In this document: one piece after another, positions 1-64,000 of the stretch | How positions within the stretch are numbered: the stretch's first letter is position 1 | Layout of the letters: each line of letters opens with the position of its first letter | Source: Geobacter sp. AOG1 | Lineage (GTDB): Bacteria > Desulfobacterota > Desulfuromonadia > Geobacterales > Geobacteraceae | Direction of reading: 5' to 3' | Assembly (NCBI RefSeq): GCF_019972315.1 | Contig: NZ_BLIZ01000001.1 | Location: 1,066,513 to 1,130,512, forward strand | DNA: 64,000 bases | Position numbers and translations under genes: made by a program | The notes under the pieces: model-generated | Told to the model about the DNA's origin: nothing | Seen by the model: the letters and a program-made list of their open reading frames with translations, nothing else | Databases searched by the model: none

Positions 1-783
1 TGCGGGGCTGCGGGTCGCATGGGGCAGAGGATCATCGTTGCCGCCAAGGAGGCGGGGTGCATGGTTTCCGGTGCGCTGGAGCGGCCGGGGCACGAGCTGG
101 TGGGACAGGATGCCGGGCTCATCGCCGGCTGCGGCCCGCTGGGGGTGAACATCTCCGACGACCTGAACGCCGTGGTGGCCGGGTGCGATGTCCTCATCGA
201 CTTCACCACCCCCAAGGTGTCGCTCAAGAACCTGGAGGCGTGCGCCCTGAAGAAGAAGGCGATCGTCATCGGTTCCACCGGCTTCACCCCCGAGGAGCGG
301 GCTCTGGCAGCCGAACTGGCGAAAGAGATTCCCGCCGTTCTCGCCCCCAACATGAGCGTCGGGGTGAACGTCTGCTTCAAGGTCCTGAAGGACGTGGCCA
401 GGACCCTGGGTGACGACTTCGACGTGGAGATCGTGGAGCTGCACCACAACAAGAAGAAGGATGCCCCCTCCGGCACCGCCGTGCGCATGGGTGAGGTGGT
501 GGCCGAGGCGCTCGGGCGCGACTACAACAAGGTGGCGAACTACCACCGCGAGGGGATCTGCGGCGAGCGGACGAAAGAGGAGATCGGCATGCAGACCGTG
601 CGGGGCGGCGACATCGTCGGCGAGCACACGGTCTACTTCATAGGCCAAGGTGAGCGGATCGAGATCAGCCACCGGGCCATGACCCGCGACATGTTCTCCC
701 GCGGCTCGGTACGGGCGGCCCAGTGGGTGGTGGGGAAGAAGCCGGGTTTATACGACATGCAGGACGTCCTGGGTCTAAAATAA
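1..783 (+). CDS. dapB: 4-hydroxy-tetrahydrodipicolinate reductase, 5' partial
   Basis: NAD(P)H-dependent reductase of the diaminopimelate/lysine pathway, cytoplasmic. The reading frame is open from base 1 and begins with residues CGAAGRMG, the glycine-rich Rossmann motif found near the N-terminus of DapB, so only about the first six residues are missing beyond the window edge; the in-frame ATG at 19 is internal. The substrate-binding stretch ELHHNKKKDAPSGTA and the C-terminal block after RGGDIVGEHTVYF are intact. It is followed by dapL on the same strand, which matches the DapL variant of lysine synthesis. Identification is firm; only the start is unseen. Confidence 0.97.
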   Translation, partial: CGAAGRMGQRIIVAAKEAGCMVSGALERPGHELVGQDAGLIAGCGPLGVNISDDLNAVVAGCDVLIDFTTPKVSLKNLEACALKKKAIVIGSTGFTPEERALAAELAKEIPAVLAPNMSVGVNVCFKVLKDVARTLGDDFDVEIVELHHNKKKDAPSGTAVRMGEVVAEALGRDYNKVANYHREGICGERTKEEIGMQTVRGGDIVGEHTVYFIGQGERIEISHRAMTRDMFSRGSVRAAQWVVGKKPGLYDMQDVLGLK

Positions 784-902
784 ACGGTTCTTTTCCGCCC
801 TGGCTGCGTAAGTCTTCGGAACCGGTTGTGCGGCGTACTTCTAGTACGCCTCCGCCCTGTTCCTCGACAGCCTTGCCAGGACGAAAAATACCGCGTTTAT
901 TG
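780..902. repeat. Intergenic imperfect palindrome, copy A (about 120 bp)
   Basis: The dapB-dapL gap holds an element that starts GGTTCTTTTCCGCCCTGGC and ends GCCAGGACGAAAAA, with a central stem GGCGTAC-TTCTA-GTACGCC. Closely similar elements occur at 55264-55400 and 60148-60262, and a related one at 15265-15411. The outer arms are complementary, so the transcript could fold into a long hairpin. It is not coding; small reading frames across it are not conserved between copies. Confidence 0.75.
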
Positions 903-983
903 CTGAACCTTTTTGAACACAAATCAGATTTGCCGCGTATGCGGCATTTCCTTTATACAAAATGAAATTGGAGGAAATTTACT

Positions 984-2216
984 GTGGCAAAGATCAACGA
1001 CAACTACCTGAAACTCAAAGCCGGCTATCTCTTCCCGGAGATCGGCCGCCGCGTGCGCGAATTTTCCGCCGCCAACCCTGACGCCAAGGTGATCCGCCTG
1101 GGGATCGGCGACGTCACCCGTCCGCTCCCCCCCGCCATCCTCAAGGCGTTCCACGACGCTGTGGACGACCTGGCCACCACCGAGCGCTTCGCCGGCTACG
1201 GCCCGGAGCAAGGATACGACTGGCTCATCAACGCCATCATCGAGAAGTCCTACAAGCCGCTGGGGGTCAGCCTCAAGACCGAGGAGATGTTCATCTCCGA
1301 CGGCTCCAAGTGCGACTGCGCCAACATCCTGGACATCTTTGCCCTGGACAACGTGGTGGCCATCGGCGACCCTGTCTACCCCGTGTATAACGATACGAAC
1401 GTCATGATCGGCCGCACCGGCGAGGCGGACGAGAAGGGGTACTACAAGAACATCGTCTACATGCCGTGCAACGAGGCGAATAACTTCATCCCTTCGCTCC
1501 CGACAAGCAAGGTGGACATCATCTACCTCTGCTTCCCCAACAACCCGACCGGCACCGTGGCCAGCAAGGCCGAGCTGAAGAAGTGGGTCGACTACGCCAA
1601 CGCCAACGATGCGGTGATCTTCTTCGACGCCGCCTATGAGGCGTTCATCACCAACCCGGAGATCCCCCACTCCATCTACGAGATCGAAGGAGCCAAGAAG
1701 TGCGCCATCGAGTTCCGCTCCTTCTCCAAGACTGCCGGCTTCACCGGTGTCCGCTGCGGCCTGGTGGTCGTGCCGGAAGAGGTGATGGGGACCACCAGCA
1801 CGGGCGAGCGGTACAGCTTCAACAAGCTCTGGCTGCGCCGCACCACCACAAAGTTCAACGGCGCCTCCTACCCGGTCCAGCGCGCCGCCGCCGCGGTCTA
1901 CTCCGACGAAGGGTGGAAGCAGACCAGGGAGATCATCGACTACTACATGGAGAACGCCCGCATCATCCGTGAAGGGCTGAAAGAGGCCGGCGTCACCTGC
2001 TACGGCGGCGTGGATGCTCCGTACATCTGGCTCAAGACGCCGGGCGGGATGAGCTCCTGGGACTTCTTCGACAAGCTTCTCACCGAATGCAACGTGGTCG
2101 GGACGCCCGGCTCCGGCTTTGGTCCGAGCGGCGAAGGTTTCTTCCGGCTCTCGGCCTTCGGCCATCGCGAGAATGTGATTGAGGCGGTGGAGAGGATAAA
2201 GAAGAATTTGAAGTAA
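984..2216 (+). CDS. dapL: LL-diaminopimelate aminotransferase
   Basis: PLP-dependent fold-type I aminotransferase of 410 residues, the usual DapL length; it makes LL-diaminopimelate directly from tetrahydrodipicolinate, bypassing the succinylase route. Visible motifs are the CFPNNPTGT stretch, the PLP-lysine segment [11 protein letters not shown] around residue 247, and the C-terminal [11 protein letters not shown]. The GTG start at 984 is preceded by TTGGAGGAAAT, a good ribosome-binding site. It lies downstream of dapB after the palindromic element, and is closed by a hairpin terminator. Identification is strong from family motifs and context. Confidence 0.97.
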
Positions 2217-2221
2217 TGCCG

Positions 2222-2251
2222 AGGGCGCCCATTGAGGCGCCCTTTGTTTTT
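2222..2251 (+). terminator. Rho-independent terminator after dapL
   Basis: Stem AGGGCGCC/GGCGCCCT with a six-base loop, followed by a T-rich tract, 6 bases after the dapL stop codon. Confidence 0.85.
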
Positions 2252-2304
2252 GGTGGCATAATTTATAGGTGATTTAATATCAGTGCTGTGCTACTCTTTA
2301 CTGG

Positions 2305-2317
2305 CTAGACTGTCTAG
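2305..2317. promoter_or_regulatory. Candidate toxin-antitoxin operator palindrome
   Basis: Perfect palindrome CTAGAC-T-GTCTAG centred about 25 bases upstream of the antitoxin ATG at 2337. Phd/YefM-type antitoxins repress their own promoter by binding such palindromes, so this is a reasonable autoregulatory site; the binding is inferred. Confidence 0.5.
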
Positions 2318-2336
2318 GTTAATAGTGGAGGATACG

Positions 2337-2618
2337 ATGAGAGCCAACAAGACGGATCGCACCCCCCATGATCGGGAGTGGCAGCTTCAGGAAGCAAAGA
2401 ACCGCTTGAGCCAAGTGGTTGATTCTGCCCTGCATGATGGCCCCCAGACAATAACGTTGCGGGGCAAGCCCGCTGCAGTGGTTGTTTCTTTCGATGAATA
2501 TCGCAAACTGACGTTGCCTCGAACTGGATTATCACAGTTTTTCCGGCAATCTCCCCTGCATGATGTCGAACTCGATCTTAGTCGTAGCGCCGATCTCTCC
2601 CGTGAGGTGGAGTTGTGA
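2337..2618 (+). CDS. Type II antitoxin, Phd/YefM family
   Basis: A 93-residue protein with the Phd/YefM N-terminal DNA-binding fold: WQLQEAKNRLSQVVDSAL followed by GPQTITLRGKPAAVVVSFDEYRKL, the hallmark of this family. The C-terminal part (about residues 65-93) would be the toxin-binding tail. The ATG at 2337 is preferred over an upstream GTG because GTGGAGG lies 7 bases before it. Its stop overlaps the start of the PIN toxin gene by four bases, typical of translationally coupled toxin-antitoxin pairs. Partner and function are inferred from family and gene order. Confidence 0.88.
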   Translation: MRANKTDRTPHDREWQLQEAKNRLSQVVDSALHDGPQTITLRGKPAAVVVSFDEYRKLTLPRTGLSQFFRQSPLHDVELDLSRSADLSREVEL

Positions 2619-3034
2619 AGTATCTGCTCGATACCTGCCTGATATCCGAACTGGTAAAGAAGGAGCCGAATCCGGCAGTGGTGAGCTGGCTGGACAAGCA
2701 GGATGAACAGAAGCTGTTTCTAAGTGTCCTGAACCTGGGCGAGTTGCAGAAAGGGATCAGCAAGCTCCCGGGTGGCGCAAAAAAAGACGAGCTGCAGGCG
2801 TGGGTGGCGCTCGATCTGGTTGAGCGATTTGCTGGCCGTATTCTTGAAATCGATCTTGAAACGGCGCTTTGCTGGGGAAGGCTTCAAGGAGAGGCGGAAC
2901 AGGCGGGCGAGAAACTGCCGGTAATGGATTCGCTCATTGCGGCCACTGCTGCTGCTCATGGATTGGTAATAGTGACGCGCAATGTCAGGGATATTGAGAG
3001 ATGCAAGGCGCGGGTTATTAATCCGTGGACGTGA
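2615..3034 (+). CDS. PIN-domain toxin, VapC/FitB type
   Basis: A 139-residue PIN ribonuclease. The first acidic residue is in LLDTCLISELVKKEPN, the second in LNLGELQKGI, and the third in the segment LPVMDSLIAATAAAHGLVIVTRNVRDIE, matching the FitB-like subgroup. These enzymes cleave RNA unless held by the antitoxin encoded just upstream. The start is GTG at 2615, inside the end of the antitoxin gene. The stop codon falls within the left inverted repeat that bounds the next island. Confidence 0.9.
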   Translation: MKYLLDTCLISELVKKEPNPAVVSWLDKQDEQKLFLSVLNLGELQKGISKLPGGAKKDELQAWVALDLVERFAGRILEIDLETALCWGRLQGEAEQAGEKLPVMDSLIAATAAAHGLVIVTRNVRDIERCKARVINPWT

Positions 3035-3059
3035 ATTAGGTAAACTGTCCCGGAATTCC
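3031..3059 (-). repeat. Left inverted repeat of the DGQHR island
   Basis: Reading on the minus strand, this 29-base segment matches 5074-5103 at 27 of 29 aligned positions with one single-base gap. Core shared word: GGGACAGTTTAC-TAATTCAC. It overlaps the stop codon of the PIN toxin gene. Confidence 0.8.
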
Positions 3060-3087
3060 CCGCCGTCAAAATATATAGGAGGATTCA

Positions 3088-4068
3088 ATGAAAGCTGAAA
3101 CTAATCCTGGTATAGGTAGATATTCTGTAAGCTTGATTACACAAGGTGACCATAGATTCTATACCCTTTCTATGCCAAGCGATATTTTAGCTAAATCATG
3201 CTTTGTTTCCACCAGAGATGAAGATCCTCATCAAGGGTTCCAGCGGTTGCTTGATCCAAAGCGGGCAGCTGAAATAGCAACATATATTGATAACGGACTA
3301 GGTACAATTCCAACGTCAATTATTCTGTCTGCGCAACCTGAAGCTGAACTTAGTATTATCGGAAGAGGTAAGACCCTCGAATTTAAAATTACGCCAAAGT
3401 CCTTCCTTATCCTCGACGGACAACATCGTGTATATGGATTTTCATTAGCCAAGACAGCACTTAGGGTGCCAGTAGTAATCTATAATAATTTAAGCCGAAG
3501 GGATGAATCCCGCCTTTTTATTGATATAAATACGAGGCAACGTCCTGTCCCAAGTGAGTTATTGCTTGATATAAAAAAACTTGCAGAGTATGAAAACGAG
3601 AGCGAACAATTGATGAGAGAGTTGTTCGATATATTTAATACCGAACTGAATAGTCCATTGATTGGGAAATTAAGCCCATCGAGTAGAACAAGCGATAAAA
3701 TTACCAGAGTTACATTCAATACGGCCTTAAAGCCATTACTCCCACTATTCATTGATAAAGATGTTGATTATATATTTTCAGCACTTTCTGCTTATTTAGA
3801 AACATTCATATATGGTTTGAGAAGTATTAAAGTTGATAAGCAAGTAACAAATCCGTTCGTTTTTAGGGCAATATTACATGTATTTCCTGAAATAGTACAA
3901 AGAGTTAAGGATAGATTTGGCCCTGATTATAAAGCAGATAATTATTTAGAAGTTATGAGCTCAATGTTCCCTAAAATAAAATCATCATTGATAAGTAGTC
4001 CTGGTAGATCACATAAATCTCTTTCGGATCATTTTATCAAAGCATTCAAAACAGACTTTACTATATAA
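3088..4068 (+). CDS. DGQHR-domain protein (DndB-like superfamily)
   Basis: A 326-residue protein with the signature LDGQHRVYG at about residues 108-116, preceded by a block ending in SFLILDG and followed by FIDINTRQRPVP. This defines the DGQHR family, which includes DndB, the regulator of DNA phosphorothioation, and many defence-linked proteins of unknown activity. Start ATG has TATAGGAGGATTCA in front. It is much more AT-rich than its neighbours and is followed after three bases by a second AT-rich gene, so the two probably form one operon. No dndACDE partners are nearby, hence a phosphorothioation role is not supported here. Confidence 0.85.
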   Translation: MKAETNPGIGRYSVSLITQGDHRFYTLSMPSDILAKSCFVSTRDEDPHQGFQRLLDPKRAAEIATYIDNGLGTIPTSIILSAQPEAELSIIGRGKTLEFKITPKSFLILDGQHRVYGFSLAKTALRVPVVIYNNLSRRDESRLFIDINTRQRPVPSELLLDIKKLAEYENESEQLMRELFDIFNTELNSPLIGKLSPSSRTSDKITRVTFNTALKPLLPLFIDKDVDYIFSALSAYLETFIYGLRSIKVDKQVTNPFVFRAILHVFPEIVQRVKDRFGPDYKADNYLEVMSSMFPKIKSSLISSPGRSHKSLSDHFIKAFKTDFTI

Positions 4069-4071
4069 CCA

Positions 4072-5058
4072 ATGCCAGTATTTAGTAATTATATAAGACA
4101 ATTTTGGATGCCTGGTATAAATGAAATTTCTGGTAACCCCGAAATAAAATTGCAGGCTTGGTTTGCTTTGTCAAAATATCAGATATACAAACAAGTTGAA
4201 GCAACCTCTTTTGAATTAACTGTTTCGGAATTAAATCATCTTTTAAAAGCTTTTGCCTGTGATAGTAATAGAATGGCGATGGCTTCTTTTGAGACATTGC
4301 TAGGGATTACGAAGAGCGATTTTCTTCCAAAATCTACTGCGTGGTTTATAATCCAACTTTATTATTCTGCTTTTTATGCGGCGCATGCGATACTTCGGTT
4401 TACGGGAGTAAGTTGTACTCAATTAGAATCAAATGAAATATCAACTGTAGAAAAATTGGCGGATATTTACGGCGCGTTGCATAATGTTCACATTTCTAGT
4501 GGATTCTATAAGTGTCACTTTGAAGGCAACACAAGCGTTTTGCGATGTAGCAAGTTGGATTTTCCTCGGAGCGGCTCTAGTCACGAAAAAATGTGGAATG
4601 TATTTAGGTCACAAATGAGCATGATAAGTAATGAAATTTTATCTGGACAAGGTTTATCTACTGAAAAACAACTAGTGGCTACAAAAATATCAGAATTATG
4701 CCAAGCACTGGGAACTACGAATTCTAATTGGCTTTCGCATGTCAGAAACCTTACTACTTACAGGCATGAGTATGGTGTTTGGTTCCCGTATTCCAATTCA
4801 AAAAAATACTATGAACGTTTACATGATCTTGTTGATAAGTGGAAAGATGATCCTTTATCAATAAATATCTGGAGCAGCAGTGACAGAGAGCTTCAAAAAT
4901 TTACTGAGACTTGCACATTAATAATATCAATATGTCGTGATATGGTTATTGACATGTCTTCACGTTGTACTACTGGTAAATCATTTCACAAGTTAGGTAC
5001 ATTATCTCTTGTGAAACAGATTAATAGAAATAAACCCGATTTTAGTTTTAATTGTTGA
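4072..5058 (+). CDS. Unknown protein, possible HEPN-like fold
   Basis: A 328-residue AT-rich gene starting 3 bases after the DGQHR gene, without a clear ribosome-binding site of its own, suggesting translational coupling. I do not recognise a named family. Two stretches recall HEPN domains: LYYSAFYAAHAILRF around residues 98-112 (the Tyr/Phe-rich helix of MNT/HEPN-type proteins) and HVRNLTTYRHEYGVWFP, giving an R-X6-H arrangement at about residues 225-232 resembling the HEPN ribonuclease motif. If so it would be an RNase-like effector paired with the DGQHR protein. This is inference from short motifs only. Confidence 0.6.
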   Translation: MPVFSNYIRQFWMPGINEISGNPEIKLQAWFALSKYQIYKQVEATSFELTVSELNHLLKAFACDSNRMAMASFETLLGITKSDFLPKSTAWFIIQLYYSAFYAAHAILRFTGVSCTQLESNEISTVEKLADIYGALHNVHISSGFYKCHFEGNTSVLRCSKLDFPRSGSSHEKMWNVFRSQMSMISNEILSGQGLSTEKQLVATKISELCQALGTTNSNWLSHVRNLTTYRHEYGVWFPYSNSKKYYERLHDLVDKWKDDPLSINIWSSSDRELQKFTETCTLIISICRDMVIDMSSRCTTGKSFHKLGTLSLVKQINRNKPDFSFNC

Positions 5059-5073
5059 GAGATAAAATTGGTA

Positions 5074-5103
5074 GGTATTCCAGGGACAGTTTACTTAATT
5101 CAC
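5074..5103 (+). repeat. Right inverted repeat of the DGQHR island
   Basis: Inverted partner of 3031-3059. It directly abuts palindrome copy 1 at 5104, so the right end of the island is also the upstream half of the dispersed composite element described for the window. Confidence 0.8.
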
Positions 5104-5126
5104 AAGGCGGCCAATCGGCCGCCTTT
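5104..5126. terminator. GGCGGCC palindrome copy 1
   Basis: Hairpin GGCGGCC-AATC-GGCCGCC with A/T flanks, in the convergent gap between the island and the qorB-like gene. It could terminate transcription from both sides. Confidence 0.75.
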
Positions 5127-5172
5127 ACTGTTTCCAGTGCAAAATTGCGTGCTGATCCCGTTACCGGACAGC

Positions 5173-6024
5173 TTAGCGTAACGCCTCGGCAACGGATGTT
5201 GCCATTGGTGTCGTAGCCCGCCCAATCAAGGTGCTGAGTTGATGACTGTCGTCGAACAGTGCGCCGTGTGAGGCTCCCGTATCCGAATCCGACAGCAATG
5301 CTGCAATCGGCTCGGGCAATCCTGCACTCACAAGCAGTTGTTTGTACTCAGGCTCGGCCATATTGACGTAGTTGATGTTCCTGCCCGATTGCCGGGAGAT
5401 CTCCGCGGCAAGGTCTCCCAAGGTATAGGCATAATCACCAGCCAGTCCATAGGTACGACCGGCATGGTTGTCGGTGGTGAGGGCAACTGCTGCTGCTTCT
5501 GCATAGTCCTTTCGTGCCGCCGAGGCAATCCGGCCGTTGCCGGCACAGCCACAGACCGCACCATGTGCCAGCGCCGCAGGTACGCCGGCGGTATAGTTCT
5601 CGGTGTACCAGCCATTGCGTAACAGTACGTGAGGAAGGCCGGATGCCCGGATGATCTGTTCCGTCTCCCGGTGCTCACCGGCAAGCCCCAGAGGTGACGT
5701 GTCGGCGTGCAGAACGCTCGTGTAGAGCAGCAGCTTTATGCCTGCTCTCTGGGCTGCCTCGATGACGGTACGATGCTGACTGACCCGCTGCCCGATTTCG
5801 CTCGACGAGATCAGCAGCAGCCTGTCTGCCCCTTTCAGGGCATCATCCCACGTCGCGGGCAAGGTATAGTCGGCGTGACGTACCTGCACCCCCAATGCCG
5901 CCAGGTCTTTGGCTTTGTCGACATTGCGGACCGCGGCGACAATGTCGGATGCCGGTACTTTCTGCAGCAAGGATGCGATGACCAAACGGCCCAATTGCCC
6001 GGTTGCTCCCGTGATGACTACCAT
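5173..6024 (-). CDS. NAD(P)H:quinone oxidoreductase, QorB/NmrA type
   Basis: A 283-residue NAD(P)-binding protein beginning MVVITGATGQLGRLVIASLL, the Rossmann motif of the NmrA/atypical SDR family. The pattern AAVRNVDKAKDLAALGVQVRHADY and LLRNGWYTENYT matches E. coli QorB (YtfG). Start at 6024 is chosen because AAAGGAGC lies 8 bases upstream; a longer frame to 6072 has no such site. It is divergent from an HxlR-type regulator, exactly as ytfG and ytfH are in enterobacteria, so it is probably controlled by it. The quinone reductase role follows from the family. Confidence 0.85.
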   Translation of the reverse strand: MVVITGATGQLGRLVIASLLQKVPASDIVAAVRNVDKAKDLAALGVQVRHADYTLPATWDDALKGADRLLLISSSEIGQRVSQHRTVIEAAQRAGIKLLLYTSVLHADTSPLGLAGEHRETEQIIRASGLPHVLLRNGWYTENYTAGVPAALAHGAVCGCAGNGRIASAARKDYAEAAAVALTTDNHAGRTYGLAGDYAYTLGDLAAEISRQSGRNINYVNMAEPEYKQLLVSAGLPEPIAALLSDSDTGASHGALFDDSHQLSTLIGRATTPMATSVAEALR

Positions 6025-6081
6025 GGTAATGCTCCTTTCAGTTACGTGTATTGTGTTGCATGAACTGAGCATACCAGCTAT

Positions 6082-6098
6082 ACTTACGAAAAGTAAGT
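6082..6098. promoter_or_regulatory. Candidate HxlR operator
   Basis: Palindrome ACTTAC-GAAAA-GTAAGT in the divergent gap between the quinone reductase and HxlR genes. A further GTAAGT follows at 6111. Likely the binding site for the regulator at 6117, by position and symmetry. Confidence 0.55.
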
Positions 6099-6116
6099 AC
6101 GCACAAAAAGGTAAGT

Positions 6117-6521
6117 GTGATGGGCACGTCTGAAACTTCGAAATTATTGCAGAAAATAGAGCGGGGAGAGCTGTTTTGCGTCAACTGTCCGTCACGCCAG
6201 ATCCTTCAGCATGTCACCAGTCGCTGGGGAGTGCTGGTACTGGTCGCCTTGATGGGGGGGACGCATCGGTTCAGTGAACTGCGTCGCAAGGTGGGTGGGG
6301 TGAGTGAGAAGATGCTGGCACAAACCCTTCAGAGTCTGGAAAGCGACGGTTTTATCGACCGGATTTCCCTGCCTGTCGTGCCGCCCCACGTGGAGTATTC
6401 CCTGACCCCGTTGGGCAGGGAAATCGGCGAGAAGGTCGAAGCGTTGACGGATTGGATAGAAACGAATCTGACCACTATTCTGACGTCGCAACAGACCGTG
6501 AAGCGACGCTCCGGAGCTTGA
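6117..6521 (+). CDS. HxlR-family transcriptional regulator
   Basis: A 134-residue winged-helix protein. The order CPSRQILQHVTSRWGVLVLVAL, FSELRRKVGGVSEKMLAQTLQSLE and VEYSLTPLGREI is diagnostic of HxlR/YtfH regulators. The conserved N-terminal cysteine (FCVNCPSR) used for redox or aldehyde sensing in several members is present. Divergent from the QorB-like gene, with a palindrome between. Start is GTG 6117 or the adjacent ATG 6120. Confidence 0.9.
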   Translation: MMGTSETSKLLQKIERGELFCVNCPSRQILQHVTSRWGVLVLVALMGGTHRFSELRRKVGGVSEKMLAQTLQSLESDGFIDRISLPVVPPHVEYSLTPLGREIGEKVEALTDWIETNLTTILTSQQTVKRRSGA

Positions 6522-6557
6522 CTCCTCATCAGGTTGCGGCTGACCAGATCGCGCTTC

Positions 6558-6860
6558 TCAGCACGATTCAGTCTCAACCTGACGGAGTAACGCCAGTGCT
6601 TCCCGGTCGTCATGCTCCTCGAACAGTTCGCTGATATTGTTGATGTAGGAATGGACCAGGAACAGTTCATCAAGGACACGACCACCGTTGGCCTCGGCCA
6701 AACCGGCCACAGCCAGCTTCTCCTTGAACTTTTCCCAGAAGGGGTTGGATTTTGCCGGGTCGTCGATATGCCGCCGCAGCATGGCCACCAGCCGGCGTGC
6801 ATTGCCGTCGCCGTCGATCCCCCTGAAGGTGACGTACCGGTCAGGTTTCGTATCAGTCAT
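6558..6860 (-). CDS. cowN: N2-fixation sustaining protein CowN
   Basis: A 100-residue protein with the CowN pattern: [39 protein letters not shown] and a helical C-terminus. CowN protects nitrogenase from carbon monoxide inhibition in diazotrophs. It lies 3 bases downstream of an atypical P-II gene, so the two form an operon and nitrogen control is likely. No nif genes are in this window. Confidence 0.88.
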
Positions 6861-6863
6861 TAC

Positions 6864-7178
6864 CTACCCCACGGGCTGGAATAATGTCGTTTCCAGGTAA
6901 GGGTAAATGGCAATCCGGCACTCTTCCTTGCGTCCGGGTCGGGCGACGGCCGAGATGGTCTCGATGATGCCGGCAACCGCATCGTCCGTCGCAACGATCT
7001 CGATCCTGACCTTTTCGACGATGGTTGCCATGAACGTGGCACCGCGAAACATCATGGCCCGTCCCTTCTGGCGGCATCTGATCGTGCTCTCCATGATGTC
7101 CTCGATCCCCATATCCTCGAGGGCGCTCCGTACCTCCTGCAGCCTGAACTGATCGACAACCGCTTCTATCTGTTTCAT
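6864..7178 (-). CDS. Atypical P-II family signalling protein
   Basis: A 104-residue P-II homologue: MKQIEAVVDQFRLQEVRSAL and FRGATFMATIVEKVRIEIV match the GlnB/GlnK core. Two differences are notable: the T-loop tyrosine that is uridylylated in GlnB/GlnK (position 51) is replaced by Phe49 here (RGATF), and the B-loop TGKIGDGKIF signature is not recognisable. Regulation by GlnD is therefore unlikely in the usual form. The ATG at 7178 has GGAGG 6 bases upstream; the frame continues further up but lacks a site. It is the first gene of an operon with cowN. Confidence 0.85.
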   Translation of the reverse strand: MKQIEAVVDQFRLQEVRSALEDMGIEDIMESTIRCRQKGRAMMFRGATFMATIVEKVRIEIVATDDAVAGIIETISAVARPGRKEECRIAIYPYLETTLFQPVG

Positions 7179-7242
7179 GACCGGCCTCCGTAGGGCAGAC
7201 GACGCTGGCTGCCGACATGATTTTGTAGTGCACACAGGGAAA

Positions 7243-7258
7243 TACATTACCCGTGCCA
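7243..7258 (-). promoter_or_regulatory. Candidate sigma-54 promoter for P-II-cowN
   Basis: On the minus strand TGGCACG followed by four bases and ATGTA matches the sigma-54 consensus TGGCACG-N4-TTGCW at 10 of 12 defined positions, with a perfect -24 element and a weaker -12 element (C to T). It lies 65 bases before the P-II start, as expected for a nitrogen-regulated operon. Activity is inferred. Confidence 0.45.
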
Positions 7259-7420
7259 AGTCAACGCAGAGTAAAATCGCAATAATTATAGGGCACTCGC
7301 CGGCATCACGAGGCGGGGGAAGCGTCAGGTTGCTGAAAACGATGGCGGGAGAGTACCGCTTGTCCAGAAAATAGTCAGCCGGAGATCGAATAAGAAGTCC
7401 GCGGGCATCATACTTAATTT

Positions 7421-7443
7421 AAGGCGGCCAATCGGCCGCCTTT
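7421..7443. repeat. GGCGGCC palindrome copy 2
   Basis: Same hairpin as copy 1, preceded by GCATCATACTTAATTT. Unlike most copies it lies in a divergent gap (between P-II and DinB genes), so it terminates no visible gene. The 358-base gap 7179-7536 otherwise holds the sigma-54 candidate; I see no further gene in it. Confidence 0.75.
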
Positions 7444-7536
7444 AGTGTGTCACCCGGGGATAGAAAATATGCCGGTACGGGGGACAAAAGGCGTACAATG
7501 ATGACAAGGAGATGAGTTTCACCAGGAGGTGTCAGT

Positions 7537-8031
7537 ATGGCAACTTCACGTGGCAAGCAATTGGCTGAAATAATCGGGCAGAAAGTAGCAGCCCTGAAAC
7601 AGGTATGCCAGGGGGTGGACGAGAACCTGGCTTCGCGCGCGCCGACGGACCGGTGGTCACCCAAGGAGATTCTTTCCCACCTCTGCGGTCCCGAGGGGGT
7701 CGGTCACCTGCCGCTCCTCAGGGCCTTTGTCGACAACGATTGCCCGCTGCTCGTTCTCGATGCCGGCAATCCGTTTTATACCGAACAGCGAGCTGCCATG
7801 AGCTTCAGTGAGCTGGTGGCGGAGTGTGAGTTGAATTATCGGCGGGTTGCCGACTTTGCGGCTGGGCTGACCGAGGAGCAACTGGCACGGACAGCGCATA
7901 TCCCGGAACTGAAGGATTCTCCCCTGGGCGAGTATCCGACGCTGGACGGAATGATCTATGGCCTGGGCGAGTACCATATCCAGTTCCACATCGATCACCT
8001 GGGCGAGATTCTGGCGGCTCTGGCAGGTTAG
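7537..8031 (+). CDS. DinB-superfamily protein
   Basis: A 164-residue four-helix-bundle protein of the DinB/YfiT superfamily, recognised from the order RWSPKEILSHLC (first metal-ligand histidine), a central helix pair, and YHIQFHIDHLGEIL near the end, giving the three-histidine site. Start ATG has CAGGAGGTG upstream. Members are thiol transferases or of unknown activity; the substrate cannot be told. It precedes an alkyltransferase-like gene by 18 bases and may share its transcript, which would suit an alkylation or thiol-stress context. Confidence 0.8.
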   Translation: MATSRGKQLAEIIGQKVAALKQVCQGVDENLASRAPTDRWSPKEILSHLCGPEGVGHLPLLRAFVDNDCPLLVLDAGNPFYTEQRAAMSFSELVAECELNYRRVADFAAGLTEEQLARTAHIPELKDSPLGEYPTLDGMIYGLGEYHIQFHIDHLGEILAALAG

Positions 8032-8049
8032 GGGATAATCTGACACGAC

Positions 8050-8400
8050 ATGACTGCCAGCCCCCTCTATAGTAGCATCTACGCCCATGTCCGCCGGGTT
8101 CCGGCAGGGCGGGTCACAACCTACGGCCGCATCGCCCGGCAGGTCGCTTGTACGGCGCGTACCGTCGGCTTCGCCATGGCAGCGCTGCCGGCCGGCCACG
8201 ATGTCCCGTGGCAGCGGGTGATCAACAGCCAGGGGAAAGTCAGCCCACGCCGCAGCGGTGACGGCGATCTCATCCAACGGCAGCTGCTGGAAGCCGAAGG
8301 TGTGCAGTTCGATGCCCGGGGACGGGTCGATCTCGTCCGCTACGGCTGGGATCCAGATGGCGGTCGCGCAGGGCGGAACCGGACTAAGGAGCGATTATGA
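8050..8400 (+). CDS. Alkyltransferase-like protein (ATL), MGMT fold
   Basis: A 116-residue protein with the DNA-binding half of O6-alkylguanine-DNA alkyltransferase: SIYAHVRRVPAGRVTTYGRIA and RTVGFAMAALP. The active-site motif PCHRV is replaced by PWQRV, with Trp54 in place of the alkyl-accepting cysteine. This is the defining change of ATL proteins, which bind alkylated guanine and hand it to nucleotide excision repair instead of repairing it. It overlaps the following DUF1653 gene by four bases. Confidence 0.92.
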   Translation: MTASPLYSSIYAHVRRVPAGRVTTYGRIARQVACTARTVGFAMAALPAGHDVPWQRVINSQGKVSPRRSGDGDLIQRQLLEAEGVQFDARGRVDLVRYGWDPDGGRAGRNRTKERL

Positions 8401-8636
8401 ATCAGGTACCTGCGCCGGGACTCTACCGGCATTACAAGGGTGGGGAGTACCGGGTCATCGGCACGGCGCGCCACAGTGAGACCGACGAACTGCTGGTGGT
8501 CTACCGCTGTCTCTACGATAACGACTCCCTCTGGGTACGGCCCCTGGCGATGTTCATGGAGAGGGTGATCGTTGCCGGGCAGGAGGTGCCGCGCTTCACC
8601 CCCATTGACGCGGAAATTCTGGAGCACCCGGCATGA
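8397..8636 (+). CDS. DUF1653 protein
   Basis: A 79-residue protein with the DUF1653 pattern: PGLYRHYKGGEYRVIGTARHSE, LLVVYRCLYD, LWVRPLAMFMERV. Function unknown. The ATGA overlap with the alkyltransferase-like gene indicates coupled translation, and a hairpin follows 38 bases later, so the two (possibly with DinB) form a unit. Confidence 0.9.
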   Translation: MNQVPAPGLYRHYKGGEYRVIGTARHSETDELLVVYRCLYDNDSLWVRPLAMFMERVIVAGQEVPRFTPIDAEILEHPA

Positions 8637-8674
8637 TCGGCCCGACAGTCATTAAGGGACATCATACGTAATGC

Positions 8675-8699
8675 AAAAGGCGGCCAATTGGCCGCCTTT
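8675..8699. terminator. GGCGGCC palindrome copy 3
   Basis: Hairpin GGCGGCC-AATT-GGCCGCC with AAAA before and TTT after, preceded by AGGGACATCATACGTAATGC. Convergent gap; can serve both flanking genes. Confidence 0.8.
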
Positions 8700-8760
8700 A
8701 TTGCTTCGTGGCGCTTTTCCGGGAACCTATCTTGTTTTCACTACGAGTGGCGCTCCCCGG

Positions 8761-9156
8761 CTATCGCTCCAACAGCTCCTTCAAGCTGTTCAGATCCTGC
8801 CTGACCAGGGCGGCATCGGCCGCATAGGCCTCGTCGCTCACCCCGGGGAGGCGGAAGAGGGTAAAAAGCATCTCGCTCCCCGAGCCGTTTGTCACCACCC
8901 GCAGCGGCACATAGAGCGTCTCCCCGGAGGGAGGTGTCACGTAATGATCCAGTACACCCAGACTGTTCTGCGGGGCAAGCCTGATCGACATCGGTCCCAG
9001 TGACGTCTCCATCACCCAGTTGTCCTGCTCTTTCCTGATCGACTTACAGAATGTCGTTGCCCACAGGGGAAAATTTTCAAGTGCAGAGACGAACGCGTAA
9101 ACCGCTGCGGGTTCACGCGCGATCTGCATGCTTATGGTAGTTGACGGGTAGATCAT
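8761..9156 (-). CDS. SRPBCC-fold protein
   Basis: A 131-residue protein of the START/Bet v1-like fold, suggested by the N-terminal ISMQIAREPAAVYAFVSALENFPLWATTF (first strand, then the Trp-containing helix) and the alternating strand pattern that follows. Likely a small hydrophobic-ligand binding protein; ligand unknown. A ribosome-binding site GGAGAG precedes the ATG. Monocistronic or paired with the VOC gene upstream on the same strand (39-base gap). Confidence 0.7.
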   Translation of the reverse strand: MIYPSTTISMQIAREPAAVYAFVSALENFPLWATTFCKSIRKEQDNWVMETSLGPMSIRLAPQNSLGVLDHYVTPPSGETLYVPLRVVTNGSGSEMLFTLFRLPGVSDEAYAADAALVRQDLNSLKELLER

Positions 9157-9195
9157 GGTGGCGACTCTCTCCTCTCACCGCTGCCGTTACTGTCG

Positions 9196-9567
9196 TTATT
9201 TCACTGAATGCAGACCAAACATGTTTCCTTCGGTATCGACTGCCAGGGCAATGTAACCGTATTCACCGATGGACCATTTTTCACGCTGCACCAGACCGCC
9301 AGCCGCTGTGACCCTTCCTGACTCGACTGCGCAGTCGTCGCAACTGAAGTAGACTAATGTGCTGTTGCCGCCTGAAGGAACACCGTCCATCTTTACCAGG
9401 GCACCACCGGCGCCCCAGCGGTCCATATCCATCGGAAAACTCCACAACTCTACGTCCGGACTGTTCAGGCGCTCCAGCTTTGTTTGTAAGACCGTCTCGT
9501 AAAAAGCTTTGGCCCGCTCAATGTCCTGCACATATATTTCAAACCAGCATACCGCGTTGTTTTTCAT
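9196..9567 (-). CDS. VOC-family protein (glyoxalase-like)
   Basis: A 123-residue two-module VOC protein: CWFEIYVQDIERAKAFYETVL opens the first beta-alpha-beta unit and the second ends in VDTEGNMFGLHS, carrying the usual glutamate ligand position. Such proteins bind a metal and small electrophiles, but substrate cannot be assigned. GGGAGAACGGCC precedes the ATG. A similar but separate VOC gene is at 44795. Confidence 0.85.
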   Translation of the reverse strand: MKNNAVCWFEIYVQDIERAKAFYETVLQTKLERLNSPDVELWSFPMDMDRWGAGGALVKMDGVPSGGNSTLVYFSCDDCAVESGRVTAAGGLVQREKWSIGEYGYIALAVDTEGNMFGLHSVK

Positions 9568-9643
9568 GGCCGTTCTCCCTTCATGCTCATGGAGTGTTGA
9601 TTCCCATTACTACTTCTGTTCTCAAGCGTCGTATCTTATACGA

Positions 9644-11965
<2,322 letters not shown>

Positions 11966-12044
11966 TCAACTTTTGATATATGTTTTCTGGCGATAGGAGT
12001 ATACTGGGCCTAGAGATGGAAAAGAAGGAAGGGAGGCAAACGTC

Positions 12045-12704
12045 ATGAAAAAGTTACTGATATCAATATTGACGATAGGCGTTACAGCTATGTTCACAGG
12101 TGCTACGCCGGCATTCACTGCCGAACACTCCCATATGGATGCGGCAAAGCAGACAACCGCGACAACTAAAGCAACCGACCTGCAAGCAGGGTTACGTGAC
12201 CTGTGGCTTGGCCACGTCTTCTGGGTGAGGAACGTGGCGGTGGCGACACGATACGGTGATAACGAGGCCGCGAAGGTCGCGGAGGAAAACGTTGTCGCAA
12301 ATGCCAAGGCCATAGCAGGTTCGATCGAACCGTTCTACGGCAAGGCAGCGTCGGACAAGCTGTTTGGCTTGCTGGCGGGGCACTACGGGGCCGTGAAAGA
12401 GTTCATGATCGCCACCTATGGGGACGACAAAGCGGGTAAAGTGACGGCCAAGGACAAATTAATCAAGAATGCAGATGAGATCGCGGCGTTTTTGAGTGGC
12501 GCCAATCCGTATCTGCCCAAAGAAACTCTCAAGGGGCTGCTCTACGCCCATGGTGGTCACCATATTGCCCAGCTTGAGGCGCTGGCCGGCAAGGATTATG
12601 TTGGCGAGGCTAAAGTGTGGGATGAAATGAAGGCCCATATGTATGTCATTGCCGATGCCTTGGCGGGCGGGCTTGCCAAGCAGTTCCCGAAAATGGTGAA
12701 TTGA
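12045..12704 (+). CDS. Exported protein of unknown function
   Basis: A 219-residue protein with a clear signal peptide (MKKLLISILTIGVTAMFTGATPAFTA, cut likely after FTA). The mature part is helical and contains two related blocks, one starting DLWLGHVFWVRNVAVATRYGD and another with LYAHGGHHIAQLEAL; several His residues could bind metal or haem but no CXXCH is present. Not a family I recognise. GGGAGGCAAACGTC provides the ribosome-binding site. Divergent from katG with a 205-base gap that includes an AT-rich imperfect palindrome near 11960-11985, a possible peroxide-regulator site. Confidence 0.75.
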   Translation: MKKLLISILTIGVTAMFTGATPAFTAEHSHMDAAKQTTATTKATDLQAGLRDLWLGHVFWVRNVAVATRYGDNEAAKVAEENVVANAKAIAGSIEPFYGKAASDKLFGLLAGHYGAVKEFMIATYGDDKAGKVTAKDKLIKNADEIAAFLSGANPYLPKETLKGLLYAHGGHHIAQLEALAGKDYVGEAKVWDEMKAHMYVIADALAGGLAKQFPKMVN

Positions 12705-12731
12705 CCAGGCAACTGAGAGGAAGTGAGGGAG

Positions 12732-12757
12732 AAAAGGCGACCAATCGGCCGCCTTTT
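12732..12757. terminator. GGCGGCC palindrome copy 4 (one-base variant)
   Basis: AAAAGGCGACC-AATC-GGCCGCCTTTT, one mismatch in the left arm. Convergent gap between the exported protein and the flavodoxin gene. Confidence 0.8.
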
Positions 12758-12813
12758 CTATTTTGTGCGAAATGTCAGATGTATGAGTGGTTCAGGAGAA
12801 TCCTTTCCCGGTC

Positions 12814-13450
12814 TCAGTGAATGAAGCTGAAGAACGTTTTGTCTTCCCGTTCCGGCGGGGGGATGGCCCCCTTGCCATGCGCCACCAGCTTCAGCAGCCA
12901 GGCCATGTTTTTCCCCAGCACCCGCATGATCTGCACCCCCTCCAGGTCCTGGACCACCTCGCCCGGGGTTCGGCCATGGATTACGTTCCAGTAGTTGGAG
13001 GTCGGCAGCAGCATCTCGGCATAGTTGAGGAAGTTGTTCAGCTGGTCGAAGGTCGGCAAGGCCGCCGGAGCGCCGCACCGCGACCACCGAGGCCCCTACC
13101 TTGTGACGGAGCATGCTGTCATTGACGCCGGTGACGAAGAAGGCGCGGTCCAGGAACGATTTCATGGTGCCGCCGATGGCGGAATAGTGCACCGGGGAGC
13201 CGAGGATGATCCCGTCCGCCCGCTTCATCTTCTGAATCCACTCGTTGACCTCGTCGTTGGGGAGCACGCACTGCTCGTTCCGGTTCTTGACGCATTGATA
13301 GCAGGCGATGCACCCCCTGACCGCCTTGTTCCCCACATGGACGATCTCGGTCTCGATCCCCTCCCGTTCCAGCTCCGCAGTCACCATCTTCAGCGCATGC
13401 CAGGTGTTCCCCTCCTTGTTGGGGCTACCGTTGAATGCCACGACGTTCAT
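12814..13450 (-). pseudogene. NADPH-dependent FMN reductase-like flavoprotein, frameshifted
   Basis: The N-terminal part (MNVVAFNGSPNKEGNT, the FMN phosphate loop, then RGCIACYQCVKN and ADGIILGSPVHYSA) is a flavodoxin-fold reductase. Around 13055-13065 the frame breaks after VAVRRSGG and the family's continuation PTFDQLNNFLNYAEMLLPTSNYWNVIHG is found in the next frame, ending at 12814. The total length is one base more than a multiple of three, consistent with a single extra base (a TT at the break). Either a recent pseudogene or a sequencing error. GGAGAACGT precedes the ATG. Downstream member of the TetR-PAS operon. Confidence 0.85.
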
Positions 13451-13494
13451 ACGTTCTCCTTTGTCATGAGATAACTTCAAATGCCCGTTTCACC

Positions 13495-13899
13495 TCACCC
13501 GCAGTTGCAGGTGGAGCAGCCGGCGGCGGCACACGTCTTCGGAACCATCTCCGCCTTCGCCCATTCGGTGATATCCGCGGCAAAATGCAGATACAGATCG
13601 CTGCTGCCGGCCAGGGGGATCCAGTACGAGTCCAGAACGGCGCCTGCGAAGTCGAACCAGCCGACGACCCGCTTGGCGGTCTGCTCGGCCAGCGCCTGGT
13701 TGGCCTGGCACCCTTTGTGGTGCTCTTTCTCTCCCATTTCGACGCAGCGGATGCCGGTAGGGTAGCCGACCGCCTCCCCCGCCTTGTTTACGGCGAGGAT
13801 CGTCCGGTCCTTGTGGACCAGCATGACGGGAAAGGGGAAGTTGTCGCAGAAGAGGTGGAAGTTACTGCGGGTTTCAGCGCTGATTTCGTGTACTGCCAT
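13495..13899 (-). CDS. Small PAS-like protein with Cys-rich tail
   Basis: A 134-residue single-domain protein. FPFPVMLVHKDRTILAVNKAGEAVGYPTGIRC resembles the start of a PAS sensor domain, and the central part HHKGCQANQALAEQ could carry a ligand-binding His. It ends KTCAAAGCSTCNCG, four cysteines in 11 residues, suited to metal binding or redox. AAAAGGAGCACCAC precedes the ATG. It lies between a TetR regulator and a flavodoxin-like reductase on the same strand, so a sensory or electron-transfer role is possible. I do not recognise a named family. Confidence 0.7.
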   Translation of the reverse strand: MAVHEISAETRSNFHLFCDNFPFPVMLVHKDRTILAVNKAGEAVGYPTGIRCVEMGEKEHHKGCQANQALAEQTAKRVVGWFDFAGAVLDSYWIPLAGSSDLYLHFAADITEWAKAEMVPKTCAAAGCSTCNCG

Positions 13900-13969
13900 G
13901 TGTGGTGCTCCTTTTCAGGTTTGCTGTTCATCCGGCGATGCCGGACATGGTGACGGTATCGTTGGGTGA

Positions 13970-14557
13970 CTACGGTTTCGTGAGGACGGTGCTGAAGAGG
14001 GTGTCGATGAAGTCCCGCACCGGTTGGGGGGATCTCATGACTTTGGCGCTGAGGATGGCCCCCTCCCAGCCGGAAAAGATAAATCCGGCAATGACGTGGG
14101 GGTCATAGGATCGGGGGAGCTCTCCCGCCTGCTGGGCTTCACTGATGCAGACGGCAAAACGCTCCCGCCAGGAGAGGATGATTTCGTCGAGGCGGCCGCG
14201 CAGCCGGTCGTTGCTGGCGGCCAGCTCCTGCCCCAGATCGCCGATCAGGCAGCCGACCGTGCAGTGGTGCTCGGCCAGCTGGGTCAGACCCCGTTCGAGA
14301 AAAATCCGCAGTCGCTCCAGCGGAGTTGCCGATTCATCCGCCAGGAAGACGTCCAGCCGGGCCAGAAAACGGCCGGCAAAGGCCTCGATGACCGCCAGGC
14401 CGAATTCTTCCTTGCTGCCGAAGTGGTGGTAGAAGCAGCCTTTCGGTACCCCTGCCTGCTTCAGCACGGTGTCGATGCCGGTGGCGTTGTACCCACCGGT
14501 GGCAAACAGCTGCATCCCTGTTTTTATCAGCTCCGCTCGTGTGTCGCGTCTGGTCAT
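13970..14557 (-). CDS. TetR/AcrR-family transcriptional regulator
   Basis: A 195-residue regulator. The helix-turn-helix is LIKTGMQLFATGGYNATGIDTVLKQAGVPKGCFYHHFGSKEEF at about residues 9-53, and the ligand domain follows. CTVGCLIGDLGQELA marks the subgroup of YcdC/AcuR-like regulators. First gene of a minus-strand run with the PAS-like and flavodoxin genes. A 20-base palindrome sits just upstream of the start and probably mediates autoregulation. No clear ribosome-binding site before the ATG. Confidence 0.92.
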   Translation of the reverse strand: MTRRDTRAELIKTGMQLFATGGYNATGIDTVLKQAGVPKGCFYHHFGSKEEFGLAVIEAFAGRFLARLDVFLADESATPLERLRIFLERGLTQLAEHHCTVGCLIGDLGQELAASNDRLRGRLDEIILSWRERFAVCISEAQQAGELPRSYDPHVIAGFIFSGWEGAILSAKVMRSPQPVRDFIDTLFSTVLTKP

Positions 14558-14565
14558 GGATACAT

Positions 14566-14585
14566 ACTAGACAGAACGGTCTAGT
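14566..14585. promoter_or_regulatory. Candidate TetR operator
   Basis: Perfect palindrome ACTAGAC-AGAACG-GTCTAGT starting 9 bases upstream of the TetR start codon, typical in length and position for TetR-family operators. Confidence 0.7.
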
Positions 14586-14704
14586 ATGGTCAAGGGTTTT
14601 TTTTACGTACCGTGGGCGAAGGCCTCGATTCATACCCCCTCGCGTTTTGCACGCGACAGGATTACAATTACTATCATGACTACATAGTACGGGAGGTGGC
14701 TGAC

Positions 14705-15163
14705 ATGGTAGACATTCTTCATCGAATCGGGATCAAAGCCCCTGCGGCTCGGGTCTATAACGCGTTGACAACTTTGGAAGGTCTGGCCCACTGGTGGACC
14801 GACGAAGTTCTGGGCGATACCCAGGTCGGAGGAAAGATCGAATTCCGCTTTCGCACGCAGTCAGGCGAACTTCTGGGCGGAATGGTCATGGAAGTGCAGG
14901 AGCTCAACGATAACAAAGATGTGCGATGGCGCTGCGTAGAGGGGCCGGAGGAATGGGTTGGCACTGACATCACGTTCCAACTGACAGAGCAGGACAACCA
15001 GACGATTGTCCTCTTCGGCCACAGAAACTGGCGCGAGGCTGTTGAGGCAACCTATCACTGCAGTATGAAGTGGGCCACGTTCCTGTTAAGCCTGCGTGAG
15101 TATGTGGAAACAGGGAGAGGGAAGCCCTCACCCCATGATCTGAAAATCGATAACTGGAATTAA
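14705..15163 (+). CDS. SRPBCC/AHSA1-domain protein
   Basis: A 152-residue protein of the Activator-of-Hsp90 homology (START-like) fold: HRIGIKAPAARVYNALTTLEGLAHWWTDEV at the N-terminus, then FRFRTQSGELLGGMVMEV and a C-terminal long helix SMKWATFLLSLREYVETG. Bacterial members are small-ligand binding proteins of largely unknown role. The ATG at 14705 follows ACGGGAGGTGGCTGAC. Followed by a terminator at 15198. Confidence 0.85.
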   Translation: MVDILHRIGIKAPAARVYNALTTLEGLAHWWTDEVLGDTQVGGKIEFRFRTQSGELLGGMVMEVQELNDNKDVRWRCVEGPEEWVGTDITFQLTEQDNQTIVLFGHRNWREAVEATYHCSMKWATFLLSLREYVETGRGKPSPHDLKIDNWN

Positions 15164-15197
15164 ATCCACCGTCCGGTTATCAGCCAATCTCACATAA

Positions 15198-15233
15198 AAA
15201 GAGGCCAAGGGTCGCATACCCCTTGGCCTCTTT
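15198..15233 (+). terminator. Rho-independent terminator
   Basis: Stem AAAGAGGCCAAGG / CCTTGGCCTCTTT with a ten-base loop, 35 bases after the AHSA1-type gene; T-rich after the stem. Confidence 0.85.
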
Positions 15234-15264
15234 CGTTTATGGCTGATCATTCTTTTGAATAACT

Positions 15265-15411
15265 TAAGGTTGTTCAAAAATAGTCAGATCGACGTACCCG
15301 CAGAAAGTCCCGCGGAGGCGTAGCACCCAAGCAACGGGCATAAACAGCGCTACGCCGCACAAAGGGGCTTTCGAGGACGACGGCGAGATGGCTGTTTTTC
15401 AACAACCTGCT
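15265..15411. repeat. Intergenic imperfect palindrome, copy D (about 147 bp)
   Basis: Outer arms AAGGTTGTTCAAAAATAG and CTGTTTTTCAACAACCT are inverted repeats; the inner part has GGAGGCGTAGC and GCTACGCCGC facing each other, the same inner design as the elements at 780, 55264 and 60148. Located just beyond the stop codon of the decarboxylase gene. Non-coding. Confidence 0.7.
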
Positions 15412-15413
15412 GA

Positions 15414-16733
15414 TTACAGTTTCACATCCAGCTCGTTCTGGTAGATCTGCTCACGCACCTGCTTCTTCCTGATCAGAACCAGTTCGGAACTGCGTGTCCT
15501 CATGACTGCCGGTGGCTTGCGGTGGGAGTTGTAGTTCTCCGGCGACATGCTCTCGGAATAGGCTCCCGTGCCGCCTATGACGACATAGTCACCGATTTCC
15601 GGTTCGGCGATCAGCACCGGCACGATGTTGCCATCATTGTCCAGACGGACCGAATCGCCGCTTTCGCAGCAGCGCCCCACGATCCCGAAGGATTTCAGCC
15701 CGGCCGTCGGCTTGCCGTCATACTCGCTGGAGAGCAGCGTACCGTCCTGGCGGATGATGGCGATGGGGTGCTCGGAGCCGTACAGGAGCGGGCGCGTCAG
15801 CAGCTCCATGCCACCGTCGACGATCAGGAAGTTCAGCTCGTTGGTCAGCTTCTTGTCGATGATCCGGGTGATGATATGGCCCGAGTTGGCGACCACAAAG
15901 GTCCCCGGCTCGATCTCCATCTGCAGTTCGCGGCCGGTCGCCTCCTTGAACTCCTCTATCCGCTGCTTCGCATAGGCGCCCAGCGAGGCGATGTCGGCCT
16001 GTTTTTCCCCCGGCATCCGGGCGACCTTGAGCCCGCCGCCGAAGCTGACCGTGGTGGCATCGGGGAAATAGGTCTTGACGAAGCCCAGTTCGCGGTCGAT
16101 GTTCTCCCGCCATTTTTCCGGGTCCCCCCCGGAACCGATATGGACATGCACCTGGGTGAAGCGCAGCCCCTTTTCGTCGGCCAGGGCCTTTACCGTGGGG
16201 ACGTCGTTCAGGTGCACGCCGAAGCAGGAATATTCGCTGCCGGTATCGCGGGTCTGACTTTCACCGCCGCCGGCGGCCCCCGGATGGACCCTCATGGAGA
16301 GGTCGATGTTGTTCTTTTTGGCGAAGTCGGCAATCAGTTGAAACTGCGTCATGGAGCAGACGTTGTACTTCAGGCCGGCCCGAACCATCTCCTCCAGCTC
16401 TTTGCGCTCCTCACCGGACGGGACCTCCTGGGTGGTCAGCATCATCCGGGCATAGGGAACCCCGGCGGCAAAGGCACGGGCCGCTTCGTCGAGGGACGAG
16501 CAATCAAGATCCAGTCCCTTGTTGGTGACGACCCGCAGGACGGTACGATCCGAGTTTGCCTTCATGGCGTAGCGAACATGCAGGCCGTAGGCATTGGGCA
16601 TGTTCAGCAGCTGGTCGCAGCTGTTTTCTATGTATTCCTGGTCATGCAGATAGACCGGCGTTCCCCACTGCCGGGCTATTTTCGGGATGAGCGTTGCGTC
16701 CAGTCTGGTCGGACCGAAGTATGTCATTGCCAT
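15414..16733 (-). CDS. Diaminopimelate decarboxylase-like PLP enzyme
   Basis: A 439-residue fold-type III decarboxylase. The PLP lysine lies in VRYAMKANSDRTVL near residue 58, the phosphate-binding glycine stretch is FGGGLKVAR, a second-site motif is HIGSGGDPEKW, and the C-terminal partner-subunit cysteine is in GRCCESGD. The central block HPGAAGGGESQTRDTGSEYSCFG departs from standard LysA, so it may act on another amino acid such as lysine, ornithine or a carboxylated polyamine. GTGAGG precedes the ATG by 8 bases. No lysine gene is adjacent. Confidence 0.8.
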   Translation of the reverse strand: MAMTYFGPTRLDATLIPKIARQWGTPVYLHDQEYIENSCDQLLNMPNAYGLHVRYAMKANSDRTVLRVVTNKGLDLDCSSLDEAARAFAAGVPYARMMLTTQEVPSGEERKELEEMVRAGLKYNVCSMTQFQLIADFAKKNNIDLSMRVHPGAAGGGESQTRDTGSEYSCFGVHLNDVPTVKALADEKGLRFTQVHVHIGSGGDPEKWRENIDRELGFVKTYFPDATTVSFGGGLKVARMPGEKQADIASLGAYAKQRIEEFKEATGRELQMEIEPGTFVVANSGHIITRIIDKKLTNELNFLIVDGGMELLTRPLLYGSEHPIAIIRQDGTLLSSEYDGKPTAGLKSFGIVGRCCESGDSVRLDNDGNIVPVLIAEPEIGDYVVIGGTGAYSESMSPENYNSHRKPPAVMRTRSSELVLIRKKQVREQIYQNELDVKL

Positions 16734-16947
16734 GCTTTCAACCTCACAAAATGTGATATGAGCCCGCTCCCCGGCAACGGGAAGAGGGTTACCCTTCTAT
16801 GTACCATTTTCGACCGGCGCAGTGCAACACCGTTCTGGAAGTTTGTTGCAGAAAATGGGGTCACAAAAAAAGATTTTTCAAAACCCCATCCCATGATAGT
16901 TTGAAGGTCGCCGCGCAGAAATCCATCACTTACCATTGGAGGTACAC

Positions 16948-17559
16948 ATGCAACGAATGCTCATCCTGCTGGTTCTGGTCCTTACCCTCGCCACATCCGC
17001 TACCTGCCTGCTGGCAGCGAACACCCTTCCCAAGCCCGATAAATTCGATGAAGAGGAGATCCTGACCGGCGAGCGGCTCGGGACAAAATACGATACGATC
17101 GTCGTCAAGGATTACTCAACGAAGGACGCGGAAATCGCCAACATCGACGATGAAGAAATGAAGATGCTGCAAGACGCGAAAAAAGAGATCGTCAAGGCGC
17201 TTACCGACAGCACGGTGAAGAACCTGAAAAAACATAACATCTTCAAGAAGGTCGAGGCCAACAGCTCAACCAAGACCAGGGCGGTCATCCTGCAGGGAAA
17301 AATCACCAAGTTCAACGGCGGGGTTGGCGCGGCCAAATGGTTCCTGGGCTTCGCGGCCCCCAAGAGCACCAAGACCAACATTTCCATCGATGCCGAATTG
17401 GTCGACGCCGCAACGGGCACCGTGCTGGTGAAGATCAAGGATATCCGCTCCGGCGGAGAAGGCAACACCCTGGGGAGCAGCAACATGACCAAGGCCTTTA
17501 TGGTGCAGGCGCAGGACGAGGGTGAAGAGCTGGCCGAGTTCATAAAAGAAATTTATTGA
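16948..17559 (+). CDS. DUF4410 exported protein
   Basis: A 203-residue protein with a signal peptide (MQRMLILLVLVLTLATSATCLLAA). YDTIVVKDYSTKDAEIANID, then KNLKKHNIFKKVE, then AVILQGKITKFNGGVGAAKWFLGFAA and VDAATGTVLVKIKDIRSGG follow the DUF4410 pattern. These proteins are thought to sit at the outer membrane; the function is unknown. Start follows TTGGAGGTACAC. The 214-base gap upstream of it holds no gene. Confidence 0.8.
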   Translation: MQRMLILLVLVLTLATSATCLLAANTLPKPDKFDEEEILTGERLGTKYDTIVVKDYSTKDAEIANIDDEEMKMLQDAKKEIVKALTDSTVKNLKKHNIFKKVEANSSTKTRAVILQGKITKFNGGVGAAKWFLGFAAPKSTKTNISIDAELVDAATGTVLVKIKDIRSGGEGNTLGSSNMTKAFMVQAQDEGEELAEFIKEIY

Positions 17560-17604
17560 TAGAGAGCAATTTTTCGGAAGTTCCCGTGGCATGATACGTA
17601 CCTC

Positions 17605-17629
17605 AAAAGGCGGCCAACCGGCCGCCTTT
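17605..17629. terminator. GGCGGCC palindrome copy 5
   Basis: GGCGGCC-AACC-GGCCGCC with AAAA before and TTT after, preceded by GGCATGATACGTACCTC. Downstream of the DUF4410 gene. Confidence 0.8.
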
Positions 17630-17730
17630 GCAATTTCTGCTCTTGAAGTTTTACTGCAAGCTGAACCACAATGTATCCTGGAATATCGATCCAGGGAAAG
17701 AGCACGGAGTGACACGAGGTGTAAGCGACG

Positions 17731-18360
17731 ATGTTTGACGGGATTTTCTGGGACAACGACGGGGTGCTGATGGAGACCGAGCACCTCTATTATCAGGCCA
17801 ATGCCGAGGCGCTGGCGCAGGCGGGGGTGAAGCTTTCCCTCGAAGAGTTCTGCCGGATCTCCCTGCGTCAGGGGGAGAGTGTACTTAGCCTCGCCGCCAG
17901 CGACAGCGATGCGGAGGAACTGCGCAGGTTGCGGAACGACATCTATTTCCGGCTGCTGGGTGAGGAAGCACGGGTGTACCCGGGGGTTCACGATACCCTG
18001 GAGCGGCTCCACGGCCGGCTACCCATGGCGATCGTCACCAGCTGCAGGCGGGAGAATTTCCTGCAGATGCATCGCAACAGCGGGCTGCTCGGCTACTTCG
18101 ATTTCATCCTCACCCGCGAGGACTACGGCGCATCCAAGCCCGATCCTGAGCCGTACCGGACCGCCTGTGTCCGTGCCGGGCTCCATCCCGGCCGCTGTCT
18201 GGCCATCGAGGATTCGGAACGGGGGGTTGTTGCCGCCGCCCGGGCCGGTCTGACCGTCGCCGCGATCCCTGGCGACCTTAACCGCGGGGGCGATTTCAGC
18301 GCTGCCCGCTGGCGCTTGGAAGGTATCCGCGAGCTCCCGCCGCTCCTGGGACTCGACTAG
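17731..18360 (+). CDS. HAD-superfamily phosphatase (beta-PGM-like)
   Basis: A 209-residue HAD subfamily IA enzyme. Motif I is FWDNDGVLMETE (Asp nucleophile plus acid/base Asp), motif II IVTSCRRENF, the lysine of motif III in GASKPDPEPY, and motif IV AIEDSERGVVAA. A helical cap lies between motifs I and II. Hydrolyses a phosphorylated metabolite or isomerises a sugar phosphate; substrate unknown. Convergent with the MFS gene that follows. Confidence 0.9.
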   Translation: MFDGIFWDNDGVLMETEHLYYQANAEALAQAGVKLSLEEFCRISLRQGESVLSLAASDSDAEELRRLRNDIYFRLLGEEARVYPGVHDTLERLHGRLPMAIVTSCRRENFLQMHRNSGLLGYFDFILTREDYGASKPDPEPYRTACVRAGLHPGRCLAIEDSERGVVAAARAGLTVAAIPGDLNRGGDFSAARWRLEGIRELPPLLGLD

Positions 18361-18417
18361 GGGGCAAGGTGGTTCCGGAATCCAGCGGGGCCTGCCCGGC
18401 GGCTCGTGTCCGAGCGG

Positions 18418-19611
18418 TCACCGGCCGGCGACGCGCCGCTGCTTCAGGAAGAGATAAACCAGCGGGGGGAGGATCAGGACGAAGGCGATGCCGAGCAGCC
18501 GGAAGGTTTCCCCCACCCCGCGGGCGTCGGCATACTTCCCCACCAGGGGGCCGGTGAGCGCGAACAGCAGCCGGAAACAGAGAGACTGGAGCGACAGCAT
18601 GCCGGCCCGGTTTACCGACGGAATCTCGGCCTGGGCGGCGTGAAGAAGGAACGGACCCTTCATCCCCCGCATGGCCGTCAGAAGATAGTAGAAGAGAAAT
18701 CCCCACACCCCCGCCGCCAGCCCCAACCCCAGGAATCCCCCCCAGACCAGCAGCACCAGCAGCAGGACCATCCCCCTGTCCCCCAGGAAGGCCCGCACCC
18801 GATGGCTCAGGAAGGCGCAGATGGCGACGGTGAGGTTGGCCCCCGCCCAGATCGGACCGAAGGAGGCGAGGGGGACGCCGGCATCACGCATGTAAGGCTG
18901 GATCAGCCAGACCGGGTAGAAGGAGGAGAGTCCCAGCGCGATGCTGAGGAGGATCGCTGCGCGGAGGCGCCGGTTCTCGATGAAGACGTAGCGCGCCGAA
19001 GCGAGCGCCTCTTGCAGGTGACTGATTTGGTGATTCCGTTCACGCTGCGGTTCCGTCAACCCGCGGGTGAGGAGCAGCGCAAGCACCCATACCCCCACCT
19101 GGAGGATGAAGGGGAGGAGGGGGTAGTGTGCGTAGAGAACGCCGGCGAAGAGCGCCCCCGCTGCCTCGCCGGTCTGGCCGAACCCGGTGGAGCGCCCTTC
19201 GAAACGGGCATAGGCAGGTTCCTCCTCCGTTCCCTTCAGGGATTCGTAGAGGAGGGCGCTGTCCGTGCCGCTGATGAAGGACGTGGATATGCCGAGGAGG
19301 ATTTCGGCAATGAGGACGTCGTGAAACGACGTGGCGACGGTGTAGAACCCCCATCCCACTATGCCGAGGAAGGAGGCAAAGGTGAGGGCCGTCCGGTAGC
19401 CGACCCGGTCGCTGATGTACCCGGACGGGTACTCCATCACCACCATCGCCACGGCGAAGATGCTCTGCAGGAGCAGGATCTGGGACAGGGACAGTCCGAT
19501 ATGGTCCTTCCAGAACAGGGTAATGACCGCCATGGGAAAGAGGGTCATCTGGAGGAAGGAGAAGGCATAGAGCAGGGGGACGTTACGCCGGAGGGAGGTC
19601 ATGGTGAGCAT
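18418..19611 (-). CDS. Major facilitator superfamily transporter
   Basis: A 397-residue membrane protein with about 12 hydrophobic segments and the loop motif GYISDRVGYRTAL between helices 2 and 3, characteristic of MFS proteins. The start is uncertain: ATG at 19611 or 19602 are both plausible, and neither has a strong ribosome-binding site; the frame extends to 19668. Cargo cannot be told from sequence. It is divergent from the YgjP-like gene. Confidence 0.88.
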   Translation of the reverse strand: MLTMTSLRRNVPLLYAFSFLQMTLFPMAVITLFWKDHIGLSLSQILLLQSIFAVAMVVMEYPSGYISDRVGYRTALTFASFLGIVGWGFYTVATSFHDVLIAEILLGISTSFISGTDSALLYESLKGTEEEPAYARFEGRSTGFGQTGEAAGALFAGVLYAHYPLLPFILQVGVWVLALLLTRGLTEPQRERNHQISHLQEALASARYVFIENRRLRAAILLSIALGLSSFYPVWLIQPYMRDAGVPLASFGPIWAGANLTVAICAFLSHRVRAFLGDRGMVLLLVLLVWGGFLGLGLAAGVWGFLFYYLLTAMRGMKGPFLLHAAQAEIPSVNRAGMLSLQSLCFRLLFALTGPLVGKYADARGVGETFRLLGIAFVLILPPLVYLFLKQRRVAGR

Positions 19612-19729
19612 TATGAAGCATTTGGGGCCAATTATGAAGGGGAAAGGTGACGCTCCCGCGCTGCGCATTTGACCTGTGGGGCGACTGCGAGTATGATACG
19701 GGAACGAACGAGAAGGGACGAAACTGCAG

Positions 19730-20242
19730 ATGCACCAATTGAAATATCTGGCAGGCTATTCACCGCACATAACGGCCCAGGTGGCCCAGCTGATTGCCGA
19801 GAACCGGCTGGGGAGCGTCCTTGTACAGCGCTATCCGAAGGCGCACGAAGTAAGAACCGACAGGGCGCTCTACGCGTTTACCGTCGACATAAAGAACGAG
19901 TTCCTGCGCACCACCCAGCCGCTGAGCAGGGTGGCCTACGACGGGAAGATCCATGTGCTCAACAACGCCCTGGGGACCCACACCTTTGTGTCACGGGTCC
20001 AGGGGGGGAAGCTGAAGGCAAAGCACGAGATCCGCATCGCCTCCGTCTTCCGGGACGCTCCCGTGGAATTTCTGAAGATGATCGTCGTGCACGAGCTGGC
20101 GCACCTGAAGGAAAAGGAGCACAACAAGGCTTTCTACCAGCTGTGCGCGTACATGGAACCCGCCTACCACCAGCTGGAATTCGATACACGGCTGTTCCTG
20201 ACCCAGGTGGAGATGGCGGGATCACCGTATCTGCAAGCCTGA
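19730..20242 (+). CDS. YgjP-like zinc metallopeptidase domain protein
   Basis: A 170-residue protein with the zinc motif VVHELAHLKEKEHNKAFY near residues 121-137: HExxH plus a third histidine, the arrangement of the YgjP/DUF45 family. Substrate unknown. A weak ribosome-binding site GGGACG precedes the ATG. It is followed after 19 bases by a GNAT gene, probably in one operon. Confidence 0.85.
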   Translation: MHQLKYLAGYSPHITAQVAQLIAENRLGSVLVQRYPKAHEVRTDRALYAFTVDIKNEFLRTTQPLSRVAYDGKIHVLNNALGTHTFVSRVQGGKLKAKHEIRIASVFRDAPVEFLKMIVVHELAHLKEKEHNKAFYQLCAYMEPAYHQLEFDTRLFLTQVEMAGSPYLQA

Positions 20243-20261
20243 CCAAAGTGCCGGAGCCTCC

Positions 20262-20783
20262 ATGAAAATACAGAAACTGACCATAGAGAACCGTCCCAAG
20301 GTCTACGCCCTGTTGCAGCGCGCCTTTCCCGGGAGTGACTACGAAGCCGGGCTGGTGCAGAAACTCCACGAGCATGGGAAGCCCGTCCACGAATGGGTCT
20401 GCATCCATGTCAACAAGGTCATCGCCTACATCGCCTTTACCAACGCCTATCACGGCAACGACACCTGCGGGTTGCACCTGGCCCCCATGGCCGTGGCACC
20501 CGATTTTCAAAAGCAGGGGGTGGGTGCGGAACTGCTCAGGTTTGCCCTGCGGCAGGAGGCGATCAAAAGCCAGACCCTGTTTGTCCTGGGGGAACCGGGC
20601 TACTACAAGAGGTTCGGCTTCGAGCCCTGCAGTGCTCCCATCTGTTCCTTTGACAAAAACAATGCGCATTTCCTGAGCATGCGCAACACCGTCGACACCA
20701 GATTCACGGTGGGGTATGAACCCGAGTTTACACCTGCTGCTGCACCGCCAAGCCCGCAGGGTAAGAAGCGCCGGACACGGTGA
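20262..20783 (+). CDS. GNAT N-acetyltransferase
   Basis: A 173-residue GNAT protein resembling YhbS: AFPGSDYEAGLVQKLHEHG, the acetyl-CoA motif APMAVAPDFQKQGVGAELLRFAL (Q-x-x-G-x-G/A) and GEPGYYKRFGFEPC. Transfers an acetyl group to an unknown amine. GGAGCCTCC precedes the ATG. Confidence 0.88.
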   Translation: MKIQKLTIENRPKVYALLQRAFPGSDYEAGLVQKLHEHGKPVHEWVCIHVNKVIAYIAFTNAYHGNDTCGLHLAPMAVAPDFQKQGVGAELLRFALRQEAIKSQTLFVLGEPGYYKRFGFEPCSAPICSFDKNNAHFLSMRNTVDTRFTVGYEPEFTPAAAPPSPQGKKRRTR

Positions 20784-20849
20784 GGGTCGGGGAGAGCCGA
20801 TAGCCAAGAAAGAGGGGGGAGTTCCCTTTTCCCCGAAGGTGAAATGTTA

Positions 20850-22505
20850 ATGCCGAAAAATCGTGATGCAGCCCGCGCCAACCTGGAAAACCTGTACCGG
20901 ATCTTCACCGTGCCGGAATCGCCCGATTCGACCCTCGGCGCCATCGATCAGGCGATTGCCGCCGATGTCGCCGGCTTTCTGCAGACGCATATCGTCGCCA
21001 TCGAACGGAACCTGGAAGAGATCGAGACCCATTTCTCCGCCGCCGCCATCCCCGAAGAACCGACCTACGTCTCCGAGTATACCGAATTCGTCAAGACTCA
21101 CCTCGTCGCCCAGTCGGTGCATACCGCCGCCCCCGGTTTTGTCGGGCACATGACCTCGGCGCTCCCCTACTTCATGCTCCCCCTGGCACGCCTCATGACC
21201 GCCCTCAACCAGAACCTGGTCAAGGTGGAGACCTCCAAGGCCTTCACCCCCATGGAGCGGCAGGTCCTCGCCATGCTCCATCACCTGGTCTACCGCCGGG
21301 ATGACGACTTCTATCCCCCTTGGATCCACAACAGCCAGCATGCCCTGGGGGCCTTCTGCTCCGGCGGCACCATCGCCAACGTCACGGCGCTCTGGGTGGC
21401 GCGCAACCGTCTCTTCGCGCCGGACGGGGCATTTGGCGGCATCGCGCAGGAAGGGCTCGGGCGGGCGTTAAAGCATCGCGGCTGTGACGGGATTGCGGTC
21501 CTCGTCTCCGAGCGGGGCCACTATTCCTTCGGCAAGGCCGCCGACCTCCTCGGTCTTGGCCGGGACAACCTGGTCAAGATACCGACTGACGCCCAGAACC
21601 GCATCGACATGAAGGTACTGCGTGAAGAGTGCCGGCGCCTGCGGGAGCGGAACATCCTGCCGCTGGCGGTGGTGGGGATCGCCGGCACCACCGAAACCGG
21701 CAACGTGGATCCCTTGGAGGCGCTGGCCGATTTCGCCCAGGAGCTCGGCTGCCATTTCCATGTGGACGCCGCCTGGGGTGGCCCGACCCTCTTTTCCGAC
21801 CGTTACCGCCATCTCCTCGCCGGCATCCAGCGGGCCGACTCGGTCACCATCGATGCCCACAAGCAGCTCTATGTCCCCATGGGGGCGGGGATGGTCGTCT
21901 TTAAGGACCCCACCGCCCTGTCGGCCATCGAGCATCACGCCAACTATATCCTGCGTTACGGCTCCAAGGACCTGGGGAGCCATACCCTCGAAGGGTCGAG
22001 GCCGGGTATGGCGATGCTGGTCCATGCCGGTTTTTCCATCATCGGCCGCAAGGGGTACGAGCTGCTCATCGACATGGGGATCGAGCGGGCGAAGACCTTT
22101 GCCGCCATGATCCGGCAACATCCCGATTTCGAACTGACCAGCGAACCGGAGCTGAATATCCTCACCTACCGCTACTGTCCGCGCAAAGTACAGCAGACCC
22201 TGGCCGCAGCGCCGGCCCGGCAGCGGCTTGTCATCAATGCGCTCCTCGACCAGGTCTGCCAGCTGCTGCAAAAACACCAGCGGGAAGCGGGCAAGACCTT
22301 CGTCTCCCGGACCCGGCTGCGGGTGGCGCGTCATGGCGAGGAACTCACCGTCCTGCGGGTCGTCCTGGCCAACCCGCTGACCACCGACGGGTTACTGGCG
22401 GCGATTCTGACGGAACAGTGCGAGATCGTGCAGCAGCCGGAGATTCAGGCTTTGCTGCGGCAGGTGGAGGGGGTCTGTGCTTTAGTGGATGCGCAGGGTA
22501 ATTAA
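20850..22505 (+). CDS. panP: PLP-dependent aspartate 1-decarboxylase, PanP type
   Basis: A 551-residue group II decarboxylase. FCSGGTIANVTALWVARN contacts the cofactor, GHYSFGKAADLLGLG is a conserved core, and the PLP lysine is in TIDAHKQLYVPMGAG. Length and order fit PanP, which makes beta-alanine for pantothenate and CoA; glutamate decarboxylase is a less likely alternative because the N-terminal region (VHTAAPGFVGHMTSALPYF) matches the PanP set. The ATG at 20850 is preferred over 20844 because AAGGTG lies at suitable distance. Confidence 0.85.
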   Translation: MPKNRDAARANLENLYRIFTVPESPDSTLGAIDQAIAADVAGFLQTHIVAIERNLEEIETHFSAAAIPEEPTYVSEYTEFVKTHLVAQSVHTAAPGFVGHMTSALPYFMLPLARLMTALNQNLVKVETSKAFTPMERQVLAMLHHLVYRRDDDFYPPWIHNSQHALGAFCSGGTIANVTALWVARNRLFAPDGAFGGIAQEGLGRALKHRGCDGIAVLVSERGHYSFGKAADLLGLGRDNLVKIPTDAQNRIDMKVLREECRRLRERNILPLAVVGIAGTTETGNVDPLEALADFAQELGCHFHVDAAWGGPTLFSDRYRHLLAGIQRADSVTIDAHKQLYVPMGAGMVVFKDPTALSAIEHHANYILRYGSKDLGSHTLEGSRPGMAMLVHAGFSIIGRKGYELLIDMGIERAKTFAAMIRQHPDFELTSEPELNILTYRYCPRKVQQTLAAAPARQRLVINALLDQVCQLLQKHQREAGKTFVSRTRLRVARHGEELTVLRVVLANPLTTDGLLAAILTEQCEIVQQPEIQALLRQVEGVCALVDAQGN

Positions 22506-22570
22506 ATACGGTCCCTGGGATTCTTGAAGTTGTACTCGTAATCAAATATGAGGCGAAAAGAGGGATAATC

Positions 22571-22837
22571 ATGCAGTTTTTACAGATGATATGGAATGGG
22601 ATAAGTGGCCTTGGACCAGGCACAGTGATACTGAAAGCTCTTTACCTACTGTTTCTTGTAGCAGTATTCTGGATGATTTGTGAACTAGCCAAGCACGTGG
22701 TAAATGTTCTTGCTAAGCTTGCTGTGGATGCTTTGCGCTATCTTGCGATTGTCGTGAGAGGGTGGCCGAAGAATACCGAAGAGTTTGATGAAGCCAGAGG
22801 ACAGGGCAAGTCTACCCCCTTATCCAGGCATATGTAG
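22571..22837 (+). CDS. Small membrane protein, unknown
   Basis: An 88-residue protein with one or two hydrophobic segments (TVILKALYLLFLVAVFWMICELA, and LAKLAVDALRYLAIVV), and a charged C-terminus. Not recognised. It has AGAGGGATAATC before the ATG, and a palindrome (copy 6) after its stop. AT content is above that of panP upstream. Confidence 0.65.
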   Translation: MQFLQMIWNGISGLGPGTVILKALYLLFLVAVFWMICELAKHVVNVLAKLAVDALRYLAIVVRGWPKNTEEFDEARGQGKSTPLSRHM

Positions 22838-22903
22838 GAATATTGTGTTAACAAAGATCGTGTTCCACGAGTAACGCACCCCAAAGCTACATTGCTTATC
22901 ATG

Positions 22904-22925
22904 AGGCGGCCAATCGGCCGCCTTT
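22904..22925. terminator. GGCGGCC palindrome copy 6
   Basis: Exact GGCGGCC-AATC-GGCCGCC followed by TTTGCTGTTTCC, the same downstream word as copy 7 and nearly that of copy 1. The preceding GCTTATCATG is a poor match to the upstream half of the element. Confidence 0.75.
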
Positions 22926-23026
22926 GCTGTTTCCTTGCCGCCGTATTCGATCCTCCCCGGGAAGAGACATATTGTGTGGATGTTTTTCCTTGAATAAAGG
23001 AAAATTTCTGCTATTATTTCCTTGCC

Positions 23027-24310
23027 ATGAAGAAAGAATTGCTGAAACAGATCATCAGAGATTTTCATGTTTCCCCGCTGCCGGCGCTTAAACGTCGAAC
23101 ATTGCGGGTACCCACTACCACGGGGAAAATTATTACACTCGTGGGGGTGAGACGAAGCGGTAAGACTTCGTACCTGTTCAATCTCATTGAGGACCTCCTG
23201 AAACAGGGCGTTCCAATGGACAGGATTCTGTATGTCAACTTTGAGGATGAGCGGCTAGATCTGAAAACAGAGGAGCTTGATCTCTTGCTGCAGGCTTACC
23301 AGGAGCTTTATCCTGATTTGCACTTGGAGGGGTGCTACTTTTTCTTTGATGAAATCCAGAACATTGATGGTTGGGACAAATTCGTGCGGCGACTGTACGA
23401 CAAGGGAACGAAAAATATCTACATCACCGGGTCTAACGCACGCTTTCTGAGCAGCGAGATTGCCACAAGTCTTCGAGGGAGAACCATCAGTTATGAGGTG
23501 TACCCTCTGTCGTTCCGCGAGTATCTGTCCTTCAAGGACATTGTTCCGGACGTTAACAGCTCGAGGTCTATAGCACAGATCAACCACCAGCTGGAAGGCT
23601 ACCTGAAGCATGGCGGTTTCCCTGAAGTTGTCGGATACGACGATGCTTTACGCAACCGGGTGCTGCAGGAATACTTCAATGTCATGATCTATCGTGACTT
23701 GCTCGAACGGTATGAGATCAAGAATCTGCCGGCGCTGAAATTCTTTCTGAAACGAATTATGGCATCGGCGACAAAGCAGGTCTCGGTCAATAATATCTAT
23801 AACGAGTTAAAGTCATCAGGGTTCAAAATAGGCAAAACCCAGCTGTACGACAATCTGGAAGCCTGCGTGAACATCTACATGGCGCAGATATTGAAAAAAC
23901 ATACGAACTCGCTAGTGGACCGGGAGTTGGGCGAGAAGAAGATCTATGTCATCGATAACGGACTGTTAAACGCGATCGATTACAAATTTTCCGACGATAC
24001 CAGCAAGTCTCTGGAGCAGGCAGTTTATCTGGAACTGAAACGACGTGAGAAAGATATCTGCTTTTTCAAAGACAAATCCGAATGCGATTTCATCGTAAAA
24101 CACGGGTCAGACGTGACGGAAGCTATTCAGGTCACGGTAAAGCTGAGTGATGAAAAGACCCGGAAGCGTGAGATTAAAGGTCTAATGGAGTGCTGCAGGG
24201 AATTCGGATTGCAGGAAGGCTTGATCATTACCCTCGACAGCTCGGAAGAATTTGAACTGGACGGGATCAAAATACGTGTTGAGCCGCTTTATCGCTGGCT
24301 ATTGGTTTAA
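23027..24310 (+). CDS. AAA ATPase with DUF4143 domain
   Basis: A 427-residue ATPase of the AAA_14/DUF4143 type. Walker A is GVRRSGKTSYLFNL, Walker B is YFFFDEIQNIDGW, sensor-1 is YITGSNARFLSSE, then RTISYEVYPLSFREYL. The C-terminal DUF4143 region from about residue 230 ends with a restriction-endonuclease-like core (YLELKRREKDICFFKDKSECDFIV), which may be inactive. These accessory ATPases are scattered by transfer and have no agreed function. Base composition is more AT-rich than the next gene. Confidence 0.9.
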   Translation: MKKELLKQIIRDFHVSPLPALKRRTLRVPTTTGKIITLVGVRRSGKTSYLFNLIEDLLKQGVPMDRILYVNFEDERLDLKTEELDLLLQAYQELYPDLHLEGCYFFFDEIQNIDGWDKFVRRLYDKGTKNIYITGSNARFLSSEIATSLRGRTISYEVYPLSFREYLSFKDIVPDVNSSRSIAQINHQLEGYLKHGGFPEVVGYDDALRNRVLQEYFNVMIYRDLLERYEIKNLPALKFFLKRIMASATKQVSVNNIYNELKSSGFKIGKTQLYDNLEACVNIYMAQILKKHTNSLVDRELGEKKIYVIDNGLLNAIDYKFSDDTSKSLEQAVYLELKRREKDICFFKDKSECDFIVKHGSDVTEAIQVTVKLSDEKTRKREIKGLMECCREFGLQEGLIITLDSSEEFELDGIKIRVEPLYRWLLV

Positions 24311-24397
24311 AATCATCACCAGAATCATTACTGGTGGATATATTGACGGCTTTGACAGAGATATTCTTCATCGATGTGGGGACATCACGCTTGATTC

Positions 24398-24422
24398 AAA
24401 AGGCGGCCAATCGGCCGCCTTT
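24398..24422. terminator. GGCGGCC palindrome copy 7
   Basis: AAAAGGCGGCC-AATC-GGCCGCCTTT preceded by GGGGACATCACGCTTGATTC and followed by GCTGTTTCC. Sits downstream of the ATPase gene. Confidence 0.8.
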
Positions 24423-24535
24423 GCTGTTTCCGGTGCTCCGCGTAAAAAGGTTGGCTTGATCTCCAGGATGTGCGATTCTTACCCCGGCCGGTGAAGAGAA
24501 GAATTCGCCGGGGAGTACCCGCGTCGGGAGAGAAT

Positions 24536-25990
24536 GTGAACGCAGTGCCGCAACTCTATGTACTGGATGGCTCCAGCTATATCTACCGTGCCTATTATGG
24601 CGTACGGGATCTCGCCACCTCCGGCGGTATGCCGACCAATGCCGTCTTCGGCTTCACCCGGTTGCTCCTCGGCCTCCTGCAGGAGAACCGTCCCGATTAC
24701 CTCGCCGTCGTGTTCGACCCTCCCCGGGAAGAGACCTTTCGCCGGGAGCTCTACCCCCCCTACAAGGCGCATCGGGACGCCATGCCCGCGGACCTCGTTT
24801 CCCAGCTGCCGTACATAAGGCAAATCTTGCAGGCCCTCAATATCCCGGCCCTGGAAGTCCCCGGCTTCGAGGCCGACGATGTCATCGCCACCCTGGCCCG
24901 CCGTTCTGCCGCAGAGGGTATGGAGGTCACGGTCGTTACCGGCGACAAGGACCTGCTGCAGATTGTCGGCGACGGGATCGGTCTGCTGGACACCATGAAG
25001 GAACTGCGGTCCGGCTCCCGGGAGGTCCTGGACCGCTTCGGTGTCCCACCGGAGCAGGTGCCCGATGTGCTGGGGCTGGCCGGCGATGTCTCGGACAATA
25101 TCCCGGGAGTTCCCGGGATCGGCGAGAAGACCGCTGCCGGACTGGTCCGGCGGTTCGGTTCCCTGGAAGGGGTGCTCGAGTGGAAAAGCCTGGTGAACGG
25201 CAAGCAGCGCCGGGAAAATCTGCACGTCCATGCCGACCAGGCCCGGCTCTCGAAAACCCTGGCCACCGTTCGCTATGACGTCCCCCTGGATCTGGACTTG
25301 GCCTCGCTGCAGCGCCGGACGCCGAACCTCCCGGAGCTGATGCCCCTTTTGCGGGAGTTGGAATTTTCGGCTCTGGAGCTCGCCTTCACCCCGCCACCCC
25401 CCGGCGTGGTGGAGATCTACTGCGACGGCTCGGGGAGGGACGCCGGTCCCGGGGGGTATGGGGTGATCCTGCGCTATGGGGAGTCCGAGAAGGAGCTGAG
25501 CGGGTTTGAGCCCGCCGCCACCTCGCAACGGATGGAACTGACGGCGGCGATCAGGGGACTGGAGGCGCTGCAGAAACGGTCGAGGGTGCGCGTCTTCAGC
25601 GATTCGCAGTACCTGGTCCGGGGGATGGGCGAATGGCTTGCGGGCTGGAAGCGCACCGGTCGCCTGGAGGAGCCGGACGCCCTCAAGAACCAGGACCTCT
25701 GGCAGCAGCTGGCAGCCCTCTCCGCCAACCATCAGGTCACCTGGGAATGGGTGCGTGGCCATGACGGGCATCCGTTCAACGAGCGCTGCGACAGGCTGGC
25801 AAAGCGGGCAGCAGAGGCGGGGGTGCGGACGACGGAGGAGAACGCGCGGGCGGCACGACAGGCGGAGGAACGGGAAAAGAAAGAGAGCGCCATCCCGAAG
25901 GCGACTGCCCCTGCCGGGCCGGCACCGGCTCGGATTATTGAGGAGACCGCATACGAGGCCGATGCCGACGGTCAGCTGCTGCTCTGTTGA
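24536..25990 (+). CDS. 5'-3' exonuclease fused to RNase HI
   Basis: A 484-residue two-enzyme fusion. Residues about 5-275 form a FEN/PolA-type 5'-3' exonuclease: YVLDGSSYIYRAYYG, FEADDVIATLA, VVTGDKDLLQIV, and the helix-hairpin-helix SDNIPGVPGIGEKTA. From about residue 290, a complete RNase HI follows: IYCDGSGRDAGPGGYG, RMELTAAIRGLEAL, VFSDSQYLVRGM and WVRGHDGHPFNERCDRLA, containing all four acidic catalytic residues and the flap histidine. A charged tail of about 50 residues ends the protein. Both activities remove RNA primers, so an Okazaki-fragment or R-loop role is inferred. GTG start at 24536 follows GGGAGAG. Confidence 0.93.
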   Translation: MNAVPQLYVLDGSSYIYRAYYGVRDLATSGGMPTNAVFGFTRLLLGLLQENRPDYLAVVFDPPREETFRRELYPPYKAHRDAMPADLVSQLPYIRQILQALNIPALEVPGFEADDVIATLARRSAAEGMEVTVVTGDKDLLQIVGDGIGLLDTMKELRSGSREVLDRFGVPPEQVPDVLGLAGDVSDNIPGVPGIGEKTAAGLVRRFGSLEGVLEWKSLVNGKQRRENLHVHADQARLSKTLATVRYDVPLDLDLASLQRRTPNLPELMPLLRELEFSALELAFTPPPPGVVEIYCDGSGRDAGPGGYGVILRYGESEKELSGFEPAATSQRMELTAAIRGLEALQKRSRVRVFSDSQYLVRGMGEWLAGWKRTGRLEEPDALKNQDLWQQLAALSANHQVTWEWVRGHDGHPFNERCDRLAKRAAEAGVRTTEENARAARQAEEREKKESAIPKATAPAGPAPARIIEETAYEADADGQLLLC

Positions 25991-26071
25991 ATCAATATGG
26001 ATGCGGCAGTTGAAGAAAGTCGCTCTTTGCGGACCCCTTGCAACTGCCGAATGCTGTATTCATTAAAAAGA

Positions 26072-26110
26072 AACGTCGTGAAACCTTGTTCTGATAGGTT
26101 TCACGACGTT
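26072..26110. terminator. Bidirectional Rho-independent terminator
   Basis: Perfect 14-bp stem AACGTCGTGAAACC / GGTTTCACGACGTT, A-rich before and T-rich after, in the convergent gap between the nuclease fusion and the FKBP gene. Confidence 0.9.
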
Positions 26111-26148
26111 TTGACGTTTCAGGGTCCCGGAACTGCTGGCCGGGGCAC

Positions 26149-26580
26149 CTATTTTATATTGAGCAGTTCAACCTCGAAAATGAGGGTCGCATTGGGGGGG
26201 ACGGCACTCCCTGCGCCCCGGGTACCGTAGGCAAGTTCGGGGGGGCAGACCAGTTTGGCCTTGCCGCCGACCTTCATCTTCTGGACTCCTTCGGTCCAGC
26301 AGGGGATTACCCTGGAGAGGGGGAAACTGATGGACTGGTTGCGTTTGTAGGAGCTGTCAAACTCCGTGCCGTCCGTCAGGGTGCCGCGATAGTTGACTTC
26401 CACGGTGTCGGTGGCTTTCGGCGACTTGCCCTTGCCATCCTTAATGGACAGGTAGACCATTCCGGATGGGGTCTTCACGGCGCCCTTTTCCTTGGCGGCC
26501 TTGTCGATGGCGTCGTTAGCCGAAGCAAAGGCAGGAACTGCGAGAATCGTGGCAACGGTTGCAATGATCAATCTCTTCAT
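26149..26580 (-). CDS. FKBP-type peptidyl-prolyl isomerase, exported
   Basis: A 143-residue protein: signal peptide MKRLIIATVATILAVPAFASA, a short linker, and one FKBP domain with TVEVNYRGTLTDGTEFDSSY, VIPCWTEGVQKMKVGGKAKL, and PPELAYGTRGAGSAVPPNATLIFEVELL. It catalyses prolyl isomerisation in the periplasm. GTGAGGAGCACCG precedes the start. Confidence 0.95.
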   Translation of the reverse strand: MKRLIIATVATILAVPAFASANDAIDKAAKEKGAVKTPSGMVYLSIKDGKGKSPKATDTVEVNYRGTLTDGTEFDSSYKRNQSISFPLSRVIPCWTEGVQKMKVGGKAKLVCPPELAYGTRGAGSAVPPNATLIFEVELLNIK

Positions 26581-26719
26581 CGGTGCTCCTCACTATGATG
26601 GAATTTGGATGCAGCGGCCGATATCCTAGCATTGAAAATCCACTGTCGTCAACGGCCGTGGTGGGCTGCGGGAGCATATCCCGGTTGCCCCAATGGACAA
26701 AAAAGATTATCCTGCTGGT

Positions 26720-27352
26720 ATGGCACATCGACATCACATACTTGCCCGTCGCTGCTGGATCTTCGACCTGGACGGCACGTTGACCCTGCCGGTGCACGAT
26801 TTTGCCGCCATCCGCGCAGAACTCGGCATGGCCGAATCCGACCCCGACATTATCCAGTTCCTTGCCTCCCTGCCGGCGGTCGAGGCCGCCGAAAAGCATG
26901 CCCGGCTGATCGAGATCGAGTATGAGCTTGCCGCCAGGACCGCCGCCGCACCCGGCGCCGGACGGCTGCTCGACCGGCTGCTCCGCCGCGGCTCGCAGGT
27001 CGGAATCCTCACCCGCAACACGCGGGAGATTGCGCTCCATACCTTGGACCAGATCGGCCTCAAGCAATACTTTCGCCCGGACGCGGTCCTCGGCCGGGAC
27101 GAGGCCGCGCCGAAACCCCATCCGGCGGGTATCGCCAAGCTGCTTGACGCCTGGGGGAGCGCTCCGGACGAGGCGGTGATGGTGGGGGACTACCTCTTCG
27201 ACCTCCAGGTGGGGCGCGCCGCCGGCACCGCCACCATCCATGTGGACCGCAGCGGCGCCTTCCGCTGGCCGGAACTTGCCGACCTGGCGGTGGCAAATCT
27301 TGAGGAGTTGGCCCAGGGGCTGACGGATGCCGTTCCCGTGCCGGCCTCCTGA
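26720..27352 (+). CDS. HAD-superfamily phosphatase (intact copy)
   Basis: A 210-residue HAD subfamily IA enzyme: motif I CWIFDLDGTLTLPVHDF, motif II VGILTRNTREIAL, the motif III lysine in APKPHPAGIAKLL, and motif IV MVGDYLFDLQVGRAAG. Substrate not identifiable. The ATG at 26720 is preferred over 26693 because a second, broken copy at 34182 conserves the sequence from about this point. The two copies lie on each side of the biosynthetic operon as direct repeats, including the following palindrome. Confidence 0.9.
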   Translation: MAHRHHILARRCWIFDLDGTLTLPVHDFAAIRAELGMAESDPDIIQFLASLPAVEAAEKHARLIEIEYELAARTAAAPGAGRLLDRLLRRGSQVGILTRNTREIALHTLDQIGLKQYFRPDAVLGRDEAAPKPHPAGIAKLLDAWGSAPDEAVMVGDYLFDLQVGRAAGTATIHVDRSGAFRWPELADLAVANLEELAQGLTDAVPVPAS

Positions 27353-27379
27353 CCCCAGTCGATGCACATGGACTAATTC

Positions 27380-27407
27380 AAAAGGCGGCCAATCGGCCGC
27401 CTTTTTT
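27380..27407. terminator. GGCGGCC palindrome copy 8
   Basis: AAAAGGCGGCC-AATC-GGCCGCC followed by six T. It and the 25 bases before it are duplicated almost exactly as copy 10, as part of the HAD-gene repeat. Confidence 0.85.
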
Positions 27408-27488
27408 GCATTTGCGCGTTGCTCCGGGTTGTGACGGCACGATGTGCAGGTCAGAGTCGAACTCAAGCAGTTCAGGGGGCCATGGTGA

Positions 27489-27516
27489 TTGACTTCGCCA
27501 AAATATGTATTAGAGT
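27489..27516 (+). promoter_or_regulatory. Candidate promoter of the carrier-protein operon
   Basis: TTGACT, 16-base spacer, TAGAGT, the best sigma-70-like match in the 247-base gap, about 84 bases before the first start codon. Confidence 0.5.
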
Positions 27517-27551
27517 AAATTCATGTTTTTGTGAGGAGCTGGTGGCGTCAG

Positions 27552-27583
27552 GGATCATTCACCCGGTTCGCCATGAATGATCC
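27552..27583 (+). promoter_or_regulatory. Leader stem-loop before the operon
   Basis: Perfect 10-bp inverted repeat GGATCATTCA / TGAATGATCC with a 12-base loop, ending just before the ribosome-binding site GAGAAGG. It has no T tract, so it is more likely an operator or an mRNA control structure than a terminator. Confidence 0.55.
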
Positions 27584-27599
27584 GAGAAGGTAACATCAC

Positions 27600-29195
27600 A
27601 TGAGTCGGAAGCCTCGTACATTGACTTCAGGATTCATTCACTCGCGAGAGTATTTCGCGGAACGCCCCGCCCTTGAAGTGCAGGGGACACTTCTGACCTA
27701 CGGAAAACTTTATGAAAAGGCGGCCTCGCTTGCGGCAACGTTGCAGCAACAAGCACCCAGTCCCCAGTCTGACCTCACGGCTGTGTTCGCCTACCGCTCC
27801 GAAACGGCTTTTGTCGGCGTTTTGGCAGCCCTTTTCAGCGGCCACGGGTATGTCCCCTTAAACACGACCTTCCCGCCGGAACGGACGCGGCTTATGCTGC
27901 AGCGGTCCGGTTGCGGACGGATGATCGTCGACACCGAATCGGCACAGCAGTTCAACCAGATTCTGGAGGGGGTCAGTGAACCGCTCACCATCATCCTTCC
28001 TGAACGCAGGGATGTTGGCTTCCTGGCGGAGCAATTCCCGTTGCACAGGTTTTTGGGGGCAGATGACCTGGAACCTGCAGAGCGCTGGAGTCCTGTCGAG
28101 ATATCTCAGAATTCGCCGGCCTATGTGCTCTTCACTTCCGGTAGCACCGGCATTCCCAAGGGGGTCATGGTTTCACATCGCAATGTTCTCACGTTCATCG
28201 ATGCCATGGTCGAGCGTTACCGGATCAACGAGTATGACCGGTTTTCCCAGATGTTTGACATGACCTTCGATCTTTCGGTTTTCGACATGTTTGTCGCCTG
28301 GGAGCGGGGTGCATGTGTCTGCTGTCCATCGAAAAAACAGGCCATTATGCCCCAGAAGTACATTCAGGATTCGAAAATCACCGTATGGTTTTCCGTCCCC
28401 TCGACCGGAATTTTCATGAAAACACTGGGCATGCTCAAACCCAACTCATATCCCACGCTCCGGCTCAGTCTTTTTTGCGGAGAGGGACTGCCTGCATCAC
28501 TGGTTTCGGCATGGTGCGAAGCTGTCCCACAGTCTCTCATTGAAAACCTGTACGGCCCGACGGAACTGACCATTGCATGCACCCTTTACCGCTGGGACCG
28601 CCACAACTCTCCCGCCGAATGTGAAAATGGTCTGGTGCCTATCGGCCAGCCCTATCCTGCGATGTCGAAACTGGTGGTGAATGAGAACCTGGAGGAAGTC
28701 GAGCCGGGGGAAATCGGCGAACTGTTGATGACCGGCCCGCAGAGGAGCCTCGGTTACTGGCAGGACCCCGAGAAGACCGCGGCCGCTTTTGTGGTGCCAC
28801 CAGGCAAAAAGGATACCTACTATCGTACCGGTGACCGAGTGCGACGGCCGGTTGGCGATAAGCCGCTGATTTATCTGGGGCGGATGGATATGCAGATAAA
28901 GGTTCTCGGGCATCGGGTGGAACTTGGCGAGGTCGAGTCGGTGCTTCGCGAGGAGGCCGAGACCGATGTTGCAATTGTGCTGGGATGGCCGGTGACTGAA
29001 AGCGGGGCAAAGGGTGTGATCGGCTTTTTGAAAAAATCCCGTCGATCTGTTCAGGAAATCCTATCACGGGTCGAAAAAAGGTTGCCTGATTATATGGTTC
29101 CTAAGCAGGTTTACCTCGTGGAGAGCTTCCCTCTGAACAGTAACGGCAAGGTCGATCGCAAGACACTCATGAATCTCTTGGGGAGTCAGTCATGA
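27600..29195 (+). CDS. Stand-alone amino-acid adenylation enzyme (NRPS A-domain)
   Basis: A 531-residue ANL-superfamily enzyme with the core motifs of an NRPS adenylation domain: A3 at about residues 178-195 (LFTSGSTGIPKGV), A4 FDLSVFDMF with the Asp that pairs with an alpha-amino group, A5 NLYGPTELT, A7 YRTGDRVR, A8 GRMDMQIKVLGHRVELGEVE and A10 NSNGKVDR carrying the catalytic lysine near 517. It has no carrier or condensation domain, resembling DltA and similar loaders. It probably activates an amino acid as AMP ester and loads the carrier protein encoded next, whose ATG overlaps its stop. The exact amino acid cannot be read reliably by eye. Confidence 0.92.
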   Translation: MSRKPRTLTSGFIHSREYFAERPALEVQGTLLTYGKLYEKAASLAATLQQQAPSPQSDLTAVFAYRSETAFVGVLAALFSGHGYVPLNTTFPPERTRLMLQRSGCGRMIVDTESAQQFNQILEGVSEPLTIILPERRDVGFLAEQFPLHRFLGADDLEPAERWSPVEISQNSPAYVLFTSGSTGIPKGVMVSHRNVLTFIDAMVERYRINEYDRFSQMFDMTFDLSVFDMFVAWERGACVCCPSKKQAIMPQKYIQDSKITVWFSVPSTGIFMKTLGMLKPNSYPTLRLSLFCGEGLPASLVSAWCEAVPQSLIENLYGPTELTIACTLYRWDRHNSPAECENGLVPIGQPYPAMSKLVVNENLEEVEPGEIGELLMTGPQRSLGYWQDPEKTAAAFVVPPGKKDTYYRTGDRVRRPVGDKPLIYLGRMDMQIKVLGHRVELGEVESVLREEAETDVAIVLGWPVTESGAKGVIGFLKKSRRSVQEILSRVEKRLPDYMVPKQVYLVESFPLNSNGKVDRKTLMNLLGSQS

Positions 29196-29470
29196 ACCAT
29201 TTTTCAGCTGGCATGGTGCGGGAGTTTCTGCTTGATTTCGTCGAAGAGCGGCTAATGGTGTGTGGCATTTCTGCAGCGGAGGTCAACGACGACTTTGATC
29301 TCCTCGTCAGTGGGGTAATCGATTCCCTTGCGTTTCTGGAGATGACCGTAGTGCTGCAGGAGCAGTTTGAGGTGGAGCTTGATTTTGACGAAATTGACCC
29401 GGTGCAGCTTTCCATCGTTGGATCCCTTTGTCATTACGTCAGTTCGCTGAAACTGAAAGGTCTCGCGTAA
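29192..29470 (+). CDS. Acyl/peptidyl carrier protein
   Basis: A 92-residue carrier protein. The phosphopantetheine serine is Ser45 in VNDDFDLLVSGVIDSLAFLEM, followed by VVLQEQFEVELDFDEID, the expected helix II and III. ATGA overlap with the adenylation gene indicates a matched pair. A 4'-phosphopantetheinyl transferase would have to be encoded elsewhere. The 145 bases that follow hold no evident gene. Confidence 0.9.
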   Translation: MNHFSAGMVREFLLDFVEERLMVCGISAAEVNDDFDLLVSGVIDSLAFLEMTVVLQEQFEVELDFDEIDPVQLSIVGSLCHYVSSLKLKGLA

Positions 29471-29615
29471 ATGGCGGCAATCAAACGTTCACGGAATTGC
29501 CCACTCGAGATCTACCTGAAAGCAGGGACCGAGGGGAACCCAGAGTACTTTTCCAAGAGGCTGTCGTTTTGAAGATTCATAAAAAATAGTGCACGGAAAT
29601 GATGGAGGAGGGACC

Positions 29616-30539
29616 GTGATAAATCCCGAACTTTCCAGAATCGTCGCCACGCTGGAGGAACTTCCGTTTCCTACCCGCTTTGCGGTAGAGGTCTGCTCGG
29701 ATTGCAACCTGGAATGCATCATGTGTCATCATCCCAACATGCGCAGGCCGAAGGGGAGGATGCCGTTTGAATTGTGGAAAATCTGTGCCGATGAGATAGC
29801 GGCTCTTTCCCCCGAAACCCAGTGCTGGTTCTCGTTCATCGGAGATCCGTTTCTCGAGCCCGACCGGCTTTTGCAGATGATTCAGTATGGCAAAAGGGCG
29901 GGGCTCCGCTCTCTCAATGTAAACACCAACGGAATGCTAGTCAGACCTGAACTTTCCGATCGCATTCTCGATTCCGGCGTTGATCTCATCGTGTTCGGGA
30001 TCGACGGCTTTTACCGGGAAACCTATGAAAAGATACGCGTCAAAGGGAATCGGGATCTGCTCTATGCGAATGTCATGCACCTTCTGGTCGAGCGTCAAAA
30101 ACGTCATTATGGCCCCGAGATCCAGGTCCAGTTCATCGAAATGGCTGAGAATGAGAATGAACGGGACACGTTCGTGCAATACTGGTTGGAACGGGGTGCC
30201 ACGATAAAATTGCGCAACAAGCTGAGTTGGGGGGGGCAGTTTGAAACTTCACTGGAGATTCCGAAACAGGAGCGGATCCCCTGTCCCTGGGCCACGACCA
30301 TGATGCATGTGTATTGGGATGGCAGAATTCCCCGGTGCCCCGGCGACACAGAAGGGGAGGAGGGTGTGGGGAATGCCTGGGACGAACCGCTGTCCATCTT
30401 GTGGAGACGTCTCGGGCAGTATAGGAAAATACACCTTGAACAGCGCTTTGAGGAACTGCCGGATCGGTGCCGGGACTGTAAGGACTGGATGACAGGAGCT
30501 GCCGAGAGAATCAATCTCGTTTCGGTCAACGATAATTGA
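29616..30539 (+). CDS. Radical SAM/SPASM protein
   Basis: A 307-residue enzyme with the radical SAM cluster motif Cys30-X3-Cys34-X2-Cys37 in VEVCSDCNLECIMCHHPNM, and a C-terminal region (CPWATTMMHVYWDGRIPRCPGD, then CRDCKDW) with Cys spacing of a SPASM-type auxiliary cluster. GTG at 29616 follows GGAGGAGGGACC and is preferred over an upstream GTG. It probably modifies the operon's product or a carrier-bound intermediate through a radical step; the reaction is unknown. Confidence 0.88.
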   Translation: MINPELSRIVATLEELPFPTRFAVEVCSDCNLECIMCHHPNMRRPKGRMPFELWKICADEIAALSPETQCWFSFIGDPFLEPDRLLQMIQYGKRAGLRSLNVNTNGMLVRPELSDRILDSGVDLIVFGIDGFYRETYEKIRVKGNRDLLYANVMHLLVERQKRHYGPEIQVQFIEMAENENERDTFVQYWLERGATIKLRNKLSWGGQFETSLEIPKQERIPCPWATTMMHVYWDGRIPRCPGDTEGEEGVGNAWDEPLSILWRRLGQYRKIHLEQRFEELPDRCRDCKDWMTGAAERINLVSVNDN

Positions 30540-30550
30540 ATTGGGAAACG

Positions 30551-31312
30551 ATGGAACAGGTCAGGAAAACACTGTATCTCTGCGGTGCCGGAAACCTTGA
30601 GGGCGTACGATTGGCACTCACGGTCAACATGGATCAGCAGCGCTGGGATCGAATAGTCCTATTGGACGATGATCCGAACAAGCAGGGGAAATCAGTCCTC
30701 GGTGTGGAGATTGTCGGGCCCTTTTCCGTGCTGGACGATGTCGATGCGGGCTCTGCGGAAATCGTCAACCTAATCACACGAAGTGCGGTGAGACGGTGGC
30801 TGGCCTGGGGTAAGCTCAAACAGTACGGTCTTCCCTTTGCCACTCTGATCCACCCGAATGCCGATACCTATGGTGCGGAACTTGGCGAAGGGGTTACGGT
30901 CTACCAGAATTCAATTGTCGGCCCGGCGGTTGTTGTGGGTGACGGGTCGGTAGTCATGGTGGGAGCTGTGGCGGGGCATGGATCCCTTCTGGGCAAGTGC
31001 TGTATCCTGGCCCCGAATGCGGTTGCCAATTCGAGGGTTAAACTCGGGGACGGAACCTATGTGGGGACGAACGCGGCGATCATGCCCGAGGTGAAAGTGG
31101 GGGAGTGGTCAACCATTGGCGCCTGCTCCGCGGTCATTTGCGACGTTCCGGCAGGGACTACGGTCATGGGGGTTCCCGCAAAAACAGTCATGACGCTCAA
31201 ACAAAAACTCGCATCTGAAAAGGACGAAACACTTCCTCCCGACATACGCAACGAATTGAACGTTCAACTTGAACGTGGCCCGGCACACGTATCGATAAAG
31301 GGTATACATTGA
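30551..31312 (+). CDS. NeuD/PglD-like acyltransferase
   Basis: A 253-residue protein with an N-terminal Rossmann-like domain (KTLYLCGAGNLEGVRLAL) and a C-terminal left-handed beta-helix of hexapeptide repeats (GDGSVVMVGAVAGHGSLLGKCCILAPNAV onward), ending ICDVPAGTTVMGVPAKTV. This is the NeuD/PglD design, which acetylates nucleotide-amino-sugars or similar amines. Its sequence is clearly paralogous to residues 1-210 of the fusion at 32330. A TTG start at 30536, overlapping the upstream stop, is possible, but ATG at 30551 matches the paralogue better. Confidence 0.85.
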   Translation: MEQVRKTLYLCGAGNLEGVRLALTVNMDQQRWDRIVLLDDDPNKQGKSVLGVEIVGPFSVLDDVDAGSAEIVNLITRSAVRRWLAWGKLKQYGLPFATLIHPNADTYGAELGEGVTVYQNSIVGPAVVVGDGSVVMVGAVAGHGSLLGKCCILAPNAVANSRVKLGDGTYVGTNAAIMPEVKVGEWSTIGACSAVICDVPAGTTVMGVPAKTVMTLKQKLASEKDETLPPDIRNELNVQLERGPAHVSIKGIH

Positions 31313-32271
31313 AAACAATCGTCGTCATAGGCAATGGAAGTATGGCGGTTGATTGCCTGAAAATCATGAAGATGCATCGGCAAGCTCATGTTGCATTGGT
31401 CATTGCCGATCCCCAAGATATATCGCTGATGTTTTTGCGACACTATTGCAAAGCAGAAGCTCTCGATCTCGAACTTAGCAGTAATGTCAATTCTGCAGAG
31501 ATTGTTGAGAAAATCAAAGCTATTGGTCCGCACATACTATTCAACATCAACAGTTTTCAAATTATCAGGGAGGAATTGATCGCAATTCCGCGTGAAGGGA
31601 TAATCAACTTCCATAATGGCCCTTTACCCAGGTACAGGGGGATAAATGTCTGCTCCTGGGCAATCATGAACGGCGAAAAAAGGTACGGAGTTACCTGGCA
31701 TTTTGCGGAGAAGGCCATAGATTCGGGAGATATTGTCGCTCAAGCATGTTTCGATATCTCTGAAACCGAGACAGCCTTCAGCTTGATCGTAAAATGCATC
31801 AAGGAAGGTACCGCGCTTTTTGAGCGGTTTTTACCGGTTGTTCTTGAGGGGAACATTCCAAGAATAAGGCAGGATCAAACCCTGGCGAGTCACTATACCA
31901 GGAGAGATATTCCCAATGATGGGTTTGTCGATTACAGCTGGAATTTCGATGCGTTCGATCGCTTTGTAAGGGGGCTCAGGTTCAGCCCGATCCACAACAG
32001 TTTTGTACATCCAAAATCAATAGTGAATTCAAGGGCCTTTTTTATTCACACTATATCAAGGTGCAAAGAATCCGTTCCCGAAACAGTGGCGCCCGGAAGG
32101 ATTTTCGGGCTTTGCAAAAGCGGGATTGACGTAAAAATAAATAATAATGCCATACGTATCACGGAGGTTCTGAACGATACGATGAAGCCGATTCGTATGG
32201 GTAGTTTTATTGAAACATACAACCTTGAAGTCGGCAGTCAGATGCAGCCATGTGGACGTGCCTCATATTGA
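31309..32271 (+). CDS. Formyltransferase, NRPS/sugar type
   Basis: A 320-residue protein with the N-terminal formyltransferase domain. The catalytic Asn-X-His and Asp are in INFHNGPLPRYRGINVCSWAIMNG (His102) and AIDSGDIVAQ (Asp141). The segment PLPRYRG followed by GVTWHF is nearer to formylation domains of NRPS systems and amino-sugar formyltransferases than to methionyl-tRNA formyltransferase. It would N-formylate an amine using 10-formyl-tetrahydrofolate. TTG start overlaps the previous stop (TTGA). It is more AT-rich than its neighbours. Confidence 0.87.
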   Translation: MKTIVVIGNGSMAVDCLKIMKMHRQAHVALVIADPQDISLMFLRHYCKAEALDLELSSNVNSAEIVEKIKAIGPHILFNINSFQIIREELIAIPREGIINFHNGPLPRYRGINVCSWAIMNGEKRYGVTWHFAEKAIDSGDIVAQACFDISETETAFSLIVKCIKEGTALFERFLPVVLEGNIPRIRQDQTLASHYTRRDIPNDGFVDYSWNFDAFDRFVRGLRFSPIHNSFVHPKSIVNSRAFFIHTISRCKESVPETVAPGRIFGLCKSGIDVKINNNAIRITEVLNDTMKPIRMGSFIETYNLEVGSQMQPCGRASY

Positions 32272-32329
32272 TCTGTTGAATCTTCAATCCCATTGATTCA
32301 TTGACGCGAATTGAAGGTGGAGAGACCCT

Positions 32330-34078
32330 GTGAAAACGCTTTACCTTTGCGGTGCCGGGAACCCGGAAGGTGTGAGGCTGGCGCTTACGGTCAACAGTGT
32401 TCATAAGCGCTGGGACCGGATTGTCATTCTCGATGATGATGTCTCCAAGCATGGCCAGCAGATTCTAGGCATTGAGATCGCCGGGGCATTTTCTCTTCTT
32501 CAGGACGCGAACCCCGCTACCGCTGAAGTTTCGAATATGGTGGCCCGTACGGCGACGGGTCGCCAGGTGGCATACCACAAGATCGAGCAGTACGGAGTGC
32601 CCTTTGCAACCCTCATCGCTCCGGACGTGGATATTCAGGGGGTTGATCTGGGCAGCAATATTACCGTCTACCGAAATTCCCTGTTTTGCGCGAACGCTAC
32701 CGTGGGCGATGGGTCCATCATTTTCGCCGGTGCAATAATTGGTCATGGTTGCCGTCTGGGAAAGGGGTGCATTGTCGCCCCAGGCGCTGTGATTAACGCC
32801 CGGGTTGAACTTGGCGACGGTGTGTATGTCGGAACAAACGCCTCTATCATGCCGGAATTGAAAATTGGCCATGGATCGGTCATCGGCGCAAACTCTGCGG
32901 TTGTTCAGGATGTCCCTGCAGGGGCGTCGGTCATGGGGGTTCCGGCGCAGATTCTGATGCAGAGAGTGGAAACTCCAGCAACTCATCAGCATTCAGATCA
33001 GGAAGCCTTTGAATTGCCCTCGACGGAGATTGAGCGGAAACTCGCCGCGCTCTGGATGAAGATCCTGAACGTTAAGCGTGTCGGCCGTAATGACGACTTT
33101 TTCCTGTTAGGAGGCACGTCGATCGATGCGGTCAACCTCTTCGTGGAGATAGAACAGGCGTTTCAGGTGAGACTTCCTCTCCCGATTCTGCTTCAGGCCC
33201 CCACACTCAGGCAATTGACGAGCTTCATTCAGGAGGGTGTGCAGAAACCTGACTGGTCGTCACTGGTTCCCATCAGAGAAGGAGGGGACAGGCCTCCCCT
33301 CTTCCTGGTTCATGGCGCTGAAGGAAACATATTGCTGTACCGAGAATTGACCAATTATCTCGGAGAGGATCAGCCGGTGTACGGTTTGCAGTCCCAGGGG
33401 CTGGACGGAAGCGGACGTCTTCTGGCTACCGTTGAAGAGATGGCATCTTGTTATGTTCGAGAAATAAGGGGTCTCCAGTCAAAGGGCCCCTATTTTCTGG
33501 GAGGCTATTGTCTTGGGGGAATCATTGCCCTCGAAATGGCGCAACAGCTAAGAGCGGAGGGAGAGGAGGTCGCTCTCGTCGGGATGATCGAAACCTACAA
33601 CGTTCACTTCAATCCAACGCCCCGATCTCATCTCGTGTCTCTTGTTCACCTGCTGCAGAATGTGGGGTATCATCTGGGGAATCTTCTCTCTCTTGGGATG
33701 TCGGATCGGTTGAGGTTCCTGAAAAAGAAGTTGTCCGTTGAGAAGGGGAGACTCGCACTTCGATTCGCCTCGTGGGGAAGGAAGGGGGAGGAGAGGATGC
33801 CGTACCCCCATTTGGCCGTAACAGAAGCGAATGAACAGGCGGCAACGGAATATATTCCGAGGGAGTATTCAGGCCGGGTGGTGGTGTTCCGGCCCAAAGT
33901 CCATTTTCTGGGACAGAATGATGCCACGTTTGGATGGGGCGAGGTAGTTCGCGAAGGCCTTTCCGTGTGTAGTCTGCCAATCTATCCTAAAGCCATGCTC
34001 GTTGAGCCATTTGTGCAGAGTTTGGCGGAAGAAATCAATCGTTACCTGGGGCAGGCATTAACTAGCGCGGAACAATAG
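32330..34078 (+). CDS. NeuD-like acyltransferase / carrier protein / thioesterase fusion
   Basis: A 582-residue three-part protein. Residues 1-210: Rossmann plus left-handed beta-helix acyltransferase, highly similar to the product of 30551. Residues about 228-305: carrier domain with the phosphopantetheine site GGTSIDAVNLF (Ser264). Residues about 320-575: type I alpha/beta-hydrolase thioesterase, LFLVHGAEGNILLYREL and LGGYCLGGIIALEMAQ, where the nucleophile elbow has Cys394 in place of the usual Ser. GTG start follows GAAGGTGGAGAG. It would release or transfer the finished acyl or aminoacyl group. I know no standard family with this order; the fusion probably arose from a duplicate of the upstream gene. 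Confidence 0.88.
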   Translation: MKTLYLCGAGNPEGVRLALTVNSVHKRWDRIVILDDDVSKHGQQILGIEIAGAFSLLQDANPATAEVSNMVARTATGRQVAYHKIEQYGVPFATLIAPDVDIQGVDLGSNITVYRNSLFCANATVGDGSIIFAGAIIGHGCRLGKGCIVAPGAVINARVELGDGVYVGTNASIMPELKIGHGSVIGANSAVVQDVPAGASVMGVPAQILMQRVETPATHQHSDQEAFELPSTEIERKLAALWMKILNVKRVGRNDDFFLLGGTSIDAVNLFVEIEQAFQVRLPLPILLQAPTLRQLTSFIQEGVQKPDWSSLVPIREGGDRPPLFLVHGAEGNILLYRELTNYLGEDQPVYGLQSQGLDGSGRLLATVEEMASCYVREIRGLQSKGPYFLGGYCLGGIIALEMAQQLRAEGEEVALVGMIETYNVHFNPTPRSHLVSLVHLLQNVGYHLGNLLSLGMSDRLRFLKKKLSVEKGRLALRFASWGRKGEERMPYPHLAVTEANEQAATEYIPREYSGRVVVFRPKVHFLGQNDATFGWGEVVREGLSVCSLPIYPKAMLVEPFVQSLAEEINRYLGQALTSAEQ

Positions 34079-34127
34079 GGTGTTCAGAAAATTCTCGGCA
34101 CAACAGGGGGCACCATTCCTGATTCAG

Positions 34128-34149
34128 AAGGCGGCCAATCGGCCGCCTT
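34128..34149. terminator. GGCGGCC palindrome copy 9
   Basis: GAAGGCGGCC-AATC-GGCCGCCTTC, preceded by GGGGGCACCATTCCTGATTC. It closes the operon. Confidence 0.8.
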
Positions 34150-34181
34150 CGTCGTTCCCATATAAAGTCTATCCTGTTCCT

Positions 34182-34646
34182 ATGGCATCTCACCACCACA
34201 TACTAGACCGTCGCTGCTGGATCTTCGACCTGGACGGCACGTTGACCCTGCCGGTGCACGATTTTGCCACCATCCGCGCAGAACTCGGCATGGCCGAATC
34301 CGACCCCGACATTATCCAGTTCCTTGCCTCCCTGCCGGCGGTCGAGGCCGTGAAAAAGCATGCCCGGCTGTTCGAGATCGAGTATGAACTGGTCGCCAGG
34401 ACCGCCGCCGCGCCGAAACCCCATCCGGCGGGGATCGCCAAGCTGCTCGACGCCTGGAGGAGCGCACCGGATGATGGTGGGGGACTACCTCTTCGACCTC
34501 CAGGTGGGGCGCGCCGCCGGCACCGCCACCATCCATGTGGACCGCAGCGGCGCCTTCCGCTGGCGGAACTTGCCGACCTGGCGGCGGCAAATCTTGAGGA
34601 GTTGGCCCAGGGGTTGACGGATGCCGTTCCCGTGCCGGCCTCCTGA
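34182..34646 (+). pseudogene. Decayed second copy of the HAD phosphatase gene
   Basis: Nearly identical to 26720-27352 but damaged. A 159-base deletion removes 53 codons including motif II (the ILTRNTRE stretch) between two GCCGC words; an 8-base deletion shifts the frame before the motif IV Asp, and a one-base deletion further on restores it. A long frame remains open but cannot make an active HAD enzyme. Homology runs on through the shared 3' flank and palindrome copy 10. Confidence 0.93.
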
Positions 34647-34673
34647 CCCCAGTCGATGCACATGGACTAATTC

Positions 34674-34702
34674 AAAAGGCGGCCAATCGGCCGCCTTTTT
34701 TT
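34674..34702. terminator. GGCGGCC palindrome copy 10
   Basis: Duplicate of copy 8 with the same upstream 25 bases (GATGCACATGGACTAATTC), following the HAD pseudogene. Confidence 0.85.
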
Positions 34703-34741
34703 ACTTCTGAAGTACCGTGGAACAGGCGAGCGCTGCCCTTC

Positions 34742-34921
34742 CTAAAATCCCCATGCACCCTGTACTTTGCCGATTTTTCTCTGGACCTTGCCCGTAATCC
34801 GCTCGAATCTCCCCTTTGTTTCCAATGTCCTGTTCGAAATCAGTGAGCCGACCATTCTTTTTGCCGTACCTCGTACTTCATGAAATATCCCTTTTGCCAT
34901 CCGCTTGGTACTGGTTCTCAT
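34742..34921 (-). CDS. CsbD-like small stress protein
   Basis: A 59-residue basic protein: KGIFHEVRGTAKRMVGSLISNRTLETKGRFERITGKVQRKIGKV follows the CsbD family repeat pattern. These proteins are induced in general stress and have no known activity. GCAGGAGGTGCATC precedes the ATG at 34921. Confidence 0.85.
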   Translation of the reverse strand: MRTSTKRMAKGIFHEVRGTAKRMVGSLISNRTLETKGRFERITGKVQRKIGKVQGAWGF

Positions 34922-35082
34922 GATGCACCTCCTGCCGCTTGAGAAGCAACGGCTTACCGGTTCTACAGCCACAACTGCATTGCCTCTTCTGACAATCACA
35001 GTATATCACAAAGGATAAGGTGAGGTCTTGAAATATAAGGTTTGCACGTAGGGGGCAAAGCTATGGGGTCAGGTCGTCTGGC

Positions 35083-35931
35083 TCAGGTCAACGAATTCAG
35101 AAAATGAATATCGCGGCGGGGAATCGGGATTTCGATCTTCTGGTCCCGGAAACGTTCTATTACAGCCTGGTAGATCGCAGCCTGCGTGGGGACAAAATCT
35201 TCAACCTGCACCCATGGCCTGATCGCCAAGGCGACAGATGATTCATTCAGGGCAGCTATACCGACAACAGGAGCAGGATCCCTCAGCACTTTGGGGTTTT
35301 GCTGCAGGATATCACTCACTATTGAGAGTGCCAGCGCGAGGTCCGCACTGTACCCTATGGTTGCAGTCAGATCAAGCTGGCGAATGGTGCCGTAGTTGTG
35401 GAGTATCTCACCCACAATCTTCCTGTTGGGGACAATAACACGCGAATTGTCCGAATGCAGCAGTGTGGTGGAAAATAAGGCTATATCGGTTACCTGACCG
35501 TATACCCCGAGAAGTTCGATATATTCACCGATGGTGAATGGTTTTGAAAAAATGATTGTCAGTCCGGCCACAAGGTTACCGAGGATCCCCTGCATCGCAA
35601 GGCTGATGCCGACCCCAGCCACGCCGATTCCGGCTATGAGCGGCGTGATCTGTACCCCCATTTGGCCAAGCGACATGATCCCTATGAATGCTATGATCAG
35701 GAGCTTGACAACCTTGACAATGAGGTTGCTGACCGGCTCGTCATACGCCTTTGACTTCAGCCAGCGATGGATGAGATTGCCGACCCAGCGGGCGATAAAC
35801 ACCCCTATGCCCATCAGAACAATAGCGGTGAGAATCTGCATCCCGTGATCGACAAAATAGAAAATTATTTTTTCGGTCAATTCCGGTGATGTAGCCACTG
35901 CTGCTTTTTTTGCCGGATTAATGTCCACCAT
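35083..35931 (-). CDS. mscS: Small-conductance mechanosensitive channel
   Basis: A 282-residue inner-membrane channel, the MscS size. Three transmembrane segments fill the first 125 residues; the pore helix is GIGVAGVGISLAMQGILGNLVAGLTIIF, followed by the beta domain FTIGEYIELLGVYGQVTDI and the cytoplasmic cage. Opens under membrane tension to protect against osmotic downshock. No strong ribosome-binding site is seen before the ATG at 35931. Confidence 0.95.
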   Translation of the reverse strand: MVDINPAKKAAVATSPELTEKIIFYFVDHGMQILTAIVLMGIGVFIARWVGNLIHRWLKSKAYDEPVSNLIVKVVKLLIIAFIGIMSLGQMGVQITPLIAGIGVAGVGISLAMQGILGNLVAGLTIIFSKPFTIGEYIELLGVYGQVTDIALFSTTLLHSDNSRVIVPNRKIVGEILHNYGTIRQLDLTATIGYSADLALALSIVSDILQQNPKVLRDPAPVVGIAALNESSVALAIRPWVQVEDFVPTQAAIYQAVIERFRDQKIEIPIPRRDIHFLNSLT

Positions 35932-35989
35932 GGGGTCAGGATATCATGAGAAGGGAAATTCGCAATGAATTTGAGATCAAGAATCAGGA

Positions 35990-36190
35990 ATTCCGGGGAA
36001 CACTTTACGTAATTCTGCAAGAAAAAGGGCCAGGCTACTTTGAAAACAAATTGCTTGGCCCCTTTATCATCCTGGTTGTGCTTCAAAAAATACCTGCCTA
36101 TTCGGTGCGGCTGGTGACCTCCAGCAGGTGGAAGCCGAACTGGGTCTGAACCGGAGAGGACCTTCCCCACTTCGCCGGTGAAACGATGGA
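35990..36190 (-). pseudogene. 3' fragment of the PpiC-type gene with its terminator
   Basis: Bases 36095-36175 match the last part of the intact parvulin gene at 39441 almost exactly (GGTGCGGCTGGTGACCTCCA onward), with a few substitutions and indels that break the frame. The segment 36020-36068 corresponds to the terminator at 39382-39406, more diverged. The rest of the 272-base gap 35932-36203 holds no gene. It is therefore a partial duplicate that, with the intact gene, brackets the block 36204-39200. Confidence 0.85.
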
Positions 36191-36203
36191 TCGAACTCTT
36201 CAA

Positions 36204-37124
36204 CTATTGAATCTGTCTGCGTGTCAGTTCACTGGCGTAGTTGACCCCCAGAGAATCGCGGTGTTTCCTGGCCCAGTCTGTCAGCCTGGTTTTACCCAAA
36301 GGAGGAGAATCAACTGCCAGTAAGCCGGCCATCAACCCTCCGATTTCCTCGCGGGTTATGACGACATCGTGCGTCATTACCCCCATGATTTTCCCGGCGA
36401 GCAGGCCGAGCCATGGGGGGAGATCGATGATGGGCCGCCGGCAATCGATGACCCGGGCTAAATTCTCCACCAATTCGCGGAAGGTAAATGATTCCGGCCC
36501 AATTGCATCCCATGTCAGGTTATCGGTGCGCTTTCCTGCCGCAATGGCCAGTTCTGCAAAATCATCGACATGAATCGGCTGGATCCCGTAGCGGCCGTTA
36601 CCGAACAGGCCGTAGACGGGAAATGTACGCAGCACCCAGGCGATGTTGTTGATCAGGATATCCTCCCTGCCAAAGAAGACAGCCGGGCGAAGGATCGCAT
36701 ACGATACTCCCAGATTCTTGAGATATGACTCCAGTTCTGCCTTGCCGCGAAAATATTCGAAAGGAGAGTCCGCGGTTGGATTGGTAATGCTGACATGGAC
36801 GATCCGCTCGACTCCGGCCGCCTTGGCTGCATCGAACAGCCGCTTGGTGTTTTCCACCGCCGCCTTGTGTGAAAAACGCCGGTGATTGAACCTGACCCAG
36901 TAGGTGTTATAGAGTACCTTCGCTCCGGAGAGAGACTCTTGCAGTTGCTGCGGATGCTCGAAGGCGAGGGGGTGCGCTTCGACCTGCCCCTGGAAAGGGT
37001 CCGTGGCTGACCGGCTGTTGGTTATCGTGCGCACCTTAACCCCTTCTTGCAGCAACTTTTGTGCGATGGATTTTCCCGTGTAACCAAAGGCCCCAGTGAC
37101 TACATGCAGTTCTTTTGTTGACAT
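36204..37124 (-). CDS. NmrA-like NAD(P)-binding protein
   Basis: A 306-residue atypical SDR: HVVTGAFGYTGKSIAQKLLQEGVKVRTI at the N-terminus is the dinucleotide-binding motif, then YNTYWVRFNHRRFSHKAAVENTKRLFDAAKAAGVERIVHVS. It resembles NmrA and NDUFA9-type proteins that sense or reduce with NAD(P)H. GGAGGGCGATC precedes the ATG at 37124. It lies 54 bases downstream of a GbsR-like regulator gene. Confidence 0.85.
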   Translation of the reverse strand: MSTKELHVVTGAFGYTGKSIAQKLLQEGVKVRTITNSRSATDPFQGQVEAHPLAFEHPQQLQESLSGAKVLYNTYWVRFNHRRFSHKAAVENTKRLFDAAKAAGVERIVHVSITNPTADSPFEYFRGKAELESYLKNLGVSYAILRPAVFFGREDILINNIAWVLRTFPVYGLFGNGRYGIQPIHVDDFAELAIAAGKRTDNLTWDAIGPESFTFRELVENLARVIDCRRPIIDLPPWLGLLAGKIMGVMTHDVVITREEIGGLMAGLLAVDSPPLGKTRLTDWARKHRDSLGVNYASELTRRQIQ

Positions 37125-37142
37125 GATCGCCCTCCGTTCTTT

Positions 37143-37164
37143 TTGTTCAGAATTTTGTGAACAA
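37143..37164. promoter_or_regulatory. Candidate operator before the NmrA-like gene
   Basis: Palindrome TTGTTCA-GAATTTTG-TGAACAA in the gap between the regulator and the NmrA-like gene; its TTCA/TGAA words also occur in the repeats upstream of the regulator. Confidence 0.5.
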
Positions 37165-37178
37165 AGCAATCAAAAAAA

Positions 37179-37676
37179 TTACTTTCGGTTCGGAAGCAGA
37201 GAAACCAGCGCCTTGACCTGGGCTTCACTCTTAAGCGCAAGACGGGCAAGGTTGTCAAAGACATCCAGCATCTGCTTCATCTGGGCGAGTCGGTCGACGG
37301 CGATTCCTGATGGTGCTTTTTTCGCTTGCTCGCAGGTCAAGGAGATGCTTGCCAGGATTGGATCCAGTTCACGTTGCTTACGTTGCCTCATGATATTAAA
37401 CAGCATTTCCCACGCGTCAGGTTCACAGGCATAGAATTCGCGCCGGTCGCCCGGAAGAAAGACCTTTCTTATGACGTTCCAGGAACGCAGTTCCTTGAGA
37501 GATGTGCTGACGTTGCTCTTGCTGATCTGCAGCCGCTCGACTATCTCATCGATACACCATGGGCGGTCAGTGATAATGAGCAAACCATGAACTCTGGCCA
37601 CGGAGTTGTTGACTCCCCACGCACTCCCCATGGTTCCCCACGTTTCTACGAATTGATTGATCAGCTCTTCGTTCAT
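37179..37676 (-). CDS. GbsR/MarR-family regulator
   Basis: A 165-residue winged-helix protein. FVETWGTMGSAWGVNNSVARVHGLLIITDRPWCIDEIVERLQISKSNVSTSLKELRSWNVI fits the GbsR group (DNA-binding helix KSNVSTSLKEL), as does VFLPGDRREFYACEPD after it. Probable repressor of itself and of the NmrA-like gene. Confidence 0.9.
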   Translation of the reverse strand: MNEELINQFVETWGTMGSAWGVNNSVARVHGLLIITDRPWCIDEIVERLQISKSNVSTSLKELRSWNVIRKVFLPGDRREFYACEPDAWEMLFNIMRQRKQRELDPILASISLTCEQAKKAPSGIAVDRLAQMKQMLDVFDNLARLALKSEAQVKALVSLLPNRK

Positions 37677-37687
37677 CGATCACTCCA

Positions 37688-37723
37688 GGTTCTGTATGTT
37701 CAGAACATACAGAACATACAGAA
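37688..37723. promoter_or_regulatory. Repeated operator words upstream of the GbsR-like gene
   Basis: Three tandem AGAAC words at nine-base spacing (AGAACATAC twice, then AGAAC), the first forming a palindrome with TTCTGTATGTTC on its left. Likely regulator-binding site. Confidence 0.55.
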
Positions 37724-37811
37724 CTTTGTCAAGCCATTTGTCGGCACTAAAAAGTGTTTCAAGGCTTGACTCTGTCTTCACTTATCCTGCGCCGGCAAAG
37801 GGCCTTCATAC

Positions 37812-39200
37812 CTATTTCTTGAAGCTATCGAGCCATTTCCACCCATCGCTCAGTTCCGGGAATGCGGCACCGAGATGGACCGTCTTGACCGGGTCGGAGG
37901 GGGAGATGTTGAGGAAGACCGGTTCTTCCAGCAGTTCGACACCGGGGCCCCGCAGCGTGTGATTCTTGGCCCCGGCACTGCTGAAGGCGTCGAAAGCGAC
38001 CTGGGAATTGGCGTAGGGGACCAGATCGTCGCTCTTATGGTGATACATCCGTATCGGTACGGTTGGCTTCCAGGCGGCATTCACGTTCAGCCGGTCCCGG
38101 TACGCGTCGTTCGCCTTGAGGAAGTCGAGCAGCGGGCTCGCAGGGAGCGTGAGCTGGTCGACGAACTGCTGGGTCAGGACGCTTTTCGGTATGATCAGGT
38201 TCACCGGGCTGTAGCCCATCCCCATGGCCTCGTTGATCCTGTCCGATGGCGAATTGCCGTCGAACAAGGGAGGAATGGTGGTGCTATAGGTTGACGTCAA
38301 GGCGGATGCGGTGTTGAAGAGAGCCCCTCCGGAGGCGTAATTGTAGCTGGTGAGCAGGAAAGGGAGGAAGTACGGGGCCTTGAAGGTGGTGTTGGAGAGT
38401 ATGACCCCTCGCATGACGCCGGAAAGGTCATAGGGACCGGAGAGGGGGGCCGAGGCGGTGACGGTGAACTCTGCGGCATGATTGATCTGCAGTTCCCGCG
38501 TTGTGGTCATGGTCACGTACCCCCCCTCGGAATACCCCATGAGAAAGAGCTGGCTGTTCCATGAGCAGGGCGAGCTGCTTCCACCGATCAAGTCGCGGCT
38601 TGCCCTGAGCATGTCGATCACCTGCTGCGCCAGTGAACTGCCATGGACATAGGGCTGAGTGCCTGTGTTGTCCCCCAGCCCTTCGTAATCGGCCATGGCA
38701 ACGGCATAACCAGTGGATGCGATTGCTGCCGCAACCATGACTTCAGGATAATCGGCCGGCCTGTCCAGGTGAGCCAGATACTGGGATGGGGAATAAGGGC
38801 GGTACGGTTCGGTGCCGTGCTGGTACAGGAGGATCGGTACCGAAGGTTTGGCGCCGAAGATCGATTTCGGGAGGATGAGCAGGCCGGTCATGGTGTGCAG
38901 TCGGCCATCCGCTCCGGTGGATTGATAGGTAACTTTCTGCATTTCGAGGGTATAGGAGATGCTGGTCAGCAGCGTGCCGAAGCTGTTGATAAAACCGCCC
39001 CACTCCCAGCCGCCCAATGCCCGCGCGGCAGGTTGCTGAATGCCGGTGGTGATGCTGGCCAGCAGTGCCTTGGGGTCGATGTTGACTACGCCCGCAGCAG
39101 CCTGCTGAGGGGATGAATGTGAACCGCAGCCTGCAGCGAGGAGCGACATGGCCACAACTACCGTACGAAGTACGCGTGGTGCGCCGATGAACATGGTCAT
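37812..39200 (-). CDS. Secreted lipase-like alpha/beta hydrolase (lipoprotein)
   Basis: A 462-residue protein with a lipobox signal sequence (VVVAMSLLAAGC). The hydrolase core shows ILLYQHGTEPYRPYSP (oxyanion region), the nucleophile elbow LMGYSEGGYVTM, and a late MYHHKSDDLVPYANS with the probable catalytic Asp, followed by a His-containing tail. Resembles secretory lipases and esterases. AGGAGATATAACC precedes the ATG at 39200; the frame to 39296 has no support. Substrate unknown. Confidence 0.85.
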   Translation of the reverse strand: MTMFIGAPRVLRTVVVAMSLLAAGCGSHSSPQQAAAGVVNIDPKALLASITTGIQQPAARALGGWEWGGFINSFGTLLTSISYTLEMQKVTYQSTGADGRLHTMTGLLILPKSIFGAKPSVPILLYQHGTEPYRPYSPSQYLAHLDRPADYPEVMVAAAIASTGYAVAMADYEGLGDNTGTQPYVHGSSLAQQVIDMLRASRDLIGGSSSPCSWNSQLFLMGYSEGGYVTMTTTRELQINHAAEFTVTASAPLSGPYDLSGVMRGVILSNTTFKAPYFLPFLLTSYNYASGGALFNTASALTSTYSTTIPPLFDGNSPSDRINEAMGMGYSPVNLIIPKSVLTQQFVDQLTLPASPLLDFLKANDAYRDRLNVNAAWKPTVPIRMYHHKSDDLVPYANSQVAFDAFSSAGAKNHTLRGPGVELLEEPVFLNISPSDPVKTVHLGAAFPELSDGWKWLDSFKK

Positions 39201-39381
39201 GGTTATATCTCCTGTTCCGTATGTCCGGTGCGGGATTGTCAATAGTGGACAACCGCATACAGTTAAGAGTGTATGCCTGTAAACGTCATGAATCAAGTCT
39301 CAAACGCGGGCTGTTCCGCCGTATGCCCGGCGACGGCTGTTGTGGAAAATACAGGGACTATACGTAATTTAGGAAGGAAAA

Positions 39382-39412
39382 GGGCCAGGCATAAGCAGCC
39401 TGGCCCCCTTGT
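39382..39412 (-). terminator. Terminator of the PpiC-type gene
   Basis: Stem GGGCCAGGC / GCCTGGCCC with flanking A and T-rich bases. Just beyond it lies CAGGGACTATACGTAATTT, a further match to the upstream half of the dispersed element. Confidence 0.8.
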
Positions 39413-39440
39413 CGCACTGATTGCGCTACGAATCCACCTT

Positions 39441-39722
39441 CTATTCGGTGCGGCTGGTGACCTCCAGCAGGTGGAAGCCGAACTGGGTCTGGATCGGACC
39501 GAGGACCTTTCCCACTTCGCCGGTGAAAACAGCCTGATCGAACTCCTTGACCATCTGGCCCGGGCCGAAGGCACCCAGATCTCCGCCCTGCTTGCCCGAC
39601 GGGCAGAGGGAATGTTCCCGCGCAACGGCCGCAAAGTCGGCACCAGTCTCAATCTGCTTCTTGAGGTCTTCACAGACCTCCTTGCTTTTCACCAGGATGT
39701 GGCGGGCAGTGGCTCTTGCCAT
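39441..39722 (-). CDS. Parvulin-type peptidyl-prolyl isomerase, single domain
   Basis: A 93-residue cytosolic parvulin like PpiC: ARHILVKSKEVCEDLKKQIETGADFAAVAREHSLCPSGKQGGDLGAFGPGQMVKEFDQAVF, then TQFGFHLLEV. No signal peptide. ACAAGGAGAACACA precedes the ATG. A 3' fragment of this gene lies 3.3 kb away at 36095. Confidence 0.95.
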   Translation of the reverse strand: MARATARHILVKSKEVCEDLKKQIETGADFAAVAREHSLCPSGKQGGDLGAFGPGQMVKEFDQAVFTGEVGKVLGPIQTQFGFHLLEVTSRTE

Positions 39723-39927
39723 TGTGTTCTCCTTGTTGTGTAAGTTTCTCCCGTGTGGGATGGGAAATCATAGCACAGTAGTTCAATGGTGGACAGCGTC
39801 TTTTGGCGCTGCCCACCCGGCGGGAAAGGCTCTGTTCGGTGTCAGCCGCCGTTTCTTGCCATACTGCTGGTCAACGGCGGACTGGGGCGCTAAACTGTAG
39901 CTATAACGCAAGAAAGGGGGAGCAGCC

Positions 39928-40839
39928 ATGACAGCAACCATAACCTGTCAGGAACTGAACAAGCGGCTCGCTGACGGCGGTGCACTGCGTGTTGTCGATG
40001 TCCTGCCACCGGAGGTATATGCGGCCCGGCATCTTCCCGGCGCCCGCAACGCCTGCGTCTATGAGATCGTTTTTCTGAAGGGCGTTGCAGAACTGGCGCC
40101 CGACCCGGCCACGCCGCTAGTGCTGTACGACGCCACCGGCACGACCATGGCGGCGGCAACGGCTCGCGAGAAGCTGCTGGAGGCCGGCTACCGTGATGTG
40201 CGCGTCCTGTCCGGCGGTCTGGCTGGCTGGTGTGCAGCCGGCTTTCCCGTGGAACCGGCGGCCGACCCGCCACCGGAACCGGTCCTCAGGGATGGAACCT
40301 ATCGGCTCGACCCGTCCGCTTCGGTTCTGGAATGGATCGGCCGGAATTTCAACAACCGGCACTATGGCCGGATCCCCTTCAGCGGTGGCGAGCTCGTCAT
40401 CGCCGCCGGGGAACTGCAGCGGGGGGAGCTTACCCTGGATATGACCGGGATCACCAACCTGGACCTGCAGGACGAAACCTACCGGCGGATGCTCGTCCAC
40501 CACCTGAAGTCGGATGACTTCTTCGCCGTCGACCGGTATCCCGTGGCCGGCATCCGGATCAGCGGCTGGCAGCGGATTGCCGGTGCCACACCGGGAGCGC
40601 CCGACCACACCGTGGAGGGTGAGCTGACCATCAAGGGGATCACCCGGCGGATAGCCTTCCCGGCCGCGGTGGCGCCCCAGGAAGACGGCAGCCTCAAGGC
40701 CCAGGCGGCCTTTGACATCGACCGAACCGCCTGGAATATCGCCTACGGTTCGGGCAAACTGTTCGAAAAACTGGGGATGCATCTGGTTCACGACCGGATC
40801 GATATCGAGCTGTTCATCGTCGCGCGACGGTCCGGGTAG
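39928..40839 (+). CDS. Rhodanese-like / YceI-like fusion protein
   Basis: A 303-residue two-domain protein. Residues about 5-110 are a rhodanese domain (LRVVDVLPPEVYAARHLPGARN, VRVLSGGLAGWCAAGFPVE), but the active-site position reads LVLYDATGTTMAAA without the catalytic cysteine, so it is probably inactive for sulfur transfer. Residues about 125-300 are a YceI-like lipocalin fold (YRLDPSASVLEWIGRNFNNRHYG, VEGELTIKGITRRIAFPA) which binds isoprenoid-like lipids. No signal peptide, so it would be cytoplasmic unlike most YceI proteins. GGGGGAGCAGCC precedes the ATG. Confidence 0.87.
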   Translation: MTATITCQELNKRLADGGALRVVDVLPPEVYAARHLPGARNACVYEIVFLKGVAELAPDPATPLVLYDATGTTMAAATAREKLLEAGYRDVRVLSGGLAGWCAAGFPVEPAADPPPEPVLRDGTYRLDPSASVLEWIGRNFNNRHYGRIPFSGGELVIAAGELQRGELTLDMTGITNLDLQDETYRRMLVHHLKSDDFFAVDRYPVAGIRISGWQRIAGATPGAPDHTVEGELTIKGITRRIAFPAAVAPQEDGSLKAQAAFDIDRTAWNIAYGSGKLFEKLGMHLVHDRIDIELFIVARRSG

Positions 40840-40865
40840 ATCGACTCTTCCCCTGCGAGGCACCA

Positions 40866-41693
40866 TTGAAGTATGTAAAATGGCTGACAACAATCGTCCT
40901 TGGCTGCATTGCCCTCTATAGCATCTATATTGGCATTTCCCTCTACCGTCTCCCCTCGGTGGCAGCGCTTGCCGACCGCTCGGCGAACCTGACCATCCAG
41001 GTGAAGGACTGGAGGGGGAAGCTTCACCCTTTTGTCGTCGGTCCGCAGAACCCCTGGTGGACCCCGTCGAAAAGCATCCCCGCGGAGATGAAATGGGCGG
41101 TCATCGTGGCGGAAGACGTCAACTTCTACCGGCACGAGGGGATCGATGTCAAAGCGCTCAAGAACGCCATCACGTATGACCTGGAGAAGAAGCGCTTCGC
41201 CCGGGGTGCCTCGACCATCACCCAGCAGACGGCGAAGAATCTCTTTCTCTCCCGGGACAAGACCATCACCCGCAAGATCAAGGAGCTCTATCTCGCCAAG
41301 CGGCTGGAACAGGAACTGACCAAGGGGCGGATCATCGAACTCTACCTCAACGTCGTCGAGCTGGGACCGATGGTGTACGGGGTCGGCCATGGTGCCCGTT
41401 ACTATTTCGGCAAGCCGGCCAGCACTCTCACCCCACGTGAATGCGCCTTCCTCGCCGCCATGCTTCCCGGCCCGCAGAAGGTCTACAATCCATATCGCCA
41501 CCTGGACCGGGTGCTGAAACGCTCCGACATGATCCTGGGACAGTTGCGCCAGAAGGGGGTACTGAGTGAGGCGGAGTACCGCCAGGCGCTGGCGGAGACG
41601 CCCAATATCAGCGGCATGCAGAAGAAGGTGGATCAGAGTTTCTCCGCCAAGGCGCGGCGATTCTTCAGGGACCTGTTCGGGTTTTCCCGGTGA
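40866..41693 (+). CDS. mtgA: Monofunctional peptidoglycan glycosyltransferase (GT51)
   Basis: A 275-residue membrane-anchored transglycosylase with one N-terminal transmembrane helix. GT51 motifs: VIVAEDVNFYRHEGID (catalytic Glu), RGASTITQQTAKNLFLS, and KELYLAKRLEQELTKGRIIELYLNVVELG with the second Glu. It polymerises lipid II glycan chains without a transpeptidase domain. TTG start at 40866 preceded by GCGAGG, 26 bases after the YceI-like gene, so likely the same operon. Confidence 0.93.
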   Translation: MKYVKWLTTIVLGCIALYSIYIGISLYRLPSVAALADRSANLTIQVKDWRGKLHPFVVGPQNPWWTPSKSIPAEMKWAVIVAEDVNFYRHEGIDVKALKNAITYDLEKKRFARGASTITQQTAKNLFLSRDKTITRKIKELYLAKRLEQELTKGRIIELYLNVVELGPMVYGVGHGARYYFGKPASTLTPRECAFLAAMLPGPQKVYNPYRHLDRVLKRSDMILGQLRQKGVLSEAEYRQALAETPNISGMQKKVDQSFSAKARRFFRDLFGFSR

Positions 41694-41731
41694 GCCCGGT
41701 GCAGGATTGCCGGGAACGATACTCAATGCAC

Positions 41732-41754
41732 AAGGCGGCCGACTGGCCGCCTTT
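41732..41754. terminator. GGCGGCC palindrome copy 11
   Basis: AAGGCGGCC-GACT-GGCCGCCTT in the convergent gap between the glycosyltransferase and DoxX genes. Confidence 0.8.
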
Positions 41755-41804
41755 TCAGCTGATACACAATCTCCGTTCTTCCGGAACCTCCGGGACCACC
41801 CCGC

Positions 41805-42215
41805 CTATCGGTCAGGAACTGTGCCGTTGCCGCCAGCCCTCAGGGAATCGATGCTCCAGATTCCACCCCCCTGCGCAGCGATGAACAGGAACACAAAGCA
41901 GTAAATTACGGCGAGTTCGCCATTGTTCTGGATCGGCAACAGCGCCTTGGGCCCGTGCGCCATCCAGTAGGCGACGGCCATCTCACCGCTCGCTATGAAG
42001 GCTGCCCAGTGGGTGAACAGGCCGACCATCACCAGGATGCCCCCAACCAGTTCGATGGAGCCACCGACATAGGTAATGAAGGGGGGAACTCCTGGCGGCA
42101 TGCCCATCGGAAATCCGAACAGCTTCTGGGCGCCGTGCCACAGAAACAGAAAACCGACAACGATCCGCATCAGCGCGTAACAGTGGGAACTGTACTTCGA
42201 CATGAATGATTTCAT
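41805..42215 (-). CDS. DoxX-family membrane protein
   Basis: A 136-residue protein with four transmembrane helices and the family start LMRIVVGFLFLWHGAQKLFGFPMG, then GSIELVGGILVMVGLFTHWAAFIASGEMAVAYW. Role in redox or membrane stress in some species, otherwise unknown. GGGAGGTGTTACC precedes the ATG at 42215. Confidence 0.9.
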   Translation of the reverse strand: MKSFMSKYSSHCYALMRIVVGFLFLWHGAQKLFGFPMGMPPGVPPFITYVGGSIELVGGILVMVGLFTHWAAFIASGEMAVAYWMAHGPKALLPIQNNGELAVIYCFVFLFIAAQGGGIWSIDSLRAGGNGTVPDR

Positions 42216-42329
42216 GGTAACACCTCCCGTTAATTGCTCTGCCTTGCGTTCATTATACACCGTGATGGAGAAAGTGGGGGACGCCCCAGGGGTGAGTAAA
42301 TAAAAAAGACCTCATATATCCGATTATAA

Positions 42330-42359
42330 TTGACGAAGCTCTTCGTATGCATGTATAGT
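42330..42359 (+). promoter_or_regulatory. Strong candidate promoter of a short transcript
   Basis: TTGACG, 18-base spacer, TATAGT. Transcription would start near 42366 and, given the terminator at 42499, give an RNA of about 165 bases. Confidence 0.6.
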
Positions 42360-42405
42360 AACTCCAGGCATCAACGCAAACCAGGATTGAAAGGAGACTA
42401 CGCCG

Positions 42406-42468
42406 ATGTGGACTGAAAGATTTCGTATTCGCCCGGTATCCCGTTGCAAGGAAGGTTGCAGTATTTAG
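42406..42468 (+). CDS. Possible 20-residue peptide with two cysteines
   Basis: A 20-codon frame from ATG at 42406 with AAAGGAGACTACGCCG in front, encoding a peptide that starts MWTERFRIR and ends CKEGCSI. It lies inside a compact unit with its own promoter and terminator. It could be a true small peptide, a leader peptide, or incidental within a small RNA; coding is unproven. Confidence 0.4.
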   Translation: MWTERFRIRPVSRCKEGCSI

Positions 42469-42526
42469 CCCGCCAAGCTGATTGGCGGGCGATTCCAGAA
42501 AGCCCCTGTAGAAATACGGGGGCTTT
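42468..42526 (+). terminator. Hairpin followed by Rho-independent terminator
   Basis: GCCCGCCA-AGCTGAT-TGGCGGGC at 42468-42490, then AAAGCCCCTGTA / TACGGGGGCTTT at 42499-42526 with a T tract. The first hairpin begins at the peptide's stop codon. Confidence 0.8.
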
Positions 42527-42632
42527 TTCTTTCCCTATCGGCCTGTCTCCCGGCTGGCGGTCCGCCAGTCCCCTTGTTGGCACTGCACCCCCCCAGGGAC
42601 AGCCGTGCTCTTCACGGCGAAGACGGGTTATG

Positions 42633-42670
42633 AAACGACAAAGGCGGCCAATTGGCCGCCTTTGTCGTTT
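42633..42670. repeat. GGCGGCC palindrome copy 12, extended to 38 bp perfect
   Basis: The arms are extended by AAACGACAAA and TTTGTCGTTT, giving a perfect 38-base palindrome (centre AATT). It lies 78 bases upstream of the TRIC gene, on the same strand, after the short transcript. Confidence 0.85.
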
Positions 42671-42747
42671 GTGCCGCTATGCTTGCATTTCCCGGATTGC
42701 CTTTGCCCGGACATCCGGGTAAACTGCCGGCAAGGAGGATGGTAACC

Positions 42748-43368
42748 GTGAACCTGCTCTACAGCCTCGATCTGCTCGGTACCGCTGCCTTTGCAGCGTC
42801 CGGCGCACTGGCCGGCATTCGCCGGGATATGGACCTGTTCGGCGTGCTGATGCTCGGCATGGTAACCGCGACCGGCGGCGGAACCCTGCGGGACCTGCTT
42901 CTGGGGGACACTCCGCCCTTCGTCTTCAAGGACGAGACCTATTTCTACCTCTCGATTTTCGTCTCCCTGGCGGTTTTTCTGTTCCACAGGCGGGTGGGCC
43001 TCCTGCAGCTCCCCCTCCTCTACCTCGACGCACTGGGACTGGGCACCTTCGTGGTGATCGGCACCGGCAAGGCGCTCGACTTCCAGATGGGTTTCATCGG
43101 CTCGGTGATGATGGGGGTCATGACCGCCACCGCCGGGGGGATGATGCGCGACATGCTCTCCTCCCAGGTTCCGCTGGTGCTGCAAAAGGAGGTCTACGCC
43201 TCAGCCTGCCTGGTGGGGGGGACCCTCCTCTACCTGCTCCACCTCACCCCCCTGCCGACCACCTGGTCGCTCATCCTCTCCGCGCTGGCGGTGATCGTGC
43301 TGCGTGTCTGCGCCATCCACTTCAACTGGTCATTGCCGAAGGCCTCCCGAAATTCCGGCAGCTGCTGA
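42748..43368 (+). CDS. TRIC-type cation channel (YicG/UPF0126 family)
   Basis: A 206-residue protein with about seven hydrophobic helices in two homologous halves, each with the glycine-rich signature: TATGGGTLRDLLLG in the first, TATAGGMMRDML in the second. Bacterial TRIC homologues are trimeric K+/Na+ channels. GTG at 42748 is chosen because AAGGAGG at 42732 is at correct distance; an ATG at 42739 would overlap that site. Confidence 0.92.
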   Translation: MNLLYSLDLLGTAAFAASGALAGIRRDMDLFGVLMLGMVTATGGGTLRDLLLGDTPPFVFKDETYFYLSIFVSLAVFLFHRRVGLLQLPLLYLDALGLGTFVVIGTGKALDFQMGFIGSVMMGVMTATAGGMMRDMLSSQVPLVLQKEVYASACLVGGTLLYLLHLTPLPTTWSLILSALAVIVLRVCAIHFNWSLPKASRNSGSC

Positions 43369-43490
43369 TCGCTGCGTATCACGATTTCTTGACCTGGGTC
43401 ATGTGACCTGCTGCGGACTCCGTGTACTCTGGCACTTGCTGACGGGGATGACGCCCGCCAGTTACCAACCATTCACAAGGAGTTTGAACC

Positions 43491-43772
43491 ATGGGAAATT
43501 GCGGATGCGGCCACGACGCCGGGGCTGGGCCTTATGCAGAAGGAAGGGAACTGGTGGAGTTCGTCAGCCGAGCCCACGGCGGCAGCCTCAGGGAGCGGCC
43601 AGTTCCCGGTGGCGGCTTACCCACCACCTGTCGGGGGTGCGGCGCCCCCTTCACCCTGATCAGCTTTGTGGACAGCTGCCCGGCCTGTGGTGGTGTTCAT
43701 GCCGTATCGCCGCCACGCTGCGACGATCCGGCGAATATCCAGTTTGCAGGGGCGGGTTACACGTTGCCGTGA
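43491..43772 (+). CDS. Cys-rich small protein, possible zinc ribbon
   Basis: A 93-residue protein starting MGNCGCGHD, with CRGCGAPF and CPACGGVH spaced as a four-cysteine zinc ribbon, and another Cys near the end. Not a family I can name. AAGGAGTTTGAACC precedes the ATG. Convergent with the DUF554 gene. Confidence 0.75.
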   Translation: MGNCGCGHDAGAGPYAEGRELVEFVSRAHGGSLRERPVPGGGLPTTCRGCGAPFTLISFVDSCPACGGVHAVSPPRCDDPANIQFAGAGYTLP

Positions 43773-43793
43773 AGCTGAAGGGGTAACGGAAAA

Positions 43794-44480
43794 TTATGCC
43801 AGGCCGAATATCCAGACAAGCCCCACCGCCACAAAGACCGACGGCAGCATGTTGCCCACCGGCAGACGCTTGATCCCGATCAGGTCGAGACCGATTGCGG
43901 CGATCAGCAGGCCGCCGACCGCATTCATCTCCAGGACGACGGGTTCGGTCAGCATCGCCCTGGCGGAGACGGCAGCCAGGGTTATCCCCCCCTGGTAGAG
44001 CGCCACCGGCAGTGCCGAAAAGAGCACGCCGATTCCGAGCGTCGAAGCCAGGGCAATGGAAGCTATCCCGTCCAGCGCGGCTTTGGCGTAGAGAATGGCC
44101 GGCTTCCCCCCCAGGCCGTCCTGGAGCGATCCCATGATCGCCATGGCGCCGACGCAGTAGAGGAGGCTGGCCGCCACAAAGCCCTCCGCACTGTTCCCCG
44201 CGCCGGCAAAACGGCCCTGCATCCACTGGCCGAACCTCTCCAGACGCGCCTCTATCTGCACGATCTCACCGATCACCCCGCCCAGCAGCAGACTGCCGAT
44301 AACGATCATCGGCTGCCTGCTCTTCAGCGCCAGTTGCAGCCCGATCAACAGCACCGTCAGCCCCAGCCCCGCCATGACAGTCTGCCGCATCCGGCTCGGG
44401 GCGATGCGGCCGGCATAGCGGCCGACCAGGGCGCCGGCACAGATCGCGGCAACGTTGACGATGGTTCCGGTCAGAATCAT
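43794..44480 (-). CDS. DUF554 membrane protein
   Basis: A 228-residue inner-membrane protein with six to seven hydrophobic segments. GTIVNVAAICAGALVGRYAGRIAP at the N-terminus and GSLLLGGVIGEIVQIEARLERFG are typical of DUF554 (YdfK/YqgA). Possibly a transporter; role unknown. CCCAGGAGGATGAAGAAGC precedes the ATG. Confidence 0.9.
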   Translation of the reverse strand: MILTGTIVNVAAICAGALVGRYAGRIAPSRMRQTVMAGLGLTVLLIGLQLALKSRQPMIVIGSLLLGGVIGEIVQIEARLERFGQWMQGRFAGAGNSAEGFVAASLLYCVGAMAIMGSLQDGLGGKPAILYAKAALDGIASIALASTLGIGVLFSALPVALYQGGITLAAVSARAMLTEPVVLEMNAVGGLLIAAIGLDLIGIKRLPVGNMLPSVFVAVGLVWIFGLA

Positions 44481-44794
44481 GCTTCTTCATCCTCCTGGGC
44501 AGTAGTGCGTTCCCATCAACTGCCGAATCCCGTGTAACCGGACGGGGGCACTGTACCAGAATCACGGAGGATGGTCAATCGCGACCGGGTGCAACGCTTG
44601 CTGCCAGGTGGGTGGCCACTCGTCATAGGGGAGCTTACCTCACCGGGGCCGGAATGCAATCGGGAGCAGGGACGTGCCCCTCCCGTACCATATCACAAAC
44701 TGCCTTTATGTCTTACCGCCAAAGGATTACACTGTAAGTACAGCAAAGTGACAAGGCAGTCGTCACTTCGGGAAACGAAAAGGAGGCGATAACG
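44481..44794. other. Gene-free stretch (314 bp)
   Basis: Divergent gap between DUF554 and VOC genes. I see only the ribosome-binding site AAAAGGAGGCG at 44780 and possible promoter words near 44720-44760 (TTACACTGTAAGTACAGC is an imperfect palindrome). No coding frame is convincing. Confidence 0.5.
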
Positions 44795-45175
44795 ATGGCA
44801 ACCGCAATCAATCCGGTTATCTGGTTCGAGATTCCGGTCGTCGATCTGGATCGGGCCAAGGCCTTTTATGAAGCCGTATTCGGCTATACGCTCACCACGT
44901 CGGACATGGGCCCGCTCCTGATGGCAATGTTCCCCATGAACGAGAATGCGACTCAGGGGGCCGCCGGTTCGCTGGTAAAGGGTGATGGCTATGTTCCCGC
45001 GAGGACGGGGACCGTGATCTATTTCTCCGTGCAGGACATACCGGCGACGCTGGAACGGGTCGCAGCCGGCGGCGGAAAAGAGCTTCTGCCGAAGACGAGC
45101 ATCGGTCAGTATGGCTTCATCGGCCGCTTCGAGGATACGGAAGGGAACGTGGTGGCGCTGCACAGCATGGCTTAG
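44795..45175 (+). CDS. VOC-family protein (glyoxalase-like)
   Basis: A 126-residue VOC protein: NPVIWFEIPVVDLDRAKAFYEAVFGYTL in the first module and DTEGNVVALHSM at the end of the second, with the glutamate and histidine ligand positions. Similar in design to the VOC gene at 9196. Substrate unknown. Confidence 0.88.
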   Translation: MATAINPVIWFEIPVVDLDRAKAFYEAVFGYTLTTSDMGPLLMAMFPMNENATQGAAGSLVKGDGYVPARTGTVIYFSVQDIPATLERVAAGGGKELLPKTSIGQYGFIGRFEDTEGNVVALHSMA

Positions 45176-45280
45176 GTGTCGCGCAACCCATGCCCGAAGC
45201 GCAGGTGCCGCAGAACAAAGGATGACGGTTTAGCAATTGCCCCGCATGGAGAAACATGCTATAACTGACCGTCACCCGAA

Positions 45281-45308
45281 CCACAGGGACCACCCCTGTG
45301 GTTTTTTT
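45281..45308 (+). terminator. Terminator or attenuator before the zinc-ribbon gene
   Basis: CCACAGGG-ACCAC-CCCTGTGG followed by seven T and ATT. It lies 105 bases after the VOC gene and only 29 bases before the next start codon, so it may act as VOC terminator or as attenuator for the following gene. Confidence 0.7.
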
Positions 45309-45336
45309 ATTGGGCACCACACCGAGGGAGAACATC

Positions 45337-45777
45337 ATGAGAAGACCGTTATCGGCCGGAAGCATCATTGAAACCCAGTGCACCCGCTGCCGGGCACTGA
45401 TGAATCATACCATCGTCGCCATGGTCGGGGAAAAGATCGTGCGCGTCGAGTGCAATACCTGCCACAGCATGCACAACTATCACCCGGTCAAGGCGGCCAA
45501 AGAGCCTGCTGCTGCCAGGACCACCCTGAAAAAAACGGCGACGCCCCGTACGCGCACGGCGAAAGCCGATCCGGTGGCCGCTGCTGCTGCCGAGTGGGAG
45601 GCACTGCAGCCGGGCTGGGATCCGGAAAAGGCGATCCCGTACGACATGGAAAGAAAGTACCGCGTCAACAACCTGCTGCTGCACCCCCTGTTCGGGCTCG
45701 GCATCGTGCAGCTCGTCCTGCCGAACAAGATCGACGTGCTGTTTAAGGGGGGGAAGAAGCGGCTCCGTTGCGGATAA
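45337..45777 (+). CDS. Unknown protein with N-terminal zinc ribbon
   Basis: A 146-residue protein. CTRCRALMNHTIVAMVGEKIVRVECNTCHSMH forms a CxxC...CxxC zinc ribbon at about residues 15-47; a Lys/Ala-rich linker follows, then a small C-terminal domain LLLHPLFGLGIVQLVLPNKIDVLFKGGKKRL, which looks like a CarD/SH3-type beta module. GAGGGAGAACATC precedes the ATG. Possibly nucleic-acid associated; not named. Confidence 0.8.
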   Translation: MRRPLSAGSIIETQCTRCRALMNHTIVAMVGEKIVRVECNTCHSMHNYHPVKAAKEPAAARTTLKKTATPRTRTAKADPVAAAAAEWEALQPGWDPEKAIPYDMERKYRVNNLLLHPLFGLGIVQLVLPNKIDVLFKGGKKRLRCG

Positions 45778-45874
45778 GAAGGTGCGCAAGACGGCCCGGC
45801 ATTCCGGAATTTCCCGCCCGGTCGACTTCCGTCCCGTGCTATAATGGGACCAGGAAGAAAGGGGGCGAAAGGTC

Positions 45875-46051
45875 ATGACGAATGAACGGTGCGACATCAA
45901 GGTCTGGAGCGGAGCCTGTGAGCACAGCTCCTACGAAAGCATCGGGGACAAATACCTGTGTGACGTCTGCGGGACGATCAGCAGCATCGACCATGAAGTA
46001 AGCCATGAAGGATTTGTTCATATCAGTGGCGATGAGCACGCGCTCAGTTAA
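45875..46051 (+). CDS. Small protein with CxxC zinc-binding motif
   Basis: A 58-residue frame with GAAAGGTC before the ATG. It contains C6, C15, CDVCG at 29-33 and several His residues in the last third (HEVSHEGFVH), suggesting one zinc site. Not recognised. Followed by a hairpin at 46101-46124 (AAGGGTG/CACCCTT). Confidence 0.65.
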   Translation: MTNERCDIKVWSGACEHSSYESIGDKYLCDVCGTISSIDHEVSHEGFVHISGDEHALS

Positions 46052-46363
46052 TGCTGCGAGTGCTGGCGGAACAGACGCTGACAAAGGGAGATGGGGCGAG
46101 AAGGGTGGCCGGGTGGTCACCCTTTGATGTTGCAAGGCGGGAATGCGCTATCCTTTGTCCGCTGCTTAGCGTATAGTTGACCTCGGCGTACCTCCAGAAA
46201 ACACCTCCTCACGGACCCTCAATCCGAAATTCCTTCTCCTCCCCCTCGGGGATACTCCGCACAACTCCTTCCGAGCGAACCTCCCCCCAACCCAAAACAC
46301 ACAACGAACGGGGAAATGTGTGAAAACATCTCCCTCGCGGCCAGAACAGGATATGACACCCTT
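46052..46363. other. Gene-free stretch (312 bp)
   Basis: Holds the hairpin at 46101-46124 and the leader of the RIO kinase gene. TAGTTGACCTCGG near 46172 is the only promoter-like word. A pyrimidine-rich run lies at 46185-46300. Confidence 0.5.
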
Positions 46364-47191
46364 ATGAAAATGCCGAAAAAATTTGAGATGCTTGTCCATA
46401 ACGGCCTCGTCGACGAGGTCGTCGCCCAGCTCATGAGCGGCAAGGAGGCCGAGGTCTATGTTGTCCAGTCCATGGGAGAGCTTCGCTGTGCCAAGGTATA
46501 CAAGGACGCCGACAACCGGAGCTTCAGCAGGCAGACCCTGTACCAGGAAGGGCGCAAGGTGAAGAACAGCCGCCAGGCCCGCGCCATAGGGAAGAACACG
46601 AAATATGGCAGGAAAGAGCAGGAAGGTGCCTGGCAGAACGCCGAGGTGGATGCCCTGCGCCGCCTTGCCGCTGCTGGCGTGCGCGTGCCGAAAATTTTCA
46701 GCTACGTCGGTGGAATATTGCTGATGGAGCTGGTGGTCGACGATAACGGCAACACCGCGCCGAGGCTCAACGATGTCAAGCTGACCGGGACGCAGGCCCG
46801 CGAATACCACCGCACCTTGATCGGGCAGATCGTTCTCATGCTCTGCGCCGGACTCGTCCACGGCGACCTGTCCGAGTACAACGTGCTCGTCGGCAGCGAC
46901 GGGCCGGTCATCATCGACCTTCCCCAGGCCATCGATGCCGCGGGGAACAACAACGCAGCCGGCATGCTCTTGCGGGATGTCGCCAACATGACCGCCTACT
47001 TCGGCCGGTTCGCGCCCGAACTCCTGGCCACCGACTACGGCCGGGAGATCTGGAAACTCTATGCCACCGGCGAGCTCAGGCCGGAGACCCCGCTGACCGG
47101 CCGTTTTGAGCAGGGCAGCAAACCGGCCGACGTGCATGGCGTCATGCGGGATGTGGATGCGGTGCGGCGCTGGCATGAGCGCAACAGTTGA
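46364..47191 (+). CDS. RIO-family protein kinase
   Basis: A 275-residue atypical kinase. ATP loop MSGKEAEVYVVQS, lysine in CAKVYKD, RIO signature NAEVDALRRLAAAGVRVPKI, catalytic loop GLVHGDLSEYNVLV and metal Asp in VIIDLPQAID. RIO kinases act in ribosome maturation in archaea and eukaryotes; the bacterial substrates are unknown. The start is uncertain: ATG 46364 or 46316, both in frame with modest ribosome-binding sites. Confidence 0.92.
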   Translation: MKMPKKFEMLVHNGLVDEVVAQLMSGKEAEVYVVQSMGELRCAKVYKDADNRSFSRQTLYQEGRKVKNSRQARAIGKNTKYGRKEQEGAWQNAEVDALRRLAAAGVRVPKIFSYVGGILLMELVVDDNGNTAPRLNDVKLTGTQAREYHRTLIGQIVLMLCAGLVHGDLSEYNVLVGSDGPVIIDLPQAIDAAGNNNAAGMLLRDVANMTAYFGRFAPELLATDYGREIWKLYATGELRPETPLTGRFEQGSKPADVHGVMRDVDAVRRWHERNS

Positions 47192-47238
47192 AAATGCGCA
47201 CATAGGGCGGTGACATCGGACGTTGCCGCAGAAACAGC

Positions 47239-47260
47239 AAAGGCGGCCGATTGGCCGCCT
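47239..47260. terminator. GGCGGCC palindrome copy 13
   Basis: AAAGGCGGCC-GATT-GGCCGCC followed by TCTACC, so without a T tract. Convergent gap; the last copy in the window. Confidence 0.75.
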
Positions 47261-47292
47261 CTACCCCGTACACCGCAAGGGAGACGGGCCCG

Positions 47293-47472
47293 CTATTTCT
47301 GGTTCGAAAATCCGAGACGGCCCAGATGATTGCAGATGAAGCTGCCCCCCATGCGGAGAGAGTACTCACAGAACTTGGGGTTTGGCTTTTTCACCTTGCA
47401 CTCGAAAAAATCCTGGCTGATCATGCGGGTACGGCAAATTCTCTCGGCACTCCACACGTTAAATATCCTCAT
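47293..47472 (-). CDS. Small Cys-containing protein, unknown
   Basis: A 59-residue frame starting at ATG 47472 with GAAGGTGGAACT upstream. Four cysteines (in RICRTR, FECKVK, KFCEYS, FICNHL) are evenly spread through a basic, aromatic-rich sequence. No family recognised. Gene-like spacing with the next small gene on the same strand. Confidence 0.6.
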   Translation of the reverse strand: MRIFNVWSAERICRTRMISQDFFECKVKKPNPKFCEYSLRMGGSFICNHLGRLGFSNQK

Positions 47473-47517
47473 AGTTCCACCTTCAGTTCCTAATTTTTCT
47501 GTGTCGAGATTGTCGGA

Positions 47518-47625
47518 CTATTTCTTCTTTTCCGCTTTTTTGATCTTTTTTTCAGCCTTCTTTTCCTTCGGTGTCTTGGCAGGTGCTTTTTTAACGGCTT
47601 TCTTGGTGTCCTCGCCTTTGCTCAT
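47518..47625 (-). CDS. Lysine-rich very small protein
   Basis: A 35-residue frame from ATG 47625 with AAGGAGTACCAGTC before it. Nearly half of the residues are Lys, with KKA and EKK repeats similar to histone-H1-like tails. Possibly a nucleoid or RNA-binding peptide; low complexity prevents assignment. Confidence 0.6.
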   Translation of the reverse strand: MSKGEDTKKAVKKAPAKTPKEKKAEKKIKKAEKKK

Positions 47626-47732
47626 GACTGGTACTCCTTATCACGTACGGTTATGGTGCGTATCAAAACATCTCTCCACGGTTAGCCATACTATACCACT
47701 CCTTGGAACGGGAGCGGCACAAATTCCGGAAA

Positions 47733-47960
47733 TCACTTCCCCGGTCTGATCGGGCGGGACTCCAGCAGCGGTTCGAGAAACTTTTCAAAGGTGGCGAGTT
47801 GCTTGGAGGTCAGCAGATCGGTGTCCCCTTCGTTATCGAGCAAAAAGGTGCCGACGCCGATGACCGTTCTTGCCAGATAGCCGGTCCCGGCAACGCTCTG
47901 TTCAATCTCATCGGATCGTTTGCTTAGCAGGTTGTTCAGCAGGGCCAGGTCGACTTTCAT
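47733..47960 (-). CDS. Small protein, unknown
   Basis: A 75-residue acidic helical protein from ATG 47960, with GGAGAACACACCT upstream. LLSKRSDEIEQSVAGTGYLARTVIGVGTFLLDNEGDTDLLTSKQLATFEKFLEPLL; no motif I can name. Good start site and codon use make it a real gene. Confidence 0.75.
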   Translation of the reverse strand: MKVDLALLNNLLSKRSDEIEQSVAGTGYLARTVIGVGTFLLDNEGDTDLLTSKQLATFEKFLEPLLESRPIRPGK

Positions 47961-48000
47961 AGGTGTGTTCTCCAGAGTTGATGTGTGTTTCTCGCAAAAT

Positions 48001-48040
48001 CGGGACAGGCTGCATTTCCCGCGAAACGCAGCCTGTCCCG
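48001..48040. terminator. Long hairpin, terminator or dispersed repeat
   Basis: CGGGACAGGCTGC at 48001-48013 faces GCAGCCTGTCCCG at 48028-48040, with TTTC/GAAA extending the stem. It lies after the 48065 gene and before the 47960 gene, both minus strand. GGGACAG words occur also in the island's end repeats. Confidence 0.75.
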
Positions 48041-48064
48041 TTATCACTGCTCGTGTTGTATTGT

Positions 48065-48235
48065 TTACCAGTCTTCCCCTTCATCTCCGGCCATTCTGTC
48101 CACATGGGGATGGGTGGTCATATGCATATCGTCTCCCGACCGCAACCAGATGTACACGAAGAGGATGGCCGATACCAGTGTGATGATAAGCAGGCTCATG
48201 CCCGTTCCGAACATTTCCCAGCCGATGCCTGTCAT
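48065..48235 (-). CDS. Small membrane protein
   Basis: A 56-residue frame from ATG 48235 with AAGGAGGTTGCCACC before it. One transmembrane helix (MSLLIITLVSAILFVYIWL) is followed by a short tail with several His and acidic residues. Unknown function. Confidence 0.7.
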   Translation of the reverse strand: MTGIGWEMFGTGMSLLIITLVSAILFVYIWLRSGDDMHMTTHPHVDRMAGDEGEDW

Positions 48236-48353
48236 GGTGGCAACCTCCTTTCCTTCTCGGTTCGTTCACGGTGCAACTGCGTCGAACCATTGTTTCTGCC
48301 TGGCTTTATAATAGCACATCCGGGGCTGAACGGTCCCCAGAATTTCCCGCCGC

Positions 48354-48698
48354 TCAGTACGGCCGCAGCTGCGGGCCTGCGCCGATATGCCAGTGGAGAT
48401 GTTTGGAGGACTGGTACTCGCCCAGGTTGGTGTAGACCCGGGCCGCCCCGAAGCGGGCCATGAAGTCCCCGGCGATCATTTTCGCCGTCTGCATCAGCTC
48501 CAGCAGCAGGTCATTGTCCGCATCTTCCAGGGTGATCAGCGACTCGACGTGCTTTTTGGGGAGGAGGACGACGTGGTTTTCCCACAGGGGGTTGGTGTGG
48601 TGGAAGGCGAAGACCCGCTCGTTCTCGTAGTAGACCGGCACGTCCAGCAGGCCCTTCAGGATCTTGCCGCAATAGAAATCACAGGTGGAATCGGTCAT
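48354..48698 (-). CDS. HIT-family hydrolase
   Basis: A 114-residue histidine-triad protein: FYCGKILKGLLDVPVYYENERVFAFHHTNPLWENHVVLLPKKHVESL and the triad HLHWHIGAG near the C-terminus (H-phi-H-phi-H). Hydrolyses adenylated nucleotides. The ATG at 48698 follows GGTGGA. Confidence 0.92.
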   Translation of the reverse strand: MTDSTCDFYCGKILKGLLDVPVYYENERVFAFHHTNPLWENHVVLLPKKHVESLITLEDADNDLLLELMQTAKMIAGDFMARFGAARVYTNLGEYQSSKHLHWHIGAGPQLRPY

Positions 48699-48732
48699 CG
48701 GTTGTCGTCCTCTCGAGCCGGCTGTGTGCATG

Positions 48733-48990
48733 TCAATCGCTACCCCCGGGCTTTCCCTGCTTCCGCGGGCCGGCGGCCGACTGCGGCCGTTTCCCTGTGA
48801 GCAGCTGCGTGCAGACCACCTCCAGCCCCTTGTCCTTGTTGGATATCCACCAGTCGGCATTCGTCTGCCGGTTCACCAGGGGTTCGATGGCCTTGAATAC
48901 CTCCGGAGAGGTCTCCTGCCAGACCTTCAGCCGGTCCTTCCGCACCTTCTCCGCCCAGACCACCAGCTTGGGTGCCCCTGTCAGTTTCAT
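48733..48990 (-). CDS. Small protein, unknown
   Basis: An 85-residue protein from ATG 48990: VVWAEKVRKDRLKVWQETSPEVFKAIEPLVNRQTNADWWISNKDK; unknown family. Its start overlaps the stop of the VF530 gene by four bases. A longer frame running to 49443 is not supported. Confidence 0.7.
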   Translation of the reverse strand: MKLTGAPKLVVWAEKVRKDRLKVWQETSPEVFKAIEPLVNRQTNADWWISNKDKGLEVVCTQLLTGKRPQSAAGPRKQGKPGGSD

Positions 48991-49235
48991 GGCCGCTCCT
49001 TTCCCGGCAACCGGGCCGAGGCGGCAAGCCGCAGGTACAGCCGCTCGACCTTGGCCCTCGCCCAGGGGGTCCTGCGCAGGAATTGCAGGCTGGACTTGAT
49101 GCTGGGGGAATTGTGGAAACACCGGATATCGATCCGCCGTCCCATGGCTTCCCAGCCCTGATGTTCCACCAGCCAGGCAAGCATGGCTTCCAGGGTGATG
49201 CCGTGCAGGGGGTCTTTCGTTGTGCGATCGATCAT
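48987..49235 (-). CDS. VF530-family DNA-binding protein
   Basis: An 82-residue protein: DPLHGITLEAMLAWLVEHQGWEAMGRRIDIRCFHNSPSIKSSLQFLRRTPWARAKVE matches the VF530 (DUF2132) family, a small helical DNA-binding fold. Overlaps its neighbours by four bases on both sides, so it is the middle of a three-gene coupled operon. Confidence 0.9.
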   Translation of the reverse strand: MIDRTTKDPLHGITLEAMLAWLVEHQGWEAMGRRIDIRCFHNSPSIKSSLQFLRRTPWARAKVERLYLRLAASARLPGKERP

Positions 49236-50014
49236 AGTGTGCTCTCTTTACCAGGCACCTCCAGAAGCGCACCCCTTCCTTTCGGCGACCCTTTTTCCTC
49301 CCGGACCTGCCACTTGAAAACCTCTTCCGTCGATCCCTTTTCAGCCTCCTGCTGATCGCCACCCAGAAGGCGGGCCAGGGTCGGAGCTTCGGTGAATGAG
49401 CACTGCACGTCCACCACTTCCAGGCCAACGTCCGCCAGCGCACGATTCAGGTGCGCGACGACCGGCGTCAGGAACTCCCGCATGGCGTCGTCGCCGGTCA
49501 TGGCGACCGGCTTGAGTTCCAGCCGGGCAGAGCTCTCCACCAGCAGCTTCTTGACTGCCGATGGCAGGCGTTCCCCGTGGGCGACAAAACTGTCGTAGGC
49601 ACGCTGCCACGCTGCCGGCTGCATGAGGTATTCGAAGCGGAGCGACAGACGGCAGCTCCACACCGTCCCCTCTCGGCCCGGAGAAAAGATCTCCACCTTG
49701 AATGGCCGGTCCAGCAACTGGAATTCCGGTAATTCGACGATGCTCTGCCCGCGCGATACAAAATCGAACCGGTTACGAACCGTCGTCTCGGGAACAAAGA
49801 AGACCACCTTCCCGTCGCGCACTACCACCGAATTCGTGAGGATCTTGAGCCGGATCAGCCCTTTGTAGAGGGCAAGGAAGAACACGACCATGGCAACAAG
49901 GCTGATCAGCCACTGTTCATAGGCAAGTGTAACTATGATGGCAACTAAAAGCACGAACAGCACCACATAGATCGTAAAACGGTTTACAAACCATACGATT
50001 CGATGAAGGTTCAT
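49232..50014 (-). CDS. Membrane-anchored protein, unknown
   Basis: A 260-residue protein with two N-terminal transmembrane helices (residues about 12-55), followed by a soluble alpha/beta domain with NSVVVRDGKVVFFVPETTVRNRFDFVSRGQSIVELPEF. Not recognised. AAGGGGTAACGT precedes the ATG. First gene of the operon with VF530 and the 85-residue protein. Confidence 0.75.
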   Translation of the reverse strand: MNLHRIVWFVNRFTIYVVLFVLLVAIIVTLAYEQWLISLVAMVVFFLALYKGLIRLKILTNSVVVRDGKVVFFVPETTVRNRFDFVSRGQSIVELPEFQLLDRPFKVEIFSPGREGTVWSCRLSLRFEYLMQPAAWQRAYDSFVAHGERLPSAVKKLLVESSARLELKPVAMTGDDAMREFLTPVVAHLNRALADVGLEVVDVQCSFTEAPTLARLLGGDQQEAEKGSTEEVFKWQVREEKGSPKGRGALLEVPGKESTL

Positions 50015-50139
50015 ACGTTACCCCTTGCTTGCAACGAAGACGCGTTCCGCATTTCCGGGAGAACCGCGGTCATTGAAATCTGTCAGTATAGTCTACATCA
50101 ATTCTGGGAACTTGCCGCGATCGTGAGTGGCGGGTTTAA

Positions 50140-51372
50140 TCAGTTCCAGCGCAACTGCTGGTTGGCGAAGTCGATGTGGAAGCGATGGTCACGGAGAAAG
50201 TTCATGCCAAGAAGCCCTTCTGCTTTCCCCTTCTCACCCTGAAACGGCATGATGCTCACCTCTGCAGGGGAGCTGGTCTTCGACCCGACAGAAATTGATT
50301 CGAGCATGGCTGACCTGGTGGCAACTTGGCTTCCGTCGGCAATCCGCACCGACCTTCCACGAGTGGAGTTCCAGTCGATATTGAGCCGGGCGGCGACATC
50401 TTCATGGATCGTGGTCAACGAAGCCCCGGTATCAAGGACGAGCCACACCTGTACGGCTATACTGCCGTTGCGCAAGGTTACCGGCACAAGCACCTGGTCA
50501 CCGACAATTCTCACGCTGGTCGTCTGCCCCTTCTCGCTATCCTTGTACTGCGTAACCTGGTTGCGATAGGCAGGGGGGATGTTGTCTCCATTGTCGACGA
50601 AGTGGATTACACCATTGGCGTCCGTGTACTTGTAGAAGTTGGCTCCTTCGGAAGGGGTCGCTAGCACCTGATTTGGGACTGGTGGTTCATTTGAGGCTGC
50701 CGGAGGCTGTTGCAGCTCTGTTCCGGTCGCCGTACTGGCCGGTGCCGGTGGTTGCATGGACTGCCCGGTACGATTACCCACCAAGAGCGTCCCGAAATGG
50801 CCGGGAGCCAACATGAAAACGGCAACCACCCCGACTGCCAGCACAACCAGCATGGTGATGAGCATAGAATGGCTTTGCCCCTCGCCGCCACGCCGAAGTC
50901 TGCGCGCACGAGGATTATGGATCAGCACTGCGGGCTCTTCCTGGAGCCATCGGTTTTTGAGCTGGTTCGTGTAGCTTACGAGCTTCTTGCGCACCTGCGG
51001 ATCGGCACACTTTTCCGTCACGTCATCGAACACCGTGATGGCACTTCGGTAACTCGTGCTGGAACGAACCAGAGGGATCGCCAGCCAACTCAAGAGATCG
51101 AGGGTTGTCGTCTGGGCCTTGATATAGTCATGTGATGCTTCGCCGCCTGCCTCTGCGGCCTTCCGGAGTGCATCAAGAATAGCATCGGCGAACTCGTAGA
51201 GTGCGGAAATGAGGATAGAGTTCTGCTCGTCTCCGTTCCCGGCCCACTTCAATTCATCGGCTACTCGTTTTTGAAATTCCTGACACGAGGCGACAATCAT
51301 TTGTGGCGAGTCTATCGGTGTAATTGTTTTTAACCCTCTTGCTCTGCTAATTTCAGGCGGTCCTTCTGCCAT
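50140..51372 (-). CDS. Membrane protein with DUF4124-like and retropepsin-like domains
   Basis: A 410-residue protein. N-terminal helical cytoplasmic part (residues 1-170), one transmembrane helix (MLITMLVVLAVGVVAVFMLAPG), then a DUF4124-like module FYKYTDANGVIHFVDNGDNIPPAYRNQV, and a C-terminal aspartic protease domain with LVLDTGASLTTIHEDVAARL (active-site DTGA) and LLGMNFLRDHRFHID. Single-domain retropepsin homologues act as dimers. It would be a periplasmic protease with a cytoplasmic head. Target unknown. Confidence 0.85.
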   Translation of the reverse strand: MAEGPPEISRARGLKTITPIDSPQMIVASCQEFQKRVADELKWAGNGDEQNSILISALYEFADAILDALRKAAEAGGEASHDYIKAQTTTLDLLSWLAIPLVRSSTSYRSAITVFDDVTEKCADPQVRKKLVSYTNQLKNRWLQEEPAVLIHNPRARRLRRGGEGQSHSMLITMLVVLAVGVVAVFMLAPGHFGTLLVGNRTGQSMQPPAPASTATGTELQQPPAASNEPPVPNQVLATPSEGANFYKYTDANGVIHFVDNGDNIPPAYRNQVTQYKDSEKGQTTSVRIVGDQVLVPVTLRNGSIAVQVWLVLDTGASLTTIHEDVAARLNIDWNSTRGRSVRIADGSQVATRSAMLESISVGSKTSSPAEVSIMPFQGEKGKAEGLLGMNFLRDHRFHIDFANQQLRWN

Positions 51373-51412
51373 GTTGGCATTATTGCACAGTTAGTCTACT
51401 TACATCGCGCAG

Positions 51413-51706
51413 CTAATAGCCGCGTTCAAGACTAAGAACCTTCTTCACCCGACCACTGTTGTCAAAACAGACGCCCTGCATGAACTCCGTAGGACCAAAG
51501 TTGTACAGCCACATTTCGTAACAATCCCGCCGAACATTAAACTGACTACGAACTGGTTGACCACAATCCTCCAGTACCTCCTGTTTTGTGTCTCCCTTGG
51601 TGGCCAGACCGTTTTTGCAGTGGCACGATTCGAATTCATTCATTTCTGCAGTTGCGTTTACTGCCAGAGCCGTGACAGTAAAGCAAATTATAACTATAAT
51701 CTTCAA
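51413..51706 (-). CDS. DUF2845 exported protein
   Basis: A 97-residue protein with a signal peptide and four to six cysteines: ESCHCKNGLATKGDTKQEVLEDCGQPVR and MWLYNFGPTEFMQGVCFDNSGRV fit DUF2845. TTG start at 51706 follows AGGAGGGCATA. Function unknown. Confidence 0.8.
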   Translation of the reverse strand: MKIIVIICFTVTALAVNATAEMNEFESCHCKNGLATKGDTKQEVLEDCGQPVRSQFNVRRDCYEMWLYNFGPTEFMQGVCFDNSGRVKKVLSLERGY

Positions 51707-51821
51707 TATGCCCTCCTAATATCTGTCATACCCCCACCCCCTGGGAAAGAATCTGGTGATAGGCATTTGTATTGCGATCATAAAAAACTGCCCCATCAGC
51801 TCCCACACTGACAACAGGCAC

Positions 51822-52499
51822 TCAACTCTCGCCTTGAGTCGCAACTTCAGGGGAAGCCGTACCTTTTTGCTGTGCGGCAACGAGACGCATCTGCCGGTCA
51901 TGCAGCGGCGCAAGCACCAATTGTGCTGTCAACGCCCCCAGAAGCGCAGTGAACATGTCCCACTGGGTATCCCAGGGATCGCCCTGCGTTCCCAGGAAGG
52001 CATCGGCGCCCTGTCCGAGCGCAACTGCCGACCACCATTCGATGAACTCGTAACAGGCGCTGATGGCGAGGCAGATGGAAGCAACGATAAAGAACAGCCA
52101 ACCTCCGCGAACAAGGGGAGTCCGCCGCAGAAGAATTTCCCGGGCTGCGATTGCCGGCACGAAGCCCTGGGCAAAATGGCCGATCCGGTCATAGGGGTTC
52201 CGAGAGAGCCCGAACATATCCTGCAGGGTGAAGCCGAACGGGACCTCGGCGTAGGTGTAATGCCCGCCGATGAAAAGGATGATGGCGTGGACGACGATCA
52301 GCCGGTAGAGCAGCGGCGTGAGGGGGAATGTGCGGTAGGTCGCGGCAAGAATCGGCACGGCTAGCAGAAAGGGGAAAATTTCCAGTATCCACGTCAGACG
52401 GTCATGTGGATTGAGGCCCGAAATGGCGAGTGCAAGGAAGGCGCCACACAGAAGGAGCAGCGGTTCGACATGGCTTTTGGGTTGATCGTCGTCACTCAT
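51822..52499 (-). CDS. DUF2238 (YjdF-like) membrane protein
   Basis: A 225-residue inner-membrane protein with six or so helices; FGLSRNPYDRIGHFAQGFVPAIAAREILLRR and CYEFIEWWSAVALGQGADAFLGTQGDPWDTQWDM are family signatures. Role unknown. CCAGGAGGGGCCG precedes the ATG at 52499. Confidence 0.9.
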   Translation of the reverse strand: MSDDDQPKSHVEPLLLLCGAFLALAISGLNPHDRLTWILEIFPFLLAVPILAATYRTFPLTPLLYRLIVVHAIILFIGGHYTYAEVPFGFTLQDMFGLSRNPYDRIGHFAQGFVPAIAAREILLRRTPLVRGGWLFFIVASICLAISACYEFIEWWSAVALGQGADAFLGTQGDPWDTQWDMFTALLGALTAQLVLAPLHDRQMRLVAAQQKGTASPEVATQGES

Positions 52500-52578
52500 C
52501 GGCCCCTCCTGGGTACTGCATGGCAAATTCCTCATCTACATACACACGTGGAGACAGGTGTGTCAAGGTTTAAAGGCC

Positions 52579-52603
52579 GTGGCCCGGGACTCGGGACCTG
52601 GGG
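52579..52603. repeat. CGGGACT-type short tandem repeat, copy 1
   Basis: CCCGGGACTCGGGACCTGGGG. Related units at 52868-52912, 52926-52946 and, inverted, 55426-55456. Intergenic only. Confidence 0.7.
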
Positions 52604-52679
52604 TCAGCAAATCTTTGAAGGCGGGGACCGGTGCCGAAGATGTGGTATAGTTACTGAAACGAAAGGGAAGGGGAGCGCC

Positions 52680-52859
52680 ATGTCACTTACCAAAACGTGG
52701 TACACAGTCGAGCAGGCAGCCGCAAAGTACGGTATCCCCGCATCTCGGATAGACGAATGGGTGGAAAGTGGCCTGGTTCGCACCGAGGAGAATGGGGACA
52801 AGGTGCTGGTCAACGGAAATGACATAGAACAGGAACTGGACATGGTGCCGTCCGTGTAG
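52680..52859 (+). CDS. Small helix-turn-helix protein (MerR/excisionase-like)
   Basis: A 59-residue protein: WYTVEQAAAKYGIPASRIDEWVESGLVRTEENGDKVLVNGNDIEQEL is the winged HTH of MerR/HTH_17 proteins without other domains. AAGGGGAGCGCC precedes the ATG at 52680. Flanked on both sides by the CGGGACT-type repeats. Confidence 0.8.
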   Translation: MSLTKTWYTVEQAAAKYGIPASRIDEWVESGLVRTEENGDKVLVNGNDIEQELDMVPSV

Positions 52860-52867
52860 GCTGGTAA

Positions 52868-52946
52868 GCCGGGACTCGGGATCCGGGATCCGGGACCTGG
52901 GATTGGTGAAATGCAATAGGGAAAGGCCGGGACTCGGGATCTGGCA
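52868..52946. repeat. CGGGACT-type short tandem repeats, copies 2 and 3
   Basis: GCCGGGACTCGGGATCCGGG and the same word restarted after GAAAGG. Degenerate 7-8 base units (CGGGATC, CGGGACT, CGGGACC). Confidence 0.7.
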
Positions 52947-53000
52947 CTTCCCCCATCTCCCCCTTGTCTATTTTTCCCGTCCGCTGTAGACTCCACCATT

Positions 53001-55262
53001 ATGTCAGCATCCCCCCCCACCATCATCGAGGTCGCCATTCCGGTAAGGATCGACCAGACCTTCTCCTACCGGGTGCCGGAACGGCTCGCGGCGTCGGCAG
53101 CGGCCGGCAAGCGGGTGCTGGTGCCGTTTGGCCGGCGCAAGGTGACCGGGTACGTCCTCGGTCCGGGGGACGCCACGGCGGCGGAGTTGAAGGAGATCAT
53201 CGAGGTACTGGACGCGGAACCACTCGTCACGAAGGCGGAGCTGGCGTTTCTCCGCTGGGTCGCCTCCTACTACCTCTTTCCCCTCGGCGAGGTGCTGAAG
53301 ACGGCACTGCCGGCGGGGATCAACCTCACCAGCCGAAAGCGCCAGGTGGCGGGTCCGGACGGGACCAGCGCCACCGAAGAGGTGCTGGCGGGCGGGAAGC
53401 GGGTGAAGACGGAGCTGTTCTACCGGTCCCTCCCGGCTGCGGCAGGAGTCACACAACCACGGGGAAGGGGGGGAGAGATCCTGGCGTTCCTGGCGGGGAT
53501 GGAGGAGGCGCCGGCCCATCTTCTCCGCCAGCGGTTCGGTCCCTGCGCCCCCCAGCTCAAGCGGCTCCGGGAACTGGGGTTCGTGGCGGCCACGGCGCGG
53601 GAGGTCTACCGCGACCCGTTCCGGGAGGAAGTGTTCGAGCACGACACCCCCCATGTCCTGAACGACGACCAGGCGGCGGCCCTGGCCCGCCTCGTCGCTG
53701 CTTGCGATACGGCCGCCTTCGCTCCCTTCCTCCTTCACGGGGTTACGGGGAGCGGCAAGACCGAGGTCTACCTCCAGGCCATCGCCCACGTGCTCTCCCG
53801 GGGGAAGACGGCGCTCGTCCTGGTGCCGGAGATCGCCCTCACCCCCCAGCTGGTTCGCCGCTTCAAGCGCCGCTTCCGCTGCGGCATCGCGGTCCTCCAC
53901 AGCGGCCTCTCCGATGGGGAGCGTTTCGACGAATGGCGCCGGATCCGGCGCGGGGAGGCGGAGATCGTCATCGGCGCCCGCTCCGCCATATTCGCCCCCC
54001 TGGAACGGCTCGGCATCATCGTGGTGGACGAGGAGCACGAGGGGTCCTACAAGCAGTCGGAAGGGGTGCGCTACCATGCCCGGGACCTGGCCCTGGTCCG
54101 GGGGAAGATGGAAAAGGGGGTGGTCCTCCTCGGTTCCGCCACACCGCTGGTAACGAGCTTCCACGCCGCCCGAGAAGGGCGGCTCGGCTGCCTGGAGCTC
54201 CCCCGGCGGGTGCGCGACCTCCCCATGCCGACGGTGGAGCTGGTGGATGCCCGGGGGAAGAAGGGGGAGACCTTCCTTCCCCCCCTGGCCGCCGCGCTGG
54301 CCGACAACCTGGCGGGAGGGGGGCAGTCACTCCTCTTTCTCAACCGGCGCGGGTTCGCCACCTACCTGGTCTGCCAGGAGTGCGGCTTCGTCCTCCGCTG
54401 CCCCAACTGTGCCGTGACCCTCACCTACCATCGGCGCCGGGAGCGCCACTTCTGCCACTACTGCGACTACTCCATCCCGGCCCCCTCCGTCTGCCCCGGC
54501 TGCGAGAGTCCGTCCATCGGTCTGCTGGGGCGGGGGACGGAGCGGGTGGAGGAGGAGGTGCGGGAGCTCCTTCCCGAGGCCCGGGTGAGCAGGATGGACC
54601 GGGACACCACGAGCGGCCGGGGAGGGCACGCCCGGATCCTGCGGGGGCTGGAGGAGGGGCGGATCGACATCCTCATCGGCACCCAGATGATTGCCAAGGG
54701 GCACGACTTCCCCGGCGTCACCCTGGTGGGGGTGGTCTCCGCCGATGCGACCCTCAATATCCCCGATTTCCGCAGCGCCGAGCGGACCTTCCAGCTCATC
54801 ACCCAGGTGCTCGGCCGGGCCGGCCGGGGGGACGCGCCGGGGCGGGTCATCGTCCAGAGCCTGGCGCCCGATCACTACGCCATCCGCCATGCCGTCAGCC
54901 ACGACGTGGCCGGATTCTACGAGGAGGAACTGGCCTTCCGCCGGGAGACCGGCTACCCTCCCTTCGCTTTCCTGGCCGCCCTCCACCTCTCCGGCACCAA
55001 CGCGGCAGCCGTGGAGCAGGGGGCGGAACGGGCCGCCCGTCTCCTGCAGCAGCTCAAGGGGCGCCTCCGGAGCAGGGTGGAGATCCTCGGCCCCGTCACC
55101 TCACCCCTCGGCAAGCTGCGCGGCCGCTTCCGTTGGCAGATTCTCCTCAAGGCCCCCGCCCGCAGCGACCTGCACCGGCTGGTGAACGGCTTCCGCGGTG
55201 CCATCGACCTGCCGGCCCAGGTAAGGCTTGTGATCGACATCGATCCGGTGGAAATGATGTAG
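53001..55262 (+). CDS. priA: Primosomal protein N' (replication restart helicase)
   Basis: A 753-residue superfamily 2 helicase with the N-terminal 3'-DNA-binding domain (IEVAIPVRIDQTFSYRVPE), Walker A GVTGSGKTEVYL near residue 248, Walker B VDEEHEGSYKQ, then the zinc-binding cysteines CQECGFVLRCPNC, CHYCDY, CPGC at about 455-500, and helicase motifs V and VI (GTQMIAKGHDFPGV, QVLGRAGRG). Restarts stalled replication forks. A longer overlapping frame is a shadow of GC-rich sequence. Confidence 0.97.
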   Translation: MSASPPTIIEVAIPVRIDQTFSYRVPERLAASAAAGKRVLVPFGRRKVTGYVLGPGDATAAELKEIIEVLDAEPLVTKAELAFLRWVASYYLFPLGEVLKTALPAGINLTSRKRQVAGPDGTSATEEVLAGGKRVKTELFYRSLPAAAGVTQPRGRGGEILAFLAGMEEAPAHLLRQRFGPCAPQLKRLRELGFVAATAREVYRDPFREEVFEHDTPHVLNDDQAAALARLVAACDTAAFAPFLLHGVTGSGKTEVYLQAIAHVLSRGKTALVLVPEIALTPQLVRRFKRRFRCGIAVLHSGLSDGERFDEWRRIRRGEAEIVIGARSAIFAPLERLGIIVVDEEHEGSYKQSEGVRYHARDLALVRGKMEKGVVLLGSATPLVTSFHAAREGRLGCLELPRRVRDLPMPTVELVDARGKKGETFLPPLAAALADNLAGGGQSLLFLNRRGFATYLVCQECGFVLRCPNCAVTLTYHRRRERHFCHYCDYSIPAPSVCPGCESPSIGLLGRGTERVEEEVRELLPEARVSRMDRDTTSGRGGHARILRGLEEGRIDILIGTQMIAKGHDFPGVTLVGVVSADATLNIPDFRSAERTFQLITQVLGRAGRGDAPGRVIVQSLAPDHYAIRHAVSHDVAGFYEEELAFRRETGYPPFAFLAALHLSGTNAAAVEQGAERAARLLQQLKGRLRSRVEILGPVTSPLGKLRGRFRWQILLKAPARSDLHRLVNGFRGAIDLPAQVRLVIDIDPVEMM

Positions 55263-55263
55263 T

Positions 55264-55400
55264 TTCGAACGGAAAGGGTCCTTTTTTGCCCTGGCGGTGT
55301 CAATCTGCGGCCTTGCGTGTGCGGCGTACCGATATACACGCCTCCGTGCAATTCCTTGATTTCCTTGCCAGGACAAAAAATCCCTCCTTTCCGGGTCGGA
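55264..55400. repeat. Intergenic imperfect palindrome, copy B
   Basis: GGTCCTTTTTTGCCCTGGCG to TTGCCAGGACAAAAAATCC, centre GTGCGGCGTACCGATATACACGCC in parts. Close to copies A and C. Confidence 0.75.
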
Positions 55401-55425
55401 AACGAGTTCGTGTGAGCCTTTACCG

Positions 55426-55456
55426 GCCTCCAGTCCCGAGTCCCGAGTCCCGGTCT
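55426..55456. repeat. CGGGACT-type repeat, inverted copy
   Basis: CAGTCCCGAGTCCCGAGTCC on the plus strand, the reverse complement of the repeats left of priA. Confidence 0.7.
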
Positions 55457-55511
55457 CAAATATCCCTTGCCTGCCGCCCCCCAATCCGTTATTTTAAGGG
55501 CACTTAACCTG

Positions 55512-55540
55512 GTTTCCATCCGGAGTTTCCGGATGGAAAC
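55512..55540. repeat. 13-bp perfect hairpin GTTTCCATCCGGA
   Basis: GTTTCCATCCGGA-GTT-TCCGGATGGAAAC. An imperfect relative is at 60278-60307, and its left arm word appears again at 60134. No T tract, so probably a dispersed repeat or protein site, 27 bases before the next start. Confidence 0.75.
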
Positions 55541-55566
55541 TAACCTGTTTACCGCGAGGAGTCCCC

Positions 55567-56478
55567 ATGGGTCACGTACGGACCGTCTGCACCGCCATCC
55601 TGTTGTTCATGTTCACCCTGACCGCCGTCCAGGCGGCTTCTGCTGCCGGAACCCTGAAGGAGATCAAGACCGGCGGCGGCGCTTCTCCCCGGGTGGAATT
55701 CGTCACCGACCGGCAACCTACGGAGGTCTCCTGCTACACCATGCCCCAGCTCCGGCGGGCCATGGTAGACCTCTACGACATCGAGCCGGGAAACATCGCG
55801 CCGGTGGTACCGGCGGACACGAGCCTCATCAAGCGGGTCACCGTGGAGCGGCGCACGATCAACGGACGGGTCCTGAGCCGCGCCATCATCGACCTCGCCC
55901 GGGACGCGGAGATCAGCGTCGCTCCCCATCCCGTGGAGAAGACCAGGGTATTCGCCATGCTCAAGCCCCTGCCGGTGGCCGGGGCTGCCGTCGCGCCCCC
56001 CGCTCCGGTGAAGAAGGAGAGCAAGAAAACCGTAACGCCGCCGCCACTTCCGGCGGCAGGGAAAGCCCCGGCAGCCAAGGCTCCCGAGAGCAAGACGACG
56101 GAAAAATCCTCTGTAAAACAGGCCCTCCAGCCGGTGGTACCGTCCTTCGGCCCACCCCCCGTGGTGAGCGACGTCAGGAGCAGCAAGGAGAGCATCGAGA
56201 TCGTCGCCCAGACCGCCATCGAGCGCTTCACCACCTTCACTCTCACCAATCCGGGGCGGCTGGTGATCGACATCGCGCCGGGGGAGAGTTCCATGGCGGC
56301 CAAGGAAGTGGCGATCAACCGTTTCGGCGTGCGCAAGCTCCGCGTCGGCAGATACCCGGACAAGGTCCGGCTGGTGCTGGACGCGGACAGGGCGGTCTTC
56401 CCGGTCCATGCGTTGCAGCGGGTCGGCTCGGGGCTGAAGATCGTCTTCGGTCCCGTCGCGCCGGCGGGCCGCAAGTAA
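55567..56478 (+). CDS. AMIN-domain exported protein
   Basis: A 303-residue protein with a signal peptide, a first AMIN-like domain (residues about 28-130), a Pro/Ala/Lys-rich linker and a second AMIN domain starting VSDVRSSKESIEIVAQTAIERFTTFTLTNPGRLVIDIAPG. AMIN domains bind septal or outer-layer peptidoglycan and occur in amidases and PilQ. No catalytic domain, so a targeting or structural role is inferred. GCGAGGAGTCCCC precedes the ATG. Confidence 0.85.
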   Translation: MGHVRTVCTAILLFMFTLTAVQAASAAGTLKEIKTGGGASPRVEFVTDRQPTEVSCYTMPQLRRAMVDLYDIEPGNIAPVVPADTSLIKRVTVERRTINGRVLSRAIIDLARDAEISVAPHPVEKTRVFAMLKPLPVAGAAVAPPAPVKKESKKTVTPPPLPAAGKAPAAKAPESKTTEKSSVKQALQPVVPSFGPPPVVSDVRSSKESIEIVAQTAIERFTTFTLTNPGRLVIDIAPGESSMAAKEVAINRFGVRKLRVGRYPDKVRLVLDADRAVFPVHALQRVGSGLKIVFGPVAPAGRK

Positions 56479-56564
56479 TATCCCTTGTCTTAGCCCCGTA
56501 ATTCCGGTATGTTGGGCCTTGCCGGGACTGCTTCCATAACACATTTCCAGGGAGAATTCTGTTC

Positions 56565-57506
56565 ATGCGCATCACCATTACACTCGCCATCATTCTCGGC
56601 CTGTCGGTCGGGAGAGGGGTCGCCGTTGCCGCCGAGGCACCGATCGGGGAGGCTGCCCCCGCCGTGGTCACGGAGACGGTACCCCCCGTCGACCAGAAGG
56701 ACCTGACCATAACCACCCTGCAGCAGGAGAACGCCCGCCTGCAGGAGCGACTCAAGGCCCTCGAGGAAAAACCGGCCCTGACCGCCGAAGCCCTCGCCAC
56801 CAGGAACTTCCAGCGGCTGCAGGAGATCGCCCGGGACACCAAGACCCAGCGCCAGTCCATGGCCGATTTCGAAAGTTACGTGAAATGGATGTCCGGCAGC
56901 CTTTCCGGCTATGCCAAGTATATCGAGGCGGGGTCCATCGCGGCCGGGTTCGCCCGGGTTCTCCCCATCCCCTATGCCGGCCAGGCCTCGCTCCTCACCA
57001 AGTTCGTCTCCCAGGGGGTCCTCTCCCTCAATGCCACGTCGGTTGCGATCAGCCGCTACCTGGGGAGTTCCCAGCAGTTCGTCAGTCGTGTCGAGGCCCT
57101 CGACCCGGCCCGGCCGAACCCCAAGGAAGTCGGGGCGCTGAACCGGTTTGCCGACGAGCAGCTCGGGCGGGACATGCAGGATGTGCAGCAGAAGCTCACC
57201 GGCACCGCCGATCTGTCCGCCTCCTCCCTCGCCTTCCTGGAGAGCGTCAACCACTACGTGGGGAGCACCGACGAATACTGGAACAAGACCAAGTCGTTCA
57301 TCACCCGGGGGGATGCGGCCAAGAAGGAAAAGAGCTTTCTCAGCGAGAGCATCGCCGGACTGAAGAACCGGAACGGTGCCTTCAATGCCAAGCTGCAGCT
57401 GTTCAACGACAGCAGCCGCAAGGCCAGTCCCCTGATCAAGTCCCTCGGTACCTACGACGAACTGGTCCGCGAACTGTCGGGCGGTGTTACCACTGCCAAG
57501 CGCTGA
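56565..57506 (+). CDS. Exported coiled-coil protein, unknown
   Basis: A 313-residue protein: signal peptide (MRITITLAIILGLSVGRGVAVAAEA), a coiled-coil LTITTLQQENARLQERLKALEEK at about residues 47-68, and a long helical domain. A glycine-rich segment around residues 112-150 may contact the membrane. Not recognised. GGAGAATTCTGTTC precedes the ATG. Confidence 0.75.
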   Translation: MRITITLAIILGLSVGRGVAVAAEAPIGEAAPAVVTETVPPVDQKDLTITTLQQENARLQERLKALEEKPALTAEALATRNFQRLQEIARDTKTQRQSMADFESYVKWMSGSLSGYAKYIEAGSIAAGFARVLPIPYAGQASLLTKFVSQGVLSLNATSVAISRYLGSSQQFVSRVEALDPARPNPKEVGALNRFADEQLGRDMQDVQQKLTGTADLSASSLAFLESVNHYVGSTDEYWNKTKSFITRGDAAKKEKSFLSESIAGLKNRNGAFNAKLQLFNDSSRKASPLIKSLGTYDELVRELSGGVTTAKR

Positions 57507-57514
57507 AAGGGAAC

Positions 57515-57694
57515 GGGAACGTCCGTCATCGCCTCATCCGCTGCGGTCGGCCCTTCGCTGCGGACCCTGGCCGATTGTAACCGTAAGAGCTGCAGTGTTT
57601 CGCCCGGCATTCCCTGCAATGGAGAACTTCGGCGGGTGTCCGCTTGCCGCTCGGGCTTTCCCTCCACTCCTGAGGCCATGACGGACGTCCGCGG
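57515..57694. repeat. Large imperfect inverted repeat (about 180 bp)
   Basis: Left arm GGGAACGTCCGTCATCGCCTCA, split as ACGTCCGTCAT and GCCTCA, faces right arm TGAGGC-C-ATGACGGACGT at 57671-57687. Inside, CTGCAGTG and CCCTGCAATGG form a second partial pair. Fills most of the gap; no gene. Confidence 0.65.
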
Positions 57695-57730
57695 GAATGG
57701 AGGAAAAAACCTGAACATGGAGGAGAGACC

Positions 57731-58135
57731 ATGAACGTACGTGAACGGATCGAAAAATTCCTTGGGGCGGAGGTCTTCGGTGTGGCGGGGGCGTCCACCA
57801 ACCGGGAGAAGTTCGGCAACAAGGTCCTCCGCTGTTACCTTGAAAACGGAAAAAGGGTCATCGGCATCAATCCCCGGGCCACGGAGATCGAGGGTGCCCC
57901 CTGCGTGGCGACCGTGGCCGACCTCCCCCCCGAGGTGAAGAGCCTTTCCGTCATTACCCCCCCTGCCATCACCGAGCAGGTGGTGGCGGAGGCGATTTCC
58001 AGGGGAATCGAGAACATCTGGATGCAGCCCGGCGCCCAGAGCCCCAGGGCGATCGCCGCCTGCGAGGAGCACGGCATCAACGTCATCGCCGACGGGAGCT
58101 GCATACTGGTGGTGCTCGGCTATCACGACCACTAG
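57731..58135 (+). CDS. CoA-binding domain protein (YccU family)
   Basis: A 134-residue Rossmann protein: VFGVAGASTNREKFGNKVLRCYLENGKRVIGINPRATEIEGAPCVATVADLP is the CoA_binding signature, ending IWMQPGAQSPRAIAACEEHGINVIADGSC. Probably binds CoA or a nucleotide; role unknown. GGAGGAGAGACC precedes the ATG. Confidence 0.92.
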   Translation: MNVRERIEKFLGAEVFGVAGASTNREKFGNKVLRCYLENGKRVIGINPRATEIEGAPCVATVADLPPEVKSLSVITPPAITEQVVAEAISRGIENIWMQPGAQSPRAIAACEEHGINVIADGSCILVVLGYHDH

Positions 58136-58284
58136 AATCGCACCCGTCTTCACGCCATCTTTGACCGGCCTTCAATCGCACAATCCTCGACGTGGCCCTG
58201 CTACGCCTGCGGTTTTGCTCACTCAGTCCGACCAAATCTGGCATAAATCCGGGCGCGATCCCTACTGACAGGAGGACAAACCAG

Positions 58285-59166
58285 ATGGATGAGGAACTGC
58301 GCGACCAGCTCAAGAGGGTGTTGACCTCGGTGGAGATGCTTCTCCCCCGGCCGGTGCCACCGATCGATTGGAGCGCATGCCACGCCGCCAACTGGCGCCG
58401 CCATTCCTTCAGCGGCTGCCTGGAACCGGTGCCGGAGATCGAAAGCATCCAGATGGACGACCTGCTCGGCATCGACAAGCAGAAGGGGGCCGTGGAGGAA
58501 AACACCCGCCAGTTCCTGGCCGGACTTCCCGCCAACAACGTCCTCCTCTGGGGGACCCGGGGGACCGGCAAGTCGTCACTGGTGCGGGCGCTGCTTCACC
58601 GCTACGCTCCCCGGGGGTTGCGGGTTATCCAGGTGGACAAGGACGACCTGATCCATCTTCCCGACATCGTGGACGCCATCAAGACCGAGCCGTACAAGTA
58701 CATCATTTTCTCCGACGACGCCTCCTTCGAGACGGGGGATTCCAGCTACAAGATGCTGAAGAGCGCCCTCGACGGGTCGGTCTACGCCCCCCCCGACAAC
58801 GTCCTCATCTACGTCACCTCCAACCGCCGCCACCTCCTTCCCGAGTACGAAAGCGACAACCGGGGGGCCATGCTCGTCAACAACGAAATCCACCACGGGG
58901 AGGCGGTGGAGGAGAAGATCTCCCTCTCCGGCCGGTTCGGCCTCTGGGTCGGTTTCCACCCCTTTACCCAGGACCAGTACCTGGAGGTGGTCGCCCAGTG
59001 GATCGACCGGCTCTGCACGAAGAACGGCACCACCCTGTCATGGGACAAGGATGCGCAGGACGAGGCGATTCTCTGGTCCCGGAAGAAAGGGGACTGGAGC
59101 GGCCGTATCGCCTACCAGTTCGCCAGCCACTGGGTGGGGAGGAAGCTCCTGGCGCAACGGAGTTAA
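58285..59166 (+). CDS. DUF815-family AAA ATPase
   Basis: A 293-residue AAA protein: NVLLWGTRGTGKSSLVRAL (Walker A), KYIIFSDDASFE (Walker B region), VLIYVTSNRRHLLPE (sensor 1) fit DUF815. Function unknown. CAGGAGGACAAACCAG precedes the ATG at 58285. Confidence 0.92.
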   Translation: MDEELRDQLKRVLTSVEMLLPRPVPPIDWSACHAANWRRHSFSGCLEPVPEIESIQMDDLLGIDKQKGAVEENTRQFLAGLPANNVLLWGTRGTGKSSLVRALLHRYAPRGLRVIQVDKDDLIHLPDIVDAIKTEPYKYIIFSDDASFETGDSSYKMLKSALDGSVYAPPDNVLIYVTSNRRHLLPEYESDNRGAMLVNNEIHHGEAVEEKISLSGRFGLWVGFHPFTQDQYLEVVAQWIDRLCTKNGTTLSWDKDAQDEAILWSRKKGDWSGRIAYQFASHWVGRKLLAQRS

Positions 59167-59289
59167 GGTGGTACACTGAGTACCGGTCCAGGCCCTTTTC
59201 ACGCCGTTCACCCCATCACTCTCTACCAGTACTGATCATAATTAAGGTCCGCGGGAAGTACCTTTCCCCGGGACCGGGAGGTCTCTGAC

Positions 59290-60132
59290 ATGAACATGCG
59301 CCGGATGCTAATCCTCGGTCTGCTCCTTCTCACCCAGTTCATGGCCGGTTGCGCCGTGAACAAGACCGATATCCAGGGGTTCAATCTCATCTCCGTCGCC
59401 GAGGAAAAGGATCTGGGGGACAAGTTTGCCGTGGAGATCGAGAAACAGTACACGGTAGTGAACGATCCGGAGCTGCAGGGGTACGTGGAGCGAGTCGGGA
59501 GGAGGCTTCTGACCGGTGCGCGGAGCGTCGATTTCCCCTATACCTTCAAGGTGGTGCTGGACGACAGCGTCAACGCCTTCGCCATTCCCGGCGGGCACAC
59601 CTACGTCAACACGGGCCTCATCAAGATGGCCGACTCGGAAGCCGAAATGGCGGCGGTCATGGCCCACGAGATCAATCACGTGGTGGCGCGCCACGGCACC
59701 CGTCAGATGACCCAGGAGTACGGCTACTCCCTGGTCCTCCAGCTGGTGCTGGGGCAGAATCCCGGACTCCTGGCCCAGCTTGCCTCCCAGATGTTCGGCA
59801 AGGCCGGCATGATGTCCTACAGCAGGAGCATGGAGAGCCAGGCGGACTACCTGGGGGTGGAGACCATGTACAAGGCGGGGTACAACCCGGAAGGGATGCT
59901 CACCTTCTTCACCAAGCTCGACAGCAAGAGCGCCAGTAACCCGAGCCAGCTGGCCCGGTTCTTCTCCTCCCACCCCCTTACCGCCGAACGGATCCAGGAG
60001 GTGCGGTCCGAGATCGGCCAACTGCCACCGAAGAGCTGGCAGCCGGGGGACCCGGCCGAGTTCAAGCGGATCAGGGCGAAGGTGTCCAAGCTGGTGGCGC
60101 CACCGGCCAAGCCGGCCACCGGCACGAAATAG
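59290..60132 (+). CDS. M48-family metalloprotease, lipoprotein
   Basis: A 280-residue protein with a lipobox (LLLTQFMAGC). The zinc motif is AVMAHEINHVVARHGTRQ near residue 122, with the third ligand Glu in RSMESQADYLGVETM. Like LoiP and BepA it would work in the periplasm on outer-membrane proteins. No TPR domain. GGAGGTCTCTGAC precedes the ATG. Confidence 0.92.
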   Translation: MNMRRMLILGLLLLTQFMAGCAVNKTDIQGFNLISVAEEKDLGDKFAVEIEKQYTVVNDPELQGYVERVGRRLLTGARSVDFPYTFKVVLDDSVNAFAIPGGHTYVNTGLIKMADSEAEMAAVMAHEINHVVARHGTRQMTQEYGYSLVLQLVLGQNPGLLAQLASQMFGKAGMMSYSRSMESQADYLGVETMYKAGYNPEGMLTFFTKLDSKSASNPSQLARFFSSHPLTAERIQEVRSEIGQLPPKSWQPGDPAEFKRIRAKVSKLVAPPAKPATGTK

Positions 60133-60147
60133 TTTCCATCCGGAAAC

Positions 60148-60262
60148 GGTTCTTTTCCGCCCTGGCGGTGTCAACCATCGGGTTTGCTTGTGCGGCGTAC
60201 CGACGTACACCTCCGCGCAACCCCTCGGTTTCCTTGCCAGGACGAAAAACTCCTCGTTTCCG
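60148..60262. repeat. Intergenic imperfect palindrome, copy C
   Basis: GGTTCTTTTCCGCCCTGGCG to CTTGCCAGGACGAAAAACTC, with inner GTGCGGCGTACCGACGTACA. Flanked by GTTTCC/GGAAAC words, followed by the hairpin at 60278-60307. Confidence 0.75.
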
Positions 60263-60277
60263 AATTGGAAACCGATA

Positions 60278-60307
60278 GTGTCACATCCGGAGTTTCCGGT
60301 TGGACAC
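60278..60307. repeat. Imperfect relative of the GTTTCCATCCGGA hairpin
   Basis: GTGTCACATCCGGA-GTT-TCCGGTTGGACAC, same core and loop as 55512-55540 with compensating outer changes (GTGTC/GACAC). Confidence 0.7.
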
Positions 60308-60354
60308 GAAAAATAATGCGGGATTGATATTATCGATATGAGAGGAGGGACGGT

Positions 60355-61344
60355 ATGAAAGCGGTATTACTGGAAGGATTCGGCGGGCTGGAGGTGCTGA
60401 AGATCGGGGAGGTGGCCATTCCCCAGCCGGGTGAAGGACAGGTGCTCGTCAAGGTGATGGCGACCTCCATCAACCGGCCGGACCTGGTGCAGCGGGAAGG
60501 GAAATATCCGCCGCCGCCGGGTGACTCGGAGATCCTCGGGCTCGAGGTCGCCGGGGTGATCGAAGCGGTCGGGCCGGGGGTCACCGGCTGGCAGAAGGGA
60601 GAGCGGGTCATGTCCCTGGTGGGGGGAGGGGCCTACGCTGAGTACGCGGTTGCCTACGCCAGCCACCTGATGCGGATTCCGGAGGCCATGAGCTTCGAGG
60701 AGGCGGCCTGCGTCTGCGAGTCCTACATAACCGCATTCCTGAACGTCTTCATGATCGGCGGGCTGAAGGACAACAATACTGTCATCCTCCACGGCGGCGG
60801 CGGCGGAGTGAATACCGCCGGCATCCAGCTCTGCAAGGCGCTGGTCCCCGCCACGAAGATCATCGTCACCGCCGCGCCGGAAAAGATCGACCGGGTCAAA
60901 CAGCTGGGCGCCGACCTGGTCGTCAACTTCCGGGAGACCCCCGACTTCTCCGAGCTCGTCAAGGAGTTCACCAACAAGAAGGGGGTGGACGTGATCCTCG
61001 ACCATGTGGGAGCCAAGTACCTGGCACCGAACATGAACTCCCTCGGCTATGCGGGCCGTCTCGTCATCATCGGCATCATCTCCGGCATCAAGGCGGAGCT
61101 CAACCTCGCCCTCATGATGGTGAAGCGCCAGCAGATCATCGGCTCCGTGCTCCGTTCCCGGCCGGTGAAGGACAAGGGGGAGATCGTCGCCGAGTTCACG
61201 AAGACCGCCCTCCCCAAATTCGCCGACCGGACTATCGTCCCGATCATCGAGAAGGTCTTCCCCCTCGACCAGGTGGTGGAAGCCCACCGGATGATGGAAG
61301 AGGACCGGCACTTCGGCAAGATCGTACTGAAGATCGGCGCCTGA
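60355..61344 (+). CDS. NAD(P)H quinone oxidoreductase, zinc-free MDR family
   Basis: A 329-residue medium-chain reductase resembling PIG3-type quinone oxidoreductases. VMATSINRPDLVQREGKYPPPPGDSEILGLEVAG, the nucleotide loop ILHGGGGGVNTAGIQL and GVDVILDHVGAKYL. No structural or catalytic zinc ligands. GAGAGGAGGGACGGT precedes the ATG. Confidence 0.92.
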   Translation: MKAVLLEGFGGLEVLKIGEVAIPQPGEGQVLVKVMATSINRPDLVQREGKYPPPPGDSEILGLEVAGVIEAVGPGVTGWQKGERVMSLVGGGAYAEYAVAYASHLMRIPEAMSFEEAACVCESYITAFLNVFMIGGLKDNNTVILHGGGGGVNTAGIQLCKALVPATKIIVTAAPEKIDRVKQLGADLVVNFRETPDFSELVKEFTNKKGVDVILDHVGAKYLAPNMNSLGYAGRLVIIGIISGIKAELNLALMMVKRQQIIGSVLRSRPVKDKGEIVAEFTKTALPKFADRTIVPIIEKVFPLDQVVEAHRMMEEDRHFGKIVLKIGA

Positions 61345-61477
61345 CAGCAGTTTGATGTCATCGGGGGGAGCCAACGGCTCTCCCCTTTTTCGTGGATAAA
61401 TCTGCCATACGAATACAGCGGTTCTTCCGCGTTCTACGTATGGTAAAATCGCACGACAATGGATGACGGGGAATCGC

Positions 61478-61801
61478 GTGGGAAAGAAGAACTGCTGGGA
61501 AATCATGGCCTGCGGGCGCGGACCGGCGGGTAACGGCGGAGCCGGGGAGGATGTTTGCCCGGCGGCGTTGGCCGGTGCGCTCGATGGCGTCCATGGGGGT
61601 ACTAACGGTGGGCGCGCATGCTGGGTGGTGGCCGGCACCTTCTGCGGTGGCGTGGTCCAGGGGCAGTTCGCCCGTAAGTACTTCGATTGCCGTTCCTGCG
61701 CCTTCTACGAGCAGGTGCGCGGCGAGGAGAAGGGGACGATGCTGAAACCCCGCGAACTCCTTGACCGGCTTGCCCGTCGTGTCGGAGAATCCGCCGGCTA
61801 G
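61478..61801 (+). CDS. Two-CW domain protein
   Basis: A 107-residue Cys/Trp protein. KNCWEIMACGRG at the start and RACWVVAGTFC...FDCRSCAFYEQV in the second half carry the paired CW motifs and conserved cysteines typical of two-CW proteins common in Geobacter relatives. Function unknown, metal binding likely. GTG start at 61478 with GACGGGGAATCGC upstream. Its stop overlaps the stop of the convergent RluA gene. Confidence 0.8.
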   Translation: MGKKNCWEIMACGRGPAGNGGAGEDVCPAALAGALDGVHGGTNGGRACWVVAGTFCGGVVQGQFARKYFDCRSCAFYEQVRGEEKGTMLKPRELLDRLARRVGESAG

Positions 61802-62682
61802 AGCTCGGGCAGTTCCCGCAACAGGGGGGCGAGCATGTCTCCTGCCATGAGCCTGAGCTGGGCGATGAAGCCGGCGGGGAGGGGGGCGTGGAGCGTCAGT
61901 CTGGTTCCGGTGGAGGGGTGCACGAAGGTAGTGCGGAAGGAGTGGAGGAGATGGCCGGGGTACTCCGGCAGAGTTCCACCGCCGTACCGCTTGTCCCCGC
62001 GGATGGGATGGCCGGTGATCTTGAAGTGCTGGCGGATCTGGTGCATCCGGCCGGTGACCGGCCAGACCGCCACGAAGGCGATCCCTTTTCCCTGGAACAG
62101 GACGCGGAACCTGGTTTCGGCCTCCTTACCCTCCAATGCAGCCGAAATGCTCCCCGTCGGCGCCGGTTTTCCTGCCACCACCGCAAGGTACAGCTTGTCC
62201 AGCCCCTCTTCCTGCAGCATCTGGCCGAACATGGCCGCAGATGCCGAACTCTTTGCCAGCATAACCACGCCGGAGGTCCCCCGGTCGAGCCGGTTGATCG
62301 GCCGCAGCTTCCCTTCTCCCCCCCGTTCCGTCACGAGTTTCATCCCGAGCTCGACCAGGTTCCGCTCATCGACTTCCGCGGCCCGGTGCATGGGAAGGCC
62401 GGGCTCCTTGTTGAACACCATGAGCCACTGGTCTTCGTAGAGGATGTCGAGGCCGGGCCGGCTGCCGGCCAGGAGTTGCCGGGTCCGGCCGCTCTCCTTG
62501 AGGGTCACTGCATCCCCCAGGCGCAGGAGCGTGTCGAGGGAGGTGGGGGCACCGTTGACCTGCAGGTGGCCTGTTTTCGCCAGCTGTTTCAGGTAGCCGT
62601 GGGGAGCGGCCGGGAGAAGGTTGTAGAGCAGGTTCTCCATCCGGCGGCAGTGATCGGTTTCCGTAATGCGGTAAGTAAACAT
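61798..62682 (-). CDS. RluA-family pseudouridine synthase
   Basis: A 294-residue enzyme with an S4-like N-terminal domain (LAKTGHLQVNGAPTSLDTLLRLGDAVTL) and the catalytic core INRLDRGTSGVVMLAK with the nucleophilic Asp, followed by PVTGRMHQIRQHFKITGHPI. Target RNA site cannot be assigned. The ATG at 62682 follows CCCCCC-type sequence with a weak site. Confidence 0.92.
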   Translation of the reverse strand: MFTYRITETDHCRRMENLLYNLLPAAPHGYLKQLAKTGHLQVNGAPTSLDTLLRLGDAVTLKESGRTRQLLAGSRPGLDILYEDQWLMVFNKEPGLPMHRAAEVDERNLVELGMKLVTERGGEGKLRPINRLDRGTSGVVMLAKSSASAAMFGQMLQEEGLDKLYLAVVAGKPAPTGSISAALEGKEAETRFRVLFQGKGIAFVAVWPVTGRMHQIRQHFKITGHPIRGDKRYGGGTLPEYPGHLLHSFRTTFVHPSTGTRLTLHAPLPAGFIAQLRLMAGDMLAPLLRELPEL

Positions 62683-62770
62683 GGGGGGAGTATAGCCCGC
62701 GAAGCGGGAAGGCGCAAGCCGATTTGTCCCTGTCTGCGTATGAGCACGGTCCCTGCCACTCAACAAAAAA

Positions 62771-62792
62771 AGGCCTGCAACAGTGCAGGCCT
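62771..62792 (-). terminator. Terminator of the ferritin-like gene
   Basis: AGGCCTGCA / TGCAGGCCT with a four-base loop; on the minus strand followed by a run of seven T. Confidence 0.85.
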
Positions 62793-62819
62793 TCTTCCCG
62801 TTATCCATACCCGCGACGG

Positions 62820-63317
62820 TCATTCCCGCACGTAGGTATCCATGTCCGAATCGTGGACCATCCCCATGACCCGGGCGTACTCCGCTTCGATAACCTCGAA
62901 GTGATTGTGGGTCTCCCGGGCATTGAGCTCGAAAACCGCCCGTACCTGCTGGTTCTCTATTTTGGCGGCAGTTTCCCGCAGGGTCTTTTCGAGCTTCTGC
63001 TCGTTTTTCAGTGCCAGTTCCAGCGCTTTCTGCTCATTGAACCCTTCGTCGATGGTCTTGGCCATGGCGGCCAACCAGGTTGACTCTTCTTCAGGAGGGG
63101 CATTCATGAAGTCGTCGAAGGATGCAATGTCACTGCCGTCGTACGCCTTGAAAAAATGGCCGGCATGGACACGCTCTTCCTGAGCCAGGAGCTCGAAAAC
63201 TCGCTTGGCGTCCCTGTCCTGCATTAGCCGTGCCCCAAGCTCGTAAAAATTCATGGCGTTTTTTTCCGTTTGTATCGCCTTTCTCACCGCTCCCTGCACA
63301 CCGATGTTGTCGAACAT
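62820..63317 (-). CDS. Ferritin-like/rubrerythrin-type di-iron protein
   Basis: A 165-residue four-helix protein. AIQTEKNAMNFYELGARLM and LLAQEERVHAGHFFKAY hold the first Glu and the ExxH pair, RETHNHFEVIEAEY the second-half ligands. No rubredoxin domain. Likely peroxide reduction or iron handling. TTGGAGGCGATA precedes the ATG at 63317. Confidence 0.88.
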   Translation of the reverse strand: MFDNIGVQGAVRKAIQTEKNAMNFYELGARLMQDRDAKRVFELLAQEERVHAGHFFKAYDGSDIASFDDFMNAPPEEESTWLAAMAKTIDEGFNEQKALELALKNEQKLEKTLRETAAKIENQQVRAVFELNARETHNHFEVIEAEYARVMGMVHDSDMDTYVRE

Positions 63318-63362
63318 TATCGCCTCCAAATGTAGTTCTGTGCCGCGGAATGCCACCGAAGG

Positions 63363-63878
63363 TTACAGCAACCCCTTCACCGCGTTCATGACCGCCCCGT
63401 AATCCGGCTCCGTGGTGACTTCCGGCACATGCTGGATGTAGCGGATGGTGTCCTGGGCGTCCACCACGAAGATGGAGCGTGAGAGGAGCTTCAGTTCCTT
63501 AATGAGCACCCCGTAGGAGAGGCCGAAGGAACGGTCCTGGTAGTCGGAGAGGGTTCGAACCCGGTCGATCCCTGCCGCACCGCACCAGCGCTTCTGGGCA
63601 AAGGGGAGGTCGAGGCTCACCGTGAGCACCACCACCGAATCGGGAAGGGTGGCCGCCTCCTGGTTGAAACGGCGCGTTTCCATGTCGCATACCGGCGTGT
63701 CCAGAGAGGGGACGGCGCTGAATATCTTGATCTTGCCGGCAAAATCCGCAAGGGCCAGCGGCGCAAGGGCGGTATCGACCACCCGGAAATCGGGAGCCCG
63801 GTCTCCGACCTTGAGTTCCGGGCCAACAAGTGTTATGAGGTTCCCCTTGAAGGTAACGCTACCCGTTCTTTCCTCCAT
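63363..63878 (-). CDS. tpx: Thiol peroxidase
   Basis: A 171-residue atypical 2-Cys peroxiredoxin: VTFKGNLITLVGPELKVGDRAPDF, peroxidatic Cys in PSLDTPVCDMETRRF, resolving Cys in SLDLPFAQKRWCGAAGI, all as in Tpx. Reduces hydroperoxides using thioredoxin. AAAAGGAGACACACG precedes the ATG. It lies 45 bases upstream of the ferritin-like gene on the same strand, a peroxide-defence pair. Confidence 0.96.
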   Translation of the reverse strand: MEERTGSVTFKGNLITLVGPELKVGDRAPDFRVVDTALAPLALADFAGKIKIFSAVPSLDTPVCDMETRRFNQEAATLPDSVVVLTVSLDLPFAQKRWCGAAGIDRVRTLSDYQDRSFGLSYGVLIKELKLLSRSIFVVDAQDTIRYIQHVPEVTTEPDYGAVMNAVKGLL

Positions 63879-63934
63879 CGTGTGTCTCCTTTTGCTGTTA
63901 TGATCACGTCGCCATGGCGGACAATTGTGTGCTG

Positions 63935-64000
63935 CTAACCCGGGACTTCTCTGTCCAGGTGGGCCAGTTGCTCCTGGGGTTCGTTGAACACGATGCCGAG
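63935..64000 (-). CDS. C-terminal end of a gene running off the window
   Basis: The last 21 codons of a minus-strand frame, ending VFNEPQEQLAHLDREVPG before TAG at 63935. Supported only by its open frame to the edge and by strand agreement with tpx. Product unknown; a plus-strand frame from 63914 is the less likely alternative. Confidence 0.4.
   Translation of the reverse strand, partial: LGIVFNEPQEQLAHLDREVPG

Follow-up and report, generated by a model that had tools for sequence, protein, structure and literature searches.

A putative carrier-protein aminoacylation and tailoring operon of six genes in Geobacter sp. AOG1

We examined a window of 64,000 nucleotides from Geobacter sp. AOG1 (contig NZ_BLIZ01000001.1), in which positions 27600-34078 carry six open reading frames, all on the plus strand and all assigned to families above the Pfam cut-offs. 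Three of the junctions are 4-base overlaps and the remaining gaps are 118 and 58 bases, an arrangement like that of a single transcription unit. The operon and its flanks are laid out as follows.

26693..27352, plus strand: intact HAD-family phosphatase gene (Pfam HAD_2, 2.9e-21), left copy of a direct repeat with 34164-34701
27380..27405, plus strand: terminator-like hairpin before the operon (terminator scan: 9 found vs 8.2 expected from shuffles)
27600..29195, plus strand: stand-alone adenylation (A) enzyme, 531 aa (Pfam AMP-binding, 3.8e-65, plus C-terminal domain)
29192..29470, plus strand: stand-alone carrier protein, 92 aa, phosphopantetheine Ser45 (PP-binding, 4.4e-6; 4-base overlap with the A gene)
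29589..30539, plus strand: predicted BtrN-like radical SAM twitch enzyme, 316 aa (Pfam Radical_SAM and SPASM)
30536..31312, plus strand: NeuD-like hexapeptide acyltransferase, 258 aa, His148 (Pfam Hexapep; NeuD_NnaD E 3e-42, under cut-off)
31309..32271, plus strand: formyltransferase, 320 aa, N100/H102/D138 (Formyl_trans_N, 1.6e-21, and Formyl_trans_C)
32330..34078, plus strand: fusion of NeuD (His139), carrier (Ser264) and thioesterase-like domain (GYCLGG at 392, Pro553), 582 aa (Pfam Hexapep, PP-binding, Thioesterase)
34128..34149, plus strand: same inverted repeat as in the hairpin, directly behind the operon and without a T run
34164..34701, plus strand: degraded second HAD copy, right bracket (repeat blocks 87-100% identical)

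The six families and their close packing on one strand had been given in a first-pass annotation of this DNA and were borne out by the Pfam matches and the reading frame coordinates. The same annotation had seen no condensation domain; indeed, Pfam matched none of the six proteins to this hallmark of an NRPS. The A enzyme, the two carriers, each of the two NeuD domains and the formyltransferase have the active-site motifs expected of them, the roles of the individual residues being those known for each family.

The A enzyme gave LgrA as top PDB match (2e-103), with IdnL7 (6akd) at 3e-82 and AlmE (4oxi) at 1.8e-78. Its pocket was read as DLFFLCLIAK by motif-anchor alignment rather than from a structure. 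D224, L225, C293 and K517, together with the separate carrier gene at 29192, reproduce the Asp, Leu and Cys pocket of the AlmE/DltA carrier ligases; the Leu-Cys spacing of 68 residues equals that of L248/C316 in AlmE, and the glycine pocket of AlmE and the D-alanine pocket of DltA have the same Leu/Cys pair. Seven of ten positions agree with IdnL7, but the three named selectivity residues of that enzyme are replaced (by Leu, Cys and Ala). The pattern D-L-x-F-L-C-x-I-A-K recurs in four of five other A enzymes read (Solidesulfovibrio, Azospirillum, Phaeobacter and Agrobacterium; that of L047 differs), partly because three of them (H46, H48, H53) were chosen among the best 8 of 2171 records in a plasmid search, the Agrobacterium enzyme having been reached via its formyltransferase. 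Among the four, a small carrier gene adjoins three and the Phaeobacter enzyme is fused to a carrier domain. The best guess for the substrate is thus glycine or another tiny amino acid, with D-alanine as second choice, and the pocket supports the suggestion that the A enzyme would load an amino acid on the carrier. A stand-alone A enzyme with an Asp/Leu/Cys pocket and a small carrier is likewise found in AlmE-AlmF (LPS glycylation) and DltA-DltC (teichoic acid D-alanylation). The operon differs from these systems in falling under the NCBIfam DltA and DltC cut-offs (the A enzyme far under, at 252 of 559.85 and 267.3 of 476 bits for the curated DltA models), in its extra formyltransferase, radical SAM and NeuD genes, and in that Pfam matched none of the six proteins to AlmG, DltB, DltD or an acyltransferase of another fold.

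SPASM is described, in the part of the source drawn on here, as a seven-cysteine C-terminal motif that binds two auxiliary clusters, within a subfamily in which similarity poorly predicts fold or function (PMC6231123). The radical SAM protein does match Pfam SPASM (25.3 bits, cut-off 21.5), but only four cysteines (232, 250, 294 and 297) follow its radical SAM core. These and Cys 39/43/46 (CX3CX2C) are invariant in all 12 aligned sequences; a profile of the 12 matched both the core and the twitch domain of BtrN (E 9e-21), with the four cysteines aligned to the twitch cysteines of BtrN. As a single sequence against the PDB, the protein placed BlsE (7e-5) ahead of BtrN (5e-4), and AlphaFold with a two-sequence input gave pLDDT 45 and pTM 0.43. 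Judged by its cysteines, the enzyme is a BtrN-like twitch enzyme and, with four cysteines instead of seven, not the SPASM protein of its first label. Among nine loci with relatives at 33-38% identity, WbqC is in seven, an asparagine-synthase-like gene in six and a formyltransferase adjoining the radical SAM gene in two (L013 and L031).

Searched as a single sequence against the PDB, the formyltransferase gave ArnA as its best match (E 8e-22), ahead of LgrA (5e-5). In a ten-row tree, built without LgrA and with several long branches, it grouped with NRPS-embedded formyltransferases (99/97) and with the Agrobacterium enzyme (95/95), and stood apart at 99/97 from ArnA and the L013 and L031 enzymes, of which the last two are long branches. 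The clade holds the MupA/Atu3671-type and two other NRPS-embedded domains; in these, as in the LgrA type, the formyltransferase domain is embedded, whereas in the operon it is a separate protein, unfused to A or carrier. The tree thus points to kinship with presumed carrier-acting enzymes and not with ArnA, so that the formylation foreseen in the first-pass annotation is likelier to act on a carrier-bound group.

The NeuD-like protein and the N-terminus of the fusion are 57-58% identical. Both fall under the cut-off of NCBIfam NeuD_NnaD (160.8 bits), at 144.5 bits (E 3e-42) and 129.2 bits (E 1.5e-37), and both have the hexapeptide repeats and active-site His of the NeuD sugar acetyltransferases (His148, His139). 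The nearest solved structures are the sugar N-acetyltransferases NeuD, PglD, PerB and VioB, which share the hexapeptide domain with its His; NeuD sugar acetyltransferases use acetyl-CoA as donor and a nucleotide amino sugar as acceptor. Unlike these, one operon copy continues into a carrier and a thioesterase-like domain, and the N-terminal loop reads GAGN(L/P)EG. Within the phylum, the next relative of NeuD is encoded beside a DegT aminotransferase gene, near an epimerase and a nucleotidyltransferase; DegT says little here, because it was found in 14 of 14 control genomes. In the thioesterase-like domain the catalytic Ser is replaced by Cys and the His by Pro, as in both G428 relatives, whereas Ser and His are kept in all four other relatives aligned; the Ser-His-Asp triad of a type I thioesterase is therefore incomplete in the fusion. 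The Cys alone would not exclude thioesterase activity, since 4zxh has GGWCFGG with the His retained. With both replacements, ordinary hydrolytic release is doubtful, and the earlier statement that the thioesterase releases the product is not supported. An Aminobacter plasmid PKS considered as a NeuD-carrier-thioesterase relative was rejected, its Pfam architecture being DH-ACP-TE.

We next consider where the genes occur. A search for the same gene order had been suggested: in the samples searched, the full set of six turned up in no other genome, although parts of it recur as two sub-units. The outcome that the first-pass annotation had named as refuting, genes without co-conservation in other genomes, is thereby half borne out. 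A radical SAM gene and a NeuD gene occur together in two Planctomycetota genomes at ∼66% identity, with the NeuD there fused to a carrier. NeuD lies directly 3' of the radical SAM gene in all three genomes observed with a radical SAM protein >60% identical (AOG1, L040, L053), a biased count because L040 and L053 came from NeuD searches. The Planctomycetota pairs are without A, formyltransferase and thioesterase, and the roles in the operon may be separable. The other sub-unit, a row of A, carrier and formyltransferase, lies on Agrobacterium salinitolerans plasmid pAtCFBP5507a (L068). There the three genes are consecutive, the A enzyme (pocket DLHFLCLIAK) is only 31% identical, and an acyl-CoA-dehydrogenase-like gene and one annotated as alpha/beta hydrolase replace radical SAM, NeuD and thioesterase; in AOG1, by contrast, the radical SAM and NeuD genes separate the carrier gene from that of the formyltransferase. 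We know of no characterisation of the plasmid operon, whose gene row hints that different pathways have the A-carrier-formyltransferase part in common. The gene searches for A, carrier and formyltransferase covered one Planctomycetota genome and the plasmid collection, in which an unannotated Ensifer plasmid match was also observed. A scan of genome contigs with two sequence patterns found one relative; it is insensitive, as the G882 homologue (RTLYLCGA) escapes the pattern KTLYLCGA. The viral contigs scanned gave no relative.

The operon is missing in all three congeners compared, each of which has one match to the HAD gene (90-91% identical). In AOG1 the HAD repeat brackets the operon; the frame over the degraded copy (34080-34646) has no Pfam match. 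GC3 of the operon genes (0.49-0.64) does not separate them from the 38 other frames within the 64 kb (mean 0.66, sd 0.14), which were mechanically called and some of which are surely not genes. From the absence in congeners and the bracketing repeat we concluded that the operon was probably acquired horizontally.

From what is observed (the genes and their families, the residues conserved, the sub-units that recur and the absence from congeners) we infer all substrates, the acceptor, the sequence of steps and the final product as follows. The locus would be a recently assembled carrier-protein aminoacylation and tailoring operon (probability about 0.45), in which a (formyl)glycyl-carrier thioester is built, its acyl group is handed to an amine by a carrier-coupled NeuD, and a two-electron radical oxidation takes part. 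The A enzyme would activate glycine (or D-alanine) and load a carrier, and the formyltransferase would N-formylate the aminoacyl group once bound, either because the product carries the formyl group or to protect the amine. NeuD, tied to its own carrier domain, would then transfer the acyl group off the carrier, the acceptor amine most likely belonging to an amino sugar or a similar compound; the radical SAM enzyme would take two electrons from the acceptor or the bound acyl group; and the Cys/Pro "thioesterase", no ordinary hydrolase, could serve to hold, hand over or proof-read the acyl chain. The gene neighbourhoods of the next NeuD relative and of the radical SAM relatives at 33-38% identity speak for this reading; against it, the operon itself holds no sugar gene. 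BtrN-like enzymes are two-electron alcohol oxidases. In butirosin, an amino-acid side chain is borne on an ACP, protected at its amine and transferred to the amine of an amino sugar. The operon may follow a comparable logic of carrier-borne amino-acid chemistry, a protected amine and transfer to an amine; only radical SAM homology was compared with BtrN (a shared twitch enzyme with a four-cysteine auxiliary cluster), and the ligase and transferase families presumably differ.

A free small natural product, without sugar, is a possible but rather unlikely outcome: the radical SAM enzyme would oxidise the amino acid while this is bound to the carrier, and formylation, perhaps N-acylation, and release would follow. 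It fits an island devoid of sugar genes, the dehydrogenase-like and hydrolase-annotated companions of the Agrobacterium row, and the two Planctomycetota loci, neither of which has WbqC, an asparagine-synthase-like gene or a formyltransferase in the stretch examined. Against it count the thioesterase-like domain without catalytic Ser and His, the lack of a transporter or regulator among the six proteins, and the sugar acetyltransferases as closest solved relatives of NeuD. We think it quite unlikely that an amino sugar is the target of both formyltransferase and radical SAM enzyme while also receiving an aminoacyl group from A and carrier; the pairing at L013 and L031 and the ArnA match speak for this, but the tree separates the operon formyltransferase from those enzymes.

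Still less probable is a young mosaic without joint function, in which chance brought together the radical SAM and NeuD-carrier pair and the A/carrier/formyltransferase kit, both of them now drifting. The restriction of the full set to AOG1 among the samples searched, the duplicated HAD gene and the GC of the formyltransferase gene (0.445, vs 0.51-0.56 in the other five) would agree with it, but six intact frames on one strand with three overlaps, and active-site motifs retained in five of six proteins and two of the three domains of the sixth, speak against it. Returning to the aminoacylation and tailoring operon, a bolder version, which we regard as unlikely, has the twitch enzyme oxidise the carrier-tethered (formyl)glycyl group before the Cys-type thioesterase-like domain and NeuD pass it to the amine; this would amount to radical SAM chemistry on an aminoacyl-carrier thioester and define a new class of carrier-coupled NeuD acyltransferase systems, with the Planctomycetota pair as its minimal form.

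In the literature searched, no described system of such make-up was found, in agreement with the first-pass annotation, and the operon joins enzyme classes not found described together there. Being small and testable, it opens two questions to experiment: can hexapeptide sugar acyltransferases accept aminoacyl groups straight from carrier proteins, and do BtrN-like enzymes act on carrier-bound substrates? The recurring two-gene unit of Planctomycetota provides a minimal version of the system.

The operon and the HAD phosphatase-family genes that bracket it lie as follows:

26693-27352: HAD phosphatase gene, intact, left of the operon
27600-34078, + strand: operon of six ORFs (ORF calls and Pfam/NCBIfam)
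34164-34701: second HAD copy, degraded, right of the operon

The ORF positions and the Pfam families, together with NCBIfam families among the matches listed, confirmed six overlapping or closely spaced genes on one strand, as described in the first-pass annotation. In order they encode an adenylation (A) enzyme, a carrier protein, a radical SAM protein, a NeuD-like hexapeptide transferase, a formyltransferase and a NeuD-carrier-thioesterase-like fusion; three neighbour pairs overlap by 4 bases and the other two pairs are separated by 118 and 58 bases. At 57-58% mutual identity, the two NeuD domains are paralogues. Both contain the active-site His, both carriers contain the phosphopantetheine Ser, the A enzyme has retained its core motif and Lys517, and the formyltransferase has retained N100, H102 and D138. 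In PDB searches, solved relatives cover the retained residues of the A enzyme, NeuD and formyltransferase in alignment; we take the roles of all these residues to be those usual in their families.

Two labels of the first-pass annotation were corrected. The radical SAM protein, labelled SPASM, has only four Cys after the core (232, 250, 294, 297), versus the seven-Cys motif given as a SPASM enzyme feature in a passage of PMC6231123. These four and Cys 39, 43 and 46 are invariant in 12/12 aligned relatives. A profile of the 12 relatives matched BtrN best in the PDB (4m7t, E 9e-21), with an alignment spanning the core and twitch domain, Cys on Cys; with the single sequence, BtrN (E 5e-4) ranked behind cytosylglucuronate decarboxylase (E 7e-5). 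We infer that the four aligned Cys would be the equivalents of the BtrN ligands. The domain labelled thioesterase (TE) reads GYCLGG at its nucleophile motif and has Pro553 where the catalytic His would stand; all four other aligned relatives keep Ser and His. Two relatives from genome G428 (41-46% identical) also carry Cys and Pro, so the variant, common to three domains, is not the decay of a single gene. Since 4zxh has the motif GGWCFGG and keeps the His, Cys alone does not exclude activity. Read from sequence, the Cys/Pro variant argues against simple hydrolytic release. The G428 domains with these substitutions belong to an NRPS-PKS cluster (L036/L037).

The description of the formyltransferase as NRPS-type was borne out in part. 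In a ten-row tree the window enzyme is sister to an Agrobacterium enzyme (branch supports 95/95), and the two group with five domains embedded in NRPS or MupA/Atu3671 proteins (99/97), to the exclusion of ArnA and two glycan-locus formyltransferases. The branches of the Agrobacterium enzyme and of both glycan-locus enzymes are long, however, and their placement may be wrong. In a single-sequence PDB search ArnA (E 8e-22) scored better than LgrA (E 5e-5), and this speaks against assigning the enzyme firmly. A Planctomycetota genome (G562) encodes at L048:3471-8180, outside its L040 locus described below, a large MupA/Atu3671-like protein that matches formyltransferase, adenylation and carrier families.

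Read by motif anchors, the pocket code of the window A enzyme is DLFFLCLIAK and that of IdnL7 (6akd), placed via its alignment with a Solidesulfovibrio relative, is DCFFLALITK. Seven of the 10 positions are identical; the three differences, Leu, Cys and Ala in the window, fall on C217, A285 and T318, the IdnL7 selectivity determinants named in a section of PMC11253843. The Leu and Cys have the spacing of AlmE L248 and C316. In the literature, AlmE is a glycine enzyme whose L248 is equated with DltA L198 (in a review), and DltA C269 faces the methyl group of D-alanine. The best PDB match of the A enzyme was LgrA (2e-103), AlmE (4oxi) also being matched (E 1.8e-78), and among the matches listed it fell short of the NCBIfam DltA cut-offs. 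The pocket suggests glycine as a first guess for the substrate, at even odds, and D-alanine as the second. Pocket codes were also read for five further A enzymes. Four of them, those of Solidesulfovibrio magneticus, Azospirillum argentinense, Phaeobacter sp. G2 and Agrobacterium salinitolerans, fit the pattern D-L-x-F-L-C-x-I-A-K; the one encoded in the G562 genome is off-pattern (DLLYLALV-K). On a S. magneticus plasmid (L054:7992-11562) an A gene (DLHFLCLIAK) stands in a row with genes for a carrier, a Pfam-less protein and an AAC(3)-type acyltransferase.

The conservation of the gene set elsewhere, a point raised in the first-pass annotation, held for parts of it. The full-length fusion was not found beyond Geobacter sp. 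AOG1 in 297 genomes of the phylum (E 1e-40), but a radical SAM/NeuD-carrier pair and an A-carrier-formyltransferase row recur. NeuD had no match beyond the own genome in 277 genomes of the class (E 1e-30), and in 395 genomes of the phylum (E 1e-35) it matched the own genome and G262. The radical SAM protein matched 51/141 genomes of the order at 1e-10, with only G134 (37%) beyond the own passing 1e-60; in the phylum 21/297 genomes, including the own, passed 1e-28, and the best six others were 36-38% identical. A scan of 84,980 species gave one NeuD relative, in a Planctomycetota MAG (G562, locus L040), where a NeuD-carrier fusion follows a radical SAM protein that shares 66.6% identity with the window protein; A, formyltransferase and TE had no match in the L040 stretch examined. 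A second Planctomycetota genome (G882, locus L053) has the same pair, its radical SAM protein being 65.7% identical. Within Planctomycetota, NeuD matched 2/324 genomes and the radical SAM protein 3/246, only G562 exceeding 38%. In a tree the radical SAM proteins of the window, L040 and L053 group together (support 100/100). Both Planctomycetota loci were located via NeuD, which biases the co-occurrence count; the co-travelling part would still be radical SAM plus NeuD(-carrier). The A-carrier-formyltransferase row is also present on the Agrobacterium plasmid pAtCFBP5507a, downstream of an acyl-CoA-dehydrogenase-like gene and a gene annotated alpha/beta hydrolase; the window operon has its radical SAM and NeuD genes between those for carrier and formyltransferase. 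The operon looks like a junction of an A-carrier-formyltransferase kit with a radical SAM and NeuD-carrier pair. No description of the six-enzyme combination was found in the open-access papers searched; the papers drawn on were PMC9012708, PMC6231123, PMC8972799, PMC4176424 and PMC11253843.

The HAD gene has one match in each of three congeners (G024, G025, G026), 90-91% identical to the left flank of the operon. NeuD had no match at 1e-30 in any of them, and their sole radical SAM match (G024) is 29% identical (E 3e-14). In G024 the HAD gene runs directly into sequence located right of the operon in the window, and in the G025 and G026 stretches the match to the window ends near the HAD gene end. 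Because the window and the three congeners do not share the sequence that comes after the HAD gene, this gene may be an integration hotspot. Single-crossover integration of a circle with a HAD copy would explain the intact-left and degraded-right pattern. GC3 gave no foreign signature for the operon. Elsewhere in the window, two adjacent ORFs (3088-5058) have very low GC3 (0.27-0.28, versus a mean of 0.66 over 38 ORFs outside the operon), and 24470-25990 encodes one protein fusing a 5'-3' exonuclease (Pol I type) and an RNase H domain. The inverted repeat AAGGCGGCCAATCGGCCGCCTT has exact copies at 5104, 7421, 24400, 27382, 34128 and 34676; these six, within 30 kb and in one orientation, are the total for the 3.68-Mb genome, and the congeners have 3, 5 and 2. 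At ≤2 mismatches, counted in the window only, there are 13 sites versus 0 in shuffles.

Nine loci with distant radical SAM relatives (33-38%; L013, L028-L033, L049, L050), several on short contigs, were viewed for gene context. By homology search, WbqC was present in seven (L013, L028-L032, L049) and an asparagine-synthase-like gene in six (several also by Pfam). A formyltransferase gene adjoins the radical SAM gene in two (L013, L031), and L033 and L050 lacked all three by homology search. The BtrN-like radical SAM, WbqC and asparagine-synthase-like families may be functionally linked. Most of these loci are surrounded by glycosyltransferase, epimerase or sialic-acid-type genes (by sequence reading; one glycosyltransferase confirmed), and the nearest other NeuD (G262, 34.5%) adjoins a DegT aminotransferase gene with epimerase and nucleotidyltransferase genes close by. 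Because of these contexts an amino-sugar acceptor for NeuD is favoured, at even odds, but not proven. The DegT family has 16 matches in the own genome, of which seven are strong, but its presence as such is not distinctive, the family being present in 14/14 control genomes too.

In the proposed scheme, the A enzyme would load glycine on the carrier, formylation would take place on the carrier, carrier-coupled NeuD would pass the acyl group to an amine, and the radical SAM step would be a two-electron oxidation. We regard carrier formylation as probable and the two-electron oxidation as rather probable; the whole scheme is tentative, with a probability of roughly 0.45. By analogy, the operon may work like AlmE/DltA loading combined with butirosin-type chemistry, although it belongs to neither system.
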